DNA from: Bdellovibrionales bacterium
Lineage (GTDB): Bacteria > Bdellovibrionota > UBA1018 > CAIMNF01
Reading direction: 5' to 3'
Length of the DNA stretch: 64,000 nucleotides
Assembly: GCA_947502835.1 (NCBI GenBank)
Contig: CANNBJ010000003.1
Coordinates: 372,001 to 436,000 of the forward strand
Shown: piece by piece, positions 1 through 64,000 of the stretch
Numbering within the stretch: position 1 is the first letter of the stretch
Layout: each line of letters opens with the position of its first letter
Made by a program: the position numbers and the translations under genes
The notes under the pieces: model-generated
Seen by the model: the letters and a program-made list of their open reading frames with translations, nothing else
What the model was told of the DNA's origin: nothing
Database searches by the model: none

Positions 1-1
1 A

Positions 2-646
2 GTACGCACCACGCAGAGGCCTGTGGGTGTTGTGAAGAAGCTCTCGGTGGCCGTCCTGGTCGACAGCAAACAGGTCAAGACCACCGGCGCGGATGGGAAG
101 ATTGAGACCAAGACCGAAGCCTGGAGTGCCGAGAAAATGAAGGAGTTCGAGGCGCTCGTTGCGGGGACCCTCGCACTCGACAAAAAGAGGGGTGATACGC
201 TCGAGTTCAAGAATATGGAGTTTGTTCCTGAGGATTTTGAGGAGGCCCAGAGAATCCTGGATGCCACGGCAACCCGCAACTATGTACAAAGCATGATTGT
301 ATACGGTGTCATCGGGTTGATTGTGCTCCTGTTCTTCTTCCTGGTTGTCAGACCGTATGTGCGTTGGGTGACTGAGAACACCAGTGAAAGCGTGGAAACC
401 TTCCTGCCGCAAACCATTGAGGAGTTGGAGAAGATCCAAAAGAGCAGTACCCTTGCGCAGCTCGATGAGGTGGTTCCGGACCTTCCGGATCGATTGGATC
501 CGGAAAAGGTGGAAGGCGAGATGATCAGGGAGAAAATTGTGACCTTGATCGACAATAACCCGCAGAAAGGGGCATTGATCCTGAAGGAGTGGATCTCGGC
601 GAACAAGAAACCGAAGGAAGACAAAGGAAAGACCGCAAGCGCGTAA
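2..646 (+). CDS. fliF: Flagellar MS-ring protein FliF, C-terminal part (5' truncated by window edge)
   Basis: The frame is open from base 2, so the N-terminal part of the gene lies outside the window. The visible ~214 residues contain the second membrane span of FliF (hydrophobic stretch roughly at bases 290-365, followed by RPYVRWV) and the acidic cytoplasmic tail. The tail ends in a helix with the pattern REKIVTLIDNNPQKGALILKEWI, which in this family binds the N-terminal domain of FliG. FliF forms the inner-membrane MS ring on which switch and export gate assemble. fliG follows after 15 bases, the usual order. Identity is firm from the tail motif and the neighbours; nothing can be said about the missing periplasmic ring domains. 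Confidence 0.95.
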   Translation, partial: VRTTQRPVGVVKKLSVAVLVDSKQVKTTGADGKIETKTEAWSAEKMKEFEALVAGTLALDKKRGDTLEFKNMEFVPEDFEEAQRILDATATRNYVQSMIVYGVIGLIVLLFFFLVVRPYVRWVTENTSESVETFLPQTIEELEKIQKSSTLAQLDEVVPDLPDRLDPEKVEGEMIREKIVTLIDNNPQKGALILKEWISANKKPKEDKGKTASA

Positions 647-661
647 CCGGGGAGAATGCAC

Positions 662-1678
662 ATGATTGAAGCACAGGACTATGAAAGCTTGAATGGACTT
701 GAGAGATCTGCAATTCTTCTGAATGTATTGGGGAACAGGGTCACTGCCGAGGTTTTCAAGCACATGCGGGACAATGATGTAAAAAGGCTGGTCACCGCGA
801 TGGGGCAGGTGAACAAGGTGCCGATCCCCGTGGTGAAACAGGTCTTGGATGAGTTTTATGCAGAGATCTCCGAAGAGGAGCAGCTCATTTTCGGGCACGC
901 GGCCGGTAAAGACTTCATTCTTGAGACCCTGGGTGAGGAGCGGGCAAAGACTGTTCTTGGACAGTTGGCGGTGATCGAGGGCAGTCGTTCACTCGAGGCT
1001 CTCGAGCTTGTGGATCCGCGAACACTTGCGAACTTTCTCGTCAATGAACATCCGCAAACAACCGCAGTGGTGCTTGCGCACCTGAGTCCGGACAAGAAGT
1101 GCGAAGTGCTGAAGAAACTTCCTGAACCGGTTCAGACCGAGGTGGTTCTCCGTATTGCGAACCTGGATTTCATTTCACCGTCCCTGCTTTCCCAAGTTGA
1201 CGAGATTCTCAAGCAGGAGCTTGCCACGCTCGGTTCGATCGACACCCAGCAGTTGGGAGGGGTTTCGCCCATTGCAGAAATGCTCAATGTCATGGACAAG
1301 AACACTGAGCAGGGAATCATGTCACGGGTTGAGGAGCGAGACCCCCAGCTCGCCGAGGAGATCCGTCGACTCATGTTCGTGTTCGAGGACATCATTTACA
1401 TCGACGACAGGGGAATGCAGACTCTCCTGAAAGAGGTTCCGAACGACAAGCTTACGATCGCCATGAAGACCGCTCCGGACGAAATCAAGGAAAAGATCTT
1501 CAAGAACATTTCAAAGCGTGCGGCGGACTTGCTCAGGGAAGATCTGGCGGCCATGCCTCCTGTGCGGCTCTCGGATGTTGAAACTGCCCAGCAGGAAATC
1601 GTGAACGTGGCAAAACGCCTTGAGAATGAGGGCAAAGTGATCATCAGTCGAGGCGGCGGAGAGGATGCTCTGGTGTGA
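662..1678 (+). CDS. fliG: Flagellar motor switch protein FliG
   Basis: 338 residues, normal for FliG. It begins with a helical domain that contacts FliF, has the conserved EHPQ motif in the middle armadillo-like domain (NEHPQTTAVVLAHL), and ends with the torque domain containing the MFVFEDI segment and a run of alternating charged residues (DDRGMQTLLKEV, KRAADLLREDL). These charged residues face the stator in the C ring. Two in-frame ATGs exist, at 656 and 662. The GGGGAG at 649-654 is 7 bases from the second and almost touches the first, so 662 is preferred. The gene overlaps fliH by a TGATG junction, which suggests translational coupling. Confidence 0.97.
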   Translation: MIEAQDYESLNGLERSAILLNVLGNRVTAEVFKHMRDNDVKRLVTAMGQVNKVPIPVVKQVLDEFYAEISEEEQLIFGHAAGKDFILETLGEERAKTVLGQLAVIEGSRSLEALELVDPRTLANFLVNEHPQTTAVVLAHLSPDKKCEVLKKLPEPVQTEVVLRIANLDFISPSLLSQVDEILKQELATLGSIDTQQLGGVSPIAEMLNVMDKNTEQGIMSRVEERDPQLAEEIRRLMFVFEDIIYIDDRGMQTLLKEVPNDKLTIAMKTAPDEIKEKIFKNISKRAADLLREDLAAMPPVRLSDVETAQQEIVNVAKRLENEGKVIISRGGGEDALV

Positions 1679-2433
1679 TGGGTGAGGAGAAAGGTCCTGG
1701 CGGAAAAATGGAAATCAAGTCCTTTCAGCCACGCACTTTGAATGGATCCGGCATCAGCGAGTATGCCGAGACCAAAAAGAGATTCGGATCCCTCTCCTCC
1801 CTTGAGGGAAAAGAGGGCGGTGCATTCAATTTGCATCCCGCCGCCAAAAAGTATCTTGGTGTGGAAAGGCAAGAAAAGGACCATGTGGAAGGTCTTGTCC
1901 GGGCAGAAGTAGAACTGAGGGTGGGCGAAATTCGGGATGCCGCCTACCAAGAGGGACTTGAGTTGGGCCGGAAAGAGGGATTTGCCAGTGCCGAAAAGGA
2001 GTATTCGGAAGCCGTGAGGCCGGTTCAAGAGCAGTTTGTGAATCTTCTTCGGGAGTTTGATTCAATCAAGCAGGAGGTTCACGCTGCAAATGAGGGGTTT
2101 TTGATTCAATTGGTTTATCAGATCTCCCGGCAGGTCCTGTTGAAAGAGCTTGGCACAGATCGTGATTATGTAAAGCGACTCATCGCCCATGTTGTCCAAA
2201 AGCTCGGTGCCAAAGACCATATCCGGGTCAAGATCAGCAAGAGGGATTCAGAAAACATCGAGCAAATCAAGGAATTCCTCAAAGTGGAGATTCCCGATCT
2301 GCGGAACATTCAGATCGAGGGGAGTGATGAATTGGCTCTTGGTGGTTGTAAAGTCGAGACCGATCTGAGTCGAATCAATGCGACCATCGAAAATCAATTG
2401 GGATCCATTGAAAAAGCCCTGGGAGAGGCATGA
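1678..2433 (+). CDS. fliH: Flagellar export ATPase regulator FliH
   Basis: 251 residues. The middle is a charged coiled coil containing a GLELGRKEG-type glycine-spaced helix (residues ~90-105), typical of the FliH/HrpE family. The C-terminal domain (from about residue 140, LIQLVYQISRQVLLKEL) resembles the V/F-type ATPase stator subunit fold. FliH dimers hold the ATPase FliI in check and link it to the C ring through FliN. The ATG at 1678 overlaps the fliG stop as TGATG; a GTG at 1675 is an alternative, and an ATG at 1708 is possible but less well supported. It ends in an ATGA overlap with fliI, so the four genes fliG-H-I read as one translational unit. Confidence 0.9.
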   Translation: MGEEKGPGGKMEIKSFQPRTLNGSGISEYAETKKRFGSLSSLEGKEGGAFNLHPAAKKYLGVERQEKDHVEGLVRAEVELRVGEIRDAAYQEGLELGRKEGFASAEKEYSEAVRPVQEQFVNLLREFDSIKQEVHAANEGFLIQLVYQISRQVLLKELGTDRDYVKRLIAHVVQKLGAKDHIRVKISKRDSENIEQIKEFLKVEIPDLRNIQIEGSDELALGGCKVETDLSRINATIENQLGSIEKALGEA

Positions 2434-3803
2434 GCCAACCAATTTCCCCGAAAAAATACGAAGAGAGACTCAGTCAGGCTGTTCTCTATGATGAGGCAGG
2501 AAAGATCACGAGGACACTGGGCTTGATGTATGAGGCTTATCTTCCGGGTGCGAGCATCGGGAGCATTTGCGATGTTATTTTGAATGAACAAGATGCATAC
2601 TCCAAGCCGGTGGAGGCCGAGATTGTCGGTTTCAAGGACAAGCGTGTTTTTCTCATGCCGTTTGACGAGGTTTCGGGGATCAACAATGACAGCATTGTCA
2701 GGTTGAAGCAAAAGAACTCCTCAGTTCCGGTTGCCCGCAGCCTGCTTGGAAGGGTCATTGATGGAAGAGGAATGCCGATCGACGGAAAGGGGCCTCTTTT
2801 TGGACCGGATTCGGGAACAGAATACCGGTCCCTTTATCGAAGGCCAACCGACCCGCTTTCGAGGACTATGATCGAAGAACCACTTGATCTCGGGGTGAGG
2901 GCAATCAACGGGCTGCTCACATGCGGCAAGGGCCAGAGGATGGGGATCATGGCCGGGTCGGGCGTCGGGAAGTCGGTTCTGCTCGGGATGATGGCCAGGA
3001 ATACCTCGGCCGATGTGAATGTAATCGCCTTGATCGGAGAGCGTGGCAGGGAAGTCCGGGAGTTCATCGAGCGCGATCTCGGACCGGAGGGGCTCGAAAG
3101 ATCAGTGGTCATTGTAGCCACCTCGGACAGTTCAGCATTGGTCAGGACAAGGGCATCTTTCTTGGCGGCTACGATTGCCGAGTTTTTTCGTGATGCAGGG
3201 AGCGACGTTCTCCTGATGATGGATTCCGTAACTCGATTTTGCATGGCCCAGAGGGAAATTGGATTGTCCCTCGGGGAGCCGCCCGCGTCCAAGGGCTACA
3301 CTCCCAGTGTGTTTTCCCAGCTTCCGAGGCTGCTCGAGCGGGCGGGCACCGGTTCCAATGGAAAAAGCATCACAGGTCTCTACACGGTTCTGGTGGACGG
3401 GGATGATATGGATGAGCCGATTGCGGATGCCGCACGGTCGATTCTGGACGGGCATATCGTACTTTCACGGAAGCTGGCACAGAGAAACCATTTTCCCGCG
3501 ATTGATGTCCTTGCGTCGGCCTCCCGTGTGATGAATGCGGTGACAGCGGATGAACAAAAACTCTGGGCAGGGCAGATCAAGGAGTGGATGGCTGTCTATC
3601 AACAGGCTGAGGACATCATCAACATCGGTGCGTATGCCAAGGGCTCCAATCCAAAGATCGATCAGGCCATGGCTGTCCAAGAGCGCATCCAGCAGTTCCT
3701 TCGTCAAAAAGTCAACGAGCGGGGGGACTTTCAGGAATCATTGGGGTTGCTTCACGGAATCTACCGTTCCGGCGAGGCATTCGCTTCCGCAAACCGGAAG
3801 TAG
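2430..3803 (+). CDS. fliI: Flagellum-specific ATP synthase FliI
   Basis: 457 residues, family length. Walker A is AGSGVGKS at residues 175-182, followed by the ALIGERGREVREF segment and a Walker B region ending LLMMDSVTRF; the family signature near PPASKGYTPSVFSQLPRLLERAG is intact. FliI forms a hexamer at the base of the export gate. It hydrolyses ATP to help load hook, rod and filament subunits, working with FliH and FliJ. The start overlaps the fliH stop (ATGA). A 101-base structured spacer separates it from fliJ, the first real gap in the cluster. Confidence 0.98.
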   Translation: MSQPISPKKYEERLSQAVLYDEAGKITRTLGLMYEAYLPGASIGSICDVILNEQDAYSKPVEAEIVGFKDKRVFLMPFDEVSGINNDSIVRLKQKNSSVPVARSLLGRVIDGRGMPIDGKGPLFGPDSGTEYRSLYRRPTDPLSRTMIEEPLDLGVRAINGLLTCGKGQRMGIMAGSGVGKSVLLGMMARNTSADVNVIALIGERGREVREFIERDLGPEGLERSVVIVATSDSSALVRTRASFLAATIAEFFRDAGSDVLLMMDSVTRFCMAQREIGLSLGEPPASKGYTPSVFSQLPRLLERAGTGSNGKSITGLYTVLVDGDDMDEPIADAARSILDGHIVLSRKLAQRNHFPAIDVLASASRVMNAVTADEQKLWAGQIKEWMAVYQQAEDIINIGAYAKGSNPKIDQAMAVQERIQQFLRQKVNERGDFQESLGLLHGIYRSGEAFASANRK

Positions 3804-3904
3804 AGGCAATCAGGCAGGGAAATATTTTCCGCCAGACGGATTGCCAGGCAGGCATTCTTTTCAGTCTGGTTATTAAATAAAAAATATATAAAAATAAAAA
3901 GAGT
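3804..3904 (+). other. Structured AT-rich spacer between fliI and fliJ
   Basis: In a cluster where genes mostly overlap, this 101-base gap is unusual. It contains a nested hairpin: GGCAATC at 3805-3811 pairs with GATTGCC at 3839-3845, and GGAAA/TTTCC (3818-3822/3826-3830) pairs inside the loop. CCAGAC at 3832-3837 can pair with GTCTGG at 3864-3869; because that arm begins inside the first loop, the two pairings would form a pseudoknot or alternative folds. The last ~35 bases are almost only A and T. It may be a leader, a processing site or an internal promoter region; I recognise no known family. Confidence 0.4.
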
Positions 3905-4378
3905 ATGGCGAAATTCAAGTTCCAACTGGAGTCCGTCGAGAAGGTAAGGCTGCAAAAAGAGCAGAAGATGCTTGAGGCCTTGTCCGAATCCCAGCGTGAT
4001 TATCTTGCGCGAATTCAAGCGAAACGGGATCTGCTCGGAAAAAAGCAAAATGCTTTCGAAAAGAAAAACGAGTTGGTTTCACGCGACGCAAGCATCAATG
4101 AGATCAGGCTCTCCGAGGACTATATCATCGGGTTGAATGCAATGATCATCAAGGCAGATCAGGCCATCATCCGCGCGCGACGTTTTCTCGATCAAGCGAT
4201 GCGAAATTACATCCATGCCAGGAAAGAAAGAATGATGATTGACCGGCTGAAGGAAAAGGCTTTCGATGAGTTCAAAGTGGAGCAGTCCCGACTCGAACAG
4301 CGGAGGCTTGACGACCTGATCACCATGAGGGCCCGCCTCAATCACGGCCCAATTGACTCGGAAGAGGAGATCGCCTGA
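3905..4378 (+). CDS. fliJ: Flagellar export protein FliJ
   Basis: 157 residues, almost entirely heptad-patterned and rich in K, E, Q and R, beginning MAKFKFQLESVEKVR as FliJ proteins do. The protein is a two-helix antiparallel coiled coil that resembles the gamma subunit of F1. It inserts into the FliI hexamer and contacts FlhA to switch the gate to an efficient export state. No clear Shine-Dalgarno precedes the ATG; the leader is A-rich (AAAAAGAG just upstream). The stop overlaps the next ATG (TGATG). Identification rests on composition, length and position after fliI, since FliJ sequences are poorly conserved. Confidence 0.85.
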   Translation: MAKFKFQLESVEKVRLQKEQKMLEALSESQRDYLARIQAKRDLLGKKQNAFEKKNELVSRDASINEIRLSEDYIIGLNAMIIKADQAIIRARRFLDQAMRNYIHARKERMMIDRLKEKAFDEFKVEQSRLEQRRLDDLITMRARLNHGPIDSEEEIA

Positions 4379-5010
4379 TGTACCGGTACCTTCCTCTATT
4401 GGCATTGTTGGCGTTCATCAGCGCTCCTCTGGTGATCGGGGGTGCGGAAGAAAGCGCTGGAAAAGCCGAACCTCCCAAGGTTGAGGTTGCAAATAAAGCT
4501 GATGAGGAAAAGGCCAAAGATTCAGCGCCGGCTCCGGCAAGGAAGAAGTCGCGGGAGTGCCTTGCTTCCGAGGAGGTGGTTCAGGATCTCGAAGCGCGGG
4601 AGAGCAAATTGAAAGAGCGCGAGGAAGCGCTCAAGGAGAAAGAGAAGGAACTTGCAGCACAAGGCGCTGCCGTGAAGGAGGAGCTCGCCAAACTCGAGGT
4701 CAAAAAGTCGGAGGTTCGGGGAGAAAAACAAAAGGAGCTTTCCCGCAGGGAAGAACAGGTCAACAAAATGATCGAAACACTTGAGGGCATGTCCCCCAAG
4801 GCTGCTGCCCAGGTTGTCGGGGGGGTGGAAGATGATCTTGCGGTTCTGGTCCTCGGGCGATTGACCAGTGCAAAGGCCGGTAAGATCCTCTCGAATCTGA
4901 AGGCTGAGAAGTCGGCGCGTCTCGCAGAGTTGATGGCGTATGGCGGGGCCCTGAAGCGAAAGGAGGGTTCGAGTGATGATTCCCATGAACGCAGTCCGGC
5001 TACCCGGTGA
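4378..5010 (+). CDS. MotE-like flagellar protein with MgtE-N/FliG-like C-terminal domain
   Basis: 210 residues. It starts with an N-terminal hydrophobic segment (YLPLLALLAFISAPLVI) that acts as a signal anchor or signal peptide. A long charged coiled coil follows (about residues 60-130, repeated EREEALKEKEKEL-type heptads). The C-terminal domain has the pattern LEGMSPKAAAQVVGGVEDDLAVLVLGRLTSAKAGKILSNL, as in MgtE-N and the FliG middle domain. This architecture is that of MotE, which in epsilonproteobacteria chaperones the stator protein MotC; similar genes often sit between fliJ and fliK. The role here is inferred. It overlaps fliK by 35 bases. Confidence 0.75.
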   Translation: MYRYLPLLALLAFISAPLVIGGAEESAGKAEPPKVEVANKADEEKAKDSAPAPARKKSRECLASEEVVQDLEARESKLKEREEALKEKEKELAAQGAAVKEELAKLEVKKSEVRGEKQKELSRREEQVNKMIETLEGMSPKAAAQVVGGVEDDLAVLVLGRLTSAKAGKILSNLKAEKSARLAELMAYGGALKRKEGSSDDSHERSPATR

Positions 5011-6301
5011 ACAAGTCGGCGGCCCCCTTTCTGAAGCCAATGCAAAGAGTCCAAGCGACCTGTCTTCCCCGATGGAAGGCCCGGTTTTTCAGGACAGTCT
5101 AGAGAAAGTCTTGGGGGACTCCGGCAAGTCCGCAGTTCCAGAAATGAACGAAGCTTCTGTTGAAGGCTCCAAGGTTGCGAATGATAAGAATCTCGAGGAA
5201 GCGAGCGAAAAGTCGAATGGTTCGGGTGTTCAGGCCAACCCTTTGCTCGATCCCCGGATCCCCCCCGGGAATTTAACGGAGTCCGCTTCCTCGGCAGTCG
5301 AGGCCCCTCAGGCTGAAATGAACAGGAAAGAGGTGAACTTAAGGGTTGCAGGGAAGGCCCAGACCGCAAGACCGGCACAGGCATCGGAAGTCGGAGTGAT
5401 CCCTTCGCCAGAGGCGTATGAGTCACTTCTGGCGGCGCATCCTGTTGAGGGTGAGTTGGACGCGCTTGACGAGGGCCGGGATGACCTCAAGGGACTCGAG
5501 ATCAATCGCTCTTCGCTCCTCGAAAACGGGGTTGACGTGGCGCCTTTGCTCTCAAGATTCAGCGGGAAGCTTGAGGAAGCAAAAATTGGCACAAGCCGTG
5601 AAATAAAGGGAGAAGGTACCCAGCAGGGAACAGGCCTGCCGGCGAGGGTTTCCACCGAGGAATTCCTGAATCTCCGGGAGTTGCGCAAGGAAAAAGGAAA
5701 GTCGGGCGCCGCTCTGGATCTTCAGGCTCCGATTGACTCCCGGGAGATGAAGGGAAGTCTCCACTTGGGGCCTGTGGTTGAGGCGCCTGTCACCCAGGGG
5801 ACGGCCGGGAAGACGATTCTATCCCACGATGCACTTCATCGGATCTCCCACCAAGTGAATTTGCTCGGTCAGGCAAGACAGGATGGCGAGATCAAGATCC
5901 GTTTGAAGCCGGATCATCTCGGTGAACTTGTGATGAATGTGAAATCCCGCGGCAACGAGGTTTCCATTCAGATCAAAACTCATGATCTTGAGGCAAAGAA
6001 AATCATCGAAGAGAGCATTGGTCGATTGAAGGAATCCCTGAGCACCCAGAATCTCCAATTGTCACGGATGGATGTCGTGACTCAGGCTGCACCGGCGCAG
6101 GGTGCGGAAAGCCAGATGCAAATGGAATTCAATCAGAATCAAGGTGGTTTTGGCCGAAACGACTCCTCCGGATGGTCGGGATCCCGGGAAGGGGGGCGGC
6201 AAGAGTTTCTCTATGAAGAGTCTCCACGCTCCGCTAGCCTGAATACGCAGGTCCGCAAAGGAAGTCGGAGCGGTTCTGGAAATCTTGACTTGATTGCCTG
6301 A
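4976..6301 (+). CDS. fliK: Flagellar hook-length control protein FliK
   Basis: 441 residues. The first ~270 are low-complexity and rich in S, E, G and A, as in the secreted ruler part of FliK. The C-terminal domain (about 290-370) carries GEIKIRLKPDHLGELVMNV and a KKIIEESIGRLKESL helix, which is the Flg_hook domain that switches FlhB specificity. The tail is Gln-, Ser- and Gly-rich. FliK is exported while the hook grows, and its cleavage-linked contact with FlhB stops hook export. The ATG at 4976 is 8 bases after AAGGAGGG (4960-4967), so it is preferred over the GTG at 4973. The start lies inside the previous gene. Confidence 0.9.
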   Translation: MIPMNAVRLPGEQVGGPLSEANAKSPSDLSSPMEGPVFQDSLEKVLGDSGKSAVPEMNEASVEGSKVANDKNLEEASEKSNGSGVQANPLLDPRIPPGNLTESASSAVEAPQAEMNRKEVNLRVAGKAQTARPAQASEVGVIPSPEAYESLLAAHPVEGELDALDEGRDDLKGLEINRSSLLENGVDVAPLLSRFSGKLEEAKIGTSREIKGEGTQQGTGLPARVSTEEFLNLRELRKEKGKSGAALDLQAPIDSREMKGSLHLGPVVEAPVTQGTAGKTILSHDALHRISHQVNLLGQARQDGEIKIRLKPDHLGELVMNVKSRGNEVSIQIKTHDLEAKKIIEESIGRLKESLSTQNLQLSRMDVVTQAAPAQGAESQMQMEFNQNQGGFGRNDSSGWSGSREGGRQEFLYEESPRSASLNTQVRKGSRSGSGNLDLIA

Positions 6302-6317
6302 GAGGAGAGTTCCCTAA

Positions 6318-7250
6318 ATGGAAATTTCACGAATGAATGCAGGGATCGGAATTCAAGGGGCAAATGAGTCACAGGATCGTGAACAGGCGCTCAAGAATTC
6401 CATGGCGCAAATCCAAGCGAGGTACGGCGAAAAGCCGAAGGAAGCCCGAGTAGCGAAAAAGGCTCTTGATAAAGACGACTTCATGAGAATCATGATTACC
6501 GAGATGAGGCACCAGGATCCCACCAAGCCCATGGACTCGGACCGAATGGCAACCCAGATGGCACAAATCACATCGGTCGAGCAGTTGAAGAATGTGAGCA
6601 ATGCGATTGAAAAAATGGCCGATAAAAACAGCGCATCCGACCGGCTTGCGATGAGCGGGATGATCGGACGGACCGTGACTGTGGACAAAGGGCGGTTCAC
6701 GCACCAAAAAGGGACCATTTCCCCGATCAACTTCGAGTTGCCCGAGGATGCGAATCAAATCAAAATCACGATTCTGAACGAGCAGGGTGAGGAAGTGGCA
6801 ACCCGTGAGCTTGAGCCCATGAAGTCGGGTTCGAATGTCTTCAGTTGGGACGGGATCACTGCGAGCAACACCCAAACCGGATCGGGGACGTATTTGGTTC
6901 GTGTGGACGCAGAGAATGCGAAGGGCGGGAAGATCAAGGTTGACCCGATTTCCAAGGAAAAGATTGTCGGGGTTTCGTTTGAAGGCGGCGATACTCATTT
7001 TTTGGTGGGGGATTCCAAGTCGCCTCAGAAGATTGCATTCAAGAACGTTGTAAGAATCGAGTCCGAGTCCGTTCCGGGAGGAAAGTCCCCGCGGTCCTCT
7101 GTTTCACAAGAGGTCTCAGGACAGGAGTCGGCCGTGCCGGAAGAAAACCCCGGAATGGAATCCCTCCCGCCCGGCTTGCAGGAAAAGCTGAGGGCCGAAA
7201 TGGCCGAGTCAGTGAAGCCTGAGGGATTTCCCAATGGACTTAACGAATGA
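6318..7250 (+). CDS. flgD: Flagellar hook assembly (capping) protein FlgD
   Basis: 310 residues. The N-terminal ~85 residues contain the conserved FlgD segment DDFMRIMITEMRHQDPTKPMDSDRMATQMAQITSVEQL. The central part holds the FlgD Ig-like/tudor-type beta domain (GMIGRTVTVDKGRF to GTYLVRVDAENAKGG). A ~60-residue Pro/Ser/Glu-rich tail extends past the usual end of ~230 residues. FlgD forms the temporary cap on the growing hook and is discarded when the hook is complete. GAGAGGAGAG lies just ahead of the ATG. The gene sits between fliK and flgE, so hook ruler, cap and subunit are co-expressed. The long tail is lineage-specific and of unknown use. Confidence 0.95.
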   Translation: MEISRMNAGIGIQGANESQDREQALKNSMAQIQARYGEKPKEARVAKKALDKDDFMRIMITEMRHQDPTKPMDSDRMATQMAQITSVEQLKNVSNAIEKMADKNSASDRLAMSGMIGRTVTVDKGRFTHQKGTISPINFELPEDANQIKITILNEQGEEVATRELEPMKSGSNVFSWDGITASNTQTGSGTYLVRVDAENAKGGKIKVDPISKEKIVGVSFEGGDTHFLVGDSKSPQKIAFKNVVRIESESVPGGKSPRSSVSQEVSGQESAVPEENPGMESLPPGLQEKLRAEMAESVKPEGFPNGLNE

Positions 7251-7283
7251 TGCTACACTGAAGAAAGGAGGTGAGATCACCAA

Positions 7284-7727
7284 ATGAGCAATCCAATACT
7301 GTATCCAAATGTCAGTAGAATCCCGGCGAATCCCGGCGTCTCGGAGGGTAGAAAAAATCCTGCGGAAAGCCAGATTCAGAAGGGAGAGTTCGATCAGAGC
7401 TTGCAAAAGGCCATTCAAGCCCAGAATCCCGAAACCATCAGGGAGTCGGCGGCGGGTCTTTCGCAGATCGGGCAGGGACTGAAATTTTCCGCGCATGCGA
7501 CCCAACGGTTGCGTGAGCGCCAGATTCAATTCGATCCCGACACGCTGTCCAGAATGAATGATGCGATCACAAAAGCAGATTCAAAAGGAGTGCAGGATAC
7601 TTTGGTTTTGACGGACAAGGCGGCATTGATTGTCAGTGTCCCGTCGCGAACCGTGATCACTGCGATGGATCGTGGCAATTTGAATGGAAATGTATTTACA
7701 AATATTGATGGCGCAGTAATTATTTAA
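7284..7727 (+). CDS. Flagellar operon protein (TIGR02530-type), conserved, function unknown
   Basis: 147 residues. The C-terminal half has the pattern LKFSAHATQRLRERQIQFDPDTLSRMNDAITKADSKGVQDTLVLTDKAALIVSVPSRTVITAMDR, characteristic of the small flagellar operon protein found between flgD and flgE in Gram-positives and deltaproteobacteria. Its molecular role is not established. The position supports a part in hook assembly. The upstream Shine-Dalgarno AAAGGAGGTGA (7264-7274) matches the anti-SD over 11 bases, suggesting strong translation, though part of it can pair with CACC at 7278-7281. No signal peptide or membrane span is seen. Confidence 0.8.
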   Translation: MSNPILYPNVSRIPANPGVSEGRKNPAESQIQKGEFDQSLQKAIQAQNPETIRESAAGLSQIGQGLKFSAHATQRLRERQIQFDPDTLSRMNDAITKADSKGVQDTLVLTDKAALIVSVPSRTVITAMDRGNLNGNVFTNIDGAVII

Positions 7728-7734
7728 ATAAATA

Positions 7735-7764
7735 TTGTTTAATTATTAAAATTCGTGCTACGAT
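7735..7764 (+). promoter_or_regulatory. Candidate sigma-70-type promoter upstream of flgE
   Basis: TTGTTT (7735-7740) and TACGAT (7759-7764) are separated by 18 bases, in an AT-rich stretch just after the stop of the preceding gene. Start of transcription would be near 7771, giving a leader of about 108 bases. No clear sigma-28 or sigma-54 element was found here. The match is moderate and untested. Confidence 0.35.
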
Positions 7765-7794
7765 TTTAGTAAGGACTGTTGAAGTAAATGTTCA

Positions 7795-7845
7795 AGGCTG
7801 GACCCAATAGGGAAGCCTGACTCCTCCGACTGACTGACGAGGGGT
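7795..7845 (+). promoter_or_regulatory. Tandem hairpins in the flgE leader
   Basis: Hairpin 1 pairs AGGCT (7795-7799) with AGCCT (7814-7818), with CCC/GGG (7803-7805/7810-7812) continuing the stem around an AATA loop. Hairpin 2 pairs CTCCTC (7821-7826) with GAGGGG (7839-7844). They lie between the candidate promoter and the strong AAGGAGG Shine-Dalgarno at 7866-7872. They could stabilise or regulate this highly expressed mRNA. They do not match a riboswitch class I know, including the cyclic-di-GMP types. Confidence 0.4.
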
Positions 7846-7878
7846 GAATCTTAAACAAAGAACGCAAGGAGGCGCTCT

Positions 7879-9162
7879 ATGGGTATTCTATCTTCAATGT
7901 ACACAGGTTACACCGGAATCCAGGGACAGGGAGAAGCACTGTCGGTTTTTGGTGACAACATCGCAAACTCGGCAACTACGGGATTCAAGACTGCCCGCCC
8001 TGAATTCAAGGATGCGGTTGCAAAGTCGCTCAACGGGATGGGTTCGACACAGGCAACCGGACGTGGCAGCAAGGTTGGCAATATTCGCACGGTATTCTCC
8101 CAGGGAACGCTCACCCAGACCGAAAGCCCCACGGATCTCGCAATCACCGGAAACGGATTTTTCGTTGTGGACGGTGTGGATGGACGGAGTTTCACCCGTG
8201 ACGGATCTTTTCATTTCGACAAAGAGGGAAAACTGGTCAGCGGAGAGGGAGCTCGAATTCAAGGGTTTCAAGCCGATGATACAGGAAAGATCACATCCAA
8301 GATGGGTGACATTACCATCGATCGCGCGATTCTCGATGCAAAGGGTTCTGCAAAGGTCGATCTTTTCGCAAATCTTGACTCGCGTGTCGACACTGCAGTG
8401 AAGTTTGATCCTGCAAATCCAGACAAAACCAGCCATTTTGCAACAGGTGTTACAGTTTATGACACCAATGGCGCGCCTCGCGCTGTGACCGTCTATTTCA
8501 ACAAAGTGGATGGACACAAGTGGGAGTGGAAGGCGATGGCCAAGGGTGAGGATGTCGAGGGAGGCAAGGCCGGAGAAATGATGCTCCAAGGCTCGGGGAG
8601 CCTGGTTTTCGATGACAAGGGCCGTCTCGCCGAGCAAGCCACGGACAAAGCGTCCTTCAATTTCAACAAGGGTTCCAAGTCCGACCAGAAAATCGAGTTC
8701 AACTTCGGAAAGGATATCAAGAACGGAGGGGATGGACTTCAGATCACCCAGTATGGTTCAAATTCCGAGGCTTACAAAACCGTGCAGGATGGGTACTCGT
8801 CCGGGACCCTGGGTTCACTCAAGTTCGAGGATGACGGCGCCCTTACTGCCTACTACTCGAACGGGGAGACCATCAAGATTGCCCAAGTGGCCCTTGCGAA
8901 ATTCGAAAGTCCTGAAGAATTGCTGAAGACCGGGGGCAATAAATTCAAGGAAACCCGAAGCTCCGGGCAGCCGACCATTGGATCACCGATGTCGGGTGGA
9001 CGCGGGCAGGTGTCCTCCAAGGCGCTCGAGGCTTCGACCACCGATATTGCCAATGAATTCATCAATTTGATGACGGCCCAGCGCAATTTCCAGGCAAACA
9101 GCAAGGTGATTGGCGTAGGTGATGAGCTTCTCGGTGAAGTGATCAACCTCAAGCGAACCTGA
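7879..9162 (+). CDS. flgE: Flagellar hook protein FlgE
   Basis: 427 residues. The N-terminus MGILSSMYTGYTGIQGQGEALSVFGDNIANSATTGFK is the rod/hook/filament D0 motif containing the conserved ANSATTGFK segment. GNGFFVV marks the start of the hook domain. The C-terminus SKALEASTTDIANEFINLMTAQRNFQANSKVI is the partner D0 helix. It polymerises into the hook, the universal joint between rod and filament. AAGGAGG at 7866-7872 fixes the start. A strong intrinsic terminator follows at 9201-9272, so flgE closes the first transcriptional section of the cluster. Confidence 0.97.
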   Translation: MGILSSMYTGYTGIQGQGEALSVFGDNIANSATTGFKTARPEFKDAVAKSLNGMGSTQATGRGSKVGNIRTVFSQGTLTQTESPTDLAITGNGFFVVDGVDGRSFTRDGSFHFDKEGKLVSGEGARIQGFQADDTGKITSKMGDITIDRAILDAKGSAKVDLFANLDSRVDTAVKFDPANPDKTSHFATGVTVYDTNGAPRAVTVYFNKVDGHKWEWKAMAKGEDVEGGKAGEMMLQGSGSLVFDDKGRLAEQATDKASFNFNKGSKSDQKIEFNFGKDIKNGGDGLQITQYGSNSEAYKTVQDGYSSGTLGSLKFEDDGALTAYYSNGETIKIAQVALAKFESPEELLKTGGNKFKETRSSGQPTIGSPMSGGRGQVSSKALEASTTDIANEFINLMTAQRNFQANSKVIGVGDELLGEVINLKRT

Positions 9163-9200
9163 GCTTGAGCCAGGTAGCAGCTTAGCAGGATAGAGTAAAT

Positions 9201-9272
9201 GGGGCGGTCGTCATAAAACAGTCAGCCGGACGCAATCTGCGAACGGAAGACGGCCGCCCCTCCTCCTTTTTT
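9201..9272 (+). terminator. Rho-independent terminator after flgE
   Basis: GGGGCGGTCGTC (9201-9212) pairs with GACGGCCGCCCC (9249-9260), 12 base pairs with one G-T wobble. A TCCTCC linker and six T residues (9267-9272) follow. The 36-base loop has minor internal pairing. It divides the flagellar cluster into two parts, implying separate transcription of fliL onwards. Confidence 0.8.
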
Positions 9273-9359
9273 AAACCTGACTTGTAAAATAAAATTTTAG
9301 ATCCCTTGTGATTTCGGCGTTCCCCATGCAAAATTTAGGAAGAGGCAGGACGCCAGAAA

Positions 9360-10001
9360 ATGTCAGAAGAAGCGAAGGAAGCAAAGAAAGTAGAAGCGCC
9401 GGCGGAGGCTGGATCAGACAAGACCGGGAAAATCGGGCTGATTCTCGCTGCGTTGAATCTTGTTTTGGTAATCGGAATCGGTGCTGTCGTTTTTCTTCAA
9501 TTTCAAAAAGAAAAGCATAAAGAAACCCATACCGATATTGACGCGCAAAGCGAAGCGCATGGGGATGCGGCTGCGGGAGGCGGGCATGGATCCGAATCCT
9601 CCGGGCATGGCGGCGGAGAGAAGGCGGAATCCGGGGACCATGGCGGCGGGCATGGTGGCGGAGAGCACGGCGGGCCAGCAGCTAAAAAAGGGGATCAATT
9701 GGTCACCCTTGAGCAGTTCACTGTGAATTTGGCAACAAGCCCCGGTACTCCACCAAGATACGCACGCGTGATCATTGCACTGGAGGTTCCGAGTTCGGAA
9801 ACGGCGCAAGAGATCACCCAGAAGCTCGCGCCTGTCAGGAATGCGATCATTGATCTTTTCAATTCAAAGCGTCCGACGGATCTTCAGGGCGGAGAGGGGC
9901 GCAATTTTCTCAAGGAAGAGATTCGAAATGCGCTCAACAGTTTTTTGATCACGGGCAAGGTGAAGAGTGTTTTCTTCAGTAATTTTGCCGTGAGCAGTTG
10001 A
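9360..10001 (+). CDS. fliL: Flagellar basal-body protein FliL with His/Gly-rich linker
   Basis: 213 residues. A short charged cytoplasmic N-terminus leads to one membrane span (about residues 26-46, IGLILAALNLVLVIGIGAVVF). A His/Gly-rich linker follows (about 50-105, repeats such as DHGGGHGGGEHGG, eight His). The C-terminal periplasmic FliL domain runs from VTLEQFTVNLA to the end, with FLKEEIRNALN and a terminal VFFSNFAVS. FliL rings surround the stators and support torque. The linker is longer and far more His-rich than in typical FliL proteins; metal binding is possible but unproven. The gene begins the second transcriptional section. Confidence 0.92.
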   Translation: MSEEAKEAKKVEAPAEAGSDKTGKIGLILAALNLVLVIGIGAVVFLQFQKEKHKETHTDIDAQSEAHGDAAAGGGHGSESSGHGGGEKAESGDHGGGHGGGEHGGPAAKKGDQLVTLEQFTVNLATSPGTPPRYARVIIALEVPSSETAQEITQKLAPVRNAIIDLFNSKRPTDLQGGEGRNFLKEEIRNALNSFLITGKVKSVFFSNFAVSS

Positions 10002-10026
10002 TGGGCTGGATCGGGCTAGGAGGGCT

Positions 10027-11013
10027 ATGAACCAGGTATTGAGTCAGGCTGAAGTCGATGCACTTCTGAATGCGGTGGCCGAAGGATCGGTGGACACCAG
10101 TGGGTCTGCAGCTTCTGGCAAGGATGCGAAATCCAAGGAAATCCAGGAGTACGACCTTACCAATCAGGACCGTGTGATTCGCGGCAAAATGCCCACGCTC
10201 GACTTGATTTATGAGCGATTCGTCAGACTATTCCGGATGTCCCTTTCCAACTCACTTCGCAAGATCGCATCGATCAGCATCATTTCAACCGATCTCCTGA
10301 AATTTGGAGAGTTTGTCAACACACTCCCCATCCCGAGCTGTGTTGGCATTCTCAGGTCTGAGACTCTTCGCGGTCCCGCTTTGTTGGTGTTCGAATCGAA
10401 ACTTGCGTATGCACTGATTGACAGTTATTTCGGCGGGACGGATCGCCCCTACACAAAAAGTGACGGGAAGGAATTCACCCGGATCGAATTGATGATCATG
10501 AACAAAGTCCTTACCCTCGCAATCGCCGACATCGAGGAGGCTTGGGCGCCAGTGCATCGTGTGGGCTTGGTTCATCTGCGAACCGAAACCAATCCTCAAT
10601 TTGTCGGCGTGGTTCCGTTGTCTGAAGTGATTATTTCCACGACCTTCGAGGTTGAATTGGAGAACGCAAGCGGGACCATATCCCTTGTCATTCCCTATTC
10701 GACGATTGAATCGATCAAAAACAAGCTGAATTCATCGTTTCAGTCCGACTCGGATCGTGCAGATCGGGTTTGGGTCGAGAATTTGGAGGAGCATATGCGC
10801 CAGCTTGAGGCGAATGTCTCGGTCAATCTTGGCGAAACCAGCATCACGGTCGGAGATCTGGTGAACTTGAATATTGGGGACATCATTCCACTCAACCAGG
10901 ATTGCGATGGTGAGCTTGATCTCAATATTGAGGGAGTGGAGAAGTTCAAGTGTTTTTTTGGAGTTTCAAGGGGTACAAGAGCGGTTCAAATCACAAGGTC
11001 GATCGAGGAATGA
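10027..11013 (+). CDS. fliM: Flagellar motor switch protein FliM
   Basis: 328 residues, normal length. The N-terminal LSQAEVDALL is the CheY-P docking peptide (LSQxEIDALL type). The middle CheC-like domain includes ERFVRLFRMSLSNSLRK and SKLAYALIDSYFGG. The C-terminal SpoA domain runs through VSVNLGETSITVGDLVNLNIGDIIPLN. FliM forms the wall of the C ring and passes the CheY signal to FliG. TAGGAGGGCT directly precedes the ATG. The intact docking peptide implies chemotaxis-controlled switching, although no che genes lie in the window. Confidence 0.97.
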   Translation: MNQVLSQAEVDALLNAVAEGSVDTSGSAASGKDAKSKEIQEYDLTNQDRVIRGKMPTLDLIYERFVRLFRMSLSNSLRKIASISIISTDLLKFGEFVNTLPIPSCVGILRSETLRGPALLVFESKLAYALIDSYFGGTDRPYTKSDGKEFTRIELMIMNKVLTLAIADIEEAWAPVHRVGLVHLRTETNPQFVGVVPLSEVIISTTFEVELENASGTISLVIPYSTIESIKNKLNSSFQSDSDRADRVWVENLEEHMRQLEANVSVNLGETSITVGDLVNLNIGDIIPLNQDCDGELDLNIEGVEKFKCFFGVSRGTRAVQITRSIEE

Positions 11014-11024
11014 TCAAGGAGTGA

Positions 11025-11360
11025 ATGATGACTACACCAAGTTTGGGTAAAATTGAGGGCGGAGCAGGGCAAACACAGGGAGGTGCACCCCAGGAAGGAG
11101 TGCATTCGCTGGATTTCATTCTCGATATACCGCTGAAGGTGACAGTGGAGTTGGGTCGGACCAAAATGTCCGTTCGTGATATCCTTCAATTGGTACAGGG
11201 CTCGGTAGTCGAGCTTTCCAAGTTTGCGGGTGAACCGCTCGAGGTGCTCGTGAACGACCGTCTCGTGGCCCGGGGTGAGGTTGTGACCGTGAACGAAAAG
11301 TTCGGGATCCGGCTGACAGATATCCTGTCGCCAATGGAGAGAATCGAGCAACTGAAGTAA
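11025..11360 (+). CDS. fliN: Flagellar motor switch protein FliN
   Basis: About 111 residues. The SpoA domain runs from LDFILDIPLKVTVELGRTKMSVRDILQLVQGSVVELSKFAGEPLEVLVNDRLVARGEVVTVNEKFGIRLTDI, close to the FliN consensus. FliN makes the lower ring of the switch complex with FliM and docks the FliH-FliI export ATPase. Two adjacent ATGs (11025 and 11028) are possible; AAGGAG at 11016-11021 is spaced better for the second. The N-terminal ~20 residues are a flexible Gly/Gln-rich tail. It stands between fliM and fliO as is usual. Confidence 0.95.
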   Translation: MMTTPSLGKIEGGAGQTQGGAPQEGVHSLDFILDIPLKVTVELGRTKMSVRDILQLVQGSVVELSKFAGEPLEVLVNDRLVARGEVVTVNEKFGIRLTDILSPMERIEQLK

Positions 11361-11400
11361 AAACGAAGTCATTCCATTCATGGATGAAGGGAATTGTTTG

Positions 11401-12582
11401 ATGAAGAGCCGAGGATGGCAGAAAAATTCGATGTTTCTTTTGGTGGCAATGTTTCACTGCGGAGTTTTCCACGCAGAGGCCGCTCCACTGGGCGTGAGAG
11501 ATATTCAGATCGGTGAGGGGAACGGTGCCAGGGTGCTCTTGGACGGTGTTCCGGCAAAGGGTGCGATTCAGATCGATTACGTTCGGGATATTGTGCAGTT
11601 TTCTCTGCAAAATACGACGATCTATCCTGCCAAGATTCTTCACCCGGACCCTTCAGCGGACGCGGCTTTCTCAAAGGTTTTTGCCTACCAGTATGCGCCA
11701 AACCTGGTGCGTCTCCGGTTTACCGTTGAGGGGAAGGCGGAGTCGTACAAGGGCAAAGTGGGTTTCGAACTCAATGGCAAGGAGCTGGTGATTTCGTTTC
11801 CCAAAGAGAAGCCTGCCGCGCCTGGAGAGCTTTCGGAGAAGGAGGAGAATTCCCTTCTTTCCCGGGTTCTGGGGAGCGAGGAGAGGAAAGAGGAAGTCAA
11901 GGTCGCTGCCGAGCCTTTGAAGTCGGGAAAAGGGAAGTCGAAGATTGGCGTCGGCACAAAGCCCGTGGAGCTAGGGGGGCGAACTCATGGCCCATCCGTG
12001 TTTCGCTCTTTGTTTGCGATGTTCCTGATCGTTGGGGGTCTTGGATTGGTGCTTCTCTACGTGAAGAAGAAGGCGGGAGCAACTCAGGCGAAAAGGGTGG
12101 GTGATTCCTGGCTCTCAGGAATTTTGCCGGGTTCGCGTAAATCGAAGGCCTTCATTGAGGTGATTGCAAATCATTCCATTGGACCGAAGCAAAGCATCAC
12201 CATCGTCAGAATCAAGGATCAACAATTTGTCCTTGGAGTCACCTCGGATAGCGTTCAGCTGATTACGCAACTGGACTCGGAGGAGGCGGATCTCGAGCTT
12301 CTGGAAGATCCGAAGGTTGCGGATTCCATCGGGAAGATGTTCGGGGCCAAGGTCAAGTCCGAAATCAAATCGGAACCCAAGGTCACACCGACCATGAATT
12401 TCGATTCTATTTTGAAATCCAGCTCCGGTGCCGGAGCGATCGTAGCCCGCAAAGCATATCAGGACCAAAGTGGAGATGGCATTGTGGTTCCCATGCAGCA
12501 GTCTCCAGTGACCACGGCCTCTCGGGGGGTCCGGGATCAGATCCGCAAGCGCCTTCAGCAGAGCGCGGGGGGTATTGAGTGA
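11401..12582 (+). CDS. fliO: FliO-like export gate protein with large periplasmic N-terminal domain
   Basis: 393 residues, about three times the usual FliO. A signal peptide (KNSMFLLVAMFHCGVFHAEA) is followed by a periplasmic domain of ~180 residues whose beta-rich pattern (VRLRFTVEGKAESYKGKVGFELNGKELVISF) resembles AMIN-type domains. One membrane span lies near residues 205-222 (LFAMFLIVGGLGLVLLYV), and the FliO core follows (KAFIEVIANHSIGPKQSITIVRIKDQQFVLGVTSDSVQLI). FliO helps assemble the FliP-FliR core. ATG 11401 has GAAGGG upstream and gives a clean signal peptide; an ATG at 11380 lacks a ribosome site. The stop overlaps fliP (TGATG). Confidence 0.85.
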   Translation: MKSRGWQKNSMFLLVAMFHCGVFHAEAAPLGVRDIQIGEGNGARVLLDGVPAKGAIQIDYVRDIVQFSLQNTTIYPAKILHPDPSADAAFSKVFAYQYAPNLVRLRFTVEGKAESYKGKVGFELNGKELVISFPKEKPAAPGELSEKEENSLLSRVLGSEERKEEVKVAAEPLKSGKGKSKIGVGTKPVELGGRTHGPSVFRSLFAMFLIVGGLGLVLLYVKKKAGATQAKRVGDSWLSGILPGSRKSKAFIEVIANHSIGPKQSITIVRIKDQQFVLGVTSDSVQLITQLDSEEADLELLEDPKVADSIGKMFGAKVKSEIKSEPKVTPTMNFDSILKSSSGAGAIVARKAYQDQSGDGIVVPMQQSPVTTASRGVRDQIRKRLQQSAGGIE

Positions 12583-13370
12583 TGCAGCCACGCAAGGTCG
12601 GGGCCTTGTCCCTGTCTCTACTGGTGTTTCTCGGAGTGTTCATTTTTGGAACACTGGCTCATGCTGCCAAGGGTGCTGGAGCGGCCGGGTTTTCTCTGCC
12701 GTCCATATCGATGAATCTGGGCGCTTCCGGATCAAACCCAAGCGAACTTGTAAATGTATTGAAGATCGTCCTTCTGCTCACGGTTCTGACCCTTGCACCT
12801 GCGATTCTTGTGATGATGACATCCTTTACACGGGTTGTGATCATTCTTTCGTTCCTGAGGCAGTCCCTCGGGGCGCAACAGATGCCTCCAAATCAGGTAA
12901 TTGTTGGATTGTCGCTGTTCCTGTCTCTGTTTATCATGGCTCCCACCTGGACCCGTATCCAGGATGATGCACTGAATCCGTATCTCGAAGAGCGGATTGA
13001 TCAAAAGGCCGCATTCTCGAGGGCAGAGGCTCCACTGCGGGAGTTCATGTTTGCACAGACGCGTGAGAAGGATCTTGAGTTGTTTCTCACGATGTCCAAG
13101 ATTGCAAAACCACAGACGCGCGATGAGGTCCCGACCTATGTGCTGATTCCTTCCTTTATCGTGAGTGAGTTGAATACAGCATTTCAAATGGGATTCATGT
13201 TGTATCTCCCTTTCCTTGTGATCGACATGGTGGTTTCGAGCATTTTGATGGCGATGGGAATGATGATGTTGCCGCCCATGACGATCTCCCTCCCTTTCAA
13301 GCTCTTGTTGTTTGTCCTCGTGGATGGGTGGGGGTTGGTTGTGGGCAGCATTGTGAAGAGTTTCGGTTGA
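12582..13370 (+). CDS. fliP: Flagellar export gate protein FliP
   Basis: 262 residues. A cleavable signal peptide (ALSLSLLVFLGVFIFGTLAHA) is followed by a span with the FliP signature LAPAILVMMTSFTRVVIILSFLRQSLG, a periplasmic loop, and two C-terminal spans ending DGWGLVVGSIVKSF. Five FliP subunits form the core of the export channel. The ATG at 12582 overlaps the fliO stop; a GTG at 12579 is an alternative in-frame start. It is followed by fliQ after 13 bases. Confidence 0.97.
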   Translation: MQPRKVGALSLSLLVFLGVFIFGTLAHAAKGAGAAGFSLPSISMNLGASGSNPSELVNVLKIVLLLTVLTLAPAILVMMTSFTRVVIILSFLRQSLGAQQMPPNQVIVGLSLFLSLFIMAPTWTRIQDDALNPYLEERIDQKAAFSRAEAPLREFMFAQTREKDLELFLTMSKIAKPQTRDEVPTYVLIPSFIVSELNTAFQMGFMLYLPFLVIDMVVSSILMAMGMMMLPPMTISLPFKLLLFVLVDGWGLVVGSIVKSFG

Positions 13371-13383
13371 ATGGAGGCGGATC

Positions 13384-13653
13384 ATGACAGAGGAAATGGT
13401 GATGCAGATCGGACAAAATGCGATAATCACGATGGTTTATCTTGGGGGTCCTGTTCTTCTCGCCGCGATGGCGGTTGGTATCGTGATCTCGATCCTGCAA
13501 GCGATCACCCAGATCAATGAACAGACGCTTACATTCATTCCGAAAATGATTGCGGTCATTCTCACTTTGGTTGTGATGGCTCCTTGGATGCTCCGTGTGC
13601 TCCAGGATTATGCAATCGGAATCTTTGGTGGAGCAGGGGAGATGATCCGCTGA
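13384..13653 (+). CDS. fliQ: Flagellar export gate protein FliQ
   Basis: 89 residues with two membrane spans, the standard FliQ size. The conserved segment GPVLLAAMAVGIVISILQAITQINEQTLTFIPK is intact and is diagnostic. Four FliQ subunits wrap the FliP5-FliR1 core of the channel. The stop TGA overlaps the ATG of fliR (TGATG at 13651-13655). Confidence 0.97.
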   Translation: MTEEMVMQIGQNAIITMVYLGGPVLLAAMAVGIVISILQAITQINEQTLTFIPKMIAVILTLVVMAPWMLRVLQDYAIGIFGGAGEMIR

Positions 13654-14459
13654 TGGTGTTTGAGAGCTGGTCTGCTGCCGAACTGCTCTCGTTCTTCATG
13701 GTTTTGATCCGGGTCAGCACCCTGATCATGCTTCTCCCCGTGTTCGGGGACAAGGTCGTTCCCGCTCCTGTCAAGGTTCTTCTGGCTCTGGTGTTTTCTG
13801 CGGTGATTTTTCCTGTATTGAAGGCGGGAGGGGTGATCCGCCTCTCCGATGCGGAACTCTGGTCTTCCACCGCCGGGAAGTTGGTATTGACCCTTGCAGG
13901 AGAGCTACTTATCGGAATTGGCGTCGGATTTGCGTCACAATTGGTGTTCCATGCAATCCAAATTGCGGGCGATTTCATTTCACAGTTGATGGGATTCAGC
14001 ATGGCGTCCATGTATGATCCTCATACGGAAAGTCAGACTGTGGTTTTAGGTCAATTGTTCGGGGCTCTGGCGATGCTTACCTTCCTCGCACTCGATGGAC
14101 ATCACATCCTGTTTCGTGCCATGGTGGAAACCTTTCATGCGATTCCCCAGGGTGGTGGAGCGCTTAGTGAGGCTTTCAAGAACTCGATGCTGAAGATGGT
14201 GGCCAATACCCTTTTGTTCGGGATTCAGCTTTCGGCACCCATGGCAGCCTGCATGCTTTTGGTCAACATTGTGTACGGCGTTTTGGGTAAAGCATTGCCA
14301 CAGCTCAATATTCTCACGCTCTCGATGGCGTCAAGTGCATTGATCGGGGGGTTTGTCCTTTTGGTCACATATCCCGGCATGCAGTCGGGCATGAGTAATA
14401 TTTTTTCTGGATATTTTGACGATTTAAAACAATTCCTGGTGGTGTATGGCGGAAAATAA
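13653..14459 (+). CDS. fliR: Flagellar export gate protein FliR
   Basis: 268 residues, mostly hydrophobic with about six spans. It contains the FliR patterns LIRVSTLIMLLPVFGDKVVPAPVKVLLALVFS, GFASQLVFHAIQIAGDFISQLMGFSMASMYDPHT and LNIVTLSM-like LNILTLSMASSALIGG. A single FliR completes the FliP-Q-R channel helix. A longer in-frame start at 13584 would read through fliQ and is rejected in favour of the coupled ATG at 13653. It overlaps flhB by 14 bases. Confidence 0.96.
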   Translation: MVFESWSAAELLSFFMVLIRVSTLIMLLPVFGDKVVPAPVKVLLALVFSAVIFPVLKAGGVIRLSDAELWSSTAGKLVLTLAGELLIGIGVGFASQLVFHAIQIAGDFISQLMGFSMASMYDPHTESQTVVLGQLFGALAMLTFLALDGHHILFRAMVETFHAIPQGGGALSEAFKNSMLKMVANTLLFGIQLSAPMAACMLLVNIVYGVLGKALPQLNILTLSMASSALIGGFVLLVTYPGMQSGMSNIFSGYFDDLKQFLVVYGGK

Positions 14460-15537
14460 CGAAGACAGGAATTTAGAGGACTTATCGGAACAGGCGTCGC
14501 CCTACCGTCTTGAAGAGTATCGAAAAAAGGGTCAGGTCTCCCAAAGTCGGGAAGTGGTGGCACTTGCGGTTGCCTTGGCGTGCGGACTCGTAGTCTTTGC
14601 AACCGCTCCCGGGATGGCAAAAGAGATCATCGATTTCATGAAAGAGACCTTCTCGCAGGACCTTGCAATGAAGCCGGGGGATCAGTTGCAGGATGTGGCC
14701 GGAAAGAGACTCCTCCAGGTGATCCGAATCATCGCTTCCATCGGACTCCCTGTGGCATTGGTTGGATTCCTGCTGGGAGTGGGAGGGCATCTCGGACAAA
14801 TCGGTTTTCTTTTCACTTCGGAGCCTTTGATGCCGGACTTCGAGAAAATCAACCCCTTGAAAGGGCTCTCCCGTTTATTCTCTGCGCGGAACCTGATTGA
14901 GTCCTCAAGGGTGATCGTGAAGGGTTTGATTCTTTGTTTTGTCGCTTACTCGATTCTGAAGGCTGCAATTGAGCAGTCGCCGGAATTGATTTTCAAGAAC
15001 CCGGTTGCAATTTTTGAGGTGCTCGGAGATGCCGGGAAGCGGTTGTTTTTGTCCTTGTGTGGCGTTTTGGCTGTGTTTGCAGCACTCGATTTTGTCCTGC
15101 AGAAGCGGGAGTACGCAAAGCAGGTCCGCGTGACGAAGCAAGAGGCCAAGCAGGAAGCAAAGGAACAGGAAGGGGATCCGCTGATCAAGGCAAGGATTCG
15201 TTCTGTTCAACGGGATATGGCGCGGAAAAGAATGATGCAAGCGGTGAAGAAAGCCGATGTCGTCATCACCAACCCGACCCACATTGCGATTGCACTCCAG
15301 TATGATAAAGACAAGATGGTTGCGCCCAAAGTGGTGGCCAAAGGCGCGGATTTCATGGCGGAAAGAATCAAGAAAATCGCTGCAGAGAGCGGTGTGGTCA
15401 TGGTCGAGAATGTTCCGTTGGCCCGGGCAATGTTCAAGTCTGTCAAGGTGGGGCAGGTGATCCCCAAGAGTCTCTTCCAAGCTGTTGCGGAAGTTCTTGC
15501 ATACGTTTACAAGCTCAAAAATCGAAAGTTTACCTAG
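14446..15537 (+). CDS. flhB: Flagellar export switch protein FlhB
   Basis: 363 residues. The N-terminal motif SPYRLEEYRKKGQVSQSREV is typical, followed by four membrane spans and a cytoplasmic domain. The self-cleavage site NPTH is at residues 276-279, inside KADVVITNPTHIAIALQY. Cleavage between N and P is needed for the switch from rod/hook to filament export on contact with FliK. The C-terminus PLARAMFKSVKVGQVIPKSLFQAVAEVLAYVYKL is conserved. A 158-base gap follows before flhA. Confidence 0.98.
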   Translation: MAENNEDRNLEDLSEQASPYRLEEYRKKGQVSQSREVVALAVALACGLVVFATAPGMAKEIIDFMKETFSQDLAMKPGDQLQDVAGKRLLQVIRIIASIGLPVALVGFLLGVGGHLGQIGFLFTSEPLMPDFEKINPLKGLSRLFSARNLIESSRVIVKGLILCFVAYSILKAAIEQSPELIFKNPVAIFEVLGDAGKRLFLSLCGVLAVFAALDFVLQKREYAKQVRVTKQEAKQEAKEQEGDPLIKARIRSVQRDMARKRMMQAVKKADVVITNPTHIAIALQYDKDKMVAPKVVAKGADFMAERIKKIAAESGVVMVENVPLARAMFKSVKVGQVIPKSLFQAVAEVLAYVYKLKNRKFT

Positions 15538-15695
15538 GGATCGGGCAGGTCTCCCTCCGGAGTCAGGGGCTTGACGGTAGAAAAGTTCTTCCCACGTCCA
15601 TTGAATTCAGGATACGATAATCACAGGATCTGAGGCTGGATGCCGAGGGTCGAAGTCAGGTAAAATTTCATTTCTGTTGTGAGGAGTCAAGGAAG
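15538..15695 (+). other. 158-base gap between flhB and flhA
   Basis: No open frame of note. It holds TTGACG near 15573 without a well-placed -10, a GATAAT-like hexamer near 15617 without a good -35, and a small CTCC/GGAG inverted repeat near 15552-15563. GAGGAGTCAAGGAAG serves as ribosome site for flhA. A promoter for flhA is plausible, but I cannot assign one with confidence. Confidence 0.3.
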
Positions 15696-17786
15696 ATGAA
15701 TCAGGCAGCCGGCCAGTCATCCCGAGTTGGAAAAAATCCGGATGTCATCATGGGTGTGGGAATCATTGCCATTCTCGCGATCATGATCGTCCCTATGCCG
15801 GCATTTCTGTTGGATCTTTTGATTTCCCTCGGAATCGCAGTCTCAATCATCATGTTGGCCACTTCGGTCAATGTGAAGAGAGCGCTTGAGTTCAGTGCTT
15901 TTCCCACGATGCTCCTTTTGGTGACCCTGTTCCGGCTTTCACTCAATGTTGCTACCACCAGGGTGATTCTCCTTCGTGGAGCTGAAGCAGGCACATCCGC
16001 TGCGGGCTCCGTGATTCACTCCTTCGGAGAGTTTGTTGTTGGCGGCAATTACGCGGTTGGGATTGTTGTTTTCGCAATTCTTGTTGTGATCAATTTCGTG
16101 GTGATTACAAAAGGTGCCGGTCGCGTTGCAGAAGTCTCGGCACGGTTCACCTTGGATGCATTGCCGGGAAAGCAAATGTCGATTGATGCCGATCTGAATG
16201 CCGGGGCGATCAATGAGGAAGAGGCCCGCCGAAGGAGACAGGAGATCGCGCGAGAGGCCGAGTTTTACGGGGCGATGGACGGTGCGAGCAAGTTTGTTCG
16301 TGGAGATGCAATTGCAGGCATCCTCATTGTATTCATCAACATGATCGGCGGGATCATCATCGGAACCTTGCAGAGAGGGATGAGTCTTGCCGATGCAGCC
16401 CAAACCTTTACTTTGCTCACGATCGGAGATGGATTGGTGACTCAGATCCCGGCTCTGATTGTCTCCACCGCAGCAGGTATTATCGTCACCCGTTCGGGAG
16501 GACAGAATGATTTGGGCACCGATCTCGGATCCCAGGTGTTTTCCCAGCCAAAGGCGCTCTATGCAGGTGCCGGGGTGATGGCGGCACTCGGAGTGGTTCC
16601 GGGGCTGCCCTTCGTTCCATTTGCCTTGCTCGGGGGCGGATTTGGCCTTCTCGCAAATCGGATTGCGACAAGGGAGAAAGACAGGTTGATTGAGGAGTCC
16701 AAGCGCAAGGAAGTGGAGAAGCTCAAGAAAGAGCCCGAGAAAATCGAGAATCTGCTTGGGGTTGATCCGCTTGAGCTCGAGGTTGGATATGGGCTTGTGA
16801 ACCTTGTGGACGGTGAGAAGGACGGGGATTTGCTTGAGCGAATCACCGGCATCCGGAAACAATTTGCGATGGATATGGGGATTGTTGTTCCTCCGCTCCG
16901 GATCCGGGACAACCTTGAGTTGAAACCGGGAGACTATCAGGTGCTTCTGAAGGGTGTGGCGATCGCGCAAGGTTCCCTTATGGTTGGGCATCTCTTGGCG
17001 ATGGATCCGGGGAATGTGACTGATAAGGTCAGGGGAATTCCAACCAAGGAGCCCGCATTCGGACTGGACGCTCTATGGATTTCCGCGGCGGACAAGGACC
17101 AGGCGAACTACGCGGGTTATACTGTCGTGGATCTCAGTACTGTGATTGCCACCCACTTGACCGAGGTGATTCGGTCCAATATCTCGGAATTGCTCGGTCG
17201 ACAGGAACTCCAGACACTCCTTGACGGGGTCAAGCAAAATGCACCGAAAGTGGTGGAGGATCTCATTCCTTCGGTGCTTCAAACCGGAACCGTGCTTAAG
17301 GTCTTGAAGAATCTGCTTCGCGAGGGGGTTTCGATCCGGGATCTCAAGACTGTTTTGGAAGCACTCGGGGAGATGGCACCCCATCAAAAAGATGCCAACT
17401 TCCTTACCGAGCATGTGCGCGCGGCACTGAGCCGGACCATCACAAAGAAGCTTGTTGGTTTTGACGGGCAGCTCACCCTCTTGACCTTGGATAAGCATGT
17501 GGAAGAGACCATTGCCTCCGGCATCATCCAGACAGACCAGGGGCCGCAGTTGTCACTTGATCCTGAGTTCGTGAGACAGTTTGTTTCCCAGTTGAATGAG
17601 CAGGCTTCGCAGTTGTTGCAGGAGACAAGTCAGGCAGTGGTTCTTTGTTCTCCGCTGATCCGCTTCCATGTGAAACAACTCGTGGATCGCTTCATTCCGA
17701 ATGTAACAGTTCTTTCCCACAATGAGCTCAGTCCGTCTGTTAATATCCGTTCTTTTGGTACAGTGAGGTTAGCGTATGCAAGTTAA
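15696..17786 (+). CDS. flhA: Flagellar export gate protein FlhA
   Basis: 696 residues, family length. The N-terminal half has eight predicted spans and the FHIPEP signature region (RLSLNVATTRVILL and the loop GRVAEVSARFTLDALPGKQMSIDADLNAGAINEEEARRRR, which lines the proton path). The C-terminal cytosolic domain (about 350-696) docks chaperone-substrate complexes and forms the nonameric ring. It includes DPLELEVGYGLVNLVD and TVLKVLKNLLREGVSIRDLKTVLEAL. Together with FliP-Q-R and FlhB it makes the export gate. The last 11 bases overlap flhF. Confidence 0.98.
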   Translation: MNQAAGQSSRVGKNPDVIMGVGIIAILAIMIVPMPAFLLDLLISLGIAVSIIMLATSVNVKRALEFSAFPTMLLLVTLFRLSLNVATTRVILLRGAEAGTSAAGSVIHSFGEFVVGGNYAVGIVVFAILVVINFVVITKGAGRVAEVSARFTLDALPGKQMSIDADLNAGAINEEEARRRRQEIAREAEFYGAMDGASKFVRGDAIAGILIVFINMIGGIIIGTLQRGMSLADAAQTFTLLTIGDGLVTQIPALIVSTAAGIIVTRSGGQNDLGTDLGSQVFSQPKALYAGAGVMAALGVVPGLPFVPFALLGGGFGLLANRIATREKDRLIEESKRKEVEKLKKEPEKIENLLGVDPLELEVGYGLVNLVDGEKDGDLLERITGIRKQFAMDMGIVVPPLRIRDNLELKPGDYQVLLKGVAIAQGSLMVGHLLAMDPGNVTDKVRGIPTKEPAFGLDALWISAADKDQANYAGYTVVDLSTVIATHLTEVIRSNISELLGRQELQTLLDGVKQNAPKVVEDLIPSVLQTGTVLKVLKNLLREGVSIRDLKTVLEALGEMAPHQKDANFLTEHVRAALSRTITKKLVGFDGQLTLLTLDKHVEETIASGIIQTDQGPQLSLDPEFVRQFVSQLNEQASQLLQETSQAVVLCSPLIRFHVKQLVDRFIPNVTVLSHNELSPSVNIRSFGTVRLAYAS

Positions 17787-19152
17787 GAAGTTCGAAGCAC
17801 CGACTCTTCAGGAAGCCCTGGACACCATCAAGCGGGAGCTTGGACCTGAGGCGATTATTCTTCAGACCAAGCAGAATCGCCGAGGATTCGGACTGATGTC
17901 GAAGGGGTCGGTGGAGGTTACTGCTGCCGTTTCTGAGCGAGCGGTGGAAAAGAAGGCAGCCGTTGAAAAACGCATTCCGGACGTTTACAAAGCAAAGCTT
18001 GTGCAGGCTCCCGCTTCGAAACAGGCGGATCTGTATGAAAACTACCTGGAGAAAAAGCTTGAACGTGATCGAGTCCAGTTGAGCGGTGATTCGAGGGGCT
18101 CGAAGAAGATCACAGCCACCCGATATGCAGACATCCAGGATGAGGGGCAGGCTGTGATTGAGAATCCCGTCCGCAATGATGTTCCCGAGTATCAGGCACC
18201 TGCCGAGATTTCTGCTGCAGTCGATCATTTCGCGGGCGCACGAGAGAGTTCGATCGCTTCCATTCAGGAAGAAGTACAAAACTTGAAGCGTCTTGTGGAG
18301 GAGCTCAGGAAGGATCGAAAACGTCCGGAGTATCTTGACTCAGACTCACCTTATTCAGCGACGGATGCCCTTGAAACGGCCTATGACCTTATGGTCCAGA
18401 GCGGGGTGGAACGTCGCCATGCGATTGAGGTGATGCGGGATGTTTCCCGGGGTTTGAATGTCGAAAAGCGCGCGGATCATGATTCGGTTCTCGATATGGT
18501 TGCGGAACAACTCTTGAAGAGAACGACAATCGAAAATTTCTTTGAGGGACGTTTGTCTCTTGAGAACCAAAGAATCCAGGCCTTTGTCGGTCCCGCAGGG
18601 GCAGGCAAGACCGCATTGATTGCAAAGCTGGGGACGCACGCCAGTCGGGGGAGACATGAAAAGGTCGGCATCATCCGCGTAAATCTGTCGAACGAGGAGA
18701 GCGTGGACCCGCTTGTGATTCTCTCGAAGGCGCTCCATGTGCCCTATCGGGCAGTGACCAGCGGGGAGGAGTTGCAGGTGGCGATTCAGGACATGAGTCA
18801 GTGTGAGCGCCTTTTCATTGACACTCCCGGGATCCCGGTTCGGGATCAGTCTGCGATCCGGAGGCTCGGATTGATCTTGTCGAGCCAGTCTGCCATCCGT
18901 ATTTCTTTGGTGGTGAATGCGACTACCCGGGATCAGGAACTTAGGGAGGTTGCTCGATCCTTCAAGGAGTTGGGCCCGAGAACCCTGATGTTTACCCGGC
19001 TGGATGAAGTTTTCAGCCTCGGAAGTGTTTACTCCTTGTCACAGCACCTTGGAATCCCGGTATCTGTGTTTTCCAATGGCAGGAAGGTGACGGAGAATTG
19101 GGAGAATGCTACAGCCGAGCGCCTCACGGCATCGATCTTGAACATTCTTTGA
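17776..19152 (+). CDS. flhF: FlhF-like SRP-type GTPase with degenerate G motifs
   Basis: 458 residues. The start MQVKKFEAPTLQEALDTIKRELGPEAIILQTK is the FlhF B domain. A long linker leads to an NG domain with P-loop GPAGAGKTALIAKLG. Other G motifs diverge: the usual DTYRIxAxEQL is replaced by RVNLSNEESVDPL, DTAGR by DTPGI, and TKLD by TRLD. FlhF normally fixes the number and place of polar flagella, with FlhG stimulating its GTPase. Here fliA follows directly and no flhG is present. GTP binding may survive, but catalysis could be altered. The identification is supported by the B domain and by overlap with flhA. Confidence 0.88.
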   Translation: MQVKKFEAPTLQEALDTIKRELGPEAIILQTKQNRRGFGLMSKGSVEVTAAVSERAVEKKAAVEKRIPDVYKAKLVQAPASKQADLYENYLEKKLERDRVQLSGDSRGSKKITATRYADIQDEGQAVIENPVRNDVPEYQAPAEISAAVDHFAGARESSIASIQEEVQNLKRLVEELRKDRKRPEYLDSDSPYSATDALETAYDLMVQSGVERRHAIEVMRDVSRGLNVEKRADHDSVLDMVAEQLLKRTTIENFFEGRLSLENQRIQAFVGPAGAGKTALIAKLGTHASRGRHEKVGIIRVNLSNEESVDPLVILSKALHVPYRAVTSGEELQVAIQDMSQCERLFIDTPGIPVRDQSAIRRLGLILSSQSAIRISLVVNATTRDQELREVARSFKELGPRTLMFTRLDEVFSLGSVYSLSQHLGIPVSVFSNGRKVTENWENATAERLTASILNIL

Positions 19153-19182
19153 TTGAGTTCGTGGATATGTATTGGTTAGAAT
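19153..19182 (+). promoter_or_regulatory. Candidate sigma-70 promoter for fliA
   Basis: TTGAGT (19153-19158) and TAGAAT (19177-19182) with an 18-base spacer lie in the 63-base gap between flhF and fliA. This would allow fliA to be expressed separately from the long export-gate operon. Sequence match is good for both boxes, but there is no experimental support. Confidence 0.45.
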
Positions 19183-19215
19183 GAAAAGTGTGAATCTTGC
19201 CATGGAAGGGTGAGT

Positions 19216-20247
19216 ATGGGAACGACAGCGAAGTCAGCAATACAAAAGTACAAAAAAAACGACCCTGAGAAGCAAAAAGCCGTGAAGAGTGCGGCGCCAT
19301 CCCAGGCGCAGAAGTCGGTGGCTTCAAAAAGCAATCAATCGAACGTTGATGCAGTTGTGGCGAGCGGTTCAGTAGCCAATGCGATTGAGTCCATCCAGAT
19401 TGCCGGTGCAAAAATAGGCGAGGCTAATGCGCTTCAAAAGGAGCTGGAAAAGGAACTGGTCCAGGATCTTTCGTACACCAACAAATTGGTGAAGGGAGAT
19501 TTCTCGCCCGTAAACACCAATCGCGACCGATTGATTCGCGAGTATGGCGGGCTCATCAAGTTCATCGCTCAAAAAATTGCTGCGAGACTTCCCTCGAATA
19601 TCGAGTTGGATGACCTGATCAGTTCAGGTGTGATCGGATTGATGGATGCGATCGACAAATATGATTCCAGTCGAGATAACAAATTCAAGACATATGCGGA
19701 GTTCCGGATACGCGGAGCAATTTTGGACGAACTTCGCTCCCAGGACTGGGTTCCCCGATCCATCCGTGAGAAGGCCAAGATTCTTGAGCGAGCCTATTCA
19801 AAAATCGAACAGCTGAAGGGCAGGCAGGCGACCGACGATGAGGTCTGCATCGAGCTTGGAATGACTTCGGAGCAGTATCATGAAATGCTCAATGAAGTTC
19901 GGAGCGTTTCTTTGCTCTCTTACGATGACCTTACCAATCTTTCAAACGCAGACAAACGAACCCTTCATGGGAACGGGGAGGCAGGAAGCAAGGTTCCGAC
20001 TCCCTTCAGCGAAGTTAGTGTGGCCCATCTTAAGAAACTCGTCGCCGAGGCCATCGAAGATTTGCCTGAAAAGCAGCGATTGGTCTTATCCCTTTATTAC
20101 TATGAGGATCTGAATCTGAAAGAGATCGGCCGGGTATTGGATGTCACCGAGTCGAGGGTGAGTCAGCTCCATTCCCAGGCGATTTTCAAATTGAAGGCAC
20201 GGCTGAAGAATCACTGGGACGATTTTGTTTCCATGATGAGTGCCTAG
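19216..20247 (+). CDS. fliA: Flagellar sigma factor FliA (sigma-28) with long N-terminal extension
   Basis: 343 residues; typical FliA proteins have about 240-260. The core begins near residue 100 with region 2 (REYGGLIKFIAQKIAARLPSNIELDDLISSGVIGLMDAIDKYD), then the FliA-type segment FKTYAEFRIRGAILDELRSQDWVPRSIR. Region 4 (LPEKQRLVLSLYYYEDLNLKEIGRVLDVTESRVSQLHSQAI) closes the protein. It directs RNA polymerase to late flagellar and chemotaxis promoters. The first ~100 residues are Ala/Lys/Ser-rich with no known domain. ATG 19216 has GGAAGGG at 19204-19210; a GTG at 19210 is less likely. Confidence 0.93.
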   Translation: MGTTAKSAIQKYKKNDPEKQKAVKSAAPSQAQKSVASKSNQSNVDAVVASGSVANAIESIQIAGAKIGEANALQKELEKELVQDLSYTNKLVKGDFSPVNTNRDRLIREYGGLIKFIAQKIAARLPSNIELDDLISSGVIGLMDAIDKYDSSRDNKFKTYAEFRIRGAILDELRSQDWVPRSIREKAKILERAYSKIEQLKGRQATDDEVCIELGMTSEQYHEMLNEVRSVSLLSYDDLTNLSNADKRTLHGNGEAGSKVPTPFSEVSVAHLKKLVAEAIEDLPEKQRLVLSLYYYEDLNLKEIGRVLDVTESRVSQLHSQAIFKLKARLKNHWDDFVSMMSA

Positions 20248-20249
20248 GC

Positions 20250-20729
20250 TCAAGCGGCGGCTTTCGATTCCCCGGAAGGGGGTTCTTCGGTCCCGGAGGC
20301 AGGTGCTTCTGCTGCAGCGGTTGCTCCCGTGGTTTCCTCCGGAGGGCTCATTTGCATCCCCTTGAGCTCCGTAACCCTTGAGAAACAGCGGTAGAACTTC
20401 CTGGCAGGAAAGGGGTTCTCCTCAGTAGGCATGCAGTTCATGATTCTTCCGGAGGAGATTTGTTCATGCAGATGCGACATCGTGACTTTATAGGTCAAGT
20501 CGTGCCCACTGAATTTCACCTGGATCTCAAGTTCCTGATCAATGGAAAATTTCTCCGTGCAAAAAAAAGAGAACCACGACTCGCTCAGTTCGTTAATCAG
20601 GGCATACCCCTGAAACTCCTGGTTTCCGAATTTGGGGGCTGTGATTTTCACTGCGACTCTCTTCAATCGACGATCTCCCATGAAAAGGTGAGCAATGCTG
20701 CTGGCGCCTGTTGCGATATTCTGTCTCAT
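20250..20729 (-). CDS. Putative PilZ-like small protein with degenerate ligand motif
   Basis: 159 residues, convergent with fliA and ending 2 bases from it. An RRLKR cluster near residues 20-24 is followed by a beta-rich segment of ~75 residues (VAVKITAPKFGNQEFQGYALINELSESWFSFFC to YKVTMSHLHE). The layout recalls PilZ domains, where RxxxR and D/NxSxxG bind cyclic-di-GMP; here the second motif is NELSESW and does not match, so binding is doubtful. The tail is a ~35-residue Ala/Glu/Pro/Ser-rich extension. The position next to a flagellar cluster fits a motility or signalling role, but this is inference. ATG 20729 has GGAAGG touching it; an ATG at 20681 is an alternative start. Confidence 0.5.
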   Translation of the reverse strand: MRQNIATGASSIAHLFMGDRRLKRVAVKITAPKFGNQEFQGYALINELSESWFSFFCTEKFSIDQELEIQVKFSGHDLTYKVTMSHLHEQISSGRIMNCMPTEENPFPARKFYRCFSRVTELKGMQMSPPEETTGATAAAEAPASGTEEPPSGESKAAA

Positions 20730-20738
20730 CCTTCCATG

Positions 20739-20767
20739 ATTCTCGCTGATTCAGGATCGGTCGTCAA
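20739..20767 (-). promoter_or_regulatory. Candidate promoter for the PilZ-like gene
   Basis: On the minus strand, TTGACG (20767-20762) and GAGAAT (20744-20739) are spaced 17 bases. Transcription would start only about 3 bases before the ATG at 20729, so the mRNA would be nearly leaderless. Alternatively the true start codon is the ATG at 20681. Weak evidence. Confidence 0.3.
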
Positions 20768-20771
20768 TCCT

Positions 20772-20787
20772 GTGTCATTACAGACAC
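20772..20787. repeat. Short inverted repeat in the divergent PilZ-like/pilin region
   Basis: GTGTC (20772-20776) and GACAC (20783-20787) flank ATTACA. It sits between two divergent transcription units and could be a regulator site or the base of a small hairpin. Five-base arms can arise by chance. Confidence 0.25.
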
Positions 20788-20839
20788 TTGTGGCATCACG
20801 GGCGGGGACTCTAAATCTTATTTATTTAAAAAGGGGATC

Positions 20840-20868
20840 TTGACGGGGAGAGTGGCGGGGGTCATACT
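20840..20868 (+). promoter_or_regulatory. Strong sigma-70-type promoter for the Flp pilin gene
   Basis: TTGACG (20840-20845) and CATACT (20863-20868) are separated by exactly 17 bases. Transcription would begin near 20875, about 70 bases ahead of the ATG at 20946. No other gene precedes it on this strand, so it defines a single-gene unit. Confidence 0.55.
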
Positions 20869-20945
20869 GAATATAGGATCAAAAAGATCAAGTTTTGATC
20901 GGTTCTGCCGATACGAACTTGGGGGTCGATTTGGAGGGAAGATCG

Positions 20946-21152
20946 ATGGAAAAAATGAGTTTGATGACAAGAATTCGAAGAAAATTAACGAATCGCTCAG
21001 GGCAGTCGACGACAGAATACATCCTGATCCTTGCGATTGTGGTGATGATTGCCAGCAAGATGAAGAACAAACTGCAGGGAACCGTGGACAACGCGGTAGG
21101 CGGCGTCGACAAGATCATCCAGGGTACTGTGAACGAGATGGGAAGTCAGTAG
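20946..21152 (+). CDS. Orphan Flp-type pilin precursor
   Basis: 68 residues. A short basic leader (MTRIRRKLTNRSG) ends at Gly19, followed by QSTTEY and a hydrophobic stretch ILILAIVVMIA. This is the Flp motif G-x4-E-Y, cleaved after Gly by a TadV/CpaA-type prepilin peptidase. The remainder is an amphipathic helix ending GTVNEMGSQ. Flp pilins assemble into thin Tad pili, but no tad/cpa genes lie in the window. GGAGG (20933-20937) is 8 bases from the ATG, and the earlier in-frame start at 20895 is rejected. It has its own promoter and terminator. It might instead be a small pseudopilin used by another machine. Confidence 0.75.
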   Translation: MEKMSLMTRIRRKLTNRSGQSTTEYILILAIVVMIASKMKNKLQGTVDNAVGGVDKIIQGTVNEMGSQ

Positions 21153-21175
21153 CCTCAATCATAAAGTTTGGAATC

Positions 21176-21218
21176 AAACCGGAAGAGGGCTCCCTCCCCC
21201 TTCCGGTTTTTATTTTTT
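21176..21218 (+). terminator. Rho-independent terminator after the Flp pilin gene
   Basis: AAACCGGAA (21176-21184) pairs with TTCCGGTTT (21201-21209) around a G-rich/C-rich loop that can extend the stem (GAGGG with CCCTC). A T-rich tract runs to 21218. It overlaps the stop codon of the opposing EI24-like gene, whose transcripts could also end here. Confidence 0.8.
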
Positions 21219-21929
21219 GAGAAACACAAGCGTTCCTGCGATCACGGAGATGGGGAGTGCGAATAGATTGATTACGGGGATGCTGAAAAGGAGAAGGGTG
21301 ATCAATCCAAAGCCCAACGACCGGAAGAAGTTCGACCGGATCCAAGAGATGGATCCCCACAGACCCACGGTGCGCCGGCTCAAGGGATAGCTGAGAAAGG
21401 TGAATGCCTGGACCAAGGCAAGTCCGGGAATGCTCAGAAGCCCGATCACGGGGATCAGTCCAACCACAAACAGGGTCAATGTGAGGAAAAGAGTGAAACC
21501 CGTCTTTCTGAGATCGATCAGAAACACATGGATCAATCTTCCGAGGGTGGTTGCGGGGGGGCATTCGCCGCATGCGATCTCTGTTTTTTCGGCCAGAATG
21601 TCGTTGAAAGGGGATGCGAAAAGTTGAATCAGGAGCCCGAGGCCCAAGGCTGAGAAGTAGAGAAGGAGAGCGCCGGCCAGCACGGAGAGAAGTCCGCTGC
21701 CAAAGTTTGAATAGGCTCCGAGGATCCCCTGAAAGAGACTTTGGAAGGTACTCCAGAGACCGATCAGGACACCATAGATCACGCTCGAGACCACAACAAG
21801 TGTGATCGCCATGGGAAGAATGAAAAGGCCGAGAAGTTTCGGGTTCTCCAGCAAAAGCCCGAGAACACGCAAGGGGGAGGTGAAACCTTGAAGGAATTCC
21901 CTAGATCTTGAAGCCAAGGTCGAGTGCAT
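21210..21929 (-). CDS. EI24/CysZ-like integral membrane protein
   Basis: 239 residues with about six spans. It begins with a soluble segment FLQGFTSPLRVLGLLLENPKLLGLFILPM, which is typical of the EI24 domain. The loop FASPFNDILAEKTE (about residue 110-125) matches the CysZ/EI24 consensus of a P-F-x-D-x-L-x-E-x-x-E type. CysZ imports sulfate in Escherichia coli; other EI24 proteins have no assigned substrate. The start lies 29 bases inside the upstream outer-membrane gene, with AGGA 8 bases ahead, so the two are probably co-transcribed. The substrate here is unknown. Confidence 0.75.
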   Translation of the reverse strand: MHSTLASRSREFLQGFTSPLRVLGLLLENPKLLGLFILPMAITLVVVSSVIYGVLIGLWSTFQSLFQGILGAYSNFGSGLLSVLAGALLLYFSALGLGLLIQLFASPFNDILAEKTEIACGECPPATTLGRLIHVFLIDLRKTGFTLFLTLTLFVVGLIPVIGLLSIPGLALVQAFTFLSYPLSRRTVGLWGSISWIRSNFFRSLGFGLITLLLFSIPVINLFALPISVIAGTLVFLKK

Positions 21930-23007
21930 AGCGACGGTCCTGTTTGATTCCCGGGTTCAATCCGAGCTCTTCTCCGTAGGTTGCAAGATTCAGGGAGAAG
22001 ATCACAAGATCCACTCCCAATCCGGCGGTGAAATATCCCTGGTTCAATCCCGTACGCACATTGAAGACAGACCAAGTGCCCTGAGCACCCAAATGAAGGG
22101 TACGGTAAAAGCTTCCGTTTTCATTGTTTCCGATGTCGGTGGATTCGAGTGCAAAAAGAACCCGATCCAGTCCGATCCAGTCCTTTCTTTCCGCACTCAA
22201 CCCAAAATTGACCGAGCGATTGGTGGCATACGGACCATTTGGCCAGTTCTTGATGGGCTTTCCGAGGTTGGTGTATTTTCCTCCAAGCACGTTGTTGATC
22301 GCGAAAGAGACTTGATAGTCAAATCCCCCGGTTTTCCAATGGGGGCGGAAAGTCGTTCCCAGATCCAGGTCCACACCCGCACCGCTTCCCCCTTGGATTG
22401 CATTTGAGGTGCTTGTGCCGCTGAAGAAGTCCTGAACACTGAAATTCCGGGAGCTGGCCCGAATCTGTGTATGAAGGTTTGCTCCGACAACCAATCGATC
22501 CTCGTCGAGGAGGCGACGGCTCAGGTTGATGACCGGTCCCGCGGAAATTGCAGTATTCACATCAATTTGTCCCGAGTTCGAGAGGAGGGGGAGTGATTGG
22601 GCGGAAAAAAACAATCCTGCGCCCATGGACCATTTGTCAGTGATGAAATTCCTGAAATGGAGTGCGATGGGAATGACCTGAAGTCTCGCGTACAAGGGAT
22701 CCCCCACGGAATCGGAGAATGTGCTGAGTCCGTCCCCGGACTTGAATAGACTGCCGAGGGTGCTGAGTGTGCCTGAGCCGCTTTCAAGTGAGATCTTCGC
22801 GATTTGGAGGAGGTTTTCAGGGTTGTCCGCGGAACGGGCAGGATTGGCAAAGAAGTTTTCCTCGAATTGTCCGACAGTGTACCGGATGTCACCCATTCCC
22901 GCAGTGCGAACACTGTGGAAGTCGCGCAGAATGGGATGGTAGGCATGGGCTGTCTGGAGGTGGAGCAGGGGGAGTACAGTCAAAAGGATTTTTGTTCGGT
23001 GTTTCAT
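21901..23007 (-). CDS. Predicted outer-membrane beta-barrel protein
   Basis: 368 residues. A signal peptide (KILLTVLPLLHLQTAHA) is followed by alternating hydrophobic/polar strands with many Gly and aromatic residues. The C-terminus ALDLGFKI ends in a pattern of the kind read by the BAM complex. The early segment HSVRTAGMGDIRYTVGQFEENFFANPA resembles the start of PorV/UPF0164-type barrels, where a mature protein opens with a GxGxxxxA..D..A..NPA motif. The gene is 10 bases downstream of a lipoprotein gene and likely acts with it. No specific function can be given. Confidence 0.6.
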   Translation of the reverse strand: MKHRTKILLTVLPLLHLQTAHAYHPILRDFHSVRTAGMGDIRYTVGQFEENFFANPARSADNPENLLQIAKISLESGSGTLSTLGSLFKSGDGLSTFSDSVGDPLYARLQVIPIALHFRNFITDKWSMGAGLFFSAQSLPLLSNSGQIDVNTAISAGPVINLSRRLLDEDRLVVGANLHTQIRASSRNFSVQDFFSGTSTSNAIQGGSGAGVDLDLGTTFRPHWKTGGFDYQVSFAINNVLGGKYTNLGKPIKNWPNGPYATNRSVNFGLSAERKDWIGLDRVLFALESTDIGNNENGSFYRTLHLGAQGTWSVFNVRTGLNQGYFTAGLGVDLVIFSLNLATYGEELGLNPGIKQDRRYALDLGFKI

Positions 23008-23017
23008 CGGTTATTCC

Positions 23018-23818
23018 TTATTGAAGTCCGAGGATGAGGATGAGTTGCTGGCGTTTCAACCCGGATCCTGCACCGGGAGGGGCTTGGGTCAAAAGCTCAT
23101 TGATGGAGGAAAGGATACCAGTCTGATTCCCTGTGAATTCGCCAATTCGTTGTTCGGCAGTATCAAGAGCGGACCACAGCATGTTGAGAGATGCTGTGCC
23201 ATCCCAGTCGCCCGGGGCAGTTAGATCCGGGGTGGTACCCCCGTCCGGGAAACCGGCTGTGGCGACACACTGTAGTGCATCACCCGCACAGGCGGTGGGA
23301 TCGGTTACGATGTCACTCGCGGAAAGGACTCCATCCGCTCCCACTGCTTGGGCGAGTACGGTATTAAACATGGTAATCGAAGACAGGAACTGCGAAAACG
23401 CCCTCAGTTTTGGATTCGCATTGGAAATGGTACCGTTGCTCGCATAGGTTTCCTGAATGAGCACTCGATTTGCCGCTGTTGCGACATTTCTTCCTGCGAT
23501 CAATTCCGCCATGCTCGAGAGCGTTCGTCCGTTTCCAAGTGAGGTTCCGAGTGCACTGATCAGGTCCGAGAAGGAAAACACGCGAGCCTGTCCCAGACGG
23601 GCGAGCGAGGTTTCATTGATTCTGATGTCGGCATAGGAGTCCGAAAGCGCCTGGTAGTGTTCCAGGGCGCAAGGGAAGTCATTCCGATCGAGACATGCCC
23701 GAGCTGCATCGAGATGTTGCTCATCGTTTGACGGACTTGAAAGTCCACCGTACAGATTGCATCCGGAAAGAGTGACCAGCAAGAGGAGGAGACCTGAATT
23801 GGATGGGGTTTTCATCAT
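23018..23818 (-). CDS. Predicted lipoprotein of unknown function
   Basis: 266 residues. The signal peptide ends in the lipobox LSGC (LLLLLVTLSGCN), so Cys20 is the likely lipidation site. The next segment (DAARACLDRNDFPCALEHYQAL) has the pattern of a TPR-like helical hairpin. The rest is Ala/Ser/Thr-rich, with three further Cys (DPTACAGDALQCVATAG). The gene lies 72 bases after gspN on the same strand and 10 bases before an outer-membrane barrel. This suggests a cell-envelope module that may be read through from the gsp operon. Confidence 0.6.
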   Translation of the reverse strand: MMKTPSNSGLLLLLVTLSGCNLYGGLSSPSNDEQHLDAARACLDRNDFPCALEHYQALSDSYADIRINETSLARLGQARVFSFSDLISALGTSLGNGRTLSSMAELIAGRNVATAANRVLIQETYASNGTISNANPKLRAFSQFLSSITMFNTVLAQAVGADGVLSASDIVTDPTACAGDALQCVATAGFPDGGTTPDLTAPGDWDGTASLNMLWSALDTAEQRIGEFTGNQTGILSSINELLTQAPPGAGSGLKRQQLILILGLQ

Positions 23819-23890
23819 TCAAGAAGTGTAACGGACTTGCGGCGCGTGAATGAAGTGATAATTTCTTAACAGACGAATCAAACCACCGGA

Positions 23891-24823
23891 TTATTTCTGG
23901 GGATCAGGATTCGGAAACGGAGCGGAGAGTGGGCCTGTCAATTTGTAGGCGTATTTCCCGTCAGCCTGCCTTGCGCTTGCAATGAGGCTCTCCATGAAAG
24001 AGAGGGAGGAGAGCGTCTTCGGGGAGAGGGAAAACAACACGCGCAAATTGAGCGGACTTGAGTTCAAATTCCGGTTCAATGCCACGTCTCCGGTGAGCGC
24101 TAGGGTCACATCATCGGATGGACGGCCGATTTGGACATTCTTCATGAGGACCTTGCCGCCCTTGATTTCCACGTTCACGGTACCTTCTGAGACGGAAATG
24201 GAGGGGATTTTGAATGCGATGATCATCTGCTCATCCAACTGCACATTCTTCAGTCGCAAATCGATCGCACCATTGAATGTTGCCAGATCAGAGGGGGATC
24301 CTGTGACGCGACTCTTTCCCGTGATCGTCCCCGAGCCCTTGATTCCCGCAAACGCAAACAATCCGAATCGGGACAAATCCACATCGTTCAGATCAAGATC
24401 TGCTTCGATGAAGTCGCGTTTTGCCAGAAGGTCCAGGAGAATCTCGGACTTTCCTTGTCGCAAAACGGCACTGGCGCCTGCCCTTCCTGTGAACAGGGAG
24501 AGGAGCTTTGGTCGCACCTCGAGCTCATCCAGTTCGATTCGGGTTTGGTCGCGGAGTTCCAATGTCGGGTGATCGAGTCGGTATCTTAAGCCTGTGATCA
24601 GGGAGAGGGACCTTCCCCGATCAGAAATATAGATTCCGAAGGGATCGAGGGAGCTTTGGACGTAGCCTTGAATGAGAGCTGTGATCTTGGCCTCGGGAAG
24701 CTTGAAAAGAGTGAAAAACAAGATCAGTCCAAGGAAGGAAAACCCAAGCCCGATCATTTTTGGAATGCTTCGCGCGGTGGTCTGACTGGTGGATTCGAGA
24801 GAGGCGCCGGTTGCTTCACTCAT
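23891..24823 (-). CDS. gspN: Type II secretion system protein GspN
   Basis: 310 residues. A short cytoplasmic tail is followed by one membrane span (about residues 22-42, MIGLGFSFLGLILFFTLF). The rest is a periplasmic beta-rich domain like the GspN/AsmA-type fold, with repeated segments such as LELRDQTRIELDELEVRPKLLSLF and NGAIDLRLKNVQLDEQ. GspN is an accessory part of some T2SS operons and is not always essential. It overlaps gspM (ATGA at 24820-24823), and it is the last gsp gene of the operon. Confidence 0.8.
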   Translation of the reverse strand: MSEATGASLESTSQTTARSIPKMIGLGFSFLGLILFFTLFKLPEAKITALIQGYVQSSLDPFGIYISDRGRSLSLITGLRYRLDHPTLELRDQTRIELDELEVRPKLLSLFTGRAGASAVLRQGKSEILLDLLAKRDFIEADLDLNDVDLSRFGLFAFAGIKGSGTITGKSRVTGSPSDLATFNGAIDLRLKNVQLDEQMIIAFKIPSISVSEGTVNVEIKGGKVLMKNVQIGRPSDDVTLALTGDVALNRNLNSSPLNLRVLFSLSPKTLSSLSFMESLIASARQADGKYAYKLTGPLSAPFPNPDPQK

Positions 24824-25416
24824 CGTTTGCCACCATCCTGCTCTTTTTTCGCCAAATAACCGCTCACATTGATTTTGGCAGAGAGTTTTCCTTCTTCCGC
24901 GCCGGACTCAATCGCAATGCCCTTCAGCTTCATGGGGGGATTCCCTTGTTCCATCTGCGCAAGAATCTGAACCAACGGGCGGAGCGGAATGTTCTTCAGC
25001 TTCAGCTCGAGCAGGGATTCCTGAAGCACATTTTGTGATGCCCCTGGAGACTCCTTCACGATCTCGAGGGATTCCGCGGGGACCCCCTGGGCAGTGACGC
25101 GAGATGTGAGTATGGATTTCCAGTTTTGGTCTCCGGAGGGCGCAATGCCCGAACTTTGTCCCTTCAGCCGGCGAAGTTCGTCGCTCGCATCGGAGACAAC
25201 CCGCGCAAGTTCCTGATGCTCGAAATATTCGTCCCGCGCACCATTTGCTGAATTGATCATCGAGAAAATCAGGAAAAAAAGCGCAAGGAATCCCAGTCCG
25301 GTCGCGCCCCATTTAACATATCCTTGCTGCTCGGAGGAAAGTTGATGGTAGGCTGCTTGAAGCTGTTGATAAAATTCCTGTTCCTTGATCTTCTCGAGCA
25401 CTGATCCGGCATCCAT
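24820..25416 (-). CDS. gspM: Type II secretion system protein GspM
   Basis: 198 residues. One membrane span near residues 38-56 (TGLGFLALFFLIFSMI) is followed by a coiled coil, then a ferredoxin-like periplasmic domain (LLELKLKNIPLRPLVQILAQMEQGNPPMKLKGIAIE), matching the GspM/PilO layout. GspM forms the inner-membrane platform with GspL and GspF. The start is one base after the gspL stop. Sequence conservation is low in this family, so the call relies on architecture and position. Confidence 0.82.
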   Translation of the reverse strand: MDAGSVLEKIKEQEFYQQLQAAYHQLSSEQQGYVKWGATGLGFLALFFLIFSMINSANGARDEYFEHQELARVVSDASDELRRLKGQSSGIAPSGDQNWKSILTSRVTAQGVPAESLEIVKESPGASQNVLQESLLELKLKNIPLRPLVQILAQMEQGNPPMKLKGIAIESGAEEGKLSAKINVSGYLAKKEQDGGKR

Positions 25417-25417
25417 T

Positions 25418-27043
25418 TTATTTCTTCGCTCCTATGGTCCCCGCGTACACAACCCGGAAGACTTTTCGTCCCTCGCGGGTGAGCTCCTCGGAATTTCCCC
25501 TTTTGAGCCCGAAGTTCTTCTCGAGGACTTCCGTAAGTTTCGAAATGGCCTGCGGGTTGCTCACGATGAAGGAGAGGCTGGTTTTGAGCGGAGCGCTCTC
25601 GATGAAACGATCCGTGTTGTCGGAGCCTGAGTCAAAGTTCACCATGTCCACAACCACGTCGCGGGAGATCTTTTCCGAGAGCGATCGCAGGAAGTTCAGC
25701 GGGGAGTTTGTGTTTGGCGCAAATAGTTTGGCCATTTCGCGCTCCTTCACCAGGTCATCTTGAATGGTTTTTTTCAGCTTCGAGGGGCTTGCGAGTTGGT
25801 TCCTGACCGCACCATCCCCGATTCCACCGAAATAGGTCTTTACCACGCGTTCAAGAGCTGTTTTTGCATCATCGCGTTTCACCTTGTAGTAATTGTATTC
25901 GATGGTTTTTGTCGCGAAAAAAACAAGGGAAGTGATGAGAAGGTAGGGAAGAGGTTTCTTGATCAACTCAAGGGGTGAATCATCGGTGCCACCGTTTTTT
26001 GCGAATGGACCTCGTCTCAGGTTCAAGGCCGGAATCTTGTCGGCGGGCACTGCGGTCATCGCCAGGGCAAGAGCGCGCGCAAATCGAACCTCGGAGGGAT
26101 CCGAGTAGGAGACCTGGGAGCCGGTGAGCATGCTCAAGGGGCGAAACAGGGTGCAGGTTTTTTGAATCGATTCTTGAAGCCAGTTCAAGAACCCGGGAAG
26201 AAGCGCCCCTTCCCCTGTGACCAGGATTTCATCAATCGGGGTCTTCGTCTGGCTTCGGGCCGCAAGCTCAATTTGCCTGACCTCAGGAATGAGCACTTCG
26301 AGGACCTCGGTGATTGAGTCCGAAACATCCTCGTTGATCCCGGTAACTCCGATATCCTGAATCCAGGTCTTGAGTTCATCCCTGCTTGCACTCAGTTTTT
26401 CTTCGAGTTTTCTTTCGATCGTAACAATCCCAAACGGGATTTCACGGTAGAGCACAGGGCGATTGCCGGAATTCACATAAAAGAAGGTTTTGTTGCGCTC
26501 AACTCCGATCAGAAGTGAGGTGACGGCTTCCTCTCCTTTTTGGAGGGGTTTATGGAGTCTCGAAAAGAGGCATCGATACGCCCATGCATCCGTGGTGATG
26601 GTGTCAGGATTGATCCCGCTCGACATGAGGCCCTGAAGATGTTGCTCGAAGCTGTCTTTTTTGACGGCACCCACATGGATCATGGAGCCGGACTCGGGGC
26701 TGGGGAGAGTCGCATAATCATAATGCAGATTTTCGGACTCGAAGGGGAGGTCGTCCTCCAGTTCGAATCCCAGAGCGGCTCGAATCGCTTTTTTGTCCTT
26801 GGTTGCCAGGTGGATGTTTCGAAATGTTCCAATCTCGATCGGTGCCGAGGTGATCAATCGCCCCGGTTTTCCTGAAATGCTGCCGAGCAAGTTCGAGGCG
26901 GCAAACAACGGGTCGGCTGGCGTTTCAGAGTCGGAGGGAAGAACCGATTCCAAGGTCTCCCGGATCTCAAATCGTCCGAAATGGGTTTCGAGTTCTACGC
27001 AGGCAATGGCGTCTTTAGAGATGTCCAATCCGAAGACTCGCAT
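25418..27043 (-). CDS. gspL: Type II secretion system protein GspL
   Basis: 541 residues. The N-terminal ~340 residues are an actin-like PilM/GspL domain (opening MRVFGLDISKDAIACVELE, with VTGEGALLPGFLNWL as a late phosphate-loop-like element). One membrane span follows near residues 350-370 (LPYLLITSLVFFATKTI), then a periplasmic ferredoxin-like domain. It recruits the ATPase GspE to the inner-membrane platform. It lies between gspK and gspM in the expected order. Confidence 0.88.
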   Translation of the reverse strand: MRVFGLDISKDAIACVELETHFGRFEIRETLESVLPSDSETPADPLFAASNLLGSISGKPGRLITSAPIEIGTFRNIHLATKDKKAIRAALGFELEDDLPFESENLHYDYATLPSPESGSMIHVGAVKKDSFEQHLQGLMSSGINPDTITTDAWAYRCLFSRLHKPLQKGEEAVTSLLIGVERNKTFFYVNSGNRPVLYREIPFGIVTIERKLEEKLSASRDELKTWIQDIGVTGINEDVSDSITEVLEVLIPEVRQIELAARSQTKTPIDEILVTGEGALLPGFLNWLQESIQKTCTLFRPLSMLTGSQVSYSDPSEVRFARALALAMTAVPADKIPALNLRRGPFAKNGGTDDSPLELIKKPLPYLLITSLVFFATKTIEYNYYKVKRDDAKTALERVVKTYFGGIGDGAVRNQLASPSKLKKTIQDDLVKEREMAKLFAPNTNSPLNFLRSLSEKISRDVVVDMVNFDSGSDNTDRFIESAPLKTSLSFIVSNPQAISKLTEVLEKNFGLKRGNSEELTREGRKVFRVVYAGTIGAKK

Positions 27044-27056
27044 AGGAAAATTATAC

Positions 27057-28421
27057 TCACAAAAACCTGAGTTGAGTAATTTTTAAATTGCTCCTTTCGT
27101 TCGTGGAATCCGTGGGATTGCCGGGGGTTGGCAAGTTGGGCTGGGGTATTTGAGTTCCGGGCGTGGTGGGGGCGGGTTGGGTGGGCGATTCGATCAGGCT
27201 GACCATTGCCTCCAGGGTTTTTTTGGTCTGCTGAACCGTGGCTTCCACATGAACGAGGAAGTTCGACTCCTCGGTGATGATTCGGATTCCCCTCTGGGTG
27301 AGAAGATTCCTGAGCTCCGAGGTTCTGGTGTCGGAACCCATATAGTGCTGAACCTTTTCTTTAAGGTATTTAAAGAACTCATCGGAATTCTTGAATTTAT
27401 TGTCCTCTTTGTTTTCCTCGCCGCCTCCATCGCGAAACTCAAAGAACTTGGTGACCTCCTCCTTGGTCATCTGGGGGACGATGGCCTTGAGCACTGGCTC
27501 CTGAATCGTATTGATGTTGATGAAGGAAGCCACCCCTGCATTGAATTGCTCGGAAAGCAAGGCGTAGATCGTGTCATCCATGGAAGGGAGATAATTCAAT
27601 TCTGAAACATGGTAGAAGGGCGCTTTCTTGAAGGGCAGGTTGCTTGCCTGTTCACGGTTCGATTCGAACGAAAGATCGCTCCACCCCACGATCTCATCCA
27701 AAAGGTCCTCGATCCTGAAGTTCCGATACTCGTCGCGGAACTTCGCATCCTCCTCGAAACGGCGCTGAAAAGTGTCTTTGATCTGCTGGCCCAGGGCCTG
27801 CCGGGATTGTTCCGGATCATAACTCACCGGAGTGGGGGATGCTGAAGCCGTACCGTCCGCACCCGGTGAGGCGGGATTCGAGGGGGCGCCCCCGCCGGTA
27901 CCGGGCCTGGCCGGAGAGGGGGAGGCCGATGCCAGGGCGGCGAAAGAGTGGAGGGTGCTGTTCAAGTTGATTTTGTTGGATTGGGCCTGAATGGAGATAT
28001 AGAGCTTTCCCTCCATGGAGGAATCCTTCCGGAACTTTGTAAGGGCGTCTTTCATTTCCATGGGGAGGGATGAAATGTCGCCTGTAAAGGGGATTGTGAT
28101 GGGTTCCGCCCAGATTTTCTCGATCATGGCCTTCGGCACCATTGAATCCACCATGGATGCGTTTGCTCCGGCACCTTCCGAGAGTTTTCCAATCGTCTTT
28201 TTCAATTCCGAATAGGCTCGAATCCGGAGAAGGGAAAGCCGGAGTCCGCTCTTGGCCAGTGCCTGGGCTTTCACCTGGTCAAGCCGGTCATAGGCCAGTT
28301 TTTGATTGATTTGCGAGGTATAGGTGATTTCGCTCACGAAAATCGCAAGGGTTGCCATGGAAGCCAGAACGATGAAAAGTGCGACTCCTTGATGATCAAT
28401 ACGTTTTCGGAAGGACATCAT
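27057..28421 (-). CDS. gspK: Type II secretion minor pseudopilin GspK
   Basis: 454 residues from the ATG at 28421. The leader MMSFRKRIDHQG is followed by VALFIVLASMATLAIFVSEI, the class III prepilin pattern. It lacks Glu at +5, as GspK normally does. A large globular domain follows with the GspK features EDLLDEIVGWSD and FININTIQEPVLKAIVPQM. There is a Pro/Ala/Gly-rich insert near residues 190-220 and a Pro-rich tail (TQPAPTTPGTQIPQPN). GspK caps the pseudopilus tip with GspI and GspJ. A longer in-frame start at 28499 would add 26 unrelated residues and is rejected. It overlaps gspJ by 26 bases. Confidence 0.88.
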   Translation of the reverse strand: MMSFRKRIDHQGVALFIVLASMATLAIFVSEITYTSQINQKLAYDRLDQVKAQALAKSGLRLSLLRIRAYSELKKTIGKLSEGAGANASMVDSMVPKAMIEKIWAEPITIPFTGDISSLPMEMKDALTKFRKDSSMEGKLYISIQAQSNKINLNSTLHSFAALASASPSPARPGTGGGAPSNPASPGADGTASASPTPVSYDPEQSRQALGQQIKDTFQRRFEEDAKFRDEYRNFRIEDLLDEIVGWSDLSFESNREQASNLPFKKAPFYHVSELNYLPSMDDTIYALLSEQFNAGVASFININTIQEPVLKAIVPQMTKEEVTKFFEFRDGGGEENKEDNKFKNSDEFFKYLKEKVQHYMGSDTRTSELRNLLTQRGIRIITEESNFLVHVEATVQQTKKTLEAMVSLIESPTQPAPTTPGTQIPQPNLPTPGNPTDSTNERSNLKITQLRFL

Positions 28422-29271
28422 TTGGGGTCTCCAGGTTGAAGAGGACTTTGGAATCAAGAACCCGTTCCTCCGGGCCCACGAGCGTGACTTCCATTTCAAT
28501 TGAAACGGGGAATTTCCCTTTTGGGTCAGTACTCTCCGAATCCCACTCGCGCACCGGATCCTTGTCGCCCGGCTTGTAAAACATGAACTTGAGTTTTTTC
28601 ACGTTGTTCAAGATCACGTAGGTATTGATGTAGGGGGCCTCCCTCGGTTCGTCGATCTCGAAGGCGCGGGTGTTCTCCACTTTGATCAGGGAGTACAGGC
28701 CTGCGAGTTTTTGATTTTGTTCCGCGCTCAGGTTCGGGTTGGGCGCTTGTTTGACGAGCTCGTATTTCACCTTCGCGTAGATTGATTCTTTTTTGGATTG
28801 GTAGATCCGGACATGGGATGCGGTCACAAAACTCATTTCCGTATCCTTGCCCTTGAACCGCGATGCCCGGATTCCCGTGGGGTCGAGAATGGGACCCCAG
28901 AACTCGGACGCTTGAAAGCCTCGTCCCCGGGTACGTCTGGTGATCTCATCGATTCCAAGAGCAGGAGGCGGGGCGGCTTGCCCGGGGGGAGGCGGGGGGG
29001 GCGGAGGAGGAGGATTGTAAGGGTCAAGAGGTTTGAAGTCGGGTGCGAGAAACCAGCGGGGATTGAAGATTTGACTGAGATCGCGCTCGATGAAGAGGGT
29101 CGAAGTCCGGAATTCGCTCGAGAATTCGGTTTCATCCTTCAGGACTTCTTTCAGTTTTGCAGCATCAATGACCGCCTTTGATGTGGTGGTACCGATCATC
29201 ACGAGGATGAACAGTGCGATCATGACTTCGATCAGGGTGAACCCCTTATTCTTCGGACATTTTGAATTCAT
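28396..29271 (-). CDS. gspJ: Type II secretion minor pseudopilin GspJ with polyproline insert
   Basis: 291 residues. The leader MNSKCPKNKG precedes FTLIEVMIALFILVM, a standard prepilin cleavage site with Glu5. The globular domain is interrupted near residues 85-105 by a run of ten prolines (bases 28984-29013) and a further PPP. GspJ forms the tip complex with GspI and GspK. A ten-proline run would stall ribosomes without elongation factor P. It overlaps gspI by 26 bases and gspK by 26 bases. Confidence 0.88.
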   Translation of the reverse strand: MNSKCPKNKGFTLIEVMIALFILVMIGTTTSKAVIDAAKLKEVLKDETEFSSEFRTSTLFIERDLSQIFNPRWFLAPDFKPLDPYNPPPPPPPPPPGQAAPPPALGIDEITRRTRGRGFQASEFWGPILDPTGIRASRFKGKDTEMSFVTASHVRIYQSKKESIYAKVKYELVKQAPNPNLSAEQNQKLAGLYSLIKVENTRAFEIDEPREAPYINTYVILNNVKKLKFMFYKPGDKDPVREWDSESTDPKGKFPVSIEMEVTLVGPEERVLDSKVLFNLETPNDVLPKTY

Positions 29272-29779
29272 GATTCAAATCCACCCAGTATTGGCTGACG
29301 CTGTATTTTTGGTTTTCGCCCTTGTCCTTCCAAAGAATCGTCACGGTCACTTCCCGTGTTGCTTTAGACAGGTAGGAGGTTGCAATCTTCACCACGCGCT
29401 CGGCATTCGGGTCAATTTCCGGCTTTGTGCCGGAGTCCCCGCTCCCGGATCCTCCTTGATTCTGACTCATGATCTTGGGAAACGAGATCTCCTTGATTTT
29501 TCGCTCCCACGAATAGTCTGCGAAAGGCGCATCGAATTTCCCGAAGCTCTCGGTTCGCACTTCCGTGAACGGCTTGCCTTGGATTTCCCGTTCTGCCTCC
29601 ACCATGACATTTCTAGCCAAAGTGGCGACTGTGTTCATCCGTTTGGCGCGAATTGTGACATCAAGACTGTTGTTTTCGGCAACGAGGATGGCCCCGATTC
29701 CGATGGCCAGAATGCCGATCGCGATCATCACTTCAAGCAGGGTGAATCCGGATTCTCGATGGGAGGGGGAGCGTCTCAT
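29246..29779 (-). CDS. gspI: Type II secretion minor pseudopilin GspI
   Basis: 177 residues. The leader MRRSPSHRESG is followed by FTLLEVMIAIGILAIGIGAILVAENNS, with Glu5, typical of GspI. The start at 29779 overlaps the gspH stop (ATGA); an in-frame start at 29827 adds 16 residues from within gspH and is rejected. GspI begins assembly of the pseudopilus tip. The Gly/Ser-rich stretch GGSGSGDSGTKPE near residue 120 is a likely surface loop. Confidence 0.88.
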   Translation of the reverse strand: MRRSPSHRESGFTLLEVMIAIGILAIGIGAILVAENNSLDVTIRAKRMNTVATLARNVMVEAEREIQGKPFTEVRTESFGKFDAPFADYSWERKIKEISFPKIMSQNQGGSGSGDSGTKPEIDPNAERVVKIATSYLSKATREVTVTILWKDKGENQKYSVSQYWVDLNHEFKMSEE

Positions 29780-30411
29780 CGTTTGAAGAACTCCTTTGCA
29801 TCGATGTAACGTCCTTCGACATAGCATCTTCCGAGGAGATTGGAGACAGTGAGCGTTACTTCATTCTTGGCTGTGTCCTGAAGATGGATCAGGGTCTTTT
29901 CCGTCAATCCCTGGGGGAAGACATGGGTATACGCGACGCCTTCGGTGATCGGGTTTTCACCTTGCTCTGTGACGACATCCTTGATGCTCACCCCGATGGC
30001 GAGGCTTCGCTTCTTTTTGGTGAGCAGATTCTCCTGGCGGAATCCACCGTTGTTCTTTTTCTCCTCTTCCTCGGCTTCTTTCAGGGAAAAGTATCCCCGG
30101 CTTCGTTCTTTTTCTTTTTTCAGGGTTTCATCGCTCTTGAGGAGGGTCGCCTCACTCGTTGACTCGACCCAATATTGCTGGTTTTTCAGATCATATGCGA
30201 TCCGGTGAACCCGCCCGGTGATTTGGGCCGAGTTGACAGTGTCTTTGATCAGGGTGGCGATTTCACGTCCGGAGGACTGTACTGAAAAACGGAAGGTGTT
30301 GGAGATGCTCGGAATGGCAATCAGGCCTACAAGGCCCAGAATGCCGATGACGATCAGCAATTCGATGAGGGAGAATCCGGATTCACTCTTCTGGATTCTC
30401 CCCCAGTTCAT
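29776..30411 (-). CDS. gspH: Type II secretion minor pseudopilin GspH
   Basis: 211 residues. The leader MNWGRIQKSESG precedes FSLIELLIVIGILGLVGLIAIPSI with Glu5. The globular domain has FRFSVQSSGREIATLIKDTVNSAQITGRVHRIAYDLKNQQYWVE, like the GspH fold. A charged Lys/Glu-rich insert lies in the middle (KEKERSRGYFSLKEAEEEEKKNN). GspH links the tip complex to the major pseudopilin GspG. It starts 3 bases after the gspG stop. Confidence 0.88.
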   Translation of the reverse strand: MNWGRIQKSESGFSLIELLIVIGILGLVGLIAIPSISNTFRFSVQSSGREIATLIKDTVNSAQITGRVHRIAYDLKNQQYWVESTSEATLLKSDETLKKEKERSRGYFSLKEAEEEEKKNNGGFRQENLLTKKKRSLAIGVSIKDVVTEQGENPITEGVAYTHVFPQGLTEKTLIHLQDTAKNEVTLTVSNLLGRCYVEGRYIDAKEFFKR

Positions 30412-30414
30412 GAT

Positions 30415-30864
30415 TTAATCCTGATCTGAAACGGTGATGTCCGCATCGTAGTCGGCACCACCTTCTTTCTTGTCAGAGCCCAGGGACTTGATCTCAAAGG
30501 TATTCCCGTCCGAGGTGTAGAGATAATCCATGTCCCACGCGTCTTTTGGTACCGACTTCTTGTCAAGGTAGCCTTTCGGTGCGTAGTTCTTGCACTCGGG
30601 TGCGGCAGTGGGCTTTGTGATGAGCGCGTCCATTCCCTGATTGGTGTTGGGGTAGCTTCCGCAATCCAAACGGAATTGCTTGAGAGTGGAGGAAAGGTTC
30701 TTCATGTTGACCTTCGTGGTTTCCACTTTGGCTTTATCGAAATTGGAGATCAGCTTCGGGCCCACGACACCGATGAGCAGTCCCAGGATCCCGATCACGA
30801 TCATCAATTCGATGAGCGAAAATCCGGATTCGGAGCAAATCATTCTTGTTTTTTTGTTTTTCAT
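30415..30864 (-). CDS. gspG: Type II secretion major pseudopilin GspG
   Basis: 149 residues, the usual size. The leader MKNKKTRMICSESG is followed by FSLIELMIVIGILGLLIGVVGPKLI (Glu5). The body has the GspG signature LSSTLKQFRLDCGSYPNTNQGMDALITKP and DAWDMDYLY. The end contains aspartates (GADYDADI) in the place of the calcium-binding loop. GspG polymerises into the pseudopilus that pushes substrates through the secretin. It needs a prepilin peptidase not found in this window. Confidence 0.96.
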   Translation of the reverse strand: MKNKKTRMICSESGFSLIELMIVIGILGLLIGVVGPKLISNFDKAKVETTKVNMKNLSSTLKQFRLDCGSYPNTNQGMDALITKPTAAPECKNYAPKGYLDKKSVPKDAWDMDYLYTSDGNTFEIKSLGSDKKEGGADYDADITVSDQD

Positions 30865-30885
30865 TTCCTGGTTTCCTTTCGTTGT

Positions 30886-32109
30886 TTATCGACTCAAGTT
30901 GCTCATTTCCATCAAAGGCGTGATCACGGACACCACGATGAACCCTACCGTCCCCCCCATGAACACGATCATGGCGGGTTCGAGCATGGAAGTCATGGAA
31001 TCCACCGCGGTCGAAACCTGTTCCTCGTAGGAGTCTGCGACGTTTTTCAGCATTCCGGGGAGCTCCCCGGTTTTTTCCCCGATCGAGATCATGTGGATCA
31101 CGAGAGGGGGAAACTCGCCACTTCTCCGCAAGGGTTCGGCAATCGACTGCCCTTCGGTGATATTGCTTCGGGCGTTTTCAACCGCACGGGCAATATGAAC
31201 ATTCCCCACGAGGTTTCGCGCAATATTCATCGCAGTCAGGATCGGCACTCCCGAACCGAGCAGGGTCGACATGGTGCTCGCAAACCGGTTGATGGCAGCC
31301 ATCCGTGTGACTTTTCCAAAAACCGGCGCGGACAACTTGAATCGGTCCCAGTGATCACGCCCTCGTGTGGTGTGAATATAGCGATTAAAGAGGGTTATGG
31401 TCAACCCGACACCAAGCAGGAGCGCCCACCACCAGGAGGTCATCTGCACGGAGATCCAGATCAGGATTTCGGTGGTCAACGGAAGTGCTTTATTCATGGA
31501 AACGAAGATCTGCTGCAGCTTCGGGATCACGAATGCAAAAATTCCAACCAACACGGCAATTGCGACCAAAAACATGATCGCGGGATAGGTCATCCCCCCC
31601 ACGATTTTTCGACGCAAGCGGGTCTGCGACTCCTTGAGATCAGCCAGTCGAAGGAGAACGAGGCTCAAGGTTCCCGAGCTTTCGCCCGCTTCGACCATGT
31701 TGACATAGATATTGTCGAAGGTTTTTGGATGCTGGAGGAGGGCCTTTGCCAAGGAGCTCCCCTCATTGACCGCTTCCCTGACTTGGGAAAGTTGACTCTT
31801 GAGTCCGACCGATTCGATTTGGTCCACCAGCGCGTTCAGCGCATCCACAAGCGGAATGTTGGCTTTGACAAGTGAGGCCAGCTGGCGCGTCATGACCGCA
31901 ACCTCTTCCTGGCTTACCCGACTCGCGAAAAGGGTAAGGCCTGATTTGGGTTTGCCTTTCGCAGAGACCGCGTTTTTCTCGTAGATGTCGGTCACCATGA
32001 GGCCTTGTTTTTTAAGCTTTTGGCGAGCGGATTTCAGGGAGTCGCTTTCAACATGACCCTTCGAGGCCTTGCCATCGAGTCCGATTGCCTTGTATTCAAA
32101 GAGTGCCAT
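30886..32109 (-). CDS. gspF: Type II secretion inner-membrane platform protein GspF
   Basis: 407 residues, standard length. It opens MALFEYKAIGLDGKASKGHVESDS and has two repeated T2SF domains (MTRQLASLVKANIPLVDALNALV and MAAINRFASTMSTLLGSGVPILTAMNIA). Three membrane spans lie near residues 170, 222 and 380. GspF sits at the centre of the inner-membrane platform and couples GspE ATP turnover to pseudopilus growth. It starts 9 bases after gspE and ends 21 bases before gspG. Confidence 0.97.
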   Translation of the reverse strand: MALFEYKAIGLDGKASKGHVESDSLKSARQKLKKQGLMVTDIYEKNAVSAKGKPKSGLTLFASRVSQEEVAVMTRQLASLVKANIPLVDALNALVDQIESVGLKSQLSQVREAVNEGSSLAKALLQHPKTFDNIYVNMVEAGESSGTLSLVLLRLADLKESQTRLRRKIVGGMTYPAIMFLVAIAVLVGIFAFVIPKLQQIFVSMNKALPLTTEILIWISVQMTSWWWALLLGVGLTITLFNRYIHTTRGRDHWDRFKLSAPVFGKVTRMAAINRFASTMSTLLGSGVPILTAMNIARNLVGNVHIARAVENARSNITEGQSIAEPLRRSGEFPPLVIHMISIGEKTGELPGMLKNVADSYEEQVSTAVDSMTSMLEPAMIVFMGGTVGFIVVSVITPLMEMSNLSR

Positions 32110-32118
32110 GGGGTTTTC

Positions 32119-33834
32119 TTACACTTCCTCCGCGTGGGTTGCACGGAAAAGCTCCTCGATGGTGGTGATTCCCTGAAGGACCTTGGCGATCCCGTCTTCA
32201 CGAAGGGTGATCATGCCGCGCTCAATCGCGGCTTTCTTGATTTGGCCGGCATCCACATTCCTGACAATCAAGCTCTTGATATGATCGTCCACGATCATCA
32301 GTTCATGGATGACGGTTCGCCCCGAGTAGCCGCTGTTGGAGCAGCTCGGGCAGCCCACGGCCTGGTAGAAGGTGGCCCCAACTGGCACTTTTTTCATTCC
32401 CATTTCGGTCATTTGGAACTCGGATGGAGTGTGGGGCTCCCGGCATTTCAAGCACACCCTTCGAATCAATCGTTGAGCGACAACGCCCAAGAGAGAGGAA
32501 GCGATGAGAAAAGGCTCGACCCCCATATCCACGAGTCGTGTAGTCGAACCCGCGGCATCGTTTGTATGGAGGGTGGAAAGAACCAAGTGACCCGTAAGGG
32601 ATGCGTTGATCGCAATCTCGGCGGTTTCCTTGTCCCGAATTTCCCCGACCATGATCACATCCGGGTTTTGTCGAAGGAAGGAGCGCAGAGCAGTGGGAAA
32701 GGTGAGATTGATTTTGGCATTCACCTGGACCTGGTTGATCCCGGGGATCTGGTACTCGACCGGGTCCTCCACTGTCATGATGTTGCGCTCAGGGGAGTTG
32801 AGCTTCATCAGGCAGGAGGAGAGGGTTGTGGATTTTCCGGAGCCGGTGGGGCCCGTGACAAGGATGATCCCGTACTTTCGGAAGATCAACTTGTCGATCG
32901 CCTCCACTGATCTTGGCGAAAACCCGCATTTCTGAAGCTCAAGGGGCGTGCCGCTTTGCTCGAGGATACGCATGACCACGCGCTCGCCATGGGTGGTGGG
33001 TACAGTGGAGAGACGGATGTCCACATCCTTCCCGGCAAGTTTGATCTTGATCCTTCCGTCCTGGGGAAGCCGCTTCTCGGCGATGTCCAGTTGGCCCATC
33101 ACCTTGATCCGGGAAGAAATTGCGGCATGCGCGCGCTTGGGTTGGCGGATGATGTCGTAGAGAACCCCGTCGATGCGAAAGCGAACCACGAATTCTCTTT
33201 CAAACGGCTCGATATGAATGTCGGAGCACTTTTCCTTTACGGCGCGAAAGAGGAGGGAGTTTACGAACTTGATTACGGGTGCATCGTCTTCGGTGGCTTC
33301 GAGAATGTCGATCGGACCTTCGAGGTCGAGATCCTCTTCTGCGAATTCACCCTCGATGTTGCCGACCATGTTCGAGGTGGAGCGTTCATATACCCGGTTG
33401 ATCGCGTCTTGGATCCGGATGGAGGTGCTGACCACTGTTTTGATCCTGTGCCCGGTCAGGGCCTGAAGGTCTTCTGCGATCGTCGGATTGAATGGATCCG
33501 CGACCGCAATGGTCATCACCTGGCCCATGGCATCTTCGGACAGGAAGAGAGGAATCACTTCCTTGGTCTTGGCATAGTTAATGGGAAGGTGAGCCACCAA
33601 TGCGGGGTCAATGTCGTTGGCTTTCAGGTCCTCCTGGAAGGTAAGTCCGAGTTGGACGCACAGGGCCTTCATGATTTCATGCGGAAGAATCGAGTTGCTC
33701 TTCAGAAGAATCTCGCCGAGGAGTCCCCCCCGATCCCGTTGCTCCTGGAGGGCGCGCTCAAGCTGTTCCGGCTTGAGCGAAGTGTACTTCAGAAGGATTT
33801 CTCCGAGACGTTCGGGAGGCCTGCGATCCCTCAT
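32119..33834 (-). CDS. gspE: Type II secretion ATPase GspE
   Basis: 571 residues. The N1E domain opens MRDRRPPERLGEILLKYTSLKPEQLERALQEQ. The core has Walker A GPTGSGKST at residues 328-336, the Asp box MTVEDPVEYQIPG, Walker B PDVIMVGEIRDKET and the His box ASLTGHLVLSTLHTND. A zinc-binding tetracysteine is present as C461-x2-C464 and C495-x2-C498. GspE powers the addition of pseudopilin subunits. The start overlaps the gspD stop (ATGA). Confidence 0.98.
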   Translation of the reverse strand: MRDRRPPERLGEILLKYTSLKPEQLERALQEQRDRGGLLGEILLKSNSILPHEIMKALCVQLGLTFQEDLKANDIDPALVAHLPINYAKTKEVIPLFLSEDAMGQVMTIAVADPFNPTIAEDLQALTGHRIKTVVSTSIRIQDAINRVYERSTSNMVGNIEGEFAEEDLDLEGPIDILEATEDDAPVIKFVNSLLFRAVKEKCSDIHIEPFEREFVVRFRIDGVLYDIIRQPKRAHAAISSRIKVMGQLDIAEKRLPQDGRIKIKLAGKDVDIRLSTVPTTHGERVVMRILEQSGTPLELQKCGFSPRSVEAIDKLIFRKYGIILVTGPTGSGKSTTLSSCLMKLNSPERNIMTVEDPVEYQIPGINQVQVNAKINLTFPTALRSFLRQNPDVIMVGEIRDKETAEIAINASLTGHLVLSTLHTNDAAGSTTRLVDMGVEPFLIASSLLGVVAQRLIRRVCLKCREPHTPSEFQMTEMGMKKVPVGATFYQAVGCPSCSNSGYSGRTVIHELMIVDDHIKSLIVRNVDAGQIKKAAIERGMITLREDGIAKVLQGITTIEELFRATHAEEV

Positions 33835-36458
33835 GGATTTCCTCCGGAAACAGGGTCGGGAAGGGCTGGAATCGCATCCACCGGAGGTGCCGTGATCGGA
33901 CCTGTTGAGCCAGAATCAGCCGGTGGCAGGGTGAGGGTTTCGTGGGAGTCTTCCTTCATGGGTTCCGGAAGTGTACCGTCAGCGGGTTCTTTTTGGGAAC
34001 CCTTTTTGGTCTCTTCCTCGTCCAGCGTCACTGTTTTCTTTGGATTGTAGTTCTTGATGGACTTCACGTCGGGAAGGTTGCGGATGATTTGATTTCTCGC
34101 CTCGCGGTGTTGATCCTCCCCGCCAAAAGCCTTCTCCACAAACTCGTCCCGTTCCTTGAGCTTTCGATCCAGCACCATGCGAACATTCTCCGGCTGACGC
34201 ATGATTCGGGGAGTGATGAAGAGCATGAGATTGTTCTTTTCAACCGAGGCGGAACGGGATTTGAACAGCCATCCGAGGATCGGGATGTCGCCAAGCAGGG
34301 GAACCTTGTTGATGACCTCCGTTGCCTTGTCGCGGATCAGGCCTCCAAGTACGATGGTGTCGCCATCCGCGCACATGAGGCTTGTTTCAGCCGCACGCTT
34401 TGTGACGGAAGAGGCTTGTTCTTGAAGGGCCTTCGGCACCGAGCGCGCAGAGGCATCGCTGACGGTAGCCTTGATGTCCATCTTGATGAAGTTCGAGATT
34501 TTATTCAGTTGAGGCTTGATCTTGATGGTGAGCGGTACATCCTGGAACTCAACGCCCACGTTTGAAACCCCAAGACCCGCATTCGTGATTTTCGGGATGG
34601 GGATCTTGTCGGTGGTATCAAACACCGCCTCTGTATTCTCAAGCGTCATGATTTGCGGAGTCGCAAGAATGGATCCACTTGACGAGCTTTGAACGGCCTT
34701 GATCAATGCGGCCAGGTTCGGGATCGTCACGTTCTGGTTGGTTCCGTTGAAGGGAATCGGAACCGAGGTGCCCGCTTCGCTCTTCCAGCGAAGAACCATG
34801 CCGGCCGAGGTTTGCGTCGGATCCTTGAGCCAATTCACAAGGTCCTGGGTGGGAGCAACCGAGGTTCCACCTGGAAGCAACACGTTTGCAGCGAAGTCGT
34901 TGTTGCGGCTCATGTTCATTTCCATGATGACGACCTCGATGTAGATCTGGTCGCGGGGGATGTCGAGCTTGTTGATCACCCGCTGGATGGTTCCAAAGTC
35001 ATTCGGAGAGGAAGTGATCACGAGTGAGTTCGTGGTCTTGTCAGGGGAGATCTTGATCTGCCCCTCAAACAGCGCGCCCTCGTTCGGATTGATTCCGAGT
35101 CCGCCACCAGCACCTCCGGGGGAGAACCCGGGACCGCCCGAGGATCGACCTGTTTGGCTGATGTCTTTCAGTGTCTTTGCCATGTCCTCTGCATCAGCAA
35201 ACTGAAGGTACACGACATGTACTTTCCCGCCGCCCAGCGCTTGAGGCATCTTGCGGTCAAGTCTTGAGATCAGGGCGCGAACCTGCTCAACGCCTTTCGG
35301 GTTTGCGTGAACAATCAAAGTGTTGGTGCGCTCATCTGCAATGATGTTGTTGATGAGACCGCCTTCTTTGGTCCGGCGGGCCGCAAAATTAGAACGGGCA
35401 CCGCCGCCGCCACCACCGAATCCGGGACGGCCCGGGAATGCAGCCTGGGTTCCGGGGAGGAGGGAGTCGATCAACTTCTGGATTTCAACCGCCGAGGCAA
35501 ACTTCACCGAGATCACCTCGATTCCCGCGTCGAAACCTTCGACGTCGAGGAACTGGATCATTTTTGCGATCTTGTCGATGTTCGACCCGGTATCGGTGAT
35601 GATCAAAGTATTCGTTTGTTCAAACCCGTAAATCCTTGCGCCCATGTTGGCATAGGTTCGGATCACGTTTTCGAGTTCTTTGGCGCTGATGAATTTGATC
35701 TTGAAGATCTTGGTGACCAGGGCATCGGTGTTCGGCGCCTTGGCATTCGAGTACAGGCGGACGTTTTTCCCTTTGGCGTCGTTTTGGCGCATGATCCTGA
35801 GGTATTTTCCTGTGGGAACGATGGCAAGGCCGTTCATGTCAAGCGAGGTGAGAAACGCGCGCCATGCATCTGCAACGGTGATCGGGGAATTCGAGATTAC
35901 GGAAACCCTTCCCTTCACGTCCTTGTCGAGGATGAAGTTCTTCCCGGTGAGGCGTCCCAGGGTTTTGGCGATGTCCATGATGTCTGCATCGGGAAAATTG
36001 AAGTCCGTGATGAGTTCGCGGTCGGCTGCATCGCCCGCTCCGCTCTCGTTGTCCACAAAGAGGGTGGGGACTTCGTTCTTCGACTTGATTCCTCTTTCGG
36101 TGCCGGGACCGGAGAGCTCATATCCTTTTTTTCCTCGATTCAAGGCAGGACCGGACTTGTCGTCGGGAGTGCCGCCCACACTGATGCCCCCTGAGAAACT
36201 GTCATCCGAAACACCACCGCGTCCACCCGCTTTGCCACGGGTTCTCGGAGCCGGAGGGGGATCGAATTCGTCGAACTCATCAAATTCCTCCTCGCCACCC
36301 GGATCATTCAGGGGATTGCCGATGGGGGCACCCCCGGGTCGGAAGCCATTGGACTGGGCAAGGCCGACTTCCGAAAAAATCAGAAGGAGAATGCCGAGCA
36401 AAGCGCAGAGACCAAATACAAAACTCATTCGGGTCGACCAGGTGTTATCGGATGTCAT
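33831..36458 (-). CDS. gspD: Type II secretion secretin GspD
   Basis: 875 residues, longer than the usual ~650-700. A signal peptide (FVFGLCALLGILLLIFSEVGLA) leads to a Gly/Asp/Pro-rich, disordered N-terminal region of ~110 residues. The N0-N3 domains follow (DFNFPDADIMDIAKTLGRLTGKNFILDK; then TNTLIITDTGSNIDKIAKMIQFLDV and related repeats). The secretin barrel carries VPLLGDIPILGWLFKS. The last ~120 residues are an unusual Pro/Thr/Glu-rich tail (ETLTLPPADSGSTGPITAPP). It forms the outer-membrane channel. It overlaps gspC by 14 bases. Confidence 0.97.
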   Translation of the reverse strand: MTSDNTWSTRMSFVFGLCALLGILLLIFSEVGLAQSNGFRPGGAPIGNPLNDPGGEEEFDEFDEFDPPPAPRTRGKAGGRGGVSDDSFSGGISVGGTPDDKSGPALNRGKKGYELSGPGTERGIKSKNEVPTLFVDNESGAGDAADRELITDFNFPDADIMDIAKTLGRLTGKNFILDKDVKGRVSVISNSPITVADAWRAFLTSLDMNGLAIVPTGKYLRIMRQNDAKGKNVRLYSNAKAPNTDALVTKIFKIKFISAKELENVIRTYANMGARIYGFEQTNTLIITDTGSNIDKIAKMIQFLDVEGFDAGIEVISVKFASAVEIQKLIDSLLPGTQAAFPGRPGFGGGGGGARSNFAARRTKEGGLINNIIADERTNTLIVHANPKGVEQVRALISRLDRKMPQALGGGKVHVVYLQFADAEDMAKTLKDISQTGRSSGGPGFSPGGAGGGLGINPNEGALFEGQIKISPDKTTNSLVITSSPNDFGTIQRVINKLDIPRDQIYIEVVIMEMNMSRNNDFAANVLLPGGTSVAPTQDLVNWLKDPTQTSAGMVLRWKSEAGTSVPIPFNGTNQNVTIPNLAALIKAVQSSSSGSILATPQIMTLENTEAVFDTTDKIPIPKITNAGLGVSNVGVEFQDVPLTIKIKPQLNKISNFIKMDIKATVSDASARSVPKALQEQASSVTKRAAETSLMCADGDTIVLGGLIRDKATEVINKVPLLGDIPILGWLFKSRSASVEKNNLMLFITPRIMRQPENVRMVLDRKLKERDEFVEKAFGGEDQHREARNQIIRNLPDVKSIKNYNPKKTVTLDEEETKKGSQKEPADGTLPEPMKEDSHETLTLPPADSGSTGPITAPPVDAIPALPDPVSGGNP

Positions 36459-37419
36459 AATTGAAATTTACTTCCTTTCCACCCCGCTCGATCGTCATGT
36501 CGAGCGAGGACATGGATTTCAGTCCTTGCAACAATTCAAACGCTTTTGCCGCGTCGGTCACTTTTTCGCCATTCACCGAGCGGATCACATCACCGTCCTT
36601 GAAGCCGGCTTTTTGGTAGAAGCTGTTTGGAACGATTTGGGTGAGCCGGAAGCCAACCATCTGGCCCCCGCGCATCTCAGGTACCGCGCGAGCCTGGGTG
36701 AGAAGGGCATTGAAGTTCGCCATCTGCGAGTCAATCTCCTGGCGACCAATGACGAAGCGATTTTCTTCGAGCTGGTTGATTCCCGTGGAGGGAGCCGACT
36801 TGGGTCTCAGGCTCGCCGCTGAAATCTTGATTGCAGGATCTTCTGGAATTTCAACAAATTCCTTTCTTCTCGCGGTGGTATTGATGAAGATCACCTTTCG
36901 AGGCTCCACGCTCAGGATTTGAACGTTTTCGCCGATCATGTCGCCGATTCGTACCGGATACAGTTTGCCATCGCCCTTGTCTTGAATCGCGGCAAGAGAG
37001 CGGGCGGGGTTCCGGAAGATCACCGTGCCCACCAGTTGGAAGTTCAGGGTTGTGGGAACCGGAGCCGCTTCAAGATCGATGGAGTCTCCCGATTTTTTCT
37101 CGATTTTGCTCGAGAAGAGGTTCCTTTCGTTGATGATCTCGTAGCTGTAGGAGCCCGACATTCCGAAGCTCTGGCCGGAGGAGCGGGAAGAAAGAGGGGA
37201 GACAGGCGGGCTGGGAAGATATTTTTCAACCAGGAGGGCATTCAAATCCGCGATGAGGCTTGCGCAGATGATGAAGCAGAGCCAAAACGAAATGGTCTTT
37301 ATGTTGTCCGAGTCGGCGAGCTTTTCTGAGAGGGAAGCCAAAGAGCTGGCGCCCGAGGCGGCACCCACCGGGAAGGCGGAAGCACTGACTTCAGCTGGTT
37401 TGCGACCGAAAAACCCCAT
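36445..37419 (-). CDS. gspC: Type II secretion protein GspC with PDZ-like domain
   Basis: 324 residues from ATG 37419, which has GGGAGGG directly upstream. A short cytoplasmic tail precedes one membrane span (NIKTISFWLCFIICASLIADLNAL). The periplasmic homology region (YEIINERNLFSS ... FQLVGTVIFRNPARSLAAIQDKGDGKLYPVRIGDMI) contacts the secretin N0 domain. The C-terminal PDZ domain (MVGFRLTQIVPNSFYQKAGFKDGDVIRSVNGEKV) helps recognise substrates. A longer in-frame start at 37677 is rejected because its added segment has no family similarity. It is the first gene of the gsp operon. Confidence 0.93.
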   Translation of the reverse strand: MGFFGRKPAEVSASAFPVGAASGASSLASLSEKLADSDNIKTISFWLCFIICASLIADLNALLVEKYLPSPPVSPLSSRSSGQSFGMSGSYSYEIINERNLFSSKIEKKSGDSIDLEAAPVPTTLNFQLVGTVIFRNPARSLAAIQDKGDGKLYPVRIGDMIGENVQILSVEPRKVIFINTTARRKEFVEIPEDPAIKISAASLRPKSAPSTGINQLEENRFVIGRQEIDSQMANFNALLTQARAVPEMRGGQMVGFRLTQIVPNSFYQKAGFKDGDVIRSVNGEKVTDAAKAFELLQGLKSMSSLDMTIERGGKEVNFNYDIR

Positions 37420-37589
37420 GTACCCTCCCTTGGTTGAATGAATGAAACGCCGCACGAAAGAAGAAAGCAAAAAAGATGCCATGATCCAGATCAAGAAAAT
37501 TAAATTCTTAAGTGCATGTTGTGCAGGAGAAAAATCCCCATTATCCTCTTTTAGGTCTGTGATGGAAATGAGCTTTGCGTAATGCGTCT

Positions 37590-37613
37590 GACAGTTTGTC
37601 ATGACAGCCTGTC
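37590..37613. promoter_or_regulatory. 24-base dyad (candidate operator) between gspC and acyl-CoA dehydrogenase
   Basis: The perfect palindrome TGTCATGACA (37597-37606) is flanked by GACAG (37590-37594) and CTGTC (37609-37613). The whole 24 bases form an almost symmetric site with two mismatched pairs. Its 3' end is 31 bases from the dehydrogenase ATG. This is the size and position expected for a dimeric repressor of the TetR/FadR type, but the regulator is unknown. A TTGTCA -35-like hexamer (37596-37601) lies in it. Confidence 0.5.
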
Positions 37614-37643
37614 GAAAACAGGAATCTTCTGAAAGGATTCGAT

Positions 37644-39380
37644 ATGTCCACATCCGAGAACAGCTTTTTGAAATCATTGTTTTTTGGCCAGATCCGGGAA
37701 GAGTTCATTTTCCCCTATCCAAAGCCGAAGGCGGAGACAGCAGAAACAGTCGGGATGATTCTCGATACCATCGATAAATTCGGAAAAGACATTGTGAAGT
37801 CTGCGGAATGGGACGAGATGGCCGCGATGCCAATCGAAGTCGTGCATCAAATGGCCGAAATGGGACTCACCGGACTTGGAGTAAAAGAGGAATTTGGAGG
37901 ACTTGGTCTGCCTCAGAGCGGGTACGCACGGGTGATGCAACAAATTGCATCCCTCGATGGCTCGCTTGCGGTCACATTGGGTGCGCATCAGAGCATCGGA
38001 TACAAGTGTCTGATGTTGTTCGGGACCGATGAGCAGAAAAAGAAATATCTGCCGAAACTTGCGACCGGCGAAATGATCGCAGCGTTTTGCCTTACGGAAC
38101 CATCCAGTGGTTCGGATGCGGCTTCGATCCAGACGCGAGCGGTTCTTTCAGCGGATGGCAAGTATTACACCCTGACCGGGAACAAGCTTTGGATCACCAA
38201 TGGAGAGATCGCCCAGTTTCTCACCGTGTTTGCGAAGACGGAAGTGGTGGAAAACGGTGAAAAGAAAGACAAAGTCACCTGTTTCATCGTGGAAGCTCCT
38301 GCCGAGGGAGTCAGTGCTGGAGCTCGGGAACACAAGCTCGGGATTCGTGCGTCCTGGACGAACGCCATTCACCTCGACAAGGTGAAAGTTCCCGTGGAGA
38401 ACATTGTGGGCGGAGTGGGATATGGATTCAAAGTCGCCATGGGAATTCTCAATCATGGCCGACTGGGACTTGCTGCAGGCTGTGTTGGAGTTGCGAAGAA
38501 CGCGATCAAGGCTTCAATTGAGCACGCCAACGAGCGCGAACAGTTCAAAAAGAAGATCGGCGATTTTGGAATGATCAAGGAAAAGATCGCCCGGATGGTC
38601 ATGAACAATTATGCAGCCGAGAGCATGGTGTACATGACGACCCACTTCATCGATCGTGGCGACATGGATTATTCCATGGAAAGTGCCGCAGCCAAGGTGT
38701 TCTGCACCGAAATGCTTTGGGAGACCGTGGATGAGAACATTCAGGTCTGGGCTGGAAACGGTTTCATGAAGGAATATCCGTTTGAACGGTGGCTCAGGGA
38801 TTCCCGCATCAACCGGATTTTCGAAGGGACCAATGAAATCCTGCGTGCGTTTGTGGCACTCTCAGGAATGCAGGGGCCGGGGCAGGAGCTTTCCGGGCTG
38901 GCCAAGGCCATTCAGCACCCGCTGAAGGGGCTTGGAGTGGTGACGGATTATGCGACCCGTAAAGTGAAGCAAGGCGTGTTTGGTGAAACCATGACCAAGC
39001 CTCATCCGCGACTCAAGAAGCTTGCGGGCTTTCTTGAGGAGTACACACTTGAGCTTTCCCAGCAGGTGGAGACCTTGCTGAAGCGCCACGGCAAAGAGAT
39101 TCATCTCAAGCAGTTTGCGCAAAAACGCGTGGCTGACATCGTGATTGATCTTTATGCGATGTATTGCGTTCTTTCGCGGGTGACCGCTTCCATTGAGGCG
39201 AATGGCGAAGAGAAAGCCCAGATGGAGATTGCGATTGCGGAAGCCTTCTTTTCAAAGTCCAATCGCAGAATCCGGGGTAATTTCAAGGCGATGAACCGCA
39301 ATGAGGACGAACTCATGAAGTTCATTGCGGAGAAAAGCTATGAACTCGGTGGCTATCCCTACGACGTCTTCAAGTCCTGA
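37644..39380 (+). CDS. Acyl-CoA dehydrogenase (VLCAD/ACAD9-like)
   Basis: 578 residues. It has the FAD-binding patterns AFCLTEPSSGSDAASIQTRA (residues ~150-170) and KLWITNG. The FEGTNEILR motif carries the catalytic base Glu394. The C-terminal ~180 residues extend past the classic ~380-residue core, as in very-long-chain dehydrogenases and ACAD9. It catalyses the first step of fatty acid beta-oxidation, passing electrons to ETF. It lies downstream of a strong dyad. The chain-length range cannot be read from sequence. Confidence 0.93.
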   Translation: MSTSENSFLKSLFFGQIREEFIFPYPKPKAETAETVGMILDTIDKFGKDIVKSAEWDEMAAMPIEVVHQMAEMGLTGLGVKEEFGGLGLPQSGYARVMQQIASLDGSLAVTLGAHQSIGYKCLMLFGTDEQKKKYLPKLATGEMIAAFCLTEPSSGSDAASIQTRAVLSADGKYYTLTGNKLWITNGEIAQFLTVFAKTEVVENGEKKDKVTCFIVEAPAEGVSAGAREHKLGIRASWTNAIHLDKVKVPVENIVGGVGYGFKVAMGILNHGRLGLAAGCVGVAKNAIKASIEHANEREQFKKKIGDFGMIKEKIARMVMNNYAAESMVYMTTHFIDRGDMDYSMESAAAKVFCTEMLWETVDENIQVWAGNGFMKEYPFERWLRDSRINRIFEGTNEILRAFVALSGMQGPGQELSGLAKAIQHPLKGLGVVTDYATRKVKQGVFGETMTKPHPRLKKLAGFLEEYTLELSQQVETLLKRHGKEIHLKQFAQKRVADIVIDLYAMYCVLSRVTASIEANGEEKAQMEIAIAEAFFSKSNRRIRGNFKAMNRNEDELMKFIAEKSYELGGYPYDVFKS

Positions 39381-39386
39381 GTTGAA

Positions 39387-39869
39387 TCAGGAAGCGAAGA
39401 TTTGTTGGATTTCCTGCTCGACGACAGACTCTTGGGTCCGCTTGGCGATCGAGATTTCCTTTACAATGAGGGCTTTTGCCTGATCGAGCATCTTGCGTTC
39501 GCCGAAGGACAGGTCCTTGGAGTGGCGAAGCAGGAAGAGGTCGCGGAGAACTTCGGAAATTTCGTAAATGGAGCCTGTTTTGATCTTTTCCATGTAATCA
39601 CGATACCGGCGATTCCAGGTGGTTTGGTCGATCTTCACGTCACGCATTTTGAGAATGGAATAGACCTGGGTTACGTCTTTGTCGGAGATGATGCTGCGTA
39701 GGCCAACAGCCTCGGCATTGTCGGTAGGAACCATGATGGTCATCTGGTTTTCGAGCACCTGAAGAACGTAAAACCGCTTCTTCTTGCCCCCCACATCCCG
39801 TTCGTCGATTCTCTTGATGACTGCAATTCCGTGGGCTGGGTAGACGGCGCTTTCTCCAACTTTGAACAT
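39387..39869 (-). CDS. CarD family RNA polymerase-binding transcription regulator
   Basis: 160 residues from ATG 39869. The RNA polymerase interaction domain opens MFKVGESAVYPAHGIAVIKRIDERDVGGKKKRFYVLQVL, as in CarD/CdnL/TRCF-RID proteins. The C-terminal helical domain carries W85 (QTTWNRRYRDYMEKIKTGS), in the place of the conserved Trp that wedges into the open promoter. These proteins stabilise open complexes at rRNA and housekeeping promoters. A longer in-frame extension to 40394 reads back through cysS and is rejected. It has its own promoter and ends 6 bases from the convergent dehydrogenase. Confidence 0.95.
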   Translation of the reverse strand: MFKVGESAVYPAHGIAVIKRIDERDVGGKKKRFYVLQVLENQMTIMVPTDNAEAVGLRSIISDKDVTQVYSILKMRDVKIDQTTWNRRYRDYMEKIKTGSIYEISEVLRDLFLLRHSKDLSFGERKMLDQAKALIVKEISIAKRTQESVVEQEIQQIFAS

Positions 39870-39899
39870 GCTTTCAGTACCTCCGAGCAATGTCCGCGG

Positions 39900-39928
39900 A
39901 GTATACCATACTTTTTGGTTCTGGTAAA
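39900..39928 (-). promoter_or_regulatory. Sigma-70-type promoter for carD
   Basis: On the minus strand TTTACC (39928-39923), a 17-base spacer, and TATACT (39905-39900). The start of transcription would fall near 39893, about 24 bases ahead of the ATG. GGAGG lies in this short leader. Confidence 0.55.
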
Positions 39929-39961
39929 TGTGAAAGTATCCAGAGGGCCTGTGTTTGCTCA

Positions 39962-39989
39962 ATGACTTTCGATGACACTGGAAGATAAT
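39962..39989 (+). promoter_or_regulatory. Candidate promoter for cysS
   Basis: ATGACT (39962-39967) and GATAAT (39984-39989) are 16 bases apart, 43 bases ahead of the cysS ATG at 40032. The -10 is good, the -35 is moderate. It is divergent from the carD promoter. Confidence 0.35.
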
Positions 39990-40031
39990 GGCCATTTTAC
40001 AGAGTCTGAGGCTGGGGTATGGTTTTACCAA

Positions 40032-41540
40032 ATGATTGAAAAAAAGATCTTCCTTACCAACACACGCACCCACAAAAAAGAGGAATTTCGGACGCTCACC
40101 CCCGGAGAGGTGAAGATGTATTCCTGCGGTCCCACTGTTTATGGCGAGATTCATATCGGGAATCTGAGGGCAGGGCTGACCGCCGATCTCTTTTACCGGC
40201 TCTTCAAGCGCTTTGGATACAAGGTGAACTATGTGCGCAACTACACGGATATTGATGACAAGATCATCAAGCGCGCGAAGGAAGAGGGTGTGGACATGGG
40301 TGTCATTACCCGGAAATACATCGAGGCTGCGGAGCGGAATTATGCGCTCGCCAAGATGGAGGAGCCCACGAAAAAGACACTCGTGACGGAGCATTTGCCT
40401 GAGATCATTGCGATGATCGAGGCGATTCTGAAGAACGGGAAAGGCTATGTTACGACGGAGGGGGATGTTTATTTCGCGATTGATTCATTTCCGAAATATG
40501 GAGCGCTTTCTGGGAAAACCCTTGAAGATCTGAAGGCGGGGGCGCGGGTTGAGGTGAGCGAGGTCAAGAAAAACGTGGCTGATTTCGCCCTTTGGAAGCG
40601 GGCAAAACCCGGAGAGCCTTCTTGGGAATCCCCGTGGGGAGCGGGGCGACCGGGATGGCACATCGAGTGCTCTGCCATGGCATGCAAGTGGCTTGGGCCA
40701 AAAATGGATCTGCATCATGGCGGCGAGGATCTGGTGTTTCCTCATCATGAAAATGAAATTGCCCAAAGTGAGGCTGCGACGGGAGTGGCGCCTTATGTCG
40801 GCACTTGGGTTCATAATGCATTTCTGACTTTTTCATCCGAGAAAATGTCGAAGAGTCTTGGAAACATCGTGAACGCCATCGATTTTTTGTCGCAGTATGG
40901 GGGAGAGGTCGCCCGGATGGCGTTTCTTTCGGTGCATTACAGGTCTCCCTTTGATTTCAGTCCGGAAACCGTGGATTCAGCCATCACGGGTCTTGATCGG
41001 ATTTACGAATCGAAACTTTCTGCCGAAAAACTCATGACTCAAAAGATGGTGCACGTGGATCCGGTTGCGGAAGCGCTTTGGGGAAGCTTTTTCATCGATT
41101 GCGACCGGACGAGAAATTCGATCCTTGAACACTATGCGAATGATTTGAACACCTCGGGCGCACTCTCCGAGCTATTTGCGTTGATTCGTGAGTGGAATCG
41201 AATCCTCTCGACCGGAAATGCGCGCAATACTCCTGCCGCAATTCTGGCTGCACGCGAGTTCATCAAAGTATTGGAAGAGGAGATCGGCTCCGTGATCGGG
41301 GTTGGCAGGATGGGGGCGGAAACCATGCTTGCGCATCTGGGATCCCTTCGCGCGCTTCGATCCAAAAACGAAGGAAAAGAAGTTCTGAGCGGGGAGGACG
41401 TGGAGCGGCACTTGGCAGAGCGAAAGGCTGCACGAGCCAATCGGGATTTCAAGCGATCCGATGAGATTCGAGATTTTCTTTTGTCCAAGGGCGTGGAAAT
41501 CAAGGATTCGCCAGCGGGAACCACTTGGACGCGCAGGTGA
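40032..41540 (+). CDS. cysS: Cysteine-tRNA ligase
   Basis: 502 residues. Zinc-site Cys32 sits in MYSCGPTVYGEIHIGN, where HIGN at residues 41-44 is the class I HIGH motif. Other zinc ligands are in WHIECSAM and HHGGEDLVFPHHENE. The KMSKS motif is at residues 271-275. The enzyme charges tRNA-Cys. The ATG at 40032 gives the canonical MIEKKIFLTNTRTHKKEEF start; an in-frame ATG 20 codons earlier is unlikely. Slightly longer than the E. coli enzyme (461), with insertions in the C-terminal helical region. Confidence 0.97.
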   Translation: MIEKKIFLTNTRTHKKEEFRTLTPGEVKMYSCGPTVYGEIHIGNLRAGLTADLFYRLFKRFGYKVNYVRNYTDIDDKIIKRAKEEGVDMGVITRKYIEAAERNYALAKMEEPTKKTLVTEHLPEIIAMIEAILKNGKGYVTTEGDVYFAIDSFPKYGALSGKTLEDLKAGARVEVSEVKKNVADFALWKRAKPGEPSWESPWGAGRPGWHIECSAMACKWLGPKMDLHHGGEDLVFPHHENEIAQSEAATGVAPYVGTWVHNAFLTFSSEKMSKSLGNIVNAIDFLSQYGGEVARMAFLSVHYRSPFDFSPETVDSAITGLDRIYESKLSAEKLMTQKMVHVDPVAEALWGSFFIDCDRTRNSILEHYANDLNTSGALSELFALIREWNRILSTGNARNTPAAILAAREFIKVLEEEIGSVIGVGRMGAETMLAHLGSLRALRSKNEGKEVLSGEDVERHLAERKAARANRDFKRSDEIRDFLLSKGVEIKDSPAGTTWTRR

Positions 41541-41595
41541 GCGGGGTGTGAGTTTGTTTTGAGTGCTTTGCTCAACCATGCCGGTTGGATCCTCG

Positions 41596-41624
41596 TTGAT
41601 TTATTAAACAATGCTTGTTACAAC
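41596..41624 (+). promoter_or_regulatory. Sigma-70-type promoter for the secreted repeat protein gene
   Basis: TTGATT (41596-41601) and TACAAC (41619-41624) with a 17-base spacer, 29 bases ahead of the ATG at 41653, and GGTGGAGGA as ribosome site. It would drive the two-gene unit 41653-44363. Confidence 0.5.
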
Positions 41625-41652
41625 TCAGCCCGTTCGGGTGGAGGACACACGC

Positions 41653-42669
41653 ATGACTCGATTCACTTCCCTCTTCATTCTTCTTACGGCAGCATTCTCG
41701 ATCTTTGATGCCCGCGCCCAGGAGCTCGAGACCTTCCAGGACGCCTTTGTGGATCCGCATCCCTACCAGTCCCAGAGTTTCTTCCGGTTGGGCGAGAGTT
41801 CACTGGATGCCGGGTTGATCCAAGTGGTGCTTCCCAAAGCTGTGCCGGAATACCGTTTCTGGTTGGCCGGGGATCCGGATCAGCAGGTCCGGCAAAATGC
41901 GATGCTTGCGTTTGACAAGAGAAATCCCCTTCCTGCCACCGAGTTTGCAGGAAGCAATTACATTTTCACCAAGGGCGGCTACCTCTCCACGCTGACCGCA
42001 GATGGATATCTTGTGTACAAGGGAAAAGTTGCCTTTCGGCCGGCTGTTTCTGGCGGGGTGTGGTTTGTTGTGGAAGGAACCCGCGAGCTGTATGCGGTCG
42101 ATTCCTATGGATTCTATGTCAATACCGGCATCCGTGTGGGAGCGGTTCGAGTTGCGGGAGGCAATTATCTCATCGATTCCTCGGGACTCCTGATCACGAT
42201 CAAGTCGGCCGGAGCGGGCCCCGGTTCTTCGGTCGGGATTGCCACAAAGAAAGAAGGATGGAACTTCTCGAATGTGTCCCGTGCGGGCGGGAGTTATTTT
42301 GTGAAGACTGACGGGACGCTGGTGTCGATTGATTCGAAAACCGGATTTTTTCAGGAGTCCACCCTTGAATCAAGGCCTGTGATCACGGGCGGGAATTATT
42401 TTGTCGGGGAGAATGGTGTTTTCTACTCCCTCACCTTCGAGGGTCGGGTGCTCCGGAATGAGGAGATCCGGGTGGTCGGTCCACCTGTGGTGGTGGGCTA
42501 CAATGTTCTCAAGTTTGAGGACGGGTTGATTGCTGTGGTGGATGTGGAGGGGAAGGTTCACCGGAATCTGATCCGTGTTTCCACGACAGGTGTCAGGGTG
42601 AGAGTGGTGAACACTCTTGACGTCGATCTTGATCCGGCATCATTTTTTGTTCCGAGGATCTTGAATTGA
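41653..42669 (+). CDS. Secreted repeat protein, possible beta-propeller, function unknown
   Basis: 338 residues from ATG 41653; an earlier in-frame ATG at 41611 lacks support. A signal peptide (FTSLFILLTAAFSIFDARAQ) is followed by a ~90-residue domain, then about six repeats of 30-40 residues. Their core pattern is GGNYFV-x3-G-x-L-x2-I (for example AGSNYIFTKGGYLSTL, VAGGNYLIDSSGLLITI, RAGGSYFVKTDGTLVSI, ITGGNYFVGENGVFYSL). Such beta-rich repeats suggest a propeller. The gene lies 14 bases before a transglutaminase-like enzyme and probably shares its mRNA. No family name is recognised. Confidence 0.65.
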   Translation: MTRFTSLFILLTAAFSIFDARAQELETFQDAFVDPHPYQSQSFFRLGESSLDAGLIQVVLPKAVPEYRFWLAGDPDQQVRQNAMLAFDKRNPLPATEFAGSNYIFTKGGYLSTLTADGYLVYKGKVAFRPAVSGGVWFVVEGTRELYAVDSYGFYVNTGIRVGAVRVAGGNYLIDSSGLLITIKSAGAGPGSSVGIATKKEGWNFSNVSRAGGSYFVKTDGTLVSIDSKTGFFQESTLESRPVITGGNYFVGENGVFYSLTFEGRVLRNEEIRVVGPPVVVGYNVLKFEDGLIAVVDVEGKVHRNLIRVSTTGVRVRVVNTLDVDLDPASFFVPRILN

Positions 42670-42683
42670 GAAAGGGCTTCGAC

Positions 42684-44363
42684 ATGATCAAGGTTTTGAT
42701 GATTTTCAGTTGGATGGCATCGGTTCCGGCTCACGCATCCGTGGTGAGCAATATCGAGGAGTCCATGGGGAAATTGCTGGGGCACCCGGCAAAGGTCATG
42801 AATGTCCATGAGTCGAGGACGCTTGGAATCGACAGGGACCGGAGTTCGCGGTTCCATCCATGGAGCGGGAGCTACTGGCCGGACATCCTCGGAGGCATTG
42901 CCAATCATTACAGGGACCACGGGAAGATGGGCAATCAGTTCCTGTTCGCGCTCAGGTATGGTGTGGCCAAGGGTCGGGTTCGGCGGGATTTCAGGAATGT
43001 CTCGAACAATATCCTAAGTTTCAATCAAACGCAGCTTGATCAAAAGCTGGCGCCTTCTGAAAAGTACGACCTCTTGCTCGGGGATCTTGATTTCACCTTC
43101 ACCCGCGCCATCCTCGATGATGTGGATTTCCGGGCCCGCCATTTGAAGCGCTCGAAGATGAAGGACGGCACGGATCGATCCGATGAGGACGAATACGAGG
43201 GCGTCAACAACAACTTCCATTATGCAGATGTCCAATCGAGTTATTCGCGCTTCGACAATGACGTGGTCTATCGCTACTGGAAGCCAAGGAAGGACAGCCT
43301 TTCGTATTGGTTCGGGATTTGCGACGGCTGGTCACCCGCATCCATCTATTTGCCGCGGCCGGTTCATGCGGTGACGGTAACGGGAGCACTCGGGCACAAG
43401 ATCACGTTCTACCCGGATGACCTGAAAGCCTTGGGCTCTTACCTGTTTGCCCGGACGAACAATGATTACATGACCACCATGAATTACGAGTTCGCGGGAC
43501 GGCCATGTGCCGAACATGGCGATCCGAACAGCGACTCTGTTGGATTCGTCAGGGATTTCCGGTGCAATGATGTGGATGCCGGAGTGTGGCACCTTGCTCT
43601 CTTGAACCGCATTGGTGTGGATCGACTCGGACTCATGATGGACATCGACAACAACAAGAAGATCAACAATCATCCGATGGGCTCGTATTCCCTCAAGTAC
43701 TTCAATCCTGCCACCGGCAAGGAGGGAAGCATGAAGGAGTCGATCGCGCCGAGGTTTACCGTTGTGGACGGATATGCGAAGCGGAGAAATCCGAAAGCCG
43801 TTTATCTTCTGGGTGTGAAGTCCACCGTGAACTTCCGGTATTATCAGTGGCCGGAGAACAATCGTGATCGGAATCGCGATGGTTCCGAGTTCGATATTTC
43901 CAAGGAACTGACCTATGTCTATGACCTGGAATTGGATGAGGCGGGGAACATTCTCGGAGGAGAATGGGGAGACCGCTCGCAGGAATCCGATCTTGATTCG
44001 GTCGCCTATTCGGATCAGCCGGATTTCATCTGGATGGCGCCCCCGGGTTTGCTCCCGTATTCCGAGCAATCGGTGTACACCAGCATGGGCACTCCGATCG
44101 ATCCCTCCAATCCAAGGCCTTTTGGAAATATGAAATGGGCTTGGGACGGGAAGAGTCCGCTTCCGGATGATTGGATGCGTGCAGCCAAATCGGATGCCAT
44201 GTGGAGAGAGCCGGTTCCGGGAGTCATGGTGGAAGTGGAAGGGGAGTCAAGTCCCCAGGTCATGCCGGTCGAGGCTCGAGACTCGCTCATGAAGTCAGCG
44301 CAGCCGCTCTCAAACATTGTGTACTATCTGTTCGATCAGGCCCGGACCCTGGAACAGAAATAA
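42684..44363 (+). CDS. Secreted transglutaminase-elicitor-like protein
   Basis: 559 residues from ATG 42684, with signal peptide MIKVLMIFSWMASVPAHA. Three motifs match the transglutaminase elicitor family (first known from Phytophthora, also in bacteria): WFGICDGWSPASI with candidate nucleophile Cys213, WHLALLNRIG with His303, and LGLMMDIDNNKKINNHPMGSY with Asp320. An HPWSGSYWPDILGGIA segment near residue 55 also fits the family. The enzymes cross-link or hydrolyse protein glutamines. The protein would be exported; the T2SS encoded nearby is a possible route, but this is inference. A TTG start at 42666 is possible but unlikely. Confidence 0.68.
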   Translation: MIKVLMIFSWMASVPAHASVVSNIEESMGKLLGHPAKVMNVHESRTLGIDRDRSSRFHPWSGSYWPDILGGIANHYRDHGKMGNQFLFALRYGVAKGRVRRDFRNVSNNILSFNQTQLDQKLAPSEKYDLLLGDLDFTFTRAILDDVDFRARHLKRSKMKDGTDRSDEDEYEGVNNNFHYADVQSSYSRFDNDVVYRYWKPRKDSLSYWFGICDGWSPASIYLPRPVHAVTVTGALGHKITFYPDDLKALGSYLFARTNNDYMTTMNYEFAGRPCAEHGDPNSDSVGFVRDFRCNDVDAGVWHLALLNRIGVDRLGLMMDIDNNKKINNHPMGSYSLKYFNPATGKEGSMKESIAPRFTVVDGYAKRRNPKAVYLLGVKSTVNFRYYQWPENNRDRNRDGSEFDISKELTYVYDLELDEAGNILGGEWGDRSQESDLDSVAYSDQPDFIWMAPPGLLPYSEQSVYTSMGTPIDPSNPRPFGNMKWAWDGKSPLPDDWMRAAKSDAMWREPVPGVMVEVEGESSPQVMPVEARDSLMKSAQPLSNIVYYLFDQARTLEQK

Positions 44364-44376
44364 ACGAAGCTCACGT

Positions 44377-45297
44377 TCAGATTGACCACTCGAGCATTCG
44401 GGTGAGGGCGAGATTTGCTTTCTCCCTCACTTCGCTTGGAACCGTAACCTCGGGGCCCTCTGCTTCAAGGCAGCGTGCGAGGGATTCCAAGGTGTTCAGT
44501 TTCATGAAGGGACACTCATTGCAGGCGCAGTTCTGGGTGGGTGGGGCGGGAATCAGGTTTTTTCCTGGTGCTCGCTTTTTCATCTGGTGAAGGATTCCGG
44601 CTTCGGTTGCCACGATGAAGGTCGGGTCCGGACTCTCGATGACATGCTTCAAAAGCTGACTTGTGCTCCCCGTGAAGTCGGAAAGGCGGAGGATGGATTC
44701 CTCGCATTCGGGATGGGCGATCAGGCGTGCGCCCGGGTGTCCGGTTTTCAGGTCAATGATTTTACGCTCGGAGAATGTCTCGTGCACGATGCAGCTCCCG
44801 GGCCAGAGGGTCATTTCCCTCCCTGTCTTTTCCATCACCCAGCGTCCGAGGTTGCGATCGGGAGCGAACAGAATCGGACGGTCTTTGGGTGCCTTCTCCA
44901 CGATTTTGATCGCGTTTGACGAAGTGCAAATCACATCACTCATGGCTTTGATTTCGGCAGAGCAATTGATGTAGCTGATGATGAAGTGATCCGGGTTTGC
45001 CTCCTTGAAGGCACGGAACCGTGCAGGGGGGCAGGAGTCGGAGAGCGAGCACCCGGCTCTCAGGTCCGGAAGCACCACCTTTCGACCGGGATTCAGGATC
45101 TTTGCACCTTCGGCCATGAAATGTACCCCGGCAAAGCAGATCAGATCCGCTGTGGAGCGTTGGGCGGCACGCGCAAGTTCGAGGCTGTCACCGATGAAGT
45201 CGGCCACGTCCTGGATCTCCGATTCCTGATAGTAGTGGGCCAGAATCACCGCATTTTTCTCGCGCTTCAGGCGATTGATTTTTTCAAAAAGATCCAT
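44377..45297 (-). CDS. nadA: Quinolinate synthase NadA
   Basis: 306 residues. It opens with [26 protein letters not shown], the dihydroxyacetone-phosphate binding pattern. Conserved Cys residues for the [4Fe-4S] cluster occur in [21 protein letters not shown], the [10 protein letters not shown] segment and [18 protein letters not shown]. The enzyme condenses iminoaspartate with dihydroxyacetone phosphate to quinolinate in de novo NAD synthesis. nadB and nadC are not in the window. It ends 13 bases from the convergent transglutaminase-like gene and is divergent from the ABC importer, with 58 bases between. Confidence 0.97.
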
Positions 45298-45355
45298 GAC
45301 TTGATTTGGTATTTCAGGGTTGCAAGTCAGTCAAGCCATCGTTAACCTCGGCCCC

Positions 45356-46360
45356 ATGAAATGGCTTTTCCTCTGCCTTGCCGCAGCCGGCTTGACTCTC
45401 GCAGGGTGTACGCGGTCCAAAGACGCGGGGCCCTCGCTCGGGATTCTCAGCTATTCGAGTCTCGGTTCCTCGGGAGGCTTTCTTCCCGGGGTCGCGGAGC
45501 GGTTTAAACAGCAGAGCGGGTGTTCGCTTCGCCTCGAAAGCACTCTTGGAGCCACCCAGATGGTTTCGCTGCTTTCGGATCGTGGACTCAGGGGCACGAT
45601 TGATGTGGTGATGGGGGTGGATGAGCTTCTGCAAGAGCGCTTGAAGGGGGAGTGGGTGCAGGATGAATTTCCCGAACTCAAGCTTCGGGAGAGCCTTCTT
45701 CCCTTGCTCTCGGATCGGGTTCGTCCCGGCTGGATTCCGATTGATTACGGAGCCCTGACCTTCATCTATCGGAAGTCCGCGTGGAAAGGCGTGGTCCCGC
45801 CCAGGGCTCTTCGTGATCTCCTCAGGCCTGAGTTCCGGAAAAAGTTCATTCTCCAGGACCCGAGGGCCTCCTCGCCCGGGATGCTTTTCTTTTTGTTTTC
45901 GCAGGATTCCTTGAAGATTCCGGAGTTGCGAAACTCCTGGCTCACCCTTGCACCGAGCTGGGACTCAAGCTACCAGATGTTCCTCTCCGGAGATGCGCCG
46001 ATGGTTTGGAGTTACCTGTCTTCGCTTGCCTATCATGCGTCCAAAGGGGAGGGCGATGAGTATGGAGCGGTGATGTTCGAAGAAGGACTCCCTCTGCAAG
46101 TGGAGGGAATGGGGATCGTGAGACAGGAGCGGGTCAATCCCTGTGTGCGGAAGTGGATCGAGTTCATGATGGATCCACAAGTGCTTCGGGAAATTGCTGA
46201 AAAGCAGTGGATGTGGCCCGCATTCAAGGGGGTGGTCTTGCCCCGTTTCTTCGATCGTGTTCCCGGAGTGCAAAAATCGGCAAAATTCAGGATGGATGTG
46301 AAGACGCTGGATGACCTGCTCTCCCGGTTCGGGAAGGAGATTCGGGATGGGGATCGCTAA
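45356..46360 (+). CDS. ABC importer substrate-binding lipoprotein (thiamine/iron type)
   Basis: 334 residues from ATG 45356. The signal peptide ends in the lipobox LAGC (GLTLAGCT), so the protein is a lipoprotein. The body has ThiB-like patterns: GTIDVVMGVDELL, RPGWIPIDYGALTFIYRK, QDPRASSPGMLFFLF and a closing NPCVRKWIEFMMDPQV. ThiB binds thiamine and its phosphates; related proteins bind ferric iron. No TPP riboswitch fits in the 58-base upstream gap, so thiamine is only a candidate. The permease gene starts inside its 3' end. Confidence 0.8.
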   Translation: MKWLFLCLAAAGLTLAGCTRSKDAGPSLGILSYSSLGSSGGFLPGVAERFKQQSGCSLRLESTLGATQMVSLLSDRGLRGTIDVVMGVDELLQERLKGEWVQDEFPELKLRESLLPLLSDRVRPGWIPIDYGALTFIYRKSAWKGVVPPRALRDLLRPEFRKKFILQDPRASSPGMLFFLFSQDSLKIPELRNSWLTLAPSWDSSYQMFLSGDAPMVWSYLSSLAYHASKGEGDEYGAVMFEEGLPLQVEGMGIVRQERVNPCVRKWIEFMMDPQVLREIAEKQWMWPAFKGVVLPRFFDRVPGVQKSAKFRMDVKTLDDLLSRFGKEIRDGDR

Positions 46361-47768
46361 GCGCTTTCTTTTTGCCATTCCTGCTCTTGCTCTTCTCGCC
46401 TATGTTGTGACGGGAGTGATGTCGCTGGTGTTCTCGGAAGGGGTTCGCCTCCAGAGAGTGGGGGAGCATCTCGCGGACCCTGAGCTTTGGTACACGGTGG
46501 GCCTCACCCTCAAGGTTTCGTTCCTTGCCCTGTTTCTTTCCTGGGTTTTTGCGTGGTTGGTTCTCGTTGTCTTGAAGGGGCGCGGAATTGCGGTGTTCCG
46601 TTTTTTCTCGGTTTTGCCGGGGATGGCCTACGCACTGTTCGTGCTTCTTGTCCTTCGGGCGGTCGGAGCGGAGTCGCCGTACTCGATGGGTTCTGTTTTG
46701 ATCGCATGGGTTCTGGCGGGAACATTGTATCTATGCTCGGGGATTTCCGAGGGAATCCGTGATCTCGGTCCGCGCGGCAAAGAGGCGCTCAGGACCTTGG
46801 GGGCAGGACCGGTGCGCGCGTTCTTCCATCATGAATTTTCGGGCACAAGGCCTTTGCAAGGGGCACTGCTGCTGCAGCAGTTGTGGTTTTTTCTCACGAG
46901 TTTTTCGCTTGTGATGATTCTGGGCGGTGGACCACCCTCGGAGACCCTGGAGGTGGCCATTTACTCCGCCATGAGACTCGGGCAATCGGATGTTTCAAAG
47001 GCGGTTGCGTTGAGTCTCGTGCAGGCGTTGATCCTGATTCTTCTGAGATTCAGCTTGAACCGGCTCGGCTCTGCGAAGCCTGCGCGGGGGATTTCCGAGG
47101 GGTTCGGGGAATCCGGAAAGAAACGCAGTTCCCTGGGAATTTCCGTGGTGATCCTTTTTTGTTTGGGCGGCCTGGTGTTTCTGGGTCCGAAGGTCGGAGA
47201 CGCCCGAGCCTATCTCCGCCCGCTGTTCGTGACTCTTGCCCTCGGGGCATCGGTGTTGGGGGCGACCCTCCTGTTCTCGATCTCGTCGTATGTTTCAGGA
47301 ATCAGGTTTGCCAGTGTGATTGGCTCCTGGTGTTCCCCGCTTTTTCTCTCCCTTGCCCTTTGGAGTTTTTCGGGATTCCTGATTTCCCCTTTTGTGAATG
47401 TGGCCCTGATCCAAACCCTGTTTTTCGCACCCTGGTTTTCACAAATCGTTTTTCCCCTTCTGGATCGTGCCCAGCGCTCTGAAATGGAGGCGGCGCGGGT
47501 GTTGGGTGCCGGGAGGATTCGGGCTTTTTTTGAGGTGGAGTGGCCCAGGATCAGGGGCGGGGTGATCCGGGTTCTCGGGCTGGTATTCGCACTTTCGGCA
47601 ACGGAGGTGAGTTCGGTCCTGTTGTTCTCGAGGGGGGATTTCGATACCCTTGCAAGTCATTCCCAGAACCTGTTTTCAAGGTTCAGGATCGAGGAGGCCG
47701 CTTTCGGAGTCATGGCGATGCTCTTGCTTTCTGCGGTTTCACTCGGGCTCGGGGAGAGGCGCGCATGA
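46347..47768 (+). CDS. ABC importer permease, fused two-domain (ThiP-like)
   Basis: 473 residues with about 12 spans in two halves, each with a binding-protein-dependent transport motif. The first half has GPRGKEALRTLGAGPVRAFFHHEF and the second has AQRSEMEAARVLGAGRIRAFFEVEWPRI (the EAA loop that docks on the ATPase). This fused layout is that of ThiP/FbpB permeases. The ATG at 46347 has GGAAGGAG upstream and overlaps the binding-protein gene by 14 bases; the stop overlaps the ATPase gene by ATGA. The substrate follows that of the binding protein. Confidence 0.88.
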   Translation: MGIAKRFLFAIPALALLAYVVTGVMSLVFSEGVRLQRVGEHLADPELWYTVGLTLKVSFLALFLSWVFAWLVLVVLKGRGIAVFRFFSVLPGMAYALFVLLVLRAVGAESPYSMGSVLIAWVLAGTLYLCSGISEGIRDLGPRGKEALRTLGAGPVRAFFHHEFSGTRPLQGALLLQQLWFFLTSFSLVMILGGGPPSETLEVAIYSAMRLGQSDVSKAVALSLVQALILILLRFSLNRLGSAKPARGISEGFGESGKKRSSLGISVVILFCLGGLVFLGPKVGDARAYLRPLFVTLALGASVLGATLLFSISSYVSGIRFASVIGSWCSPLFLSLALWSFSGFLISPFVNVALIQTLFFAPWFSQIVFPLLDRAQRSEMEAARVLGAGRIRAFFEVEWPRIRGGVIRVLGLVFALSATEVSSVLLFSRGDFDTLASHSQNLFSRFRIEEAAFGVMAMLLLSAVSLGLGERRA

Positions 47769-48439
47769 GAGATCTTGAAATCAGGAACTTCAAGGTTCTT
47801 CTGCCCGGGTTCTCCGTCAGTTGTGATGATCTGCGTGTGTGTCCGGGGGAGTGGCTCATGGTGCGAGCACCGAGCGGATACGGGAAGTCCACCCTGTTTC
47901 GCGGGATCTTGGGCCTTGAGTCAACCGAGGGAGAGGTGATCCTCGGGGGAGCGCGGATGACGGAGGTTCCGGTGCATCGAAGGAATTTCGGAGTTGTCTT
48001 TCAGGAACAATTGCTCTTTCCCCATTTGAACGCTTTGGAAAACGCTCTTTTTGGAATTCGTCTTCGGAGGAGCGTCACAGAAAAGGATCGCAGGAGGGCG
48101 CAGGATGCGTTTGCAGAATTGGACCTCTCCCACCGGATGGATGCGCCTCTTCATGAGCTTTCTGGCGGGGAGCGTCAGAGGATCGCACTCATTCGCGCGC
48201 TCCTCTTTGACCCCGATTTACTCTTGATTGACGAGCCTTTCCGGGGAATGGATGATGCCCTGATTTCAAAGAGCAGGGGACTGCTTGAGCGTCACCTTTC
48301 AACGAAATCGGTTCCTGTGATATGGATTACCCATCAAAACGAGTTCGAGCCGCTCCGCGCGAAAGTGCTGATCGGGGGAGAGTTGAATCATGGTCGTCGA
48401 CATTTCCAATACCATCCTGGGCAGTCTCAAGCGGATTAA
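47765..48439 (+). CDS. ABC importer ATP-binding protein (ThiQ-like)
   Basis: 224 residues. Walker A is APSGYGKST, with Ala in place of the usual first Gly. The Q loop is FQEQLLFPHL, the signature LSGGERQR, Walker B LLLIDEPF, and the switch His lies in IWITHQNE. It powers the preceding permease. The start is coupled to the permease stop (ATGA). Its last 50 bases overlap the first ArsA-like gene, whose own GGGGGAG ribosome site lies within it. A longer in-frame start at 47540 reads through the permease and is rejected. Confidence 0.9.
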   Translation: MRDLEIRNFKVLLPGFSVSCDDLRVCPGEWLMVRAPSGYGKSTLFRGILGLESTEGEVILGGARMTEVPVHRRNFGVVFQEQLLFPHLNALENALFGIRLRRSVTEKDRRRAQDAFAELDLSHRMDAPLHELSGGERQRIALIRALLFDPDLLLIDEPFRGMDDALISKSRGLLERHLSTKSVPVIWITHQNEFEPLRAKVLIGGELNHGRRHFQYHPGQSQAD

Positions 48440-49307
48440 CCTGATTTCCGGAAAGGGCGGCACCGGGCGCACCACGCTTGCCGCATCGATCGCACGGGCA
48501 TCCGCAAAACAAGGCAAAAAAACCCTTCTCATCGAGATCGAGGATGATTCGGGCTGGGACTCGGCACTGGCGAGGAATTTCGGGCTGAAGCATTTCAAGA
48601 TCGAAGCCGAGCCGCTTGAGGCGAATTTGTTCGGGTTGTGTCTCTCGGCCGAGACCGGACAAGAGAAATTCCTCACTTCGTTTCTGAAGGTCCATGCGCT
48701 CAGTCAGATGATCATGGGAAATCAGGGCGTGAAGTGGTTTCTCGAGGGTGCTCCGGCATTTCGTGAAATGGGGTATTTCTACCACCTGCTATTGCAGATG
48801 CGGGGGGATTATGACCGGATCATCATGGATATGCCCGCAACAGGCCACTTCATCGGGCTTGCAAGGTTGCCGAATCTGCTTTTGAAAATGATTCCCTTCG
48901 GACCAATTGCGGATCGAATGAAGGAGGGGCAGCGCTATCTGTACGACGAGGAGATGACCTCTGTTTTCATTGCCACCCTTCCGCAGACGCTCCCGATCAG
49001 CGAGGCCATCGAGCTCAGGGCCGAGATTTCAAAGGAATCCTTGCCGCTCGGGGGATTCATCCTGAATCGCGCACCGTTCAATCCCTTCACGGAAGCCGAG
49101 GAACAGATTCTTTTTTCCCTGAGCCAAAAGAGCAAGACGCAAAACCTGATGGTTGAAATCGAGAGGATCCGGAGATTCCGCGAGGCTCGCAACCGTTTGG
49201 AGCAGGAGATGAAAGGGATTTCGGGTGCCCGGCTCTTTGTCGCACCCGAGGTGTTCCAGCCGGAAACTGAAACGGAGTTCGGATATCGGATCCGGGTACA
49301 GGCATGA
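48390..49307 (+). CDS. ArsA/Get3-like ATPase A with Arg in place of the P-loop Lys
   Basis: 305 residues. The deviant Walker A loop reads SGKGGTGRTT: signature Lys22 is present, but the catalytic P-loop position is Arg27 (CGC at 48468-48470). Further ArsA-like elements are LLIEIEDDSG in the switch I position and IIMDMPATGHFIGL, close to the DTAPTGH switch II motif. No C-terminal membrane span is seen. ArsA-type ATPases dimerise around ATP and may ferry membrane or tail-anchored proteins or metals. The next gene overlaps it by 4 bases and encodes a related ATPase, so a heterodimer is likely. Confidence 0.85.
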   Translation: MVVDISNTILGSLKRINLISGKGGTGRTTLAASIARASAKQGKKTLLIEIEDDSGWDSALARNFGLKHFKIEAEPLEANLFGLCLSAETGQEKFLTSFLKVHALSQMIMGNQGVKWFLEGAPAFREMGYFYHLLLQMRGDYDRIIMDMPATGHFIGLARLPNLLLKMIPFGPIADRMKEGQRYLYDEEMTSVFIATLPQTLPISEAIELRAEISKESLPLGGFILNRAPFNPFTEAEEQILFSLSQKSKTQNLMVEIERIRRFREARNRLEQEMKGISGARLFVAPEVFQPETETEFGYRIRVQA

Positions 49308-50386
49308 CGGGGCCGCTCTCGGAGCTCATTCGATCCAAGCGCTGCATCCTTGTCTGCGGCGGAGGCGGGGTCGGGAAAACAACAATTTCAGCGAGCCTTG
49401 CGATTGCCGCGGCCCGAATCCGCTCGCGTGTCCTTGTGTTGACCATTGATCCATCCCACCGTCTGCTCCAGGCATTCGGGTATCCGGACGCACTTCTGCA
49501 TTCCGGGGGCGAACCGCTTGAGTTGTCTTCCGCGGTGAAAGAGGCCTTGCAGGTTCCCGCATCTGCCGGTCTGTCAATTGCGGTGCTGAATCCTAGGTAT
49601 GTCATCGACGGGATCGTCGATCAAACTCTGAGCCCGTCAAAAGCGGGGAATCTCCGGAAAACTGTTTTGTACCGGGAGATGACCCAGATGATCCACGGTC
49701 TTCAGGAATACACGGCGTATGAATGGGTGACCCGGATGATCTCCGAGGATCGCTACGATCTGATCGTCCTTGACACGCCTCCTGCGTTTCATGCGAAAGA
49801 GTTTTTCAATGCTCCCGGGAAAATCAGGAATCTGATGGAAAGCCGGGTGTTCCAGATTTTTCTTCCCAAAACGGGCTCGTGGTTCAGGTCGATGATTTCC
49901 TTTTCCTGGATCGAAAAACTTCTGGGAGAGGGTTTGTTCCGGGAGAGTGTGCTTTTTTTCGAAACTTTTTTCTCCCTGCGCGACCGCATTCTTGCCCGTT
50001 GTCAGGATCTTGCGGCGTTTTTCAAGAGTGAAACCGTGGGCGTGGTGGCGGTGGGCACACCCGAATTGGCAGCGACGCATGAGCTGGAGGGGCTTGCGGG
50101 GTTCTTGCGCGAGAAAAAGATTCCCCTTCGGGCCATTGTCATCAATCAAGTGGAAATGCCGGATGTGGGCCGTTGGGAGGAAGAGGTTCCACCGGAGTTG
50201 CCTTCCGGATTTCCGGACAAGCTGAAGCAGCTTGCCGAGCACCATCAGGCGCGTTCGGAGCGGAGTCTTGCGGTGCTGGAGCGGCTGAGACAGGGCTATT
50301 CGGGTCTTCCTGTGGTGGCAGTTCCGATGTCCTATTCCGCGGACGGGTTTGTGATCCTTCGAAATAATTCCATTACACTGATTTAA
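49304..50386 (+). CDS. ArsA/Get3-like ATPase B without the signature Lys
   Basis: 360 residues. The P-loop reads CGGGGVGKTT: catalytic Lys25 is kept, but the signature Lys of the GKGGVGKT motif is Gly20. The switch I region is VLTIDPSHRLLQAFG, as in ArsA/Get3 (DPAHSLSD), and the switch II region is VLDTPPAFHAKEF. A hydrophobic helical region follows (about residues 170-250, with SWFRSMISFSWIEKLLG), in the place where ArsA and Get3 bind their cargo. The loss is complementary to that in the upstream gene product. It ends the importer/ATPase operon. Paired ArsA-like proteins such as mycobacterial Rv3679/Rv3680 are a precedent. Confidence 0.87.
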   Translation: MTGPLSELIRSKRCILVCGGGGVGKTTISASLAIAAARIRSRVLVLTIDPSHRLLQAFGYPDALLHSGGEPLELSSAVKEALQVPASAGLSIAVLNPRYVIDGIVDQTLSPSKAGNLRKTVLYREMTQMIHGLQEYTAYEWVTRMISEDRYDLIVLDTPPAFHAKEFFNAPGKIRNLMESRVFQIFLPKTGSWFRSMISFSWIEKLLGEGLFRESVLFFETFFSLRDRILARCQDLAAFFKSETVGVVAVGTPELAATHELEGLAGFLREKKIPLRAIVINQVEMPDVGRWEEEVPPELPSGFPDKLKQLAEHHQARSERSLAVLERLRQGYSGLPVVAVPMSYSADGFVILRNNSITLI

Positions 50387-50431
50387 TTTAATTTGCTTGC
50401 AGTGCGTCTCCGGCTCTGGTACTTGACTCGC

Positions 50432-51334
50432 ATGAATCAACGAATCTCATGGATCAAGGCGATGGCAGTGGTGATCGGAATTGGATGTTCCGGAGGGACT
50501 GCCGTTTCGGCGGTGCGTCCGATGGACCTGAACTCTAAGGACCTTGAACGGGTGCGGGAGGTGATCTCGACCGAGATTCGCGCGGATCTTTCGGAGCATC
50601 TTGAGGAGAATCTCCTGAAGCTTGGCAAGGAAAACGGGGGAGGCGATCCCACCTTCGGCGGGCTTCTGATGGGCGATCCCATGAGTCCGGAGACCCGGGA
50701 TGTGATTGCGGGCGGGCTGTATCAGGTTTTGTTTTCCGCGATGAGGGAGAAGGGCATTACCCTGAGCGAGGCCCGCTTCAAGTCGGCGGTGGGCAAAGTG
50801 CTCGAATATTCCACGCGACTCGGGATTTACCCCTCTGCGCTGACGGTCGGGTACATGGGGCGATTGCAAGCCGGGATTGGCGGTTCGGCGGGGAGCCAGT
50901 TCAATGTGTATTTTGATCACGGAAAGCTGAAGTCGTCCGTGTACTCCATCTACGGGGCTCATGCCGGTTTCGCGGAGATGACCAAGATCCAGTTCTACAT
51001 CTCCTTTTGTTTCGGAACCTGCTTCGGGGGAGACGCCTCGGGGTGGTATGTCGGTCTCGATGCTTGCGGGAGTGCCGGCATCGGGGGTGATTTTTTCATC
51101 GAGGGAGGGATCGATGTCACGGACATGATCAAGTACACCATGTTGGGGCTGCCCTATTCGGTGAAGGATCTGTATCAGTCAAAGGCGATCTACCTCGGCA
51201 TGGGGTTCGATGTGGGCCAGGGAGCCGGGGTTTCAGGGGATGTGTTTTACTACACCCATGACTTCGATTTGCTTTTGATGGATGCGGGAAAAAAGCCGGA
51301 TGCATCCACCTTTCAAAAGATCAGGCTCAAGTGA
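50432..51334 (+). CDS. Exported protein of unknown function
   Basis: 300 residues from ATG 50432. An N-terminal hydrophobic segment (KAMAVVIGIGCSGGTAVSA) looks like a signal peptide; the Cys is not in a proper lipobox. A helical part (LNSKDLERVREVISTEIRADLSEHLEENLLKL) is followed by a Gly- and aromatic-rich C-terminal half, with a Cys cluster FCFGTCFGGDASGWYVGLDACGS near residue 190. This looks beta-rich and may be a small barrel or envelope protein. I find no clear ribosome site. It lies 45 bases after the ArsA-like pair; its last 8 bases overlap the convergent MATE gene. No family is recognised. Confidence 0.6.
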   Translation: MNQRISWIKAMAVVIGIGCSGGTAVSAVRPMDLNSKDLERVREVISTEIRADLSEHLEENLLKLGKENGGGDPTFGGLLMGDPMSPETRDVIAGGLYQVLFSAMREKGITLSEARFKSAVGKVLEYSTRLGIYPSALTVGYMGRLQAGIGGSAGSQFNVYFDHGKLKSSVYSIYGAHAGFAEMTKIQFYISFCFGTCFGGDASGWYVGLDACGSAGIGGDFFIEGGIDVTDMIKYTMLGLPYSVKDLYQSKAIYLGMGFDVGQGAGVSGDVFYYTHDFDLLLMDAGKKPDASTFQKIRLK

Positions 51335-52661
51335 GTGCCTGACGCCTTTTTCGATAGCGCGATCCGAGGAGCGCGGCTACGGAGAACAATCCTGCCGAAA
51401 GGCCGATCCAAAGCCCCTCAATGCCCAGGTCCAAATGGAAACAGAGAATGAGTCCCAGGGGAACTCCGATCACGCCATGCCCGATGGCATTCATTCCCGC
51501 CTGGACTCGCGTTTCACCAAGCCCCCTCAAGCATCCGGAAAGGATCACTTGAAGTGCGTCTCCGAACTGGAAGAGGGCGGTGATCAGCAAAAGGCGGGAT
51601 CCGATTTTGAGAGTGGCCGGATCATCCGCAAAAAAGCGAAGCACCGGATCCCGAAGCCAAAAAATCAAAGCGGAGGCTGAAGCCGCATAGAGAATGCCGT
51701 ATTTCAGTGTTTTTTGCCCAAGCTGGAACGAGAGCCGGGGATTTCCCTCGCCCAAGGCCCGACTCATGGTGAGGGCTGCTGCGGAACCCATTCCGGCTGG
51801 AATCATGAAGACAAAGCTGGCAAGGCTGATGGCGATGGCATGGGCCGCATTCTCGGCAGGAGGGAAGCCTGCCGCGATCGTACCCACCAGAATGAAGGCT
51901 CCAATCTCGAAGAACATTTGGAGCGACGTGGGGATCCCGAGACGGAGGATGGTCTTCATCCTGAGCTTCCATGGAATCCCGGAGCGAAATTCCGTGAAGG
52001 GGGTATTTCTTCGGGCCAACCTCACACGGTACAGGAGGAACCCGAGGATTGCGATCCGGGAGAGGACGTTGGACCAGGCGGATCCTTCGATCCCGAGTGC
52101 CGGAAAGCCTGCATGCCCGAATACCAGGGCCCAGTTGAAAAACACATTCATCCCGTTTCCGAGCGCGAAGGCGAGGGTGGTGTCATGGGAATGTCCGCGG
52201 GCTTGCAGTTCCGTTCGCAAGAGCGGGGTCAGGAAGACCGGGAGAAAGCTCAGCGAGAGGATGGTACTGAAGCGGGCAACGCTCCCCTGGATTGCTGGAT
52301 CCATTCCGAAGAGCGCACCCATGCGGGTCAGGGCAATGAATCCGCAGGTGCTTCCCAGGGTGAGAAGGAGAATCAGAAGAGCGCCCGCAAAAAAATAGGA
52401 GTCCGATTTCTTCTCGTCCGCCTCACCCAGTGCATGCGGAATCAGGAATTCGAGGCTGGAGAAGATTCCGATCCCGAGAATCATGAACCATGCAAAAAAC
52501 GAGGTTGCGGTACCGACACTGGCGGTCGCATTGCTCCCGAGATCACGGCAAAACAGGAGATCCACGACCTGCATGAGGGACTGCCCGAAAAAAGAGCCTA
52601 CGCTGTGGAGGAGCACGGCCCTGTATTCGGGGGCGGATCGAGTGGGGGAGGGTGGTTGCAT
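51327..52661 (-). CDS. MATE family efflux transporter
   Basis: 444 residues with 12 predicted spans arranged as two related halves. It carries MATE patterns such as VDLLFCRDLGSNATASVGTATSF near the start, MNVFFNWALVFGHAGFPALGIEGSAWSNVLSR in the middle, and ILSGCLRGLGETRVQAGMNAIGHGVIGVPLGLIL near the end. These proteins export cationic drugs or metabolites using Na+ or H+ gradients. The substrate cannot be predicted. The gene follows ppx on the same strand after a 245-base gap holding a long inverted repeat. Confidence 0.93.
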   Translation of the reverse strand: MQPPSPTRSAPEYRAVLLHSVGSFFGQSLMQVVDLLFCRDLGSNATASVGTATSFFAWFMILGIGIFSSLEFLIPHALGEADEKKSDSYFFAGALLILLLTLGSTCGFIALTRMGALFGMDPAIQGSVARFSTILSLSFLPVFLTPLLRTELQARGHSHDTTLAFALGNGMNVFFNWALVFGHAGFPALGIEGSAWSNVLSRIAILGFLLYRVRLARRNTPFTEFRSGIPWKLRMKTILRLGIPTSLQMFFEIGAFILVGTIAAGFPPAENAAHAIAISLASFVFMIPAGMGSAAALTMSRALGEGNPRLSFQLGQKTLKYGILYAASASALIFWLRDPVLRFFADDPATLKIGSRLLLITALFQFGDALQVILSGCLRGLGETRVQAGMNAIGHGVIGVPLGLILCFHLDLGIEGLWIGLSAGLFSVAALLGSRYRKRRQALT

Positions 52662-52906
52662 GATCTTTGTGTAATAAGTTTTACTTAATTTATAAAATAA
52701 AAAACAATAATTAACACTTATTTATGGTTTCTGGCAGATTCGCTTCATACAAATTTTGTGGGAGTTCGACTCACCACAATCACACTTACAGATGACCTGG
52801 GAAGGATGAGTTTTATCCTCCCCCTCCCCCAATCCCAACAAAGCTTGTTTTTCCCAGTTCATCTGTAGACTACCCTCGTTCAAGCACACCCCTCCAACAG
52901 ATCCCC
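52662..52906. other. 245-base gap between ppx and the MATE gene
   Basis: No open frame of note. Next to the MATE start (52670-52735) it is strongly AT-rich and carries AATAAGT/ACTTATT repeats, so a promoter is likely there, though no clear pair of boxes was chosen. A GTGG-GAGT/ACTC-CCAC hairpin lies at 52758-52777. A long inverted repeat is at 52787-52867. C-rich runs near 52818-52835 are G-rich on the minus strand. Confidence 0.5.
52787..52867. repeat. Long imperfect inverted repeat (possible structured RNA)
   Basis: The 17-base arms 52787-52803 and 52851-52867 are complementary with a single mismatch (CAGATGACCTGGGAA against TTCCCAGTTCATCTG). The 47-base loop holds a second hairpin formed by AGGAT (52803-52807) and ATCCT (52815-52819), followed by a C-rich tract. 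No T-run follows either arm, so it is not a simple terminator. It could be a small RNA, an mRNA 3'-end stabiliser for ppx, or a leader element for the MATE gene. Confidence 0.5.
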
Positions 52907-54460
52907 CTACGGCTTGGTCTTCAAGAGCGTCATCTCGACGCGAAACAGTTGTTCAAAGAGGGTTTTCTTTTGCTCAAACCGCAAGATCTCAAGATCGCAG
53001 GGGCTCTTCGAGGAGAATCTCAGTTCAATCCGGCGCTTCCGGTGTGCGATTCGCTTGAGTTTCATCGCCTTTTTGTGGGTTCGATCGCACGAATCCGCGA
53101 TCTGCAGGAGTGACAAAAGCACAAGGAACGGCCTGCGGAGTTCGTCCTTTTTTGAGAAAGGAATCTTCTTTTCGTTCTTTTTTTCGAGGAGCTTCTCTTC
53201 CTTGTGGAGCCGGCACAGGGACGCAATGAGGTTGGCCTCCCATCCGTGCATTCCCACGAAGTTTGCATTTCTCACCATGTATTCCGAATGTTCGGCGTGG
53301 TGGGCGTGGCTGATGACCTCGCCGGAATCATGGAGGAGAGCCGCGGCACCAAGGTAGGCGCGCCACTCGGACTTGAGCTTGTGAATCGACCTCAATCCGT
53401 CAAACAGGAATTCTGCGTGTTCGCGCACCGTGGCTGCATGGTTGGTGTCAACGCCCCAAGCGCGGATTCTCGATTCGATCTCCTCAAACGAGAACTGGCT
53501 TGCGCGTGCCTTTTGGCTCGTAATCCGGGCGAGCTCGTCTTCAAGGATTCCGTCGCGAAGTGCGAATTCGGTGGAGCGGATGGTTTTTGCCTTCAGCATT
53601 TGGGAAAGTTCGTCGAGCAGGATCGCGCCGGCCAGAATCAGATCCACCCGCTTCGGTTCCATCCCGTTCATGGCAAGAAGCTCTGCCGTGGTTTTGGTTT
53701 GAATCTGCTTCACCACCTTGGAGAGGTTTTTCGCTTCAAAGGGGAGGTGGCCCCGGTCTTTGTCCCGATGGACGAGTTTTGCAAGGGCGATGATGCTTCC
53801 CGAGGAACCAATGATGGTGGGAGCTTCCGGCCAGTCCTCGAGGAGCAGTTTTGGCAAAACCACGCTCTTGATGAATTGCCTGAGTTCGCTCACGGGATCA
53901 CTTCCGGTTTTCCCGGCACGGACGGGCGGTTGGGTTTTCAGAAAAACCTGCTGGAGCTTCGCCACACCGAGATTGAAGCTGTGGGAGCGAAGCACGGTGT
54001 GCCCCTTGCAGATCGAGATCTCGGTGCTTCCTCCACCAATGTCAATCAGGGCAAAGGTCCCTTTGGGAAGTGAGGGTTGATTGTTCAGGACGCCCTTTGC
54101 GATCAAGGAGGCTTCCTCGGCGCCGGTGATCATCCGGAACTCGATTCCGGTCTTCTTTTTCAGATCGAGCAGGAAGTTCTCACCATCGGATGCGTCCCGG
54201 ATTGCAGCCGTACCGAAGGCAACGCATCTGTCGACAGAGAGGGCGCGCATCGTGGAGTGGAACGAATGAACCGCCTCGAGCGTGCGCCTTTTGCTTTCTT
54301 CGCTCAGTTTTCCATTGAGGAAGAGATCCTGGCCCAAGCGGACCATGGTTTTTTCCCGGTAAAGTCTTCTATGCTGATGGGTCCCCTTGCGGCTCGCGCT
54401 TACTTCGTGAATGTCAAACCGGATGGAGTTCGTCCCAAGGTCGATGATCGCGATTCGCAT
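52907..54460 (-). CDS. Ppx/GppA-type exopolyphosphatase/pppGpp phosphohydrolase
   Basis: 517 residues. The N-terminal actin-like domain has AIIDLGTNSIRFDI, FGTAAIRDASDG, ITGAEEASLIAKG and FALIDIGGGSTEISI, followed by a GSSGSIIALAKL loop. The C-terminal part (about 330-517) is an HD-type domain (YLGAAALLHDSGEVISHAHHAEHSEYMV) plus a Lys/Arg-rich end. The family cleaves polyphosphate or converts pppGpp to ppGpp; which activity applies here cannot be told. It is downstream of coaE and a small basic gene on the same strand. Confidence 0.93.
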   Translation of the reverse strand: MRIAIIDLGTNSIRFDIHEVSASRKGTHQHRRLYREKTMVRLGQDLFLNGKLSEESKRRTLEAVHSFHSTMRALSVDRCVAFGTAAIRDASDGENFLLDLKKKTGIEFRMITGAEEASLIAKGVLNNQPSLPKGTFALIDIGGGSTEISICKGHTVLRSHSFNLGVAKLQQVFLKTQPPVRAGKTGSDPVSELRQFIKSVVLPKLLLEDWPEAPTIIGSSGSIIALAKLVHRDKDRGHLPFEAKNLSKVVKQIQTKTTAELLAMNGMEPKRVDLILAGAILLDELSQMLKAKTIRSTEFALRDGILEDELARITSQKARASQFSFEEIESRIRAWGVDTNHAATVREHAEFLFDGLRSIHKLKSEWRAYLGAAALLHDSGEVISHAHHAEHSEYMVRNANFVGMHGWEANLIASLCRLHKEEKLLEKKNEKKIPFSKKDELRRPFLVLLSLLQIADSCDRTHKKAMKLKRIAHRKRRIELRFSSKSPCDLEILRFEQKKTLFEQLFRVEMTLLKTKP

Positions 54461-54486
54461 AGGCTCTCAGCAGGGGAGGCCTGAGA

Positions 54487-54633
54487 TCAGCGGGCGCGAT
54501 TCAATTTGCGCTTCTTCATCTTGCGCGATCTGGCCTGGTCAATCTTGTGGGGGCGGAGCGAAGGGTTCTTCTTGTGTTCGCTCGCACGGTCGGATTTTTG
54601 TTTTGTTCTTTTTACACGGAGTCGAGTTGCCAT
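54487..54633 (-). CDS. Small, very basic 48-residue protein, function unknown
   Basis: 48 codons read from ATG at 54633 (MATRLRVKRTKQK...) to TGA at 54487-54489; 20 of 48 residues are Lys or Arg, with no acidic cluster or membrane span. It fills the gap between coaE (13 bases upstream) and ppx (26 bases downstream) on the same strand, as expected of a real gene. No good Shine-Dalgarno is seen, so it may be translated by coupling to coaE. Composition suggests nucleic-acid or ribosome binding. Not recognised as a ribosomal protein. Confidence 0.55.
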   Translation of the reverse strand: MATRLRVKRTKQKSDRASEHKKNPSLRPHKIDQARSRKMKKRKLNRAR

Positions 54634-54646
54634 GCCCTAGGGGGTA

Positions 54647-55228
54647 TCACGGGGATTTCATTTGTTCCAGAACTTTCAGGATTTCGTGCCGCAAATCCCC
54701 CATGCTTCCCTTGTTTTCAATGAGCACGTTCGCGTGCGGAATGCGGCTGGAATCGGGGCTCTGGGCGTGGATCATCGCGAGGGCCGCCTCGCGTGAAACC
54801 CCGTCCCTCCGCATGATTCGAAGAGCGCGCTCCTCGATCGGAGCGGTGACGACGATGAGGCTCCCGAAATCCTTTGCGCGTCCCGATTCAATCAGAAGAC
54901 TTGCCTCGTACAAGAGAAAGGGAGCGGTGGAATTCGAGGCTTCTGCCTCGAGAAAGGCCTCTTCGCTCTTCTTCCGGATCAGGGGGTGGAGGATGGATTC
55001 GAGATCCCTTTTTGCTTCCGGATCCCGCGTGATGAGGTTCCGAAGGGTGGCCGGGTCCGTGGTGTTAAATCGTTTGAGTAGAGCAGGTTCCGCCTCGCCG
55101 CCAGGCGCACGAAGCGTGCGGGCAATCCGGTCGGCATCGATGACCGGGATCCCGCCGAGCTCTTGAAAAAGACGGGCCACCGTGGATTTCCCGCTCCCGA
55201 TTCCCCCTGTGAGTCCGATGCGTTTCAT
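54647..55228 (-). CDS. coaE: Dephospho-CoA kinase
   Basis: 193 residues, family length. P-loop GGIGSGKST lies at residues 8-16, followed by PVIDADRIAR for substrate binding, the LITRDPEAKRDLESILHPLIR segment and VVTAPIEERALRIMRRDGVSREAALAMIHAQ, all diagnostic of CoaE. It phosphorylates the ribose 3' hydroxyl of dephospho-CoA, the last step of CoA synthesis. It overlaps mazG by ATGA (55225-55228). Confidence 0.96.
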   Translation of the reverse strand: MKRIGLTGGIGSGKSTVARLFQELGGIPVIDADRIARTLRAPGGEAEPALLKRFNTTDPATLRNLITRDPEAKRDLESILHPLIRKKSEEAFLEAEASNSTAPFLLYEASLLIESGRAKDFGSLIVVTAPIEERALRIMRRDGVSREAALAMIHAQSPDSSRIPHANVLIENKGSMGDLRHEILKVLEQMKSP

Positions 55229-56088
55229 TCTGGTTTCCGTTCGAGGGCTTTTGCCTCATCCCAATAGCGATCCATTTCGGCAAGGTCGACCTTCTCAGGG
55301 GAGGTGCCCTTCTCATGAAGTCTCTTTTCGACATGACGAAACCGCGATTCGAACCTGCGGAGAGTTCCCCTGAGTGCACTCTCGGGATCGATCTTGGTCA
55401 AATGGGCAAGGTTGCACACGCAAAAGAGAACATCCCCGAGCTCTGATTCGATCTTTGCGCGCCGAACTTCATCGATCGGAGTCTTGCCCTCGAGTTCCCG
55501 GCGAAGCTCCCGCACTTCCTCTTCCAGTTTTTCGAGGGGACCGGTCAAATCCGGCCATTGGAATCCGACTTTCGTGACTTTCGAAATGATCTTTTCGGTC
55601 CGCAGCACGGGGGGGAGGGAGCGAGAGATGGAGTCGAATACGCTTGTGACTCCCGGATCCCGGCCCTTTTCCTCTTTCTTGATCCGGTCCCAGTTCTTCA
55701 AGACTTCCTCGGTGCCGCTCACAGAGACTTCCCCGAAGACGTGGGGGTGGCGTCGGATCAGTTTTTCGTTGAGCGATGCTGCCATCGCCTCCAGCGAATG
55801 TTCCGGGTGTGTTTCCGATGCGATTTCGGCATGAAGGAGAATCTGCAGCAGAAGATCGCCCCATTCTTCGGTGAAGGAGCGGGAAAGGTCCGGAGAATCG
55901 AGGGCGCTTGAATCCGGGATCCGGTCGAGCACGTCCAAAACCTCATAGGCCTCTTCGATCAGGTATTTTCGAAGGGATTGGGGGGTTTGTTCCCGGTCCC
56001 AAGGGCAGCCCCCGGGGCCCCGGAGGCGGGCAACGGTTTTCATCACTTCTGAAAATGCGAGGAGGGCGGCTTCATGATTGTAGGGCAT
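55225..56088 (-). CDS. mazG: Nucleoside triphosphate pyrophosphohydrolase MazG
   Basis: 287 residues with two MazG domains. The first has LRGPGGCPWDREQTPQSLRKYLIEEAYEVLDVLD and FTEEWGDLLLQILLHAEIA. The second has EKLEEEVRELRREL and KIESELGDVLFCVCNLA. The Glu/Asp-rich EEAxE and ExxD/EWGD helices bind Mg2+. The enzyme cleaves NTPs to NMPs and pyrophosphate, removing damaged nucleotides. It is divergent from ybeY with only 26 bases between the start codons. Confidence 0.96.
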   Translation of the reverse strand: MPYNHEAALLAFSEVMKTVARLRGPGGCPWDREQTPQSLRKYLIEEAYEVLDVLDRIPDSSALDSPDLSRSFTEEWGDLLLQILLHAEIASETHPEHSLEAMAASLNEKLIRRHPHVFGEVSVSGTEEVLKNWDRIKKEEKGRDPGVTSVFDSISRSLPPVLRTEKIISKVTKVGFQWPDLTGPLEKLEEEVRELRRELEGKTPIDEVRRAKIESELGDVLFCVCNLAHLTKIDPESALRGTLRRFESRFRHVEKRLHEKGTSPEKVDLAEMDRYWDEAKALERKPE

Positions 56089-56101
56089 GGTGGGGATTTG
56101 T

Positions 56102-56120
56102 TACCATAGGTTCCATGGTA
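56102..56120 (+). promoter_or_regulatory. Hairpin covering the ybeY start codon
   Basis: TACCAT (56102-56107) pairs with ATGGTA (56115-56120); the second arm begins with the start codon of ybeY and the loop holds AGG, the only ribosome-site candidate. In a folded mRNA both would be masked, so translation may be controlled. Six base pairs is modest. Confidence 0.35.
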
Positions 56121-56615
56121 TCGAAACCCGTGCCGTTGAAAGAGATTGAGACCTATGCCCTGAGTGCGGTCCGCCGGTGGCTGAAAAGGGTTCTCAAGGA
56201 ACCTAAAGTCCGCGCACGGCTCGCAAAATGCGAGGCCGACACCTACCAGGTGGATCTTTCGGTCTGTGGCAACTCGAAAATGAGTCATTTGAACGGGACT
56301 TTCCGGAAGAAACGAAAGCCCACGGACGTGCTCAGTTTTCCCACACCCGAGTTTTTCCAGCGGCAGGGCCTGCTCGGGGATCTTGTCCTGTGCGGTCCGG
56401 TTGCGGTGAAGCAGGCAAAGGACCAGCGTCATCCATGGAAGCGGGAAGTTGATGTGCTTCTAGTGCATGGGCTGTTGCATTTGTGCCATTTTGATCACGA
56501 GGACTCGCAAAAAGAGGCGGAACTGATGGCTGCCCTTGAAGCGCGCGTGCTCGGGCCCGGAAAATCAAAAGGTCTCGTGAAGCGCGGGAATCAGACCCGC
56601 CACTTGAAGAGATAA
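56115..56615 (+). CDS. ybeY: Endoribonuclease YbeY
   Basis: 166 residues from ATG 56115. The zinc site reads H118-GLL-H122-LCHFD-H128, the HxxxHxxxxxH motif of the family (HGxLHLxGYDH with Cys in place of Gly). NSKMSHLNGTFRKKRKPTDVLSFP is the conserved core. YbeY takes part in 16S rRNA 3'-end maturation and ribosome quality control. A longer reading frame from 55908 runs antisense through mazG and is rejected. The last 25 bases overlap the convergent small exported-protein gene. Confidence 0.93.
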   Translation: MVSKPVPLKEIETYALSAVRRWLKRVLKEPKVRARLAKCEADTYQVDLSVCGNSKMSHLNGTFRKKRKPTDVLSFPTPEFFQRQGLLGDLVLCGPVAVKQAKDQRHPWKREVDVLLVHGLLHLCHFDHEDSQKEAELMAALEARVLGPGKSKGLVKRGNQTRHLKR

Positions 56616-57004
56616 AGAGGAGCGATGCTCCCGTCGAATTTCGATTCGCAGAAAGTGTGTGCCTGCCCCTCGGAATCGATCAGGATTCGAATCCGTTGTT
56701 TGAGCTTTTCGCACGCGGCAGCGTCGGGATTTTCGGCCGTCTGCAGCTCCAGGGCGGAGAGTTTCACGGGGCTGAAACGGTTGCGGGAAATCACCGAACG
56801 GATTTCGCAGGCTTTCCCGTCGTTCAGCACAAAGCAGTCCGAAGACAGAAACGCCTTCAGGGTTTGGTCGTAGCAAAGCGTGACCGCGGAATCCCTCTTG
56901 TTCAAGATCATGGTTTTTCCTCTGCAGGCAAATGCGAAGTCACTTTTGAATGCAAGAAAGGACAGGGCAAGAATCAAAAATCCTTTCAGGTTCGGTTTTC
57001 TCAT
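56591..57004 (-). CDS. Small exported Cys-containing protein of unknown function
   Basis: 137 residues from ATG 57004. A signal peptide (LKGFLILALSFLAFKSDFAFA) precedes a mature part of ~110 residues with six Cys (CRGK, LCYD, SDCF, ACEIRS, AACEKL, FCESK), probably disulfide-bonded in the periplasm. GGAGGGG lies ahead of the start, and a promoter and hairpin precede it. No family is recognised. It overlaps the 3' end of ybeY on the other strand. Confidence 0.65.
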   Translation of the reverse strand: MRKPNLKGFLILALSFLAFKSDFAFACRGKTMILNKRDSAVTLCYDQTLKAFLSSDCFVLNDGKACEIRSVISRNRFSPVKLSALELQTAENPDAAACEKLKQRIRILIDSEGQAHTFCESKFDGSIAPLYLFKWRV

Positions 57005-57020
57005 GTGCAAGCCCCTCCGA

Positions 57021-57057
57021 GCGCCCGGTTTCCACAGATCCTGTGGATGGTGGGCGC
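57021..57057 (-). promoter_or_regulatory. Two-part hairpin in the leader of the small exported-protein gene
   Basis: Outer arms GCGCCC (57021-57026) and GGGCGC (57052-57057) enclose inner arms CCACAG (57032-57037) and CTGTGG (57041-57046) with a 3-base loop. It lies between the predicted transcription start near 57060 and the GGAGGGG ribosome site, so it would be the first structure in the mRNA. It may stabilise the message or act as an operator. Confidence 0.45.
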
Positions 57058-57066
57058 CTTGCCTCT

Positions 57067-57095
57067 ATTTTAGCGTGTCCTGTTCGACATGGCAA
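57067..57095 (-). promoter_or_regulatory. Sigma-70 promoter for the small exported-protein gene
   Basis: On the minus strand TTGCCA (57095-57090), a 17-base spacer, then TAAAAT (57072-57067). Both hexamers match the consensus at five of six positions, the strongest promoter match in the window. Confidence 0.6.
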
Positions 57096-57170
57096 TAGGT
57101 GATTGAATTGATCAAATTCTAAATGATTTTCATGGATTCCACTCCCCGGATTGTCCCCTGTGGTTCGGGT

Positions 57171-57200
57171 TTGCAGCGCTGGGCCCGAAACTGCTACACT
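57171..57200 (+). promoter_or_regulatory. Sigma-70-type promoter for prfB
   Basis: TTGCAG (57171-57176) and TACACT (57195-57200) with an 18-base spacer. The start of transcription would be near 57207, with AAGGAG (57222-57227) and the prfB ATG (57236) just downstream. Confidence 0.5.
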
Positions 57201-57235
57201 CGGGCGCACGACGAACCAAAGAAGGAGCGAGCCGA

Positions 57236-58385
57236 ATGGCAGCGAGCAGAATGGAAGCCTTTGAGATCCGGAAAACCCTTGGGGAAATGAAAGCGAAGCT
57301 TGATTTCCTCAGAGGTTCACTTTGACCTCGCTCACAAGACGAGAAGAATCGAAGAAATCTCCCACCTGGAAACCCAGGAATCCTTCTGGGCAGACAACAA
57401 AAAAGCAAAAGTACTCTCCCAGGAAAAGTCCCGCCTTGAATCGGAGGTAAACGGGTTCAAGGAACTCGACCTTCTGTTTTCGGACGCGGAGACCATGTTC
57501 CAGATGGCAGAAGAGGAAAAAGACGAGGGCCTGATGCAAGAGGCCTCCGACATGATTGCTCCCCTTGCACTCAAATTCGAGGAAGCCGAACTCAAGAAAA
57601 TGCTTTCGGATCCCATGGATCCGAAGAACGCAATCGTCACGATCAACGCAGGCTCCGGAGGGACAGAGTCGCAGGACTGGGCGCAAATGCTGTTTCGCAT
57701 GTATCAGATGTGGGCCAAGGCCCACTCCTTTGACGTGAAGGTGATGGACGTGCTCCCGGGCGAGGAAGCGGGTCTCAAAAACGTGGCCTTCACGGTGAAC
57801 GGAGCGAATGCCTACGGGCTCTTGAAGAGCGAGGCCGGGGTGCATCGGCTGGTCCGCATTTCGCCCTTTGACTCGAACGCCAGGCGCCACACGTCCTTTA
57901 CCAGCGTCTTTGTCACTCCCGAAGTGGATGATGATTTCGAGGTTGTGATCAACCCAGCGGATCTTCGCATCGATGTGTACCGCGCGGGCGGAAAAGGCGG
58001 TCAGGGCGTGAACACCACCGATTCGGCGGTCCGGATCACCCACAATCCGTCAGGAATCGTGGTGACCTGTCAGCAGGAGCGTTCGCAGATCAAGAACAAG
58101 GACCTTGCGATGAAGGTGCTGAAATCCCGACTCTATGAGCGCCATTTGGAAGAAGAACGCAAGAAAATGGACGCCATCGAGAACTCCAAAAAAGAGATCT
58201 CGTGGGGTTCGCAGATCCGGTCCTATGTTTTGCATCCCTACAAGATGGTCAAGGATCATCGAACGGGCTTTACGTCCTCGAGTGCGGATGTGGTGCTCGA
58301 TGGCGATCTGGACGGTTATATGAAGTCCTACCTTTCGTGCAAAGTCACCGGGAACTGGGCCCGGGGCGGCGACGAACTCGAGTAA
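57236..58385 (+). CDS. prfB: Peptide chain release factor 2 (programmed +1 frameshift)
   Basis: The first frame runs from ATG 57236 for 29 codons to an in-frame TGA at 57323-57325; the ribosome then shifts +1 at CTT and continues at GAC (57324) to 58385, giving about 382 residues. The tripeptide SPF (RISPFDSNARRHTSF) reads UGA/UAA stop codons, and GGQ at residues 254-256 (GGKGGQGVNTTDSAVR) triggers peptide release. AAGGAG at 57222-57227 sets the start. Release factor 2 level feeds back through the frameshift. It is followed by dus after 4 bases. Confidence 0.97.
57311..57326 (+). promoter_or_regulatory. Programmed +1 frameshift site in prfB
   Basis: AGAGGT (57311-57316) acts as the internal Shine-Dalgarno-like element, followed by TCA, then CTT TGA C (57320-57326). 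Spacing is the same as in the E. coli site (AGGGGG TAT CTT TGA C). Slow reading of UGA when release factor 2 is scarce lets tRNA-Leu slip forward one base. Confidence 0.93.
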
Positions 58386-58389
58386 TTCC

Positions 58390-59400
58390 ATGCAAAGCGC
58401 ATTGTCGAAACTTTCTCCCCATCCGGTGATGTTGGCACCGATGGTCGGGCTCACCCACTATGCGGTGAGGAGGGGGGTGCAGCGGTTTTTGCCGGAGGGA
58501 GCGCGGGTTTTGTGGCCCACGGAGATGTTGAACTCCAGAAGGATTCCCTCCCAGCATGTGAATGAAACCCCTGAGATCAATTTCATGGATCGCGAGTTCG
58601 GGCTGTGCCCGCAACTTCTGGCCAACGAAGAGGAGTTCATTCGGCTTTCGGTCAGGAGGCTCGAAGAATGGGGAGCGTCGGCGATCGACATCAACATGGG
58701 CTGCCCGGTTGAGAAGGCGCTCAAGCACAATTACGGCGTAGCCCTGATGGGGGATCCCGGATACGCGCGCGAGGTGGTGCGCTTTGCAGTCGAAACCGCG
58801 AAGGTGCCGGTCAGTGTGAAGCTGAGGGCAGGCCTTGAGAGCAATGATTTTGATTACCTGCTCGGGTTTGTGGAAGGCTTGTTCGAGGCGGGAGCCTCGT
58901 GGATTACGATCCATCCGAGAACCGCCGAACAAAAGCGCAAGGGGCTTGCTGATTGGAACCTGATCCGCAGGCTGAAGGAGCGGTTTCGTTCGGAGGGGCG
59001 TCCAGTCGAGATCATCGGGAACGGCGATGTGCAGTGTTTTGAGGATGTGAGAGAGCTTTTTCAGGAGGCCGAGTGCGATCGCGTGATGGTGGGGCGCGCG
59101 ATGATGGCGAAACCCTGGCTCATTCGCAATGAGCCTGAGCCCGATCCTGAAACACAAGGGGCATGGTACGGGGAGTTTTTGCTGACGGTTCTTCGCGAGA
59201 TGAGGGAGCATTATTCCTGGGATGCGGGCAGGCGACGGATGTTGTTCTTGATTGTGTGGGGGAAGCCTTGGGTTGAGTTCGGGGAGTATCTCCGGGGCAG
59301 GGTCCAGGCTGCGGCGGATTACGACGGGATGGAGGCCGCCATTCGCAGGTTCTTTGGCCAGCCCCAACGGATTCAAAAGCGCTCGATCCTTCAGACGTGA
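58390..59400 (+). CDS. tRNA-dihydrouridine synthase
   Basis: 336 residues. The FMN barrel starts with VMLAPMVGLTHYAVRR. The catalytic loop INMGCPVEKALKHNYGVALMGDP carries the active-site Cys within the family pattern. PVSVKLRAGLESND, ITIHPRTAEQKRKGLADW and EIIGNGDV line the active site. The enzyme reduces uridines in the tRNA D-loop. The C-terminal helical domain ends the protein. It lies 4 bases after prfB, so it is probably in one operon with it. Which Dus subtype (A, B or C) is not clear. Confidence 0.93.
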   Translation: MQSALSKLSPHPVMLAPMVGLTHYAVRRGVQRFLPEGARVLWPTEMLNSRRIPSQHVNETPEINFMDREFGLCPQLLANEEEFIRLSVRRLEEWGASAIDINMGCPVEKALKHNYGVALMGDPGYAREVVRFAVETAKVPVSVKLRAGLESNDFDYLLGFVEGLFEAGASWITIHPRTAEQKRKGLADWNLIRRLKERFRSEGRPVEIIGNGDVQCFEDVRELFQEAECDRVMVGRAMMAKPWLIRNEPEPDPETQGAWYGEFLLTVLREMREHYSWDAGRRRMLFLIVWGKPWVEFGEYLRGRVQAAADYDGMEAAIRRFFGQPQRIQKRSILQT

Positions 59401-59451
59401 GAGCAGAAATCCCCTCGTCAGATGGCGTGGGTTTCGCTAGGATGACACCCC

Positions 59452-61086
59452 ATGATCCACTTCACCAATGTCCGAAAGCAGTATGGAGAGCAGGTCCTGT
59501 ATCGGGATGCGAGTTTTCAGGTCCGTCCCGGAGACAAGATCGGGCTTGTCGGCCCGAACGGAGCTGGAAAGACCACGGTGTTCCGGATCATCACCGGTTC
59601 CGAGGGAACCGAGGGCGGGTCGGTCAGTTTTTCGGACAAACTCGTGATCGGATATTTTTCACAAGATGTCGCCGAGATGAAGGGGCGCTCGGTTCTTGAG
59701 GAAGTGAAAGCCGGAGTGGGGCGCGTCTCCGAGCTTGCGCGCATGATCGAGAAGTGCGAACGGAAACTTCAGGGGCTCGACGGTGAGCTCTCGGATGACG
59801 AGATGATGAAGGTCGTCGAGCAGTACGGAGAGTACCAGCTCGAGTTCGAGGCGCGCGACGGGTACTCGCTCGAACCGCGGATCAAGGAAATCCTGAGTGG
59901 TCTTGGATTCCAGCAAGATGATTTCGACCGGAGCGTCGATGCCTTTTCAGGCGGTTGGAAAATGCGGATCGAGCTTGCAAAGATCCTGGCACTGAAGCCC
60001 GATGTGTTGCTCGCCGACGAGCCCACCAACCACCTTGACTATGAATCGATTGTTTGGCTTGAGGAGTGGTTGCAAAATTTCAAGGGTGCGCTTGTGATGA
60101 CCAGTCATGATCGCGAGTTCATGAATCGAATTGTGAACCGGATCGTCGAGGTCGCCAACAAAACCATCACGGTGTACTCGGGCAACTATGATTTCTACTT
60201 GAGAGAGCGCGAGATCCGGCGCGAACAACTTTTGTCATCCGCGAAAAAGCAACAGGACATGCTTGCCAAGGAAGAGGAGTTCATCGCCAAGTTCGCAGCC
60301 CGGGCATCCCATGCAGCCCAAGTCCAGAGTCGGGTCAAGAAACTTGAGAAAATCGAACGGATCGAGATTCCCGTGGAAGAGCGTGTGCTGAAGTTCGAGT
60401 TTGCGGCACCGCCGAGAAGCGGAACCGAGGTGGTGAAGTTCCAGAATCTCGCCAAGGTCTATTCCAGGACCGACGGCACCAAGAAGCCCGTATTTGAAAA
60501 ACTCACCGGACAAGTGCAACGCCTCGACAAAGTCGCGGTCGTCGGAGTGAACGGAGCCGGAAAGTCAACACTGCTCAAGATCATGGCAGGCGCACTTGAT
60601 CCGAGTGAAGGGAATTGTGTGATCGGGCCCAGTGTGCGGGTCGGGTATTTCAGTCAGAGTGCGCTCGATGTACTGGATCCCAACAAAACAATTTATGACG
60701 AGGTCGCGGACCGGATTCCCGGAGCCACGATCGGGTTTGTGCGCAACTTGCTTGGTGCATTCATGTTCAGCAATGACGATGTGAACAAGAAGATCGGAAT
60801 TCTCTCAGGGGGCGAGAAGAGTCGCGTGGTTCTGGCCACCATCCTTGCAACCCCGGTGAACTTCCTGGTGCTGGACGAGCCCACAAACCATTTGGACATC
60901 CGCTCCCGCGAAACGCTGCTCGATGCGATCAAGGAATTCGAGGGAACGGTCGTGATGGTGAGCCACGACCGGCATTTCTTGAAATCAATCGCCACCCGGG
61001 TGTTTGAGATCGATCACGGTTCGCTCATGCCCTATGAGGGGAGCTTCGATTACTATCTGTCGAAGACCACACGCTTTGCGCATTGA
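59452..61086 (+). CDS. ABC-F family ATPase (translation factor type)
   Basis: 544 residues with two ABC domains and no membrane spans. The first has GLVGPNGAGKTT, FSGGWKMRIELAKIL and LLADEPTNHLDYESI. A charged linker follows (IRREQLLSSAKKQQDMLAKEEEFIAKFAARASHAAQVQSR, the P-site tRNA interaction motif region). The second has VVGVNGAGKST, LSGGEKSRVVLATIL and LVLDEPTNHLDIRS. ABC-F proteins bind the ribosomal E site and relieve stalling or antibiotic arrest. Only AGGA is seen as ribosome site. The last 62 bases overlap a receiver-domain gene on the other strand. Confidence 0.93.
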   Translation: MIHFTNVRKQYGEQVLYRDASFQVRPGDKIGLVGPNGAGKTTVFRIITGSEGTEGGSVSFSDKLVIGYFSQDVAEMKGRSVLEEVKAGVGRVSELARMIEKCERKLQGLDGELSDDEMMKVVEQYGEYQLEFEARDGYSLEPRIKEILSGLGFQQDDFDRSVDAFSGGWKMRIELAKILALKPDVLLADEPTNHLDYESIVWLEEWLQNFKGALVMTSHDREFMNRIVNRIVEVANKTITVYSGNYDFYLREREIRREQLLSSAKKQQDMLAKEEEFIAKFAARASHAAQVQSRVKKLEKIERIEIPVEERVLKFEFAAPPRSGTEVVKFQNLAKVYSRTDGTKKPVFEKLTGQVQRLDKVAVVGVNGAGKSTLLKIMAGALDPSEGNCVIGPSVRVGYFSQSALDVLDPNKTIYDEVADRIPGATIGFVRNLLGAFMFSNDDVNKKIGILSGGEKSRVVLATILATPVNFLVLDEPTNHLDIRSRETLLDAIKEFEGTVVMVSHDRHFLKSIATRVFEIDHGSLMPYEGSFDYYLSKTTRFAH

Positions 61087-61486
61087 GGGATTCCGCGGAT
61101 GAGGGGGCTTCGCCCGGCATCTTGATCAGGGTTTGGAGTCCGTCGATGAAATCTTGAAGGCCAAACGGTTTTTGAAACACCAAATCCACTCCCCGGGCAA
61201 GAACTGAAATTTCGCTCAATCCGTGATTCCCCGAAAGAATCATGGCGAGAGGGCTAATCGTTCCACAACGCTTCAGGCGTTCGACGAGCTCAATTCCGGG
61301 ACCATCCTTCAGCTGCTCGTCGCATACGATTGCATCGACGTGACGTTCGGCGATCTTTTCCAATGCGCATCGGATCGAGTCGGAGCAAACCGGAATCAGA
61401 CCTGCTTCCGGAAGTCGCTCACAGAGATACTCCCTCATTCCCGGGTCACTGTGGATGATCAAGATCGAAATTCCGGCCAGGCTCAT
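61025..61486 (-). CDS. Stand-alone response-regulator receiver protein
   Basis: 153 residues from ATG 61486, which follows AGGGAGGAATC. The receiver fold is complete: acidic Asp in ILIIHSDPGMREYL, phospho-acceptor Asp in AIVCDEQLKDGPG, Ser in LAMILSGNHG, and Lys in FQKPFGLQDF. A ~30-residue Ser-rich tail is encoded in the region that overlaps the convergent ABC-F gene. No output domain is present, so it works like CheY or a phosphorelay part. The cognate kinase is not in the window. A longer start at 61522 is less likely. Confidence 0.85.
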   Translation of the reverse strand: MSLAGISILIIHSDPGMREYLCERLPEAGLIPVCSDSIRCALEKIAERHVDAIVCDEQLKDGPGIELVERLKRCGTISPLAMILSGNHGLSEISVLARGVDLVFQKPFGLQDFIDGLQTLIKMPGEAPSSAESLNAQSVWSSTDSNRSSPHRA

Positions 61487-61688
61487 GATTCCTCCCTGTT
61501 TCCGATTTGCGAATCGGGCCACACTCTAGTCCGATCAAGAGGAATTACAATTGTTTTTTTCCGTGTTCGGTTCGGGTTCTCTGCGTGTGACAGTTGGATC
61601 GAAATCGGGGCAAAATGTCCCGGATCGGTTCCCCGGGAGCGTTGGGCTGGATTGGGTTCTGGTATGCGAATTGCCTGATGCAATCGTG
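61487..61688. other. 202-base divergent gap before the P-type ATPase gene
   Basis: No open frame of note. On the minus strand TTGTAA and TAGAGT, 16 bases apart (about 61522-61549), form a possible promoter for the receiver gene. On the plus strand I see no convincing promoter for the ATPase gene and no clear ribosome site before its ATG. Confidence 0.3.
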
Positions 61689-64000
61689 ATGGACGAAGAC
61701 CTTCTGTATCCCGGACTCTCCGAGTCCACGGCACAACGAAAGCACTTGGAAGAGGGTCCCAACTCGCTTCCGCATTCGGGGGAGCGCTCATTTTTGCGCT
61801 TGGTGCTCGAGGTGTTGCGAGAGCCCATGCTTTTGGTGCTTGCTGCCTGCGGGCTCGTGTACGGAGTTCTCGGTGAGGCGGCGGAAGCCGCCATTTTGCT
61901 CTTGTCGATGATCGTCATGGCAGCACTGGCATTGTACCAAGCGGTTCGCTCCGAGAATGCGCTCGCAAAATTGAGGGAGCTTGCGGCCCCGCGAGCCCTT
62001 GTGGTCAGGGATGGTCAGGCACGCAGGATTCCCGGAAGCGAGGTGGTGTGCGGAGATCACCTGATCCTTCATGAGGGGAACCGCATCCCTGCAGATGGTG
62101 AGCTCCTTTGTCACGGGCTCCCTCGGGGCGGGAAGCTGCTTGTCGATGAGTCTTTGCTCACCGGAGAGTCGGTTCCGGTGGTAAAGGATCGCGAGCATCC
62201 CGGGGTCTTCGCCGGGACAGTGGTGGTCCAAGGCGAGGGGGGCATGCGGGTGGAGCGGATCGGGGCGGAGACCGAGCTCGGACGGATCGGAAAGACGCTT
62301 TCCGGTGGCGTGGATTCCGGAACGGGTCTTCAGCAAGAGGTCCGCCGCATGATCCGTGTGGTGTTCGGTCTAGCGATGCTCTTGAGCTTCCTTCTTGCAG
62401 TTCTGTATGTAGTCTTGCGCCAGGACGTCATTGCCGGCGTTCTGCTGGGGCTCAGTCTTGCAATGGCGATCCTGCCGAATGAAATCCCTGCGATCTTGTC
62501 GATTTTCTTTGCACTCGGTTCCGCGAGGATGGCGAGGTTCGGTGTGATTTCCCGAAACCCCGCCGCCATCGAGAATCTCGGGACCATTTCCGTGCTCTGT
62601 GCTGACAAGACCGGAACGCTCACACTCAATCAGATGAGTGTGGATTCCATCTGGACCGAGGCGGGCGAGTGGAGTCGCGCAACCGCGCAAAAGGCGACAT
62701 CACTGCCGGAGCAGGTTCACGAGGTGATGGAATACGGGGTGCTTGCATCGAGAAAGGATTCCGGGGAGCCCATGGAGACCGCGCTTCATGCTCTGGCGGG
62801 AGAATCGCTCGGGGAGACAGAACACCTGCATCCGGATTGGGTTTCCGTGCGGGACTATCCGATCGGCTCGGGCTGGATGATGAGTCGGGCTTGGAGAGGG
62901 TCTGCAGGGGATTTTCATTCGATTGGAGCCAAGGGAGCGCCCGAGTCGGTGCTGCCCTTGTGTGCGCTCGAGTCTGCCCGGAGCGAGCGGATTCGAGTCC
63001 GGGTCCGGGAAATGGCGGAGGCAGGCTTGCGGGTCATTGCAGTGGCCAAAGCCCGTGTCAGGCAAGTGGATCTCCCCGAGCACCAGGACTTGATTCGCTT
63101 CGAATTCGTGGGCCTGATCGGGCTCAAGGATCCACTGCGCCCCGAGGCGCGTGAGTTTGTTCGGGAGTGTGAGAGCGCGGGGGTCCGTGTTGTGATGATG
63201 ACTGGAGATCATCCCGAGACGGCCCGTTCGATTGCACGCGATCTGGGAATGGGGCAGGGGCTCCGCACCCTGACGGGGAGCGATCTCGACTCGATCGAGG
63301 ATCGTGACTTGCTTCCGGTCCTGCATGAGGTCGGAGTGTTCTCCCGCGTGAAGCCCGAGCAGAAATTGCGCCTCGTTCGCCTCTTCCAGGCGTCCGGAGA
63401 GAAGGTTGCGATGACCGGGGATGGAGTGAATGATGCCCCGGCCCTTCGTGCTGCCGATGTCGGGATTGCCATGGGAGCGCGTGGAACCGATGTGGCGCGG
63501 GAGGCTTCGGATCTGGTGTTGATCCGGGATGATTTTGGATCGATCTTGAATGCGCTGAGGCTCGGGCGCCTGATGCGGGAGAACCTCAGGCACGCATTCC
63601 GATACATTCTTTCGATTCACCTTCCGGTGATCGGACTCTCCATCTTGCCGGTGGTGATGGATTTTCCCCTGATCCTGCTGCCTGTTCATATTGCGTTTTT
63701 ACACATCTGGGTCGAACCGGTCTCCTCCATCGCCTTTGAAGGGGAGCCTGCCTCACTTTCCACGCCGAAGGGAACCGCAACAGAGCTCTTCGATCCGGCA
63801 ACCATACGGGAAACCTTGTTCCGCGGCGCAAGGATTTTGGCCGCGGTGTTATTGGTATTGGTGTTTGCCTGGTATCGCGGCAAAGGGGAGTGGGACACAC
63901 GGGGGCTCGCATTCACAACCCTCTTGTTTTCCAATTTTGGATTGCTTCTTCTGCCTGTGGTTCGAAAGGGGGGGCGAAAAGGGGTTTGGCTCGGGGTCGG
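61689..64000 (+). CDS. P-type cation-transporting ATPase (3' end beyond window)
   Basis: At least 770 residues; the frame is open to base 64000. The start MDEDLLYPGLSESTAQRKHLEEGPNSLP is the cation-ATPase N-terminal domain of P2 type. Other motifs are DESLLTGESVPVVKD (actuator), MAILPNEIPAIL in span 4 (PNEIP in place of PEGLP), CADKTGTLTLNQM with phosphorylated Asp306, KGAPESV, MMTGDHPETA and MTGDGVNDAPALRAADVGIAMG. Four spans precede the phosphorylation domain and further spans begin near 63600. It is related to Ca2+ and H+ pumps. The ion is unknown, because the span 4 motif is atypical and the last spans are missing. Confidence 0.92.
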   Translation, partial: MDEDLLYPGLSESTAQRKHLEEGPNSLPHSGERSFLRLVLEVLREPMLLVLAACGLVYGVLGEAAEAAILLLSMIVMAALALYQAVRSENALAKLRELAAPRALVVRDGQARRIPGSEVVCGDHLILHEGNRIPADGELLCHGLPRGGKLLVDESLLTGESVPVVKDREHPGVFAGTVVVQGEGGMRVERIGAETELGRIGKTLSGGVDSGTGLQQEVRRMIRVVFGLAMLLSFLLAVLYVVLRQDVIAGVLLGLSLAMAILPNEIPAILSIFFALGSARMARFGVISRNPAAIENLGTISVLCADKTGTLTLNQMSVDSIWTEAGEWSRATAQKATSLPEQVHEVMEYGVLASRKDSGEPMETALHALAGESLGETEHLHPDWVSVRDYPIGSGWMMSRAWRGSAGDFHSIGAKGAPESVLPLCALESARSERIRVRVREMAEAGLRVIAVAKARVRQVDLPEHQDLIRFEFVGLIGLKDPLRPEAREFVRECESAGVRVVMMTGDHPETARSIARDLGMGQGLRTLTGSDLDSIEDRDLLPVLHEVGVFSRVKPEQKLRLVRLFQASGEKVAMTGDGVNDAPALRAADVGIAMGARGTDVAREASDLVLIRDDFGSILNALRLGRLMRENLRHAFRYILSIHLPVIGLSILPVVMDFPLILLPVHIAFLHIWVEPVSSIAFEGEPASLSTPKGTATELFDPATIRETLFRGARILAAVLLVLVFAWYRGKGEWDTRGLAFTTLLFSNFGLLLLPVVRKGGRKGVWLGV

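Follow-up and report, generated by a model that had tools for sequence, protein, structure and literature searches.

Adjacent BagAB-like ATPase genes of a Bdellovibrionales bacterium and the probable single composite ATP site of their products

We analysed a window of 64,000 nucleotides from a Bdellovibrionales bacterium (assembly GCA_947502835.1, contig CANNBJ010000003.1, forward-strand positions 372,001 to 436,000), in which two adjacent genes, here called A and B, encode ATPases of the Get3/ArsA fold (Table 1). Judging from the distribution of their catalytic residues, the two proteins probably form a heterodimer in which a single catalytic ATP site is composed of the P-loop and switch I of B and of the signature Lys of A. 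Several observations lead to this reading. Only the residues of one would-be site are constant across 230 adjacent gene pairs. The top match of both A and B is the solved complex of Rv3679 and Rv3680 of Mycobacterium tuberculosis. Finally, the two genes overlap translationally in the window and their homologues are naturally fused in another genome of the same order. The composite single-site heterodimer is also the best reading for the whole BagAB-like family, of which the window presents an advanced case: the division of labour between the two genes runs family-wide and goes one step further here.

Both proteins match the Pfam model PF02374 (ArsA_ATPase), with scores (66.8 bits for A, 91.9 bits for B) above the gathering cut-off of 24.3 bits. 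The top NCBIfam models are BagA (NF053622) for A and BagB (NF053621) for B, but the scores of 85.2 and 134.2 bits are far below the respective equivalog cut-offs of 400 and 521. Hence, the pair is BagAB-like and not BagAB proper in the strict NCBIfam sense. The M. tuberculosis proteins BagA and BagB (Rv3679 and Rv3680), named as a precedent in the initial annotation, indeed turned out to be the best matches by both sequence and fold. Among PDB sequences, A is closest to Rv3679 (6bs3_A, E = 5.9e-17) and B to Rv3680 (6bs3_B, E = 1.5e-31). The AlphaFold2 single-chain models (mean pLDDT of 90.1 for A and 88.7 for B) retrieved the same two chains as first Foldseek matches (E = 7.2e-16 and 2.6e-19). 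In M. tuberculosis the two genes are also adjacent, and their products were solved together as chains A and B of the same crystal structure (PDB 6BS3, 6BS4, 6BS5). Being neighbours, with A nearest to Rv3679 and B nearest to Rv3680, the two genes of the window belong to the wider group of BagAB-like two-gene Get3 homologues. Their reading frames differ, those of another pair with Arg in A (L214) being in frame. The ATGA shared by the stop of A and the start of B is expected to couple their translation. We found no further full-length ArsA-type pair in the genome, where the other three PF02374 matches are short and weak.

Table 1. Features of the window discussed in the text. Positions count from the first letter of the window.
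Feature	Position	Strand	Basis or remark
ABC importer genes upstream of the pair	45320..48439	+	Pfam; ATPase overlaps start of A
Importer solute-binding protein	45320..46360	+	Pfam
Importer permease	46311..47768	+	Pfam
Importer ATPase	ends at 48439	+	Pfam
Gene A, BagA-like Get3/ArsA-fold ATPase, 305 aa	48390..49307	+	ORF, PF02374, NCBIfam and PDB matches
P-loop of A, G21-K22-G-G-T-G-R27-T-T	48450..48476	+	has signature Lys22; Arg27 instead of P-loop Lys
Glu51 of A, where the catalytic Asp of switch I would be	48540..48542	+	gap-free offset +30 from P-loop
ATGA overlap, stop of A and start of B	49304..49307	+	sequence
Gene B, BagB-like Get3/ArsA-fold ATPase, 360 aa	49304..50386	+	ORF, PF02374, NCBIfam and PDB matches
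P-loop of B, G19-G20-G-G-V-G-K25-T-T	49358..49384	+	Gly20 instead of signature Lys; has P-loop Lys25
Switch I of B, T47-I-D49-P50	49442..49453	+	D and P constant across all 230 pairs

In Get3, the P-loop Lys grips the phosphates of its own site, in the ATP-bound state the signature Lys extends across the dimer, and the Asp of switch I puts the water in place (PMC10248533). The open reading frames and their codons confirmed the motif residues reported in the initial annotation. The context of the motif in A reads SGKGGTGRTT, with Lys22 encoded by AAG (48453-48455) and Arg27 by CGC (48468-48470), and in B it reads CGGGGVGKTT, with Gly20 encoded by GGC (49361-49363) and Lys25 by AAA (49376-49378). 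Neither protein presents the intradimeric (deviant) Walker A motif, GKGGxGK[ST], which has both lysines in one protein: the P-loop Lys is missing from A and the signature Lys from B, and only the pair combined has the two. Since the same motifs occur across the genus and its sister genus, they are not a sequencing accident. Besides that of the window, nine genomes of the genus yielded the pair, and all of them have GKGG[VT]GR[ST]T as the motif of A and GGGGVGKTT as that of B. In the sister genus, the two motifs are GKGGVGRTT and GAGGVGKTT. Two further genomes of the genus (84% and 87% complete) gave no match to B.

We then placed the pair among its relatives. Loci were collected with A-type and B-type models built from the order, in named genomes, in the phylum of the window, and in the phyla of Myxococcus and of three MAGs (Desulfobacteraceae, Planctomycetota and Actinomycetota). 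This resulted in 230 distinct adjacent A-B pairs from several phyla, whose percentages are not frequencies in nature because best-hit selection favours query-like sequences. The signature position is Lys in all 230 A proteins and in a single B protein, the remaining B proteins having Ser (95), Ala (62), Thr (46), Pro (12), Gly (11) or other residues. The position of the P-loop Lys is occupied by Lys in all 230 B proteins; in A it is Lys (200) or Arg (30) and nothing else. The second P-loop Thr, always Thr or Ser in B, is lost in 57 of the 230 A proteins, where it is replaced by V, A, L, M, I, F or C. A switch I of the form T-x-D-P is found in every B protein and in none of the A proteins. Among the latter, 27 have an Asp at the gap-free offset and 32 have a D-P somewhere in the switch-I loop; a few A proteins may thus keep a displaced switch-I Asp.

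Two observations on individual A proteins and pairs are worth recording. In the order of the window, some A proteins (e.g. L138 and L141-L145) have Val or Ala in place of the second Thr (GKGGVGKTV or TA), which is another route to a non-canonical A pocket. One pair from Planctomycetota (L043, 4707-6164, and L239) is the sole surveyed pair with all four lysines, and the P-loop of its A protein is fully canonical. It is possible that this pair represents an ancestral or a reverted state.

The initial annotation had presented Arg27 and Gly20 as complementary losses, whose co-occurrence as a rule would be support for its interpretation. The P-loops of the 230 pairs led us to reject this rule: the B signature Lys is absent from all 30 pairs with Arg in A, but also from 199 of the 200 pairs with Lys. 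The loss in B is a shared family-wide state, already present in BagB of M. tuberculosis. Found in 229 of 230 pairs, including nearly all those of the Lys type, it is the background on which the change in A recurs. To place the latter, we filtered the A proteins at 85% identity and used the remaining 192 for a tree from which the P-loop was excluded. The Lys/Arg state changed seven times on this tree, which was quickly built, has many open forks and no bootstrap; six of the changes are forced by starred branches, which are less trustworthy in trees of this kind, and the direction of change was not inferred. The A proteins with Arg come from the family of the window, from a clade rich in Myxococcota and from some members of three further families of the same order; they also occur as single members in the Actinomycetota, Planctomycetota and Desulfobacterota sets. 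The replacement of Lys by Arg in A, a recurrent minority state (30/230), would most simply be a later and repeated step. The losses in A and B are real and differ in age; they are not paired events.

Such a scattered pattern raises the question of whether Arg27 matters at all. It may be the product of neutral drift, without functional effect, in a pocket that had lost its use beforehand, an explanation compatible with the single-site heterodimer. The seven changes on the tree are in line with drift, and so is the loss of the second Thr, instead of the Lys, in other A proteins. However, the genus and the sister genus have Arg without exception, and the restriction of this position to Lys or Arg in 230 pairs suggests a need for a positive charge, probably for phosphate binding. 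On balance, we regard drift as rather unlikely, though it deserves to be kept in mind.

Under the preferred single-site reading, A and B would act as a heterodimer of Get3/ArsA-fold (intradimeric Walker A) ATPases. The catalytic site would be composed of Lys25, Thr26 and Thr27 of B together with Asp49 of its switch I, and Lys22 of A would complete it across the dimer interface. In the pocket of A, Arg27 would be joined by Glu51, which stands where the switch-I Asp would be, and by Gly20, which B contributes instead of a signature Lys. Considered jointly, these three losses indicate that the A pocket is most likely catalytically weak or silent. Its role would then be structural or regulatory, and it might still hold a nucleotide. 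The missing switch-I Asp, on which the initial annotation did not remark, is a stronger mark of a weakened site than Arg27. The residues, their conservation, the pairing of the genes, the relation to the 6BS3 complex and the fusion are observations; from them we infer the existence of the heterodimer in this organism, the silence of the A pocket and the ATP cycle. All 30 Arg pairs have a B protein devoid of the signature Lys, and the P-loop of A degrades repeatedly.

It could be argued that the two pockets of the A-B dimer both bind and hydrolyse ATP, with altered kinetics in A, and that Arg27 is a conservative change within an asymmetry that tunes the two sites. Arg is chemically close to Lys, and the cyanobacterial Get3d protein NosGet3d still hydrolyses ATP although its P-loop Lys and switch-I Asp are replaced by Arg and Glu, respectively (PMC10248533). 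The glycines of the A P-loop are invariant, the residue that follows Lys or Arg is Thr or Ser in 230 of 230 proteins, and in 149 of the 230 A proteins no canonical P-loop residue is missing. These figures suggest that the A pocket is kept for something. Moreover, since the Arg27 position tolerates only Lys or Arg and the glycines do not vary, nucleotide binding in A may persist. Hydrolysis is another matter, because the A pocket lacks the Lys, the signature Lys of the partner and the switch-I Asp, the T-x-D-P form of which is absent from the entire set of A proteins. Two active pockets are therefore improbable in our view.

Fusions and two-half proteins provide a further view of the pair. In a genome of the same order and of another family (G015, family f4), A and B are fused in one ORF of 694 aa, read from MSALSEALL (L314 92-2173, G015:C24). 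The fusion has GKGGVGRSA at position 18 and GAGGVGKTT at position 360, i.e. Arg replaces the P-loop Lys of the first motif and Ala the signature Lys of the second, and a Pro/Ala-rich linker lies between the halves. Its B half matches BagB at 241 bits. This is direct sequence support for A and B sharing a complex, coming from a single draft genome in which an assembly error is possible; no other A-B fusion was found among 55 genomes of the order. The same searches also returned six distinct two-half ArsA-type ORFs (seven entries, one of them met twice), all of which keep the four lysines. Hence, the asymmetry is a property of the BagAB-like group and not of paired ArsA domains in general. We had also considered that the pair might be a canonical ArsA and rejected this identity, given that the two-half ArsA proteins are intact in both halves and that the pair matches BagA and BagB. 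A plasmid-borne form of the pair was sought, and only three distant matches were retrieved.

The initial annotation had proposed an obligate heterodimer with a single composite ATPase site. The composite site, formed by the P-loop of B and Lys22 of A, fits the 230 pairs, the 6BS3 complex, the gene overlap and the fusion, but the terms "obligate" and "single ATPase site" were overstated. Two proteins illustrate this: NosGet3d, mentioned above, and McdA, a strong ATPase despite the absence of the signature Lys (PMC6328274). Taken together, they would allow A and B to form separate active homodimers, A in the manner of NosGet3d and B in that of McdA, and the pair would then be two ATPases that are made together; this is quite improbable, because the homologues Rv3679 and Rv3680 were solved jointly as one complex, the A and B genes stand side by side in 230 pairs of several phyla and are fused in one genome, and the signature Lys is invariant only in A and the catalytic residues only in B, a split that separate homodimers do not need.

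Comparison with known systems shows which traits of the composite heterodimer are shared and which are particular to the window. BagB of M. tuberculosis (GAGGVGKTT) lacks the signature Lys, as does B, and BagA lacks the switch-I Asp (VEVEGRQG), as does A. In contrast, BagA keeps both lysines (GKGGTGKST) where A has Arg27. The two-half ArsA and Get3/TRC40 share the fold and PF02374 with A and B, and hold ATP between two facing P-loops. Two-half ArsA has the signature and the P-loop Lys in both halves (six out of six distinct proteins), whereas A and B keep one each. NosGet3d has the same two replacements as A (PMC10248533), but it is encoded by a single gene, is an active ATPase alone and has no partner devoid of the signature Lys. 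The SRP-SRP receptor complex, of the SIMIBI class, is a pseudo-symmetric dimer of related and unequal NTPases in which hydrolysis takes place in one of the two (PMC9599734). These are GTPases of another family within the class, unlike A and B.

These comparisons lead to a broader proposal, for and against which we see the case as evenly balanced. BagAB-like ATPases across bacteria would be heterodimers with a single engine, in which one site is strictly selected and the second pocket is free to decay. In several lineages, including that of the window, the second pocket would have lost its P-loop Lys and would now be a nucleotide-sensing or purely structural half. Our search of the available literature found no mention of a single-site arrangement for the BagAB-like family, which is no proof of its absence. 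A widespread and poorly understood gene pair thereby gains a testable prediction, i.e. one ATP per cycle, in one mixed site. With the lineages that have Arg and with the fused protein, nature has itself performed experiments that tell binding apart from hydrolysis in the Get3/ArsA fold.

If Get3 and BagAB are a guide, the cellular task of the pair would be to handle a client protein or to protect against metabolite stress. Mycobacterial bagAB has a reported link with glycerol and nitric oxide toxicity and turned up in a screen for citrate tolerance (PMC10597346). The M. tuberculosis pair is protective against both toxicities (Whitaker 2020, cited in PMC10597346). The neighbourhood of the pair is less constant than the pair itself. 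The ABC importer precedes it in eight of the 10 genomes of the genus that we compared (window included) and is absent from this place in the sister genus. Hence, the importer is a neighbour and not a defining part of the ATPase pair. At two loci (L306 and L309), two other genes, of approximately 500 and 200-240 aa, are found at the place of the importer. Downstream of B, an ORF at 50393-51334 has no Pfam match and has relatives in four of the compared loci.
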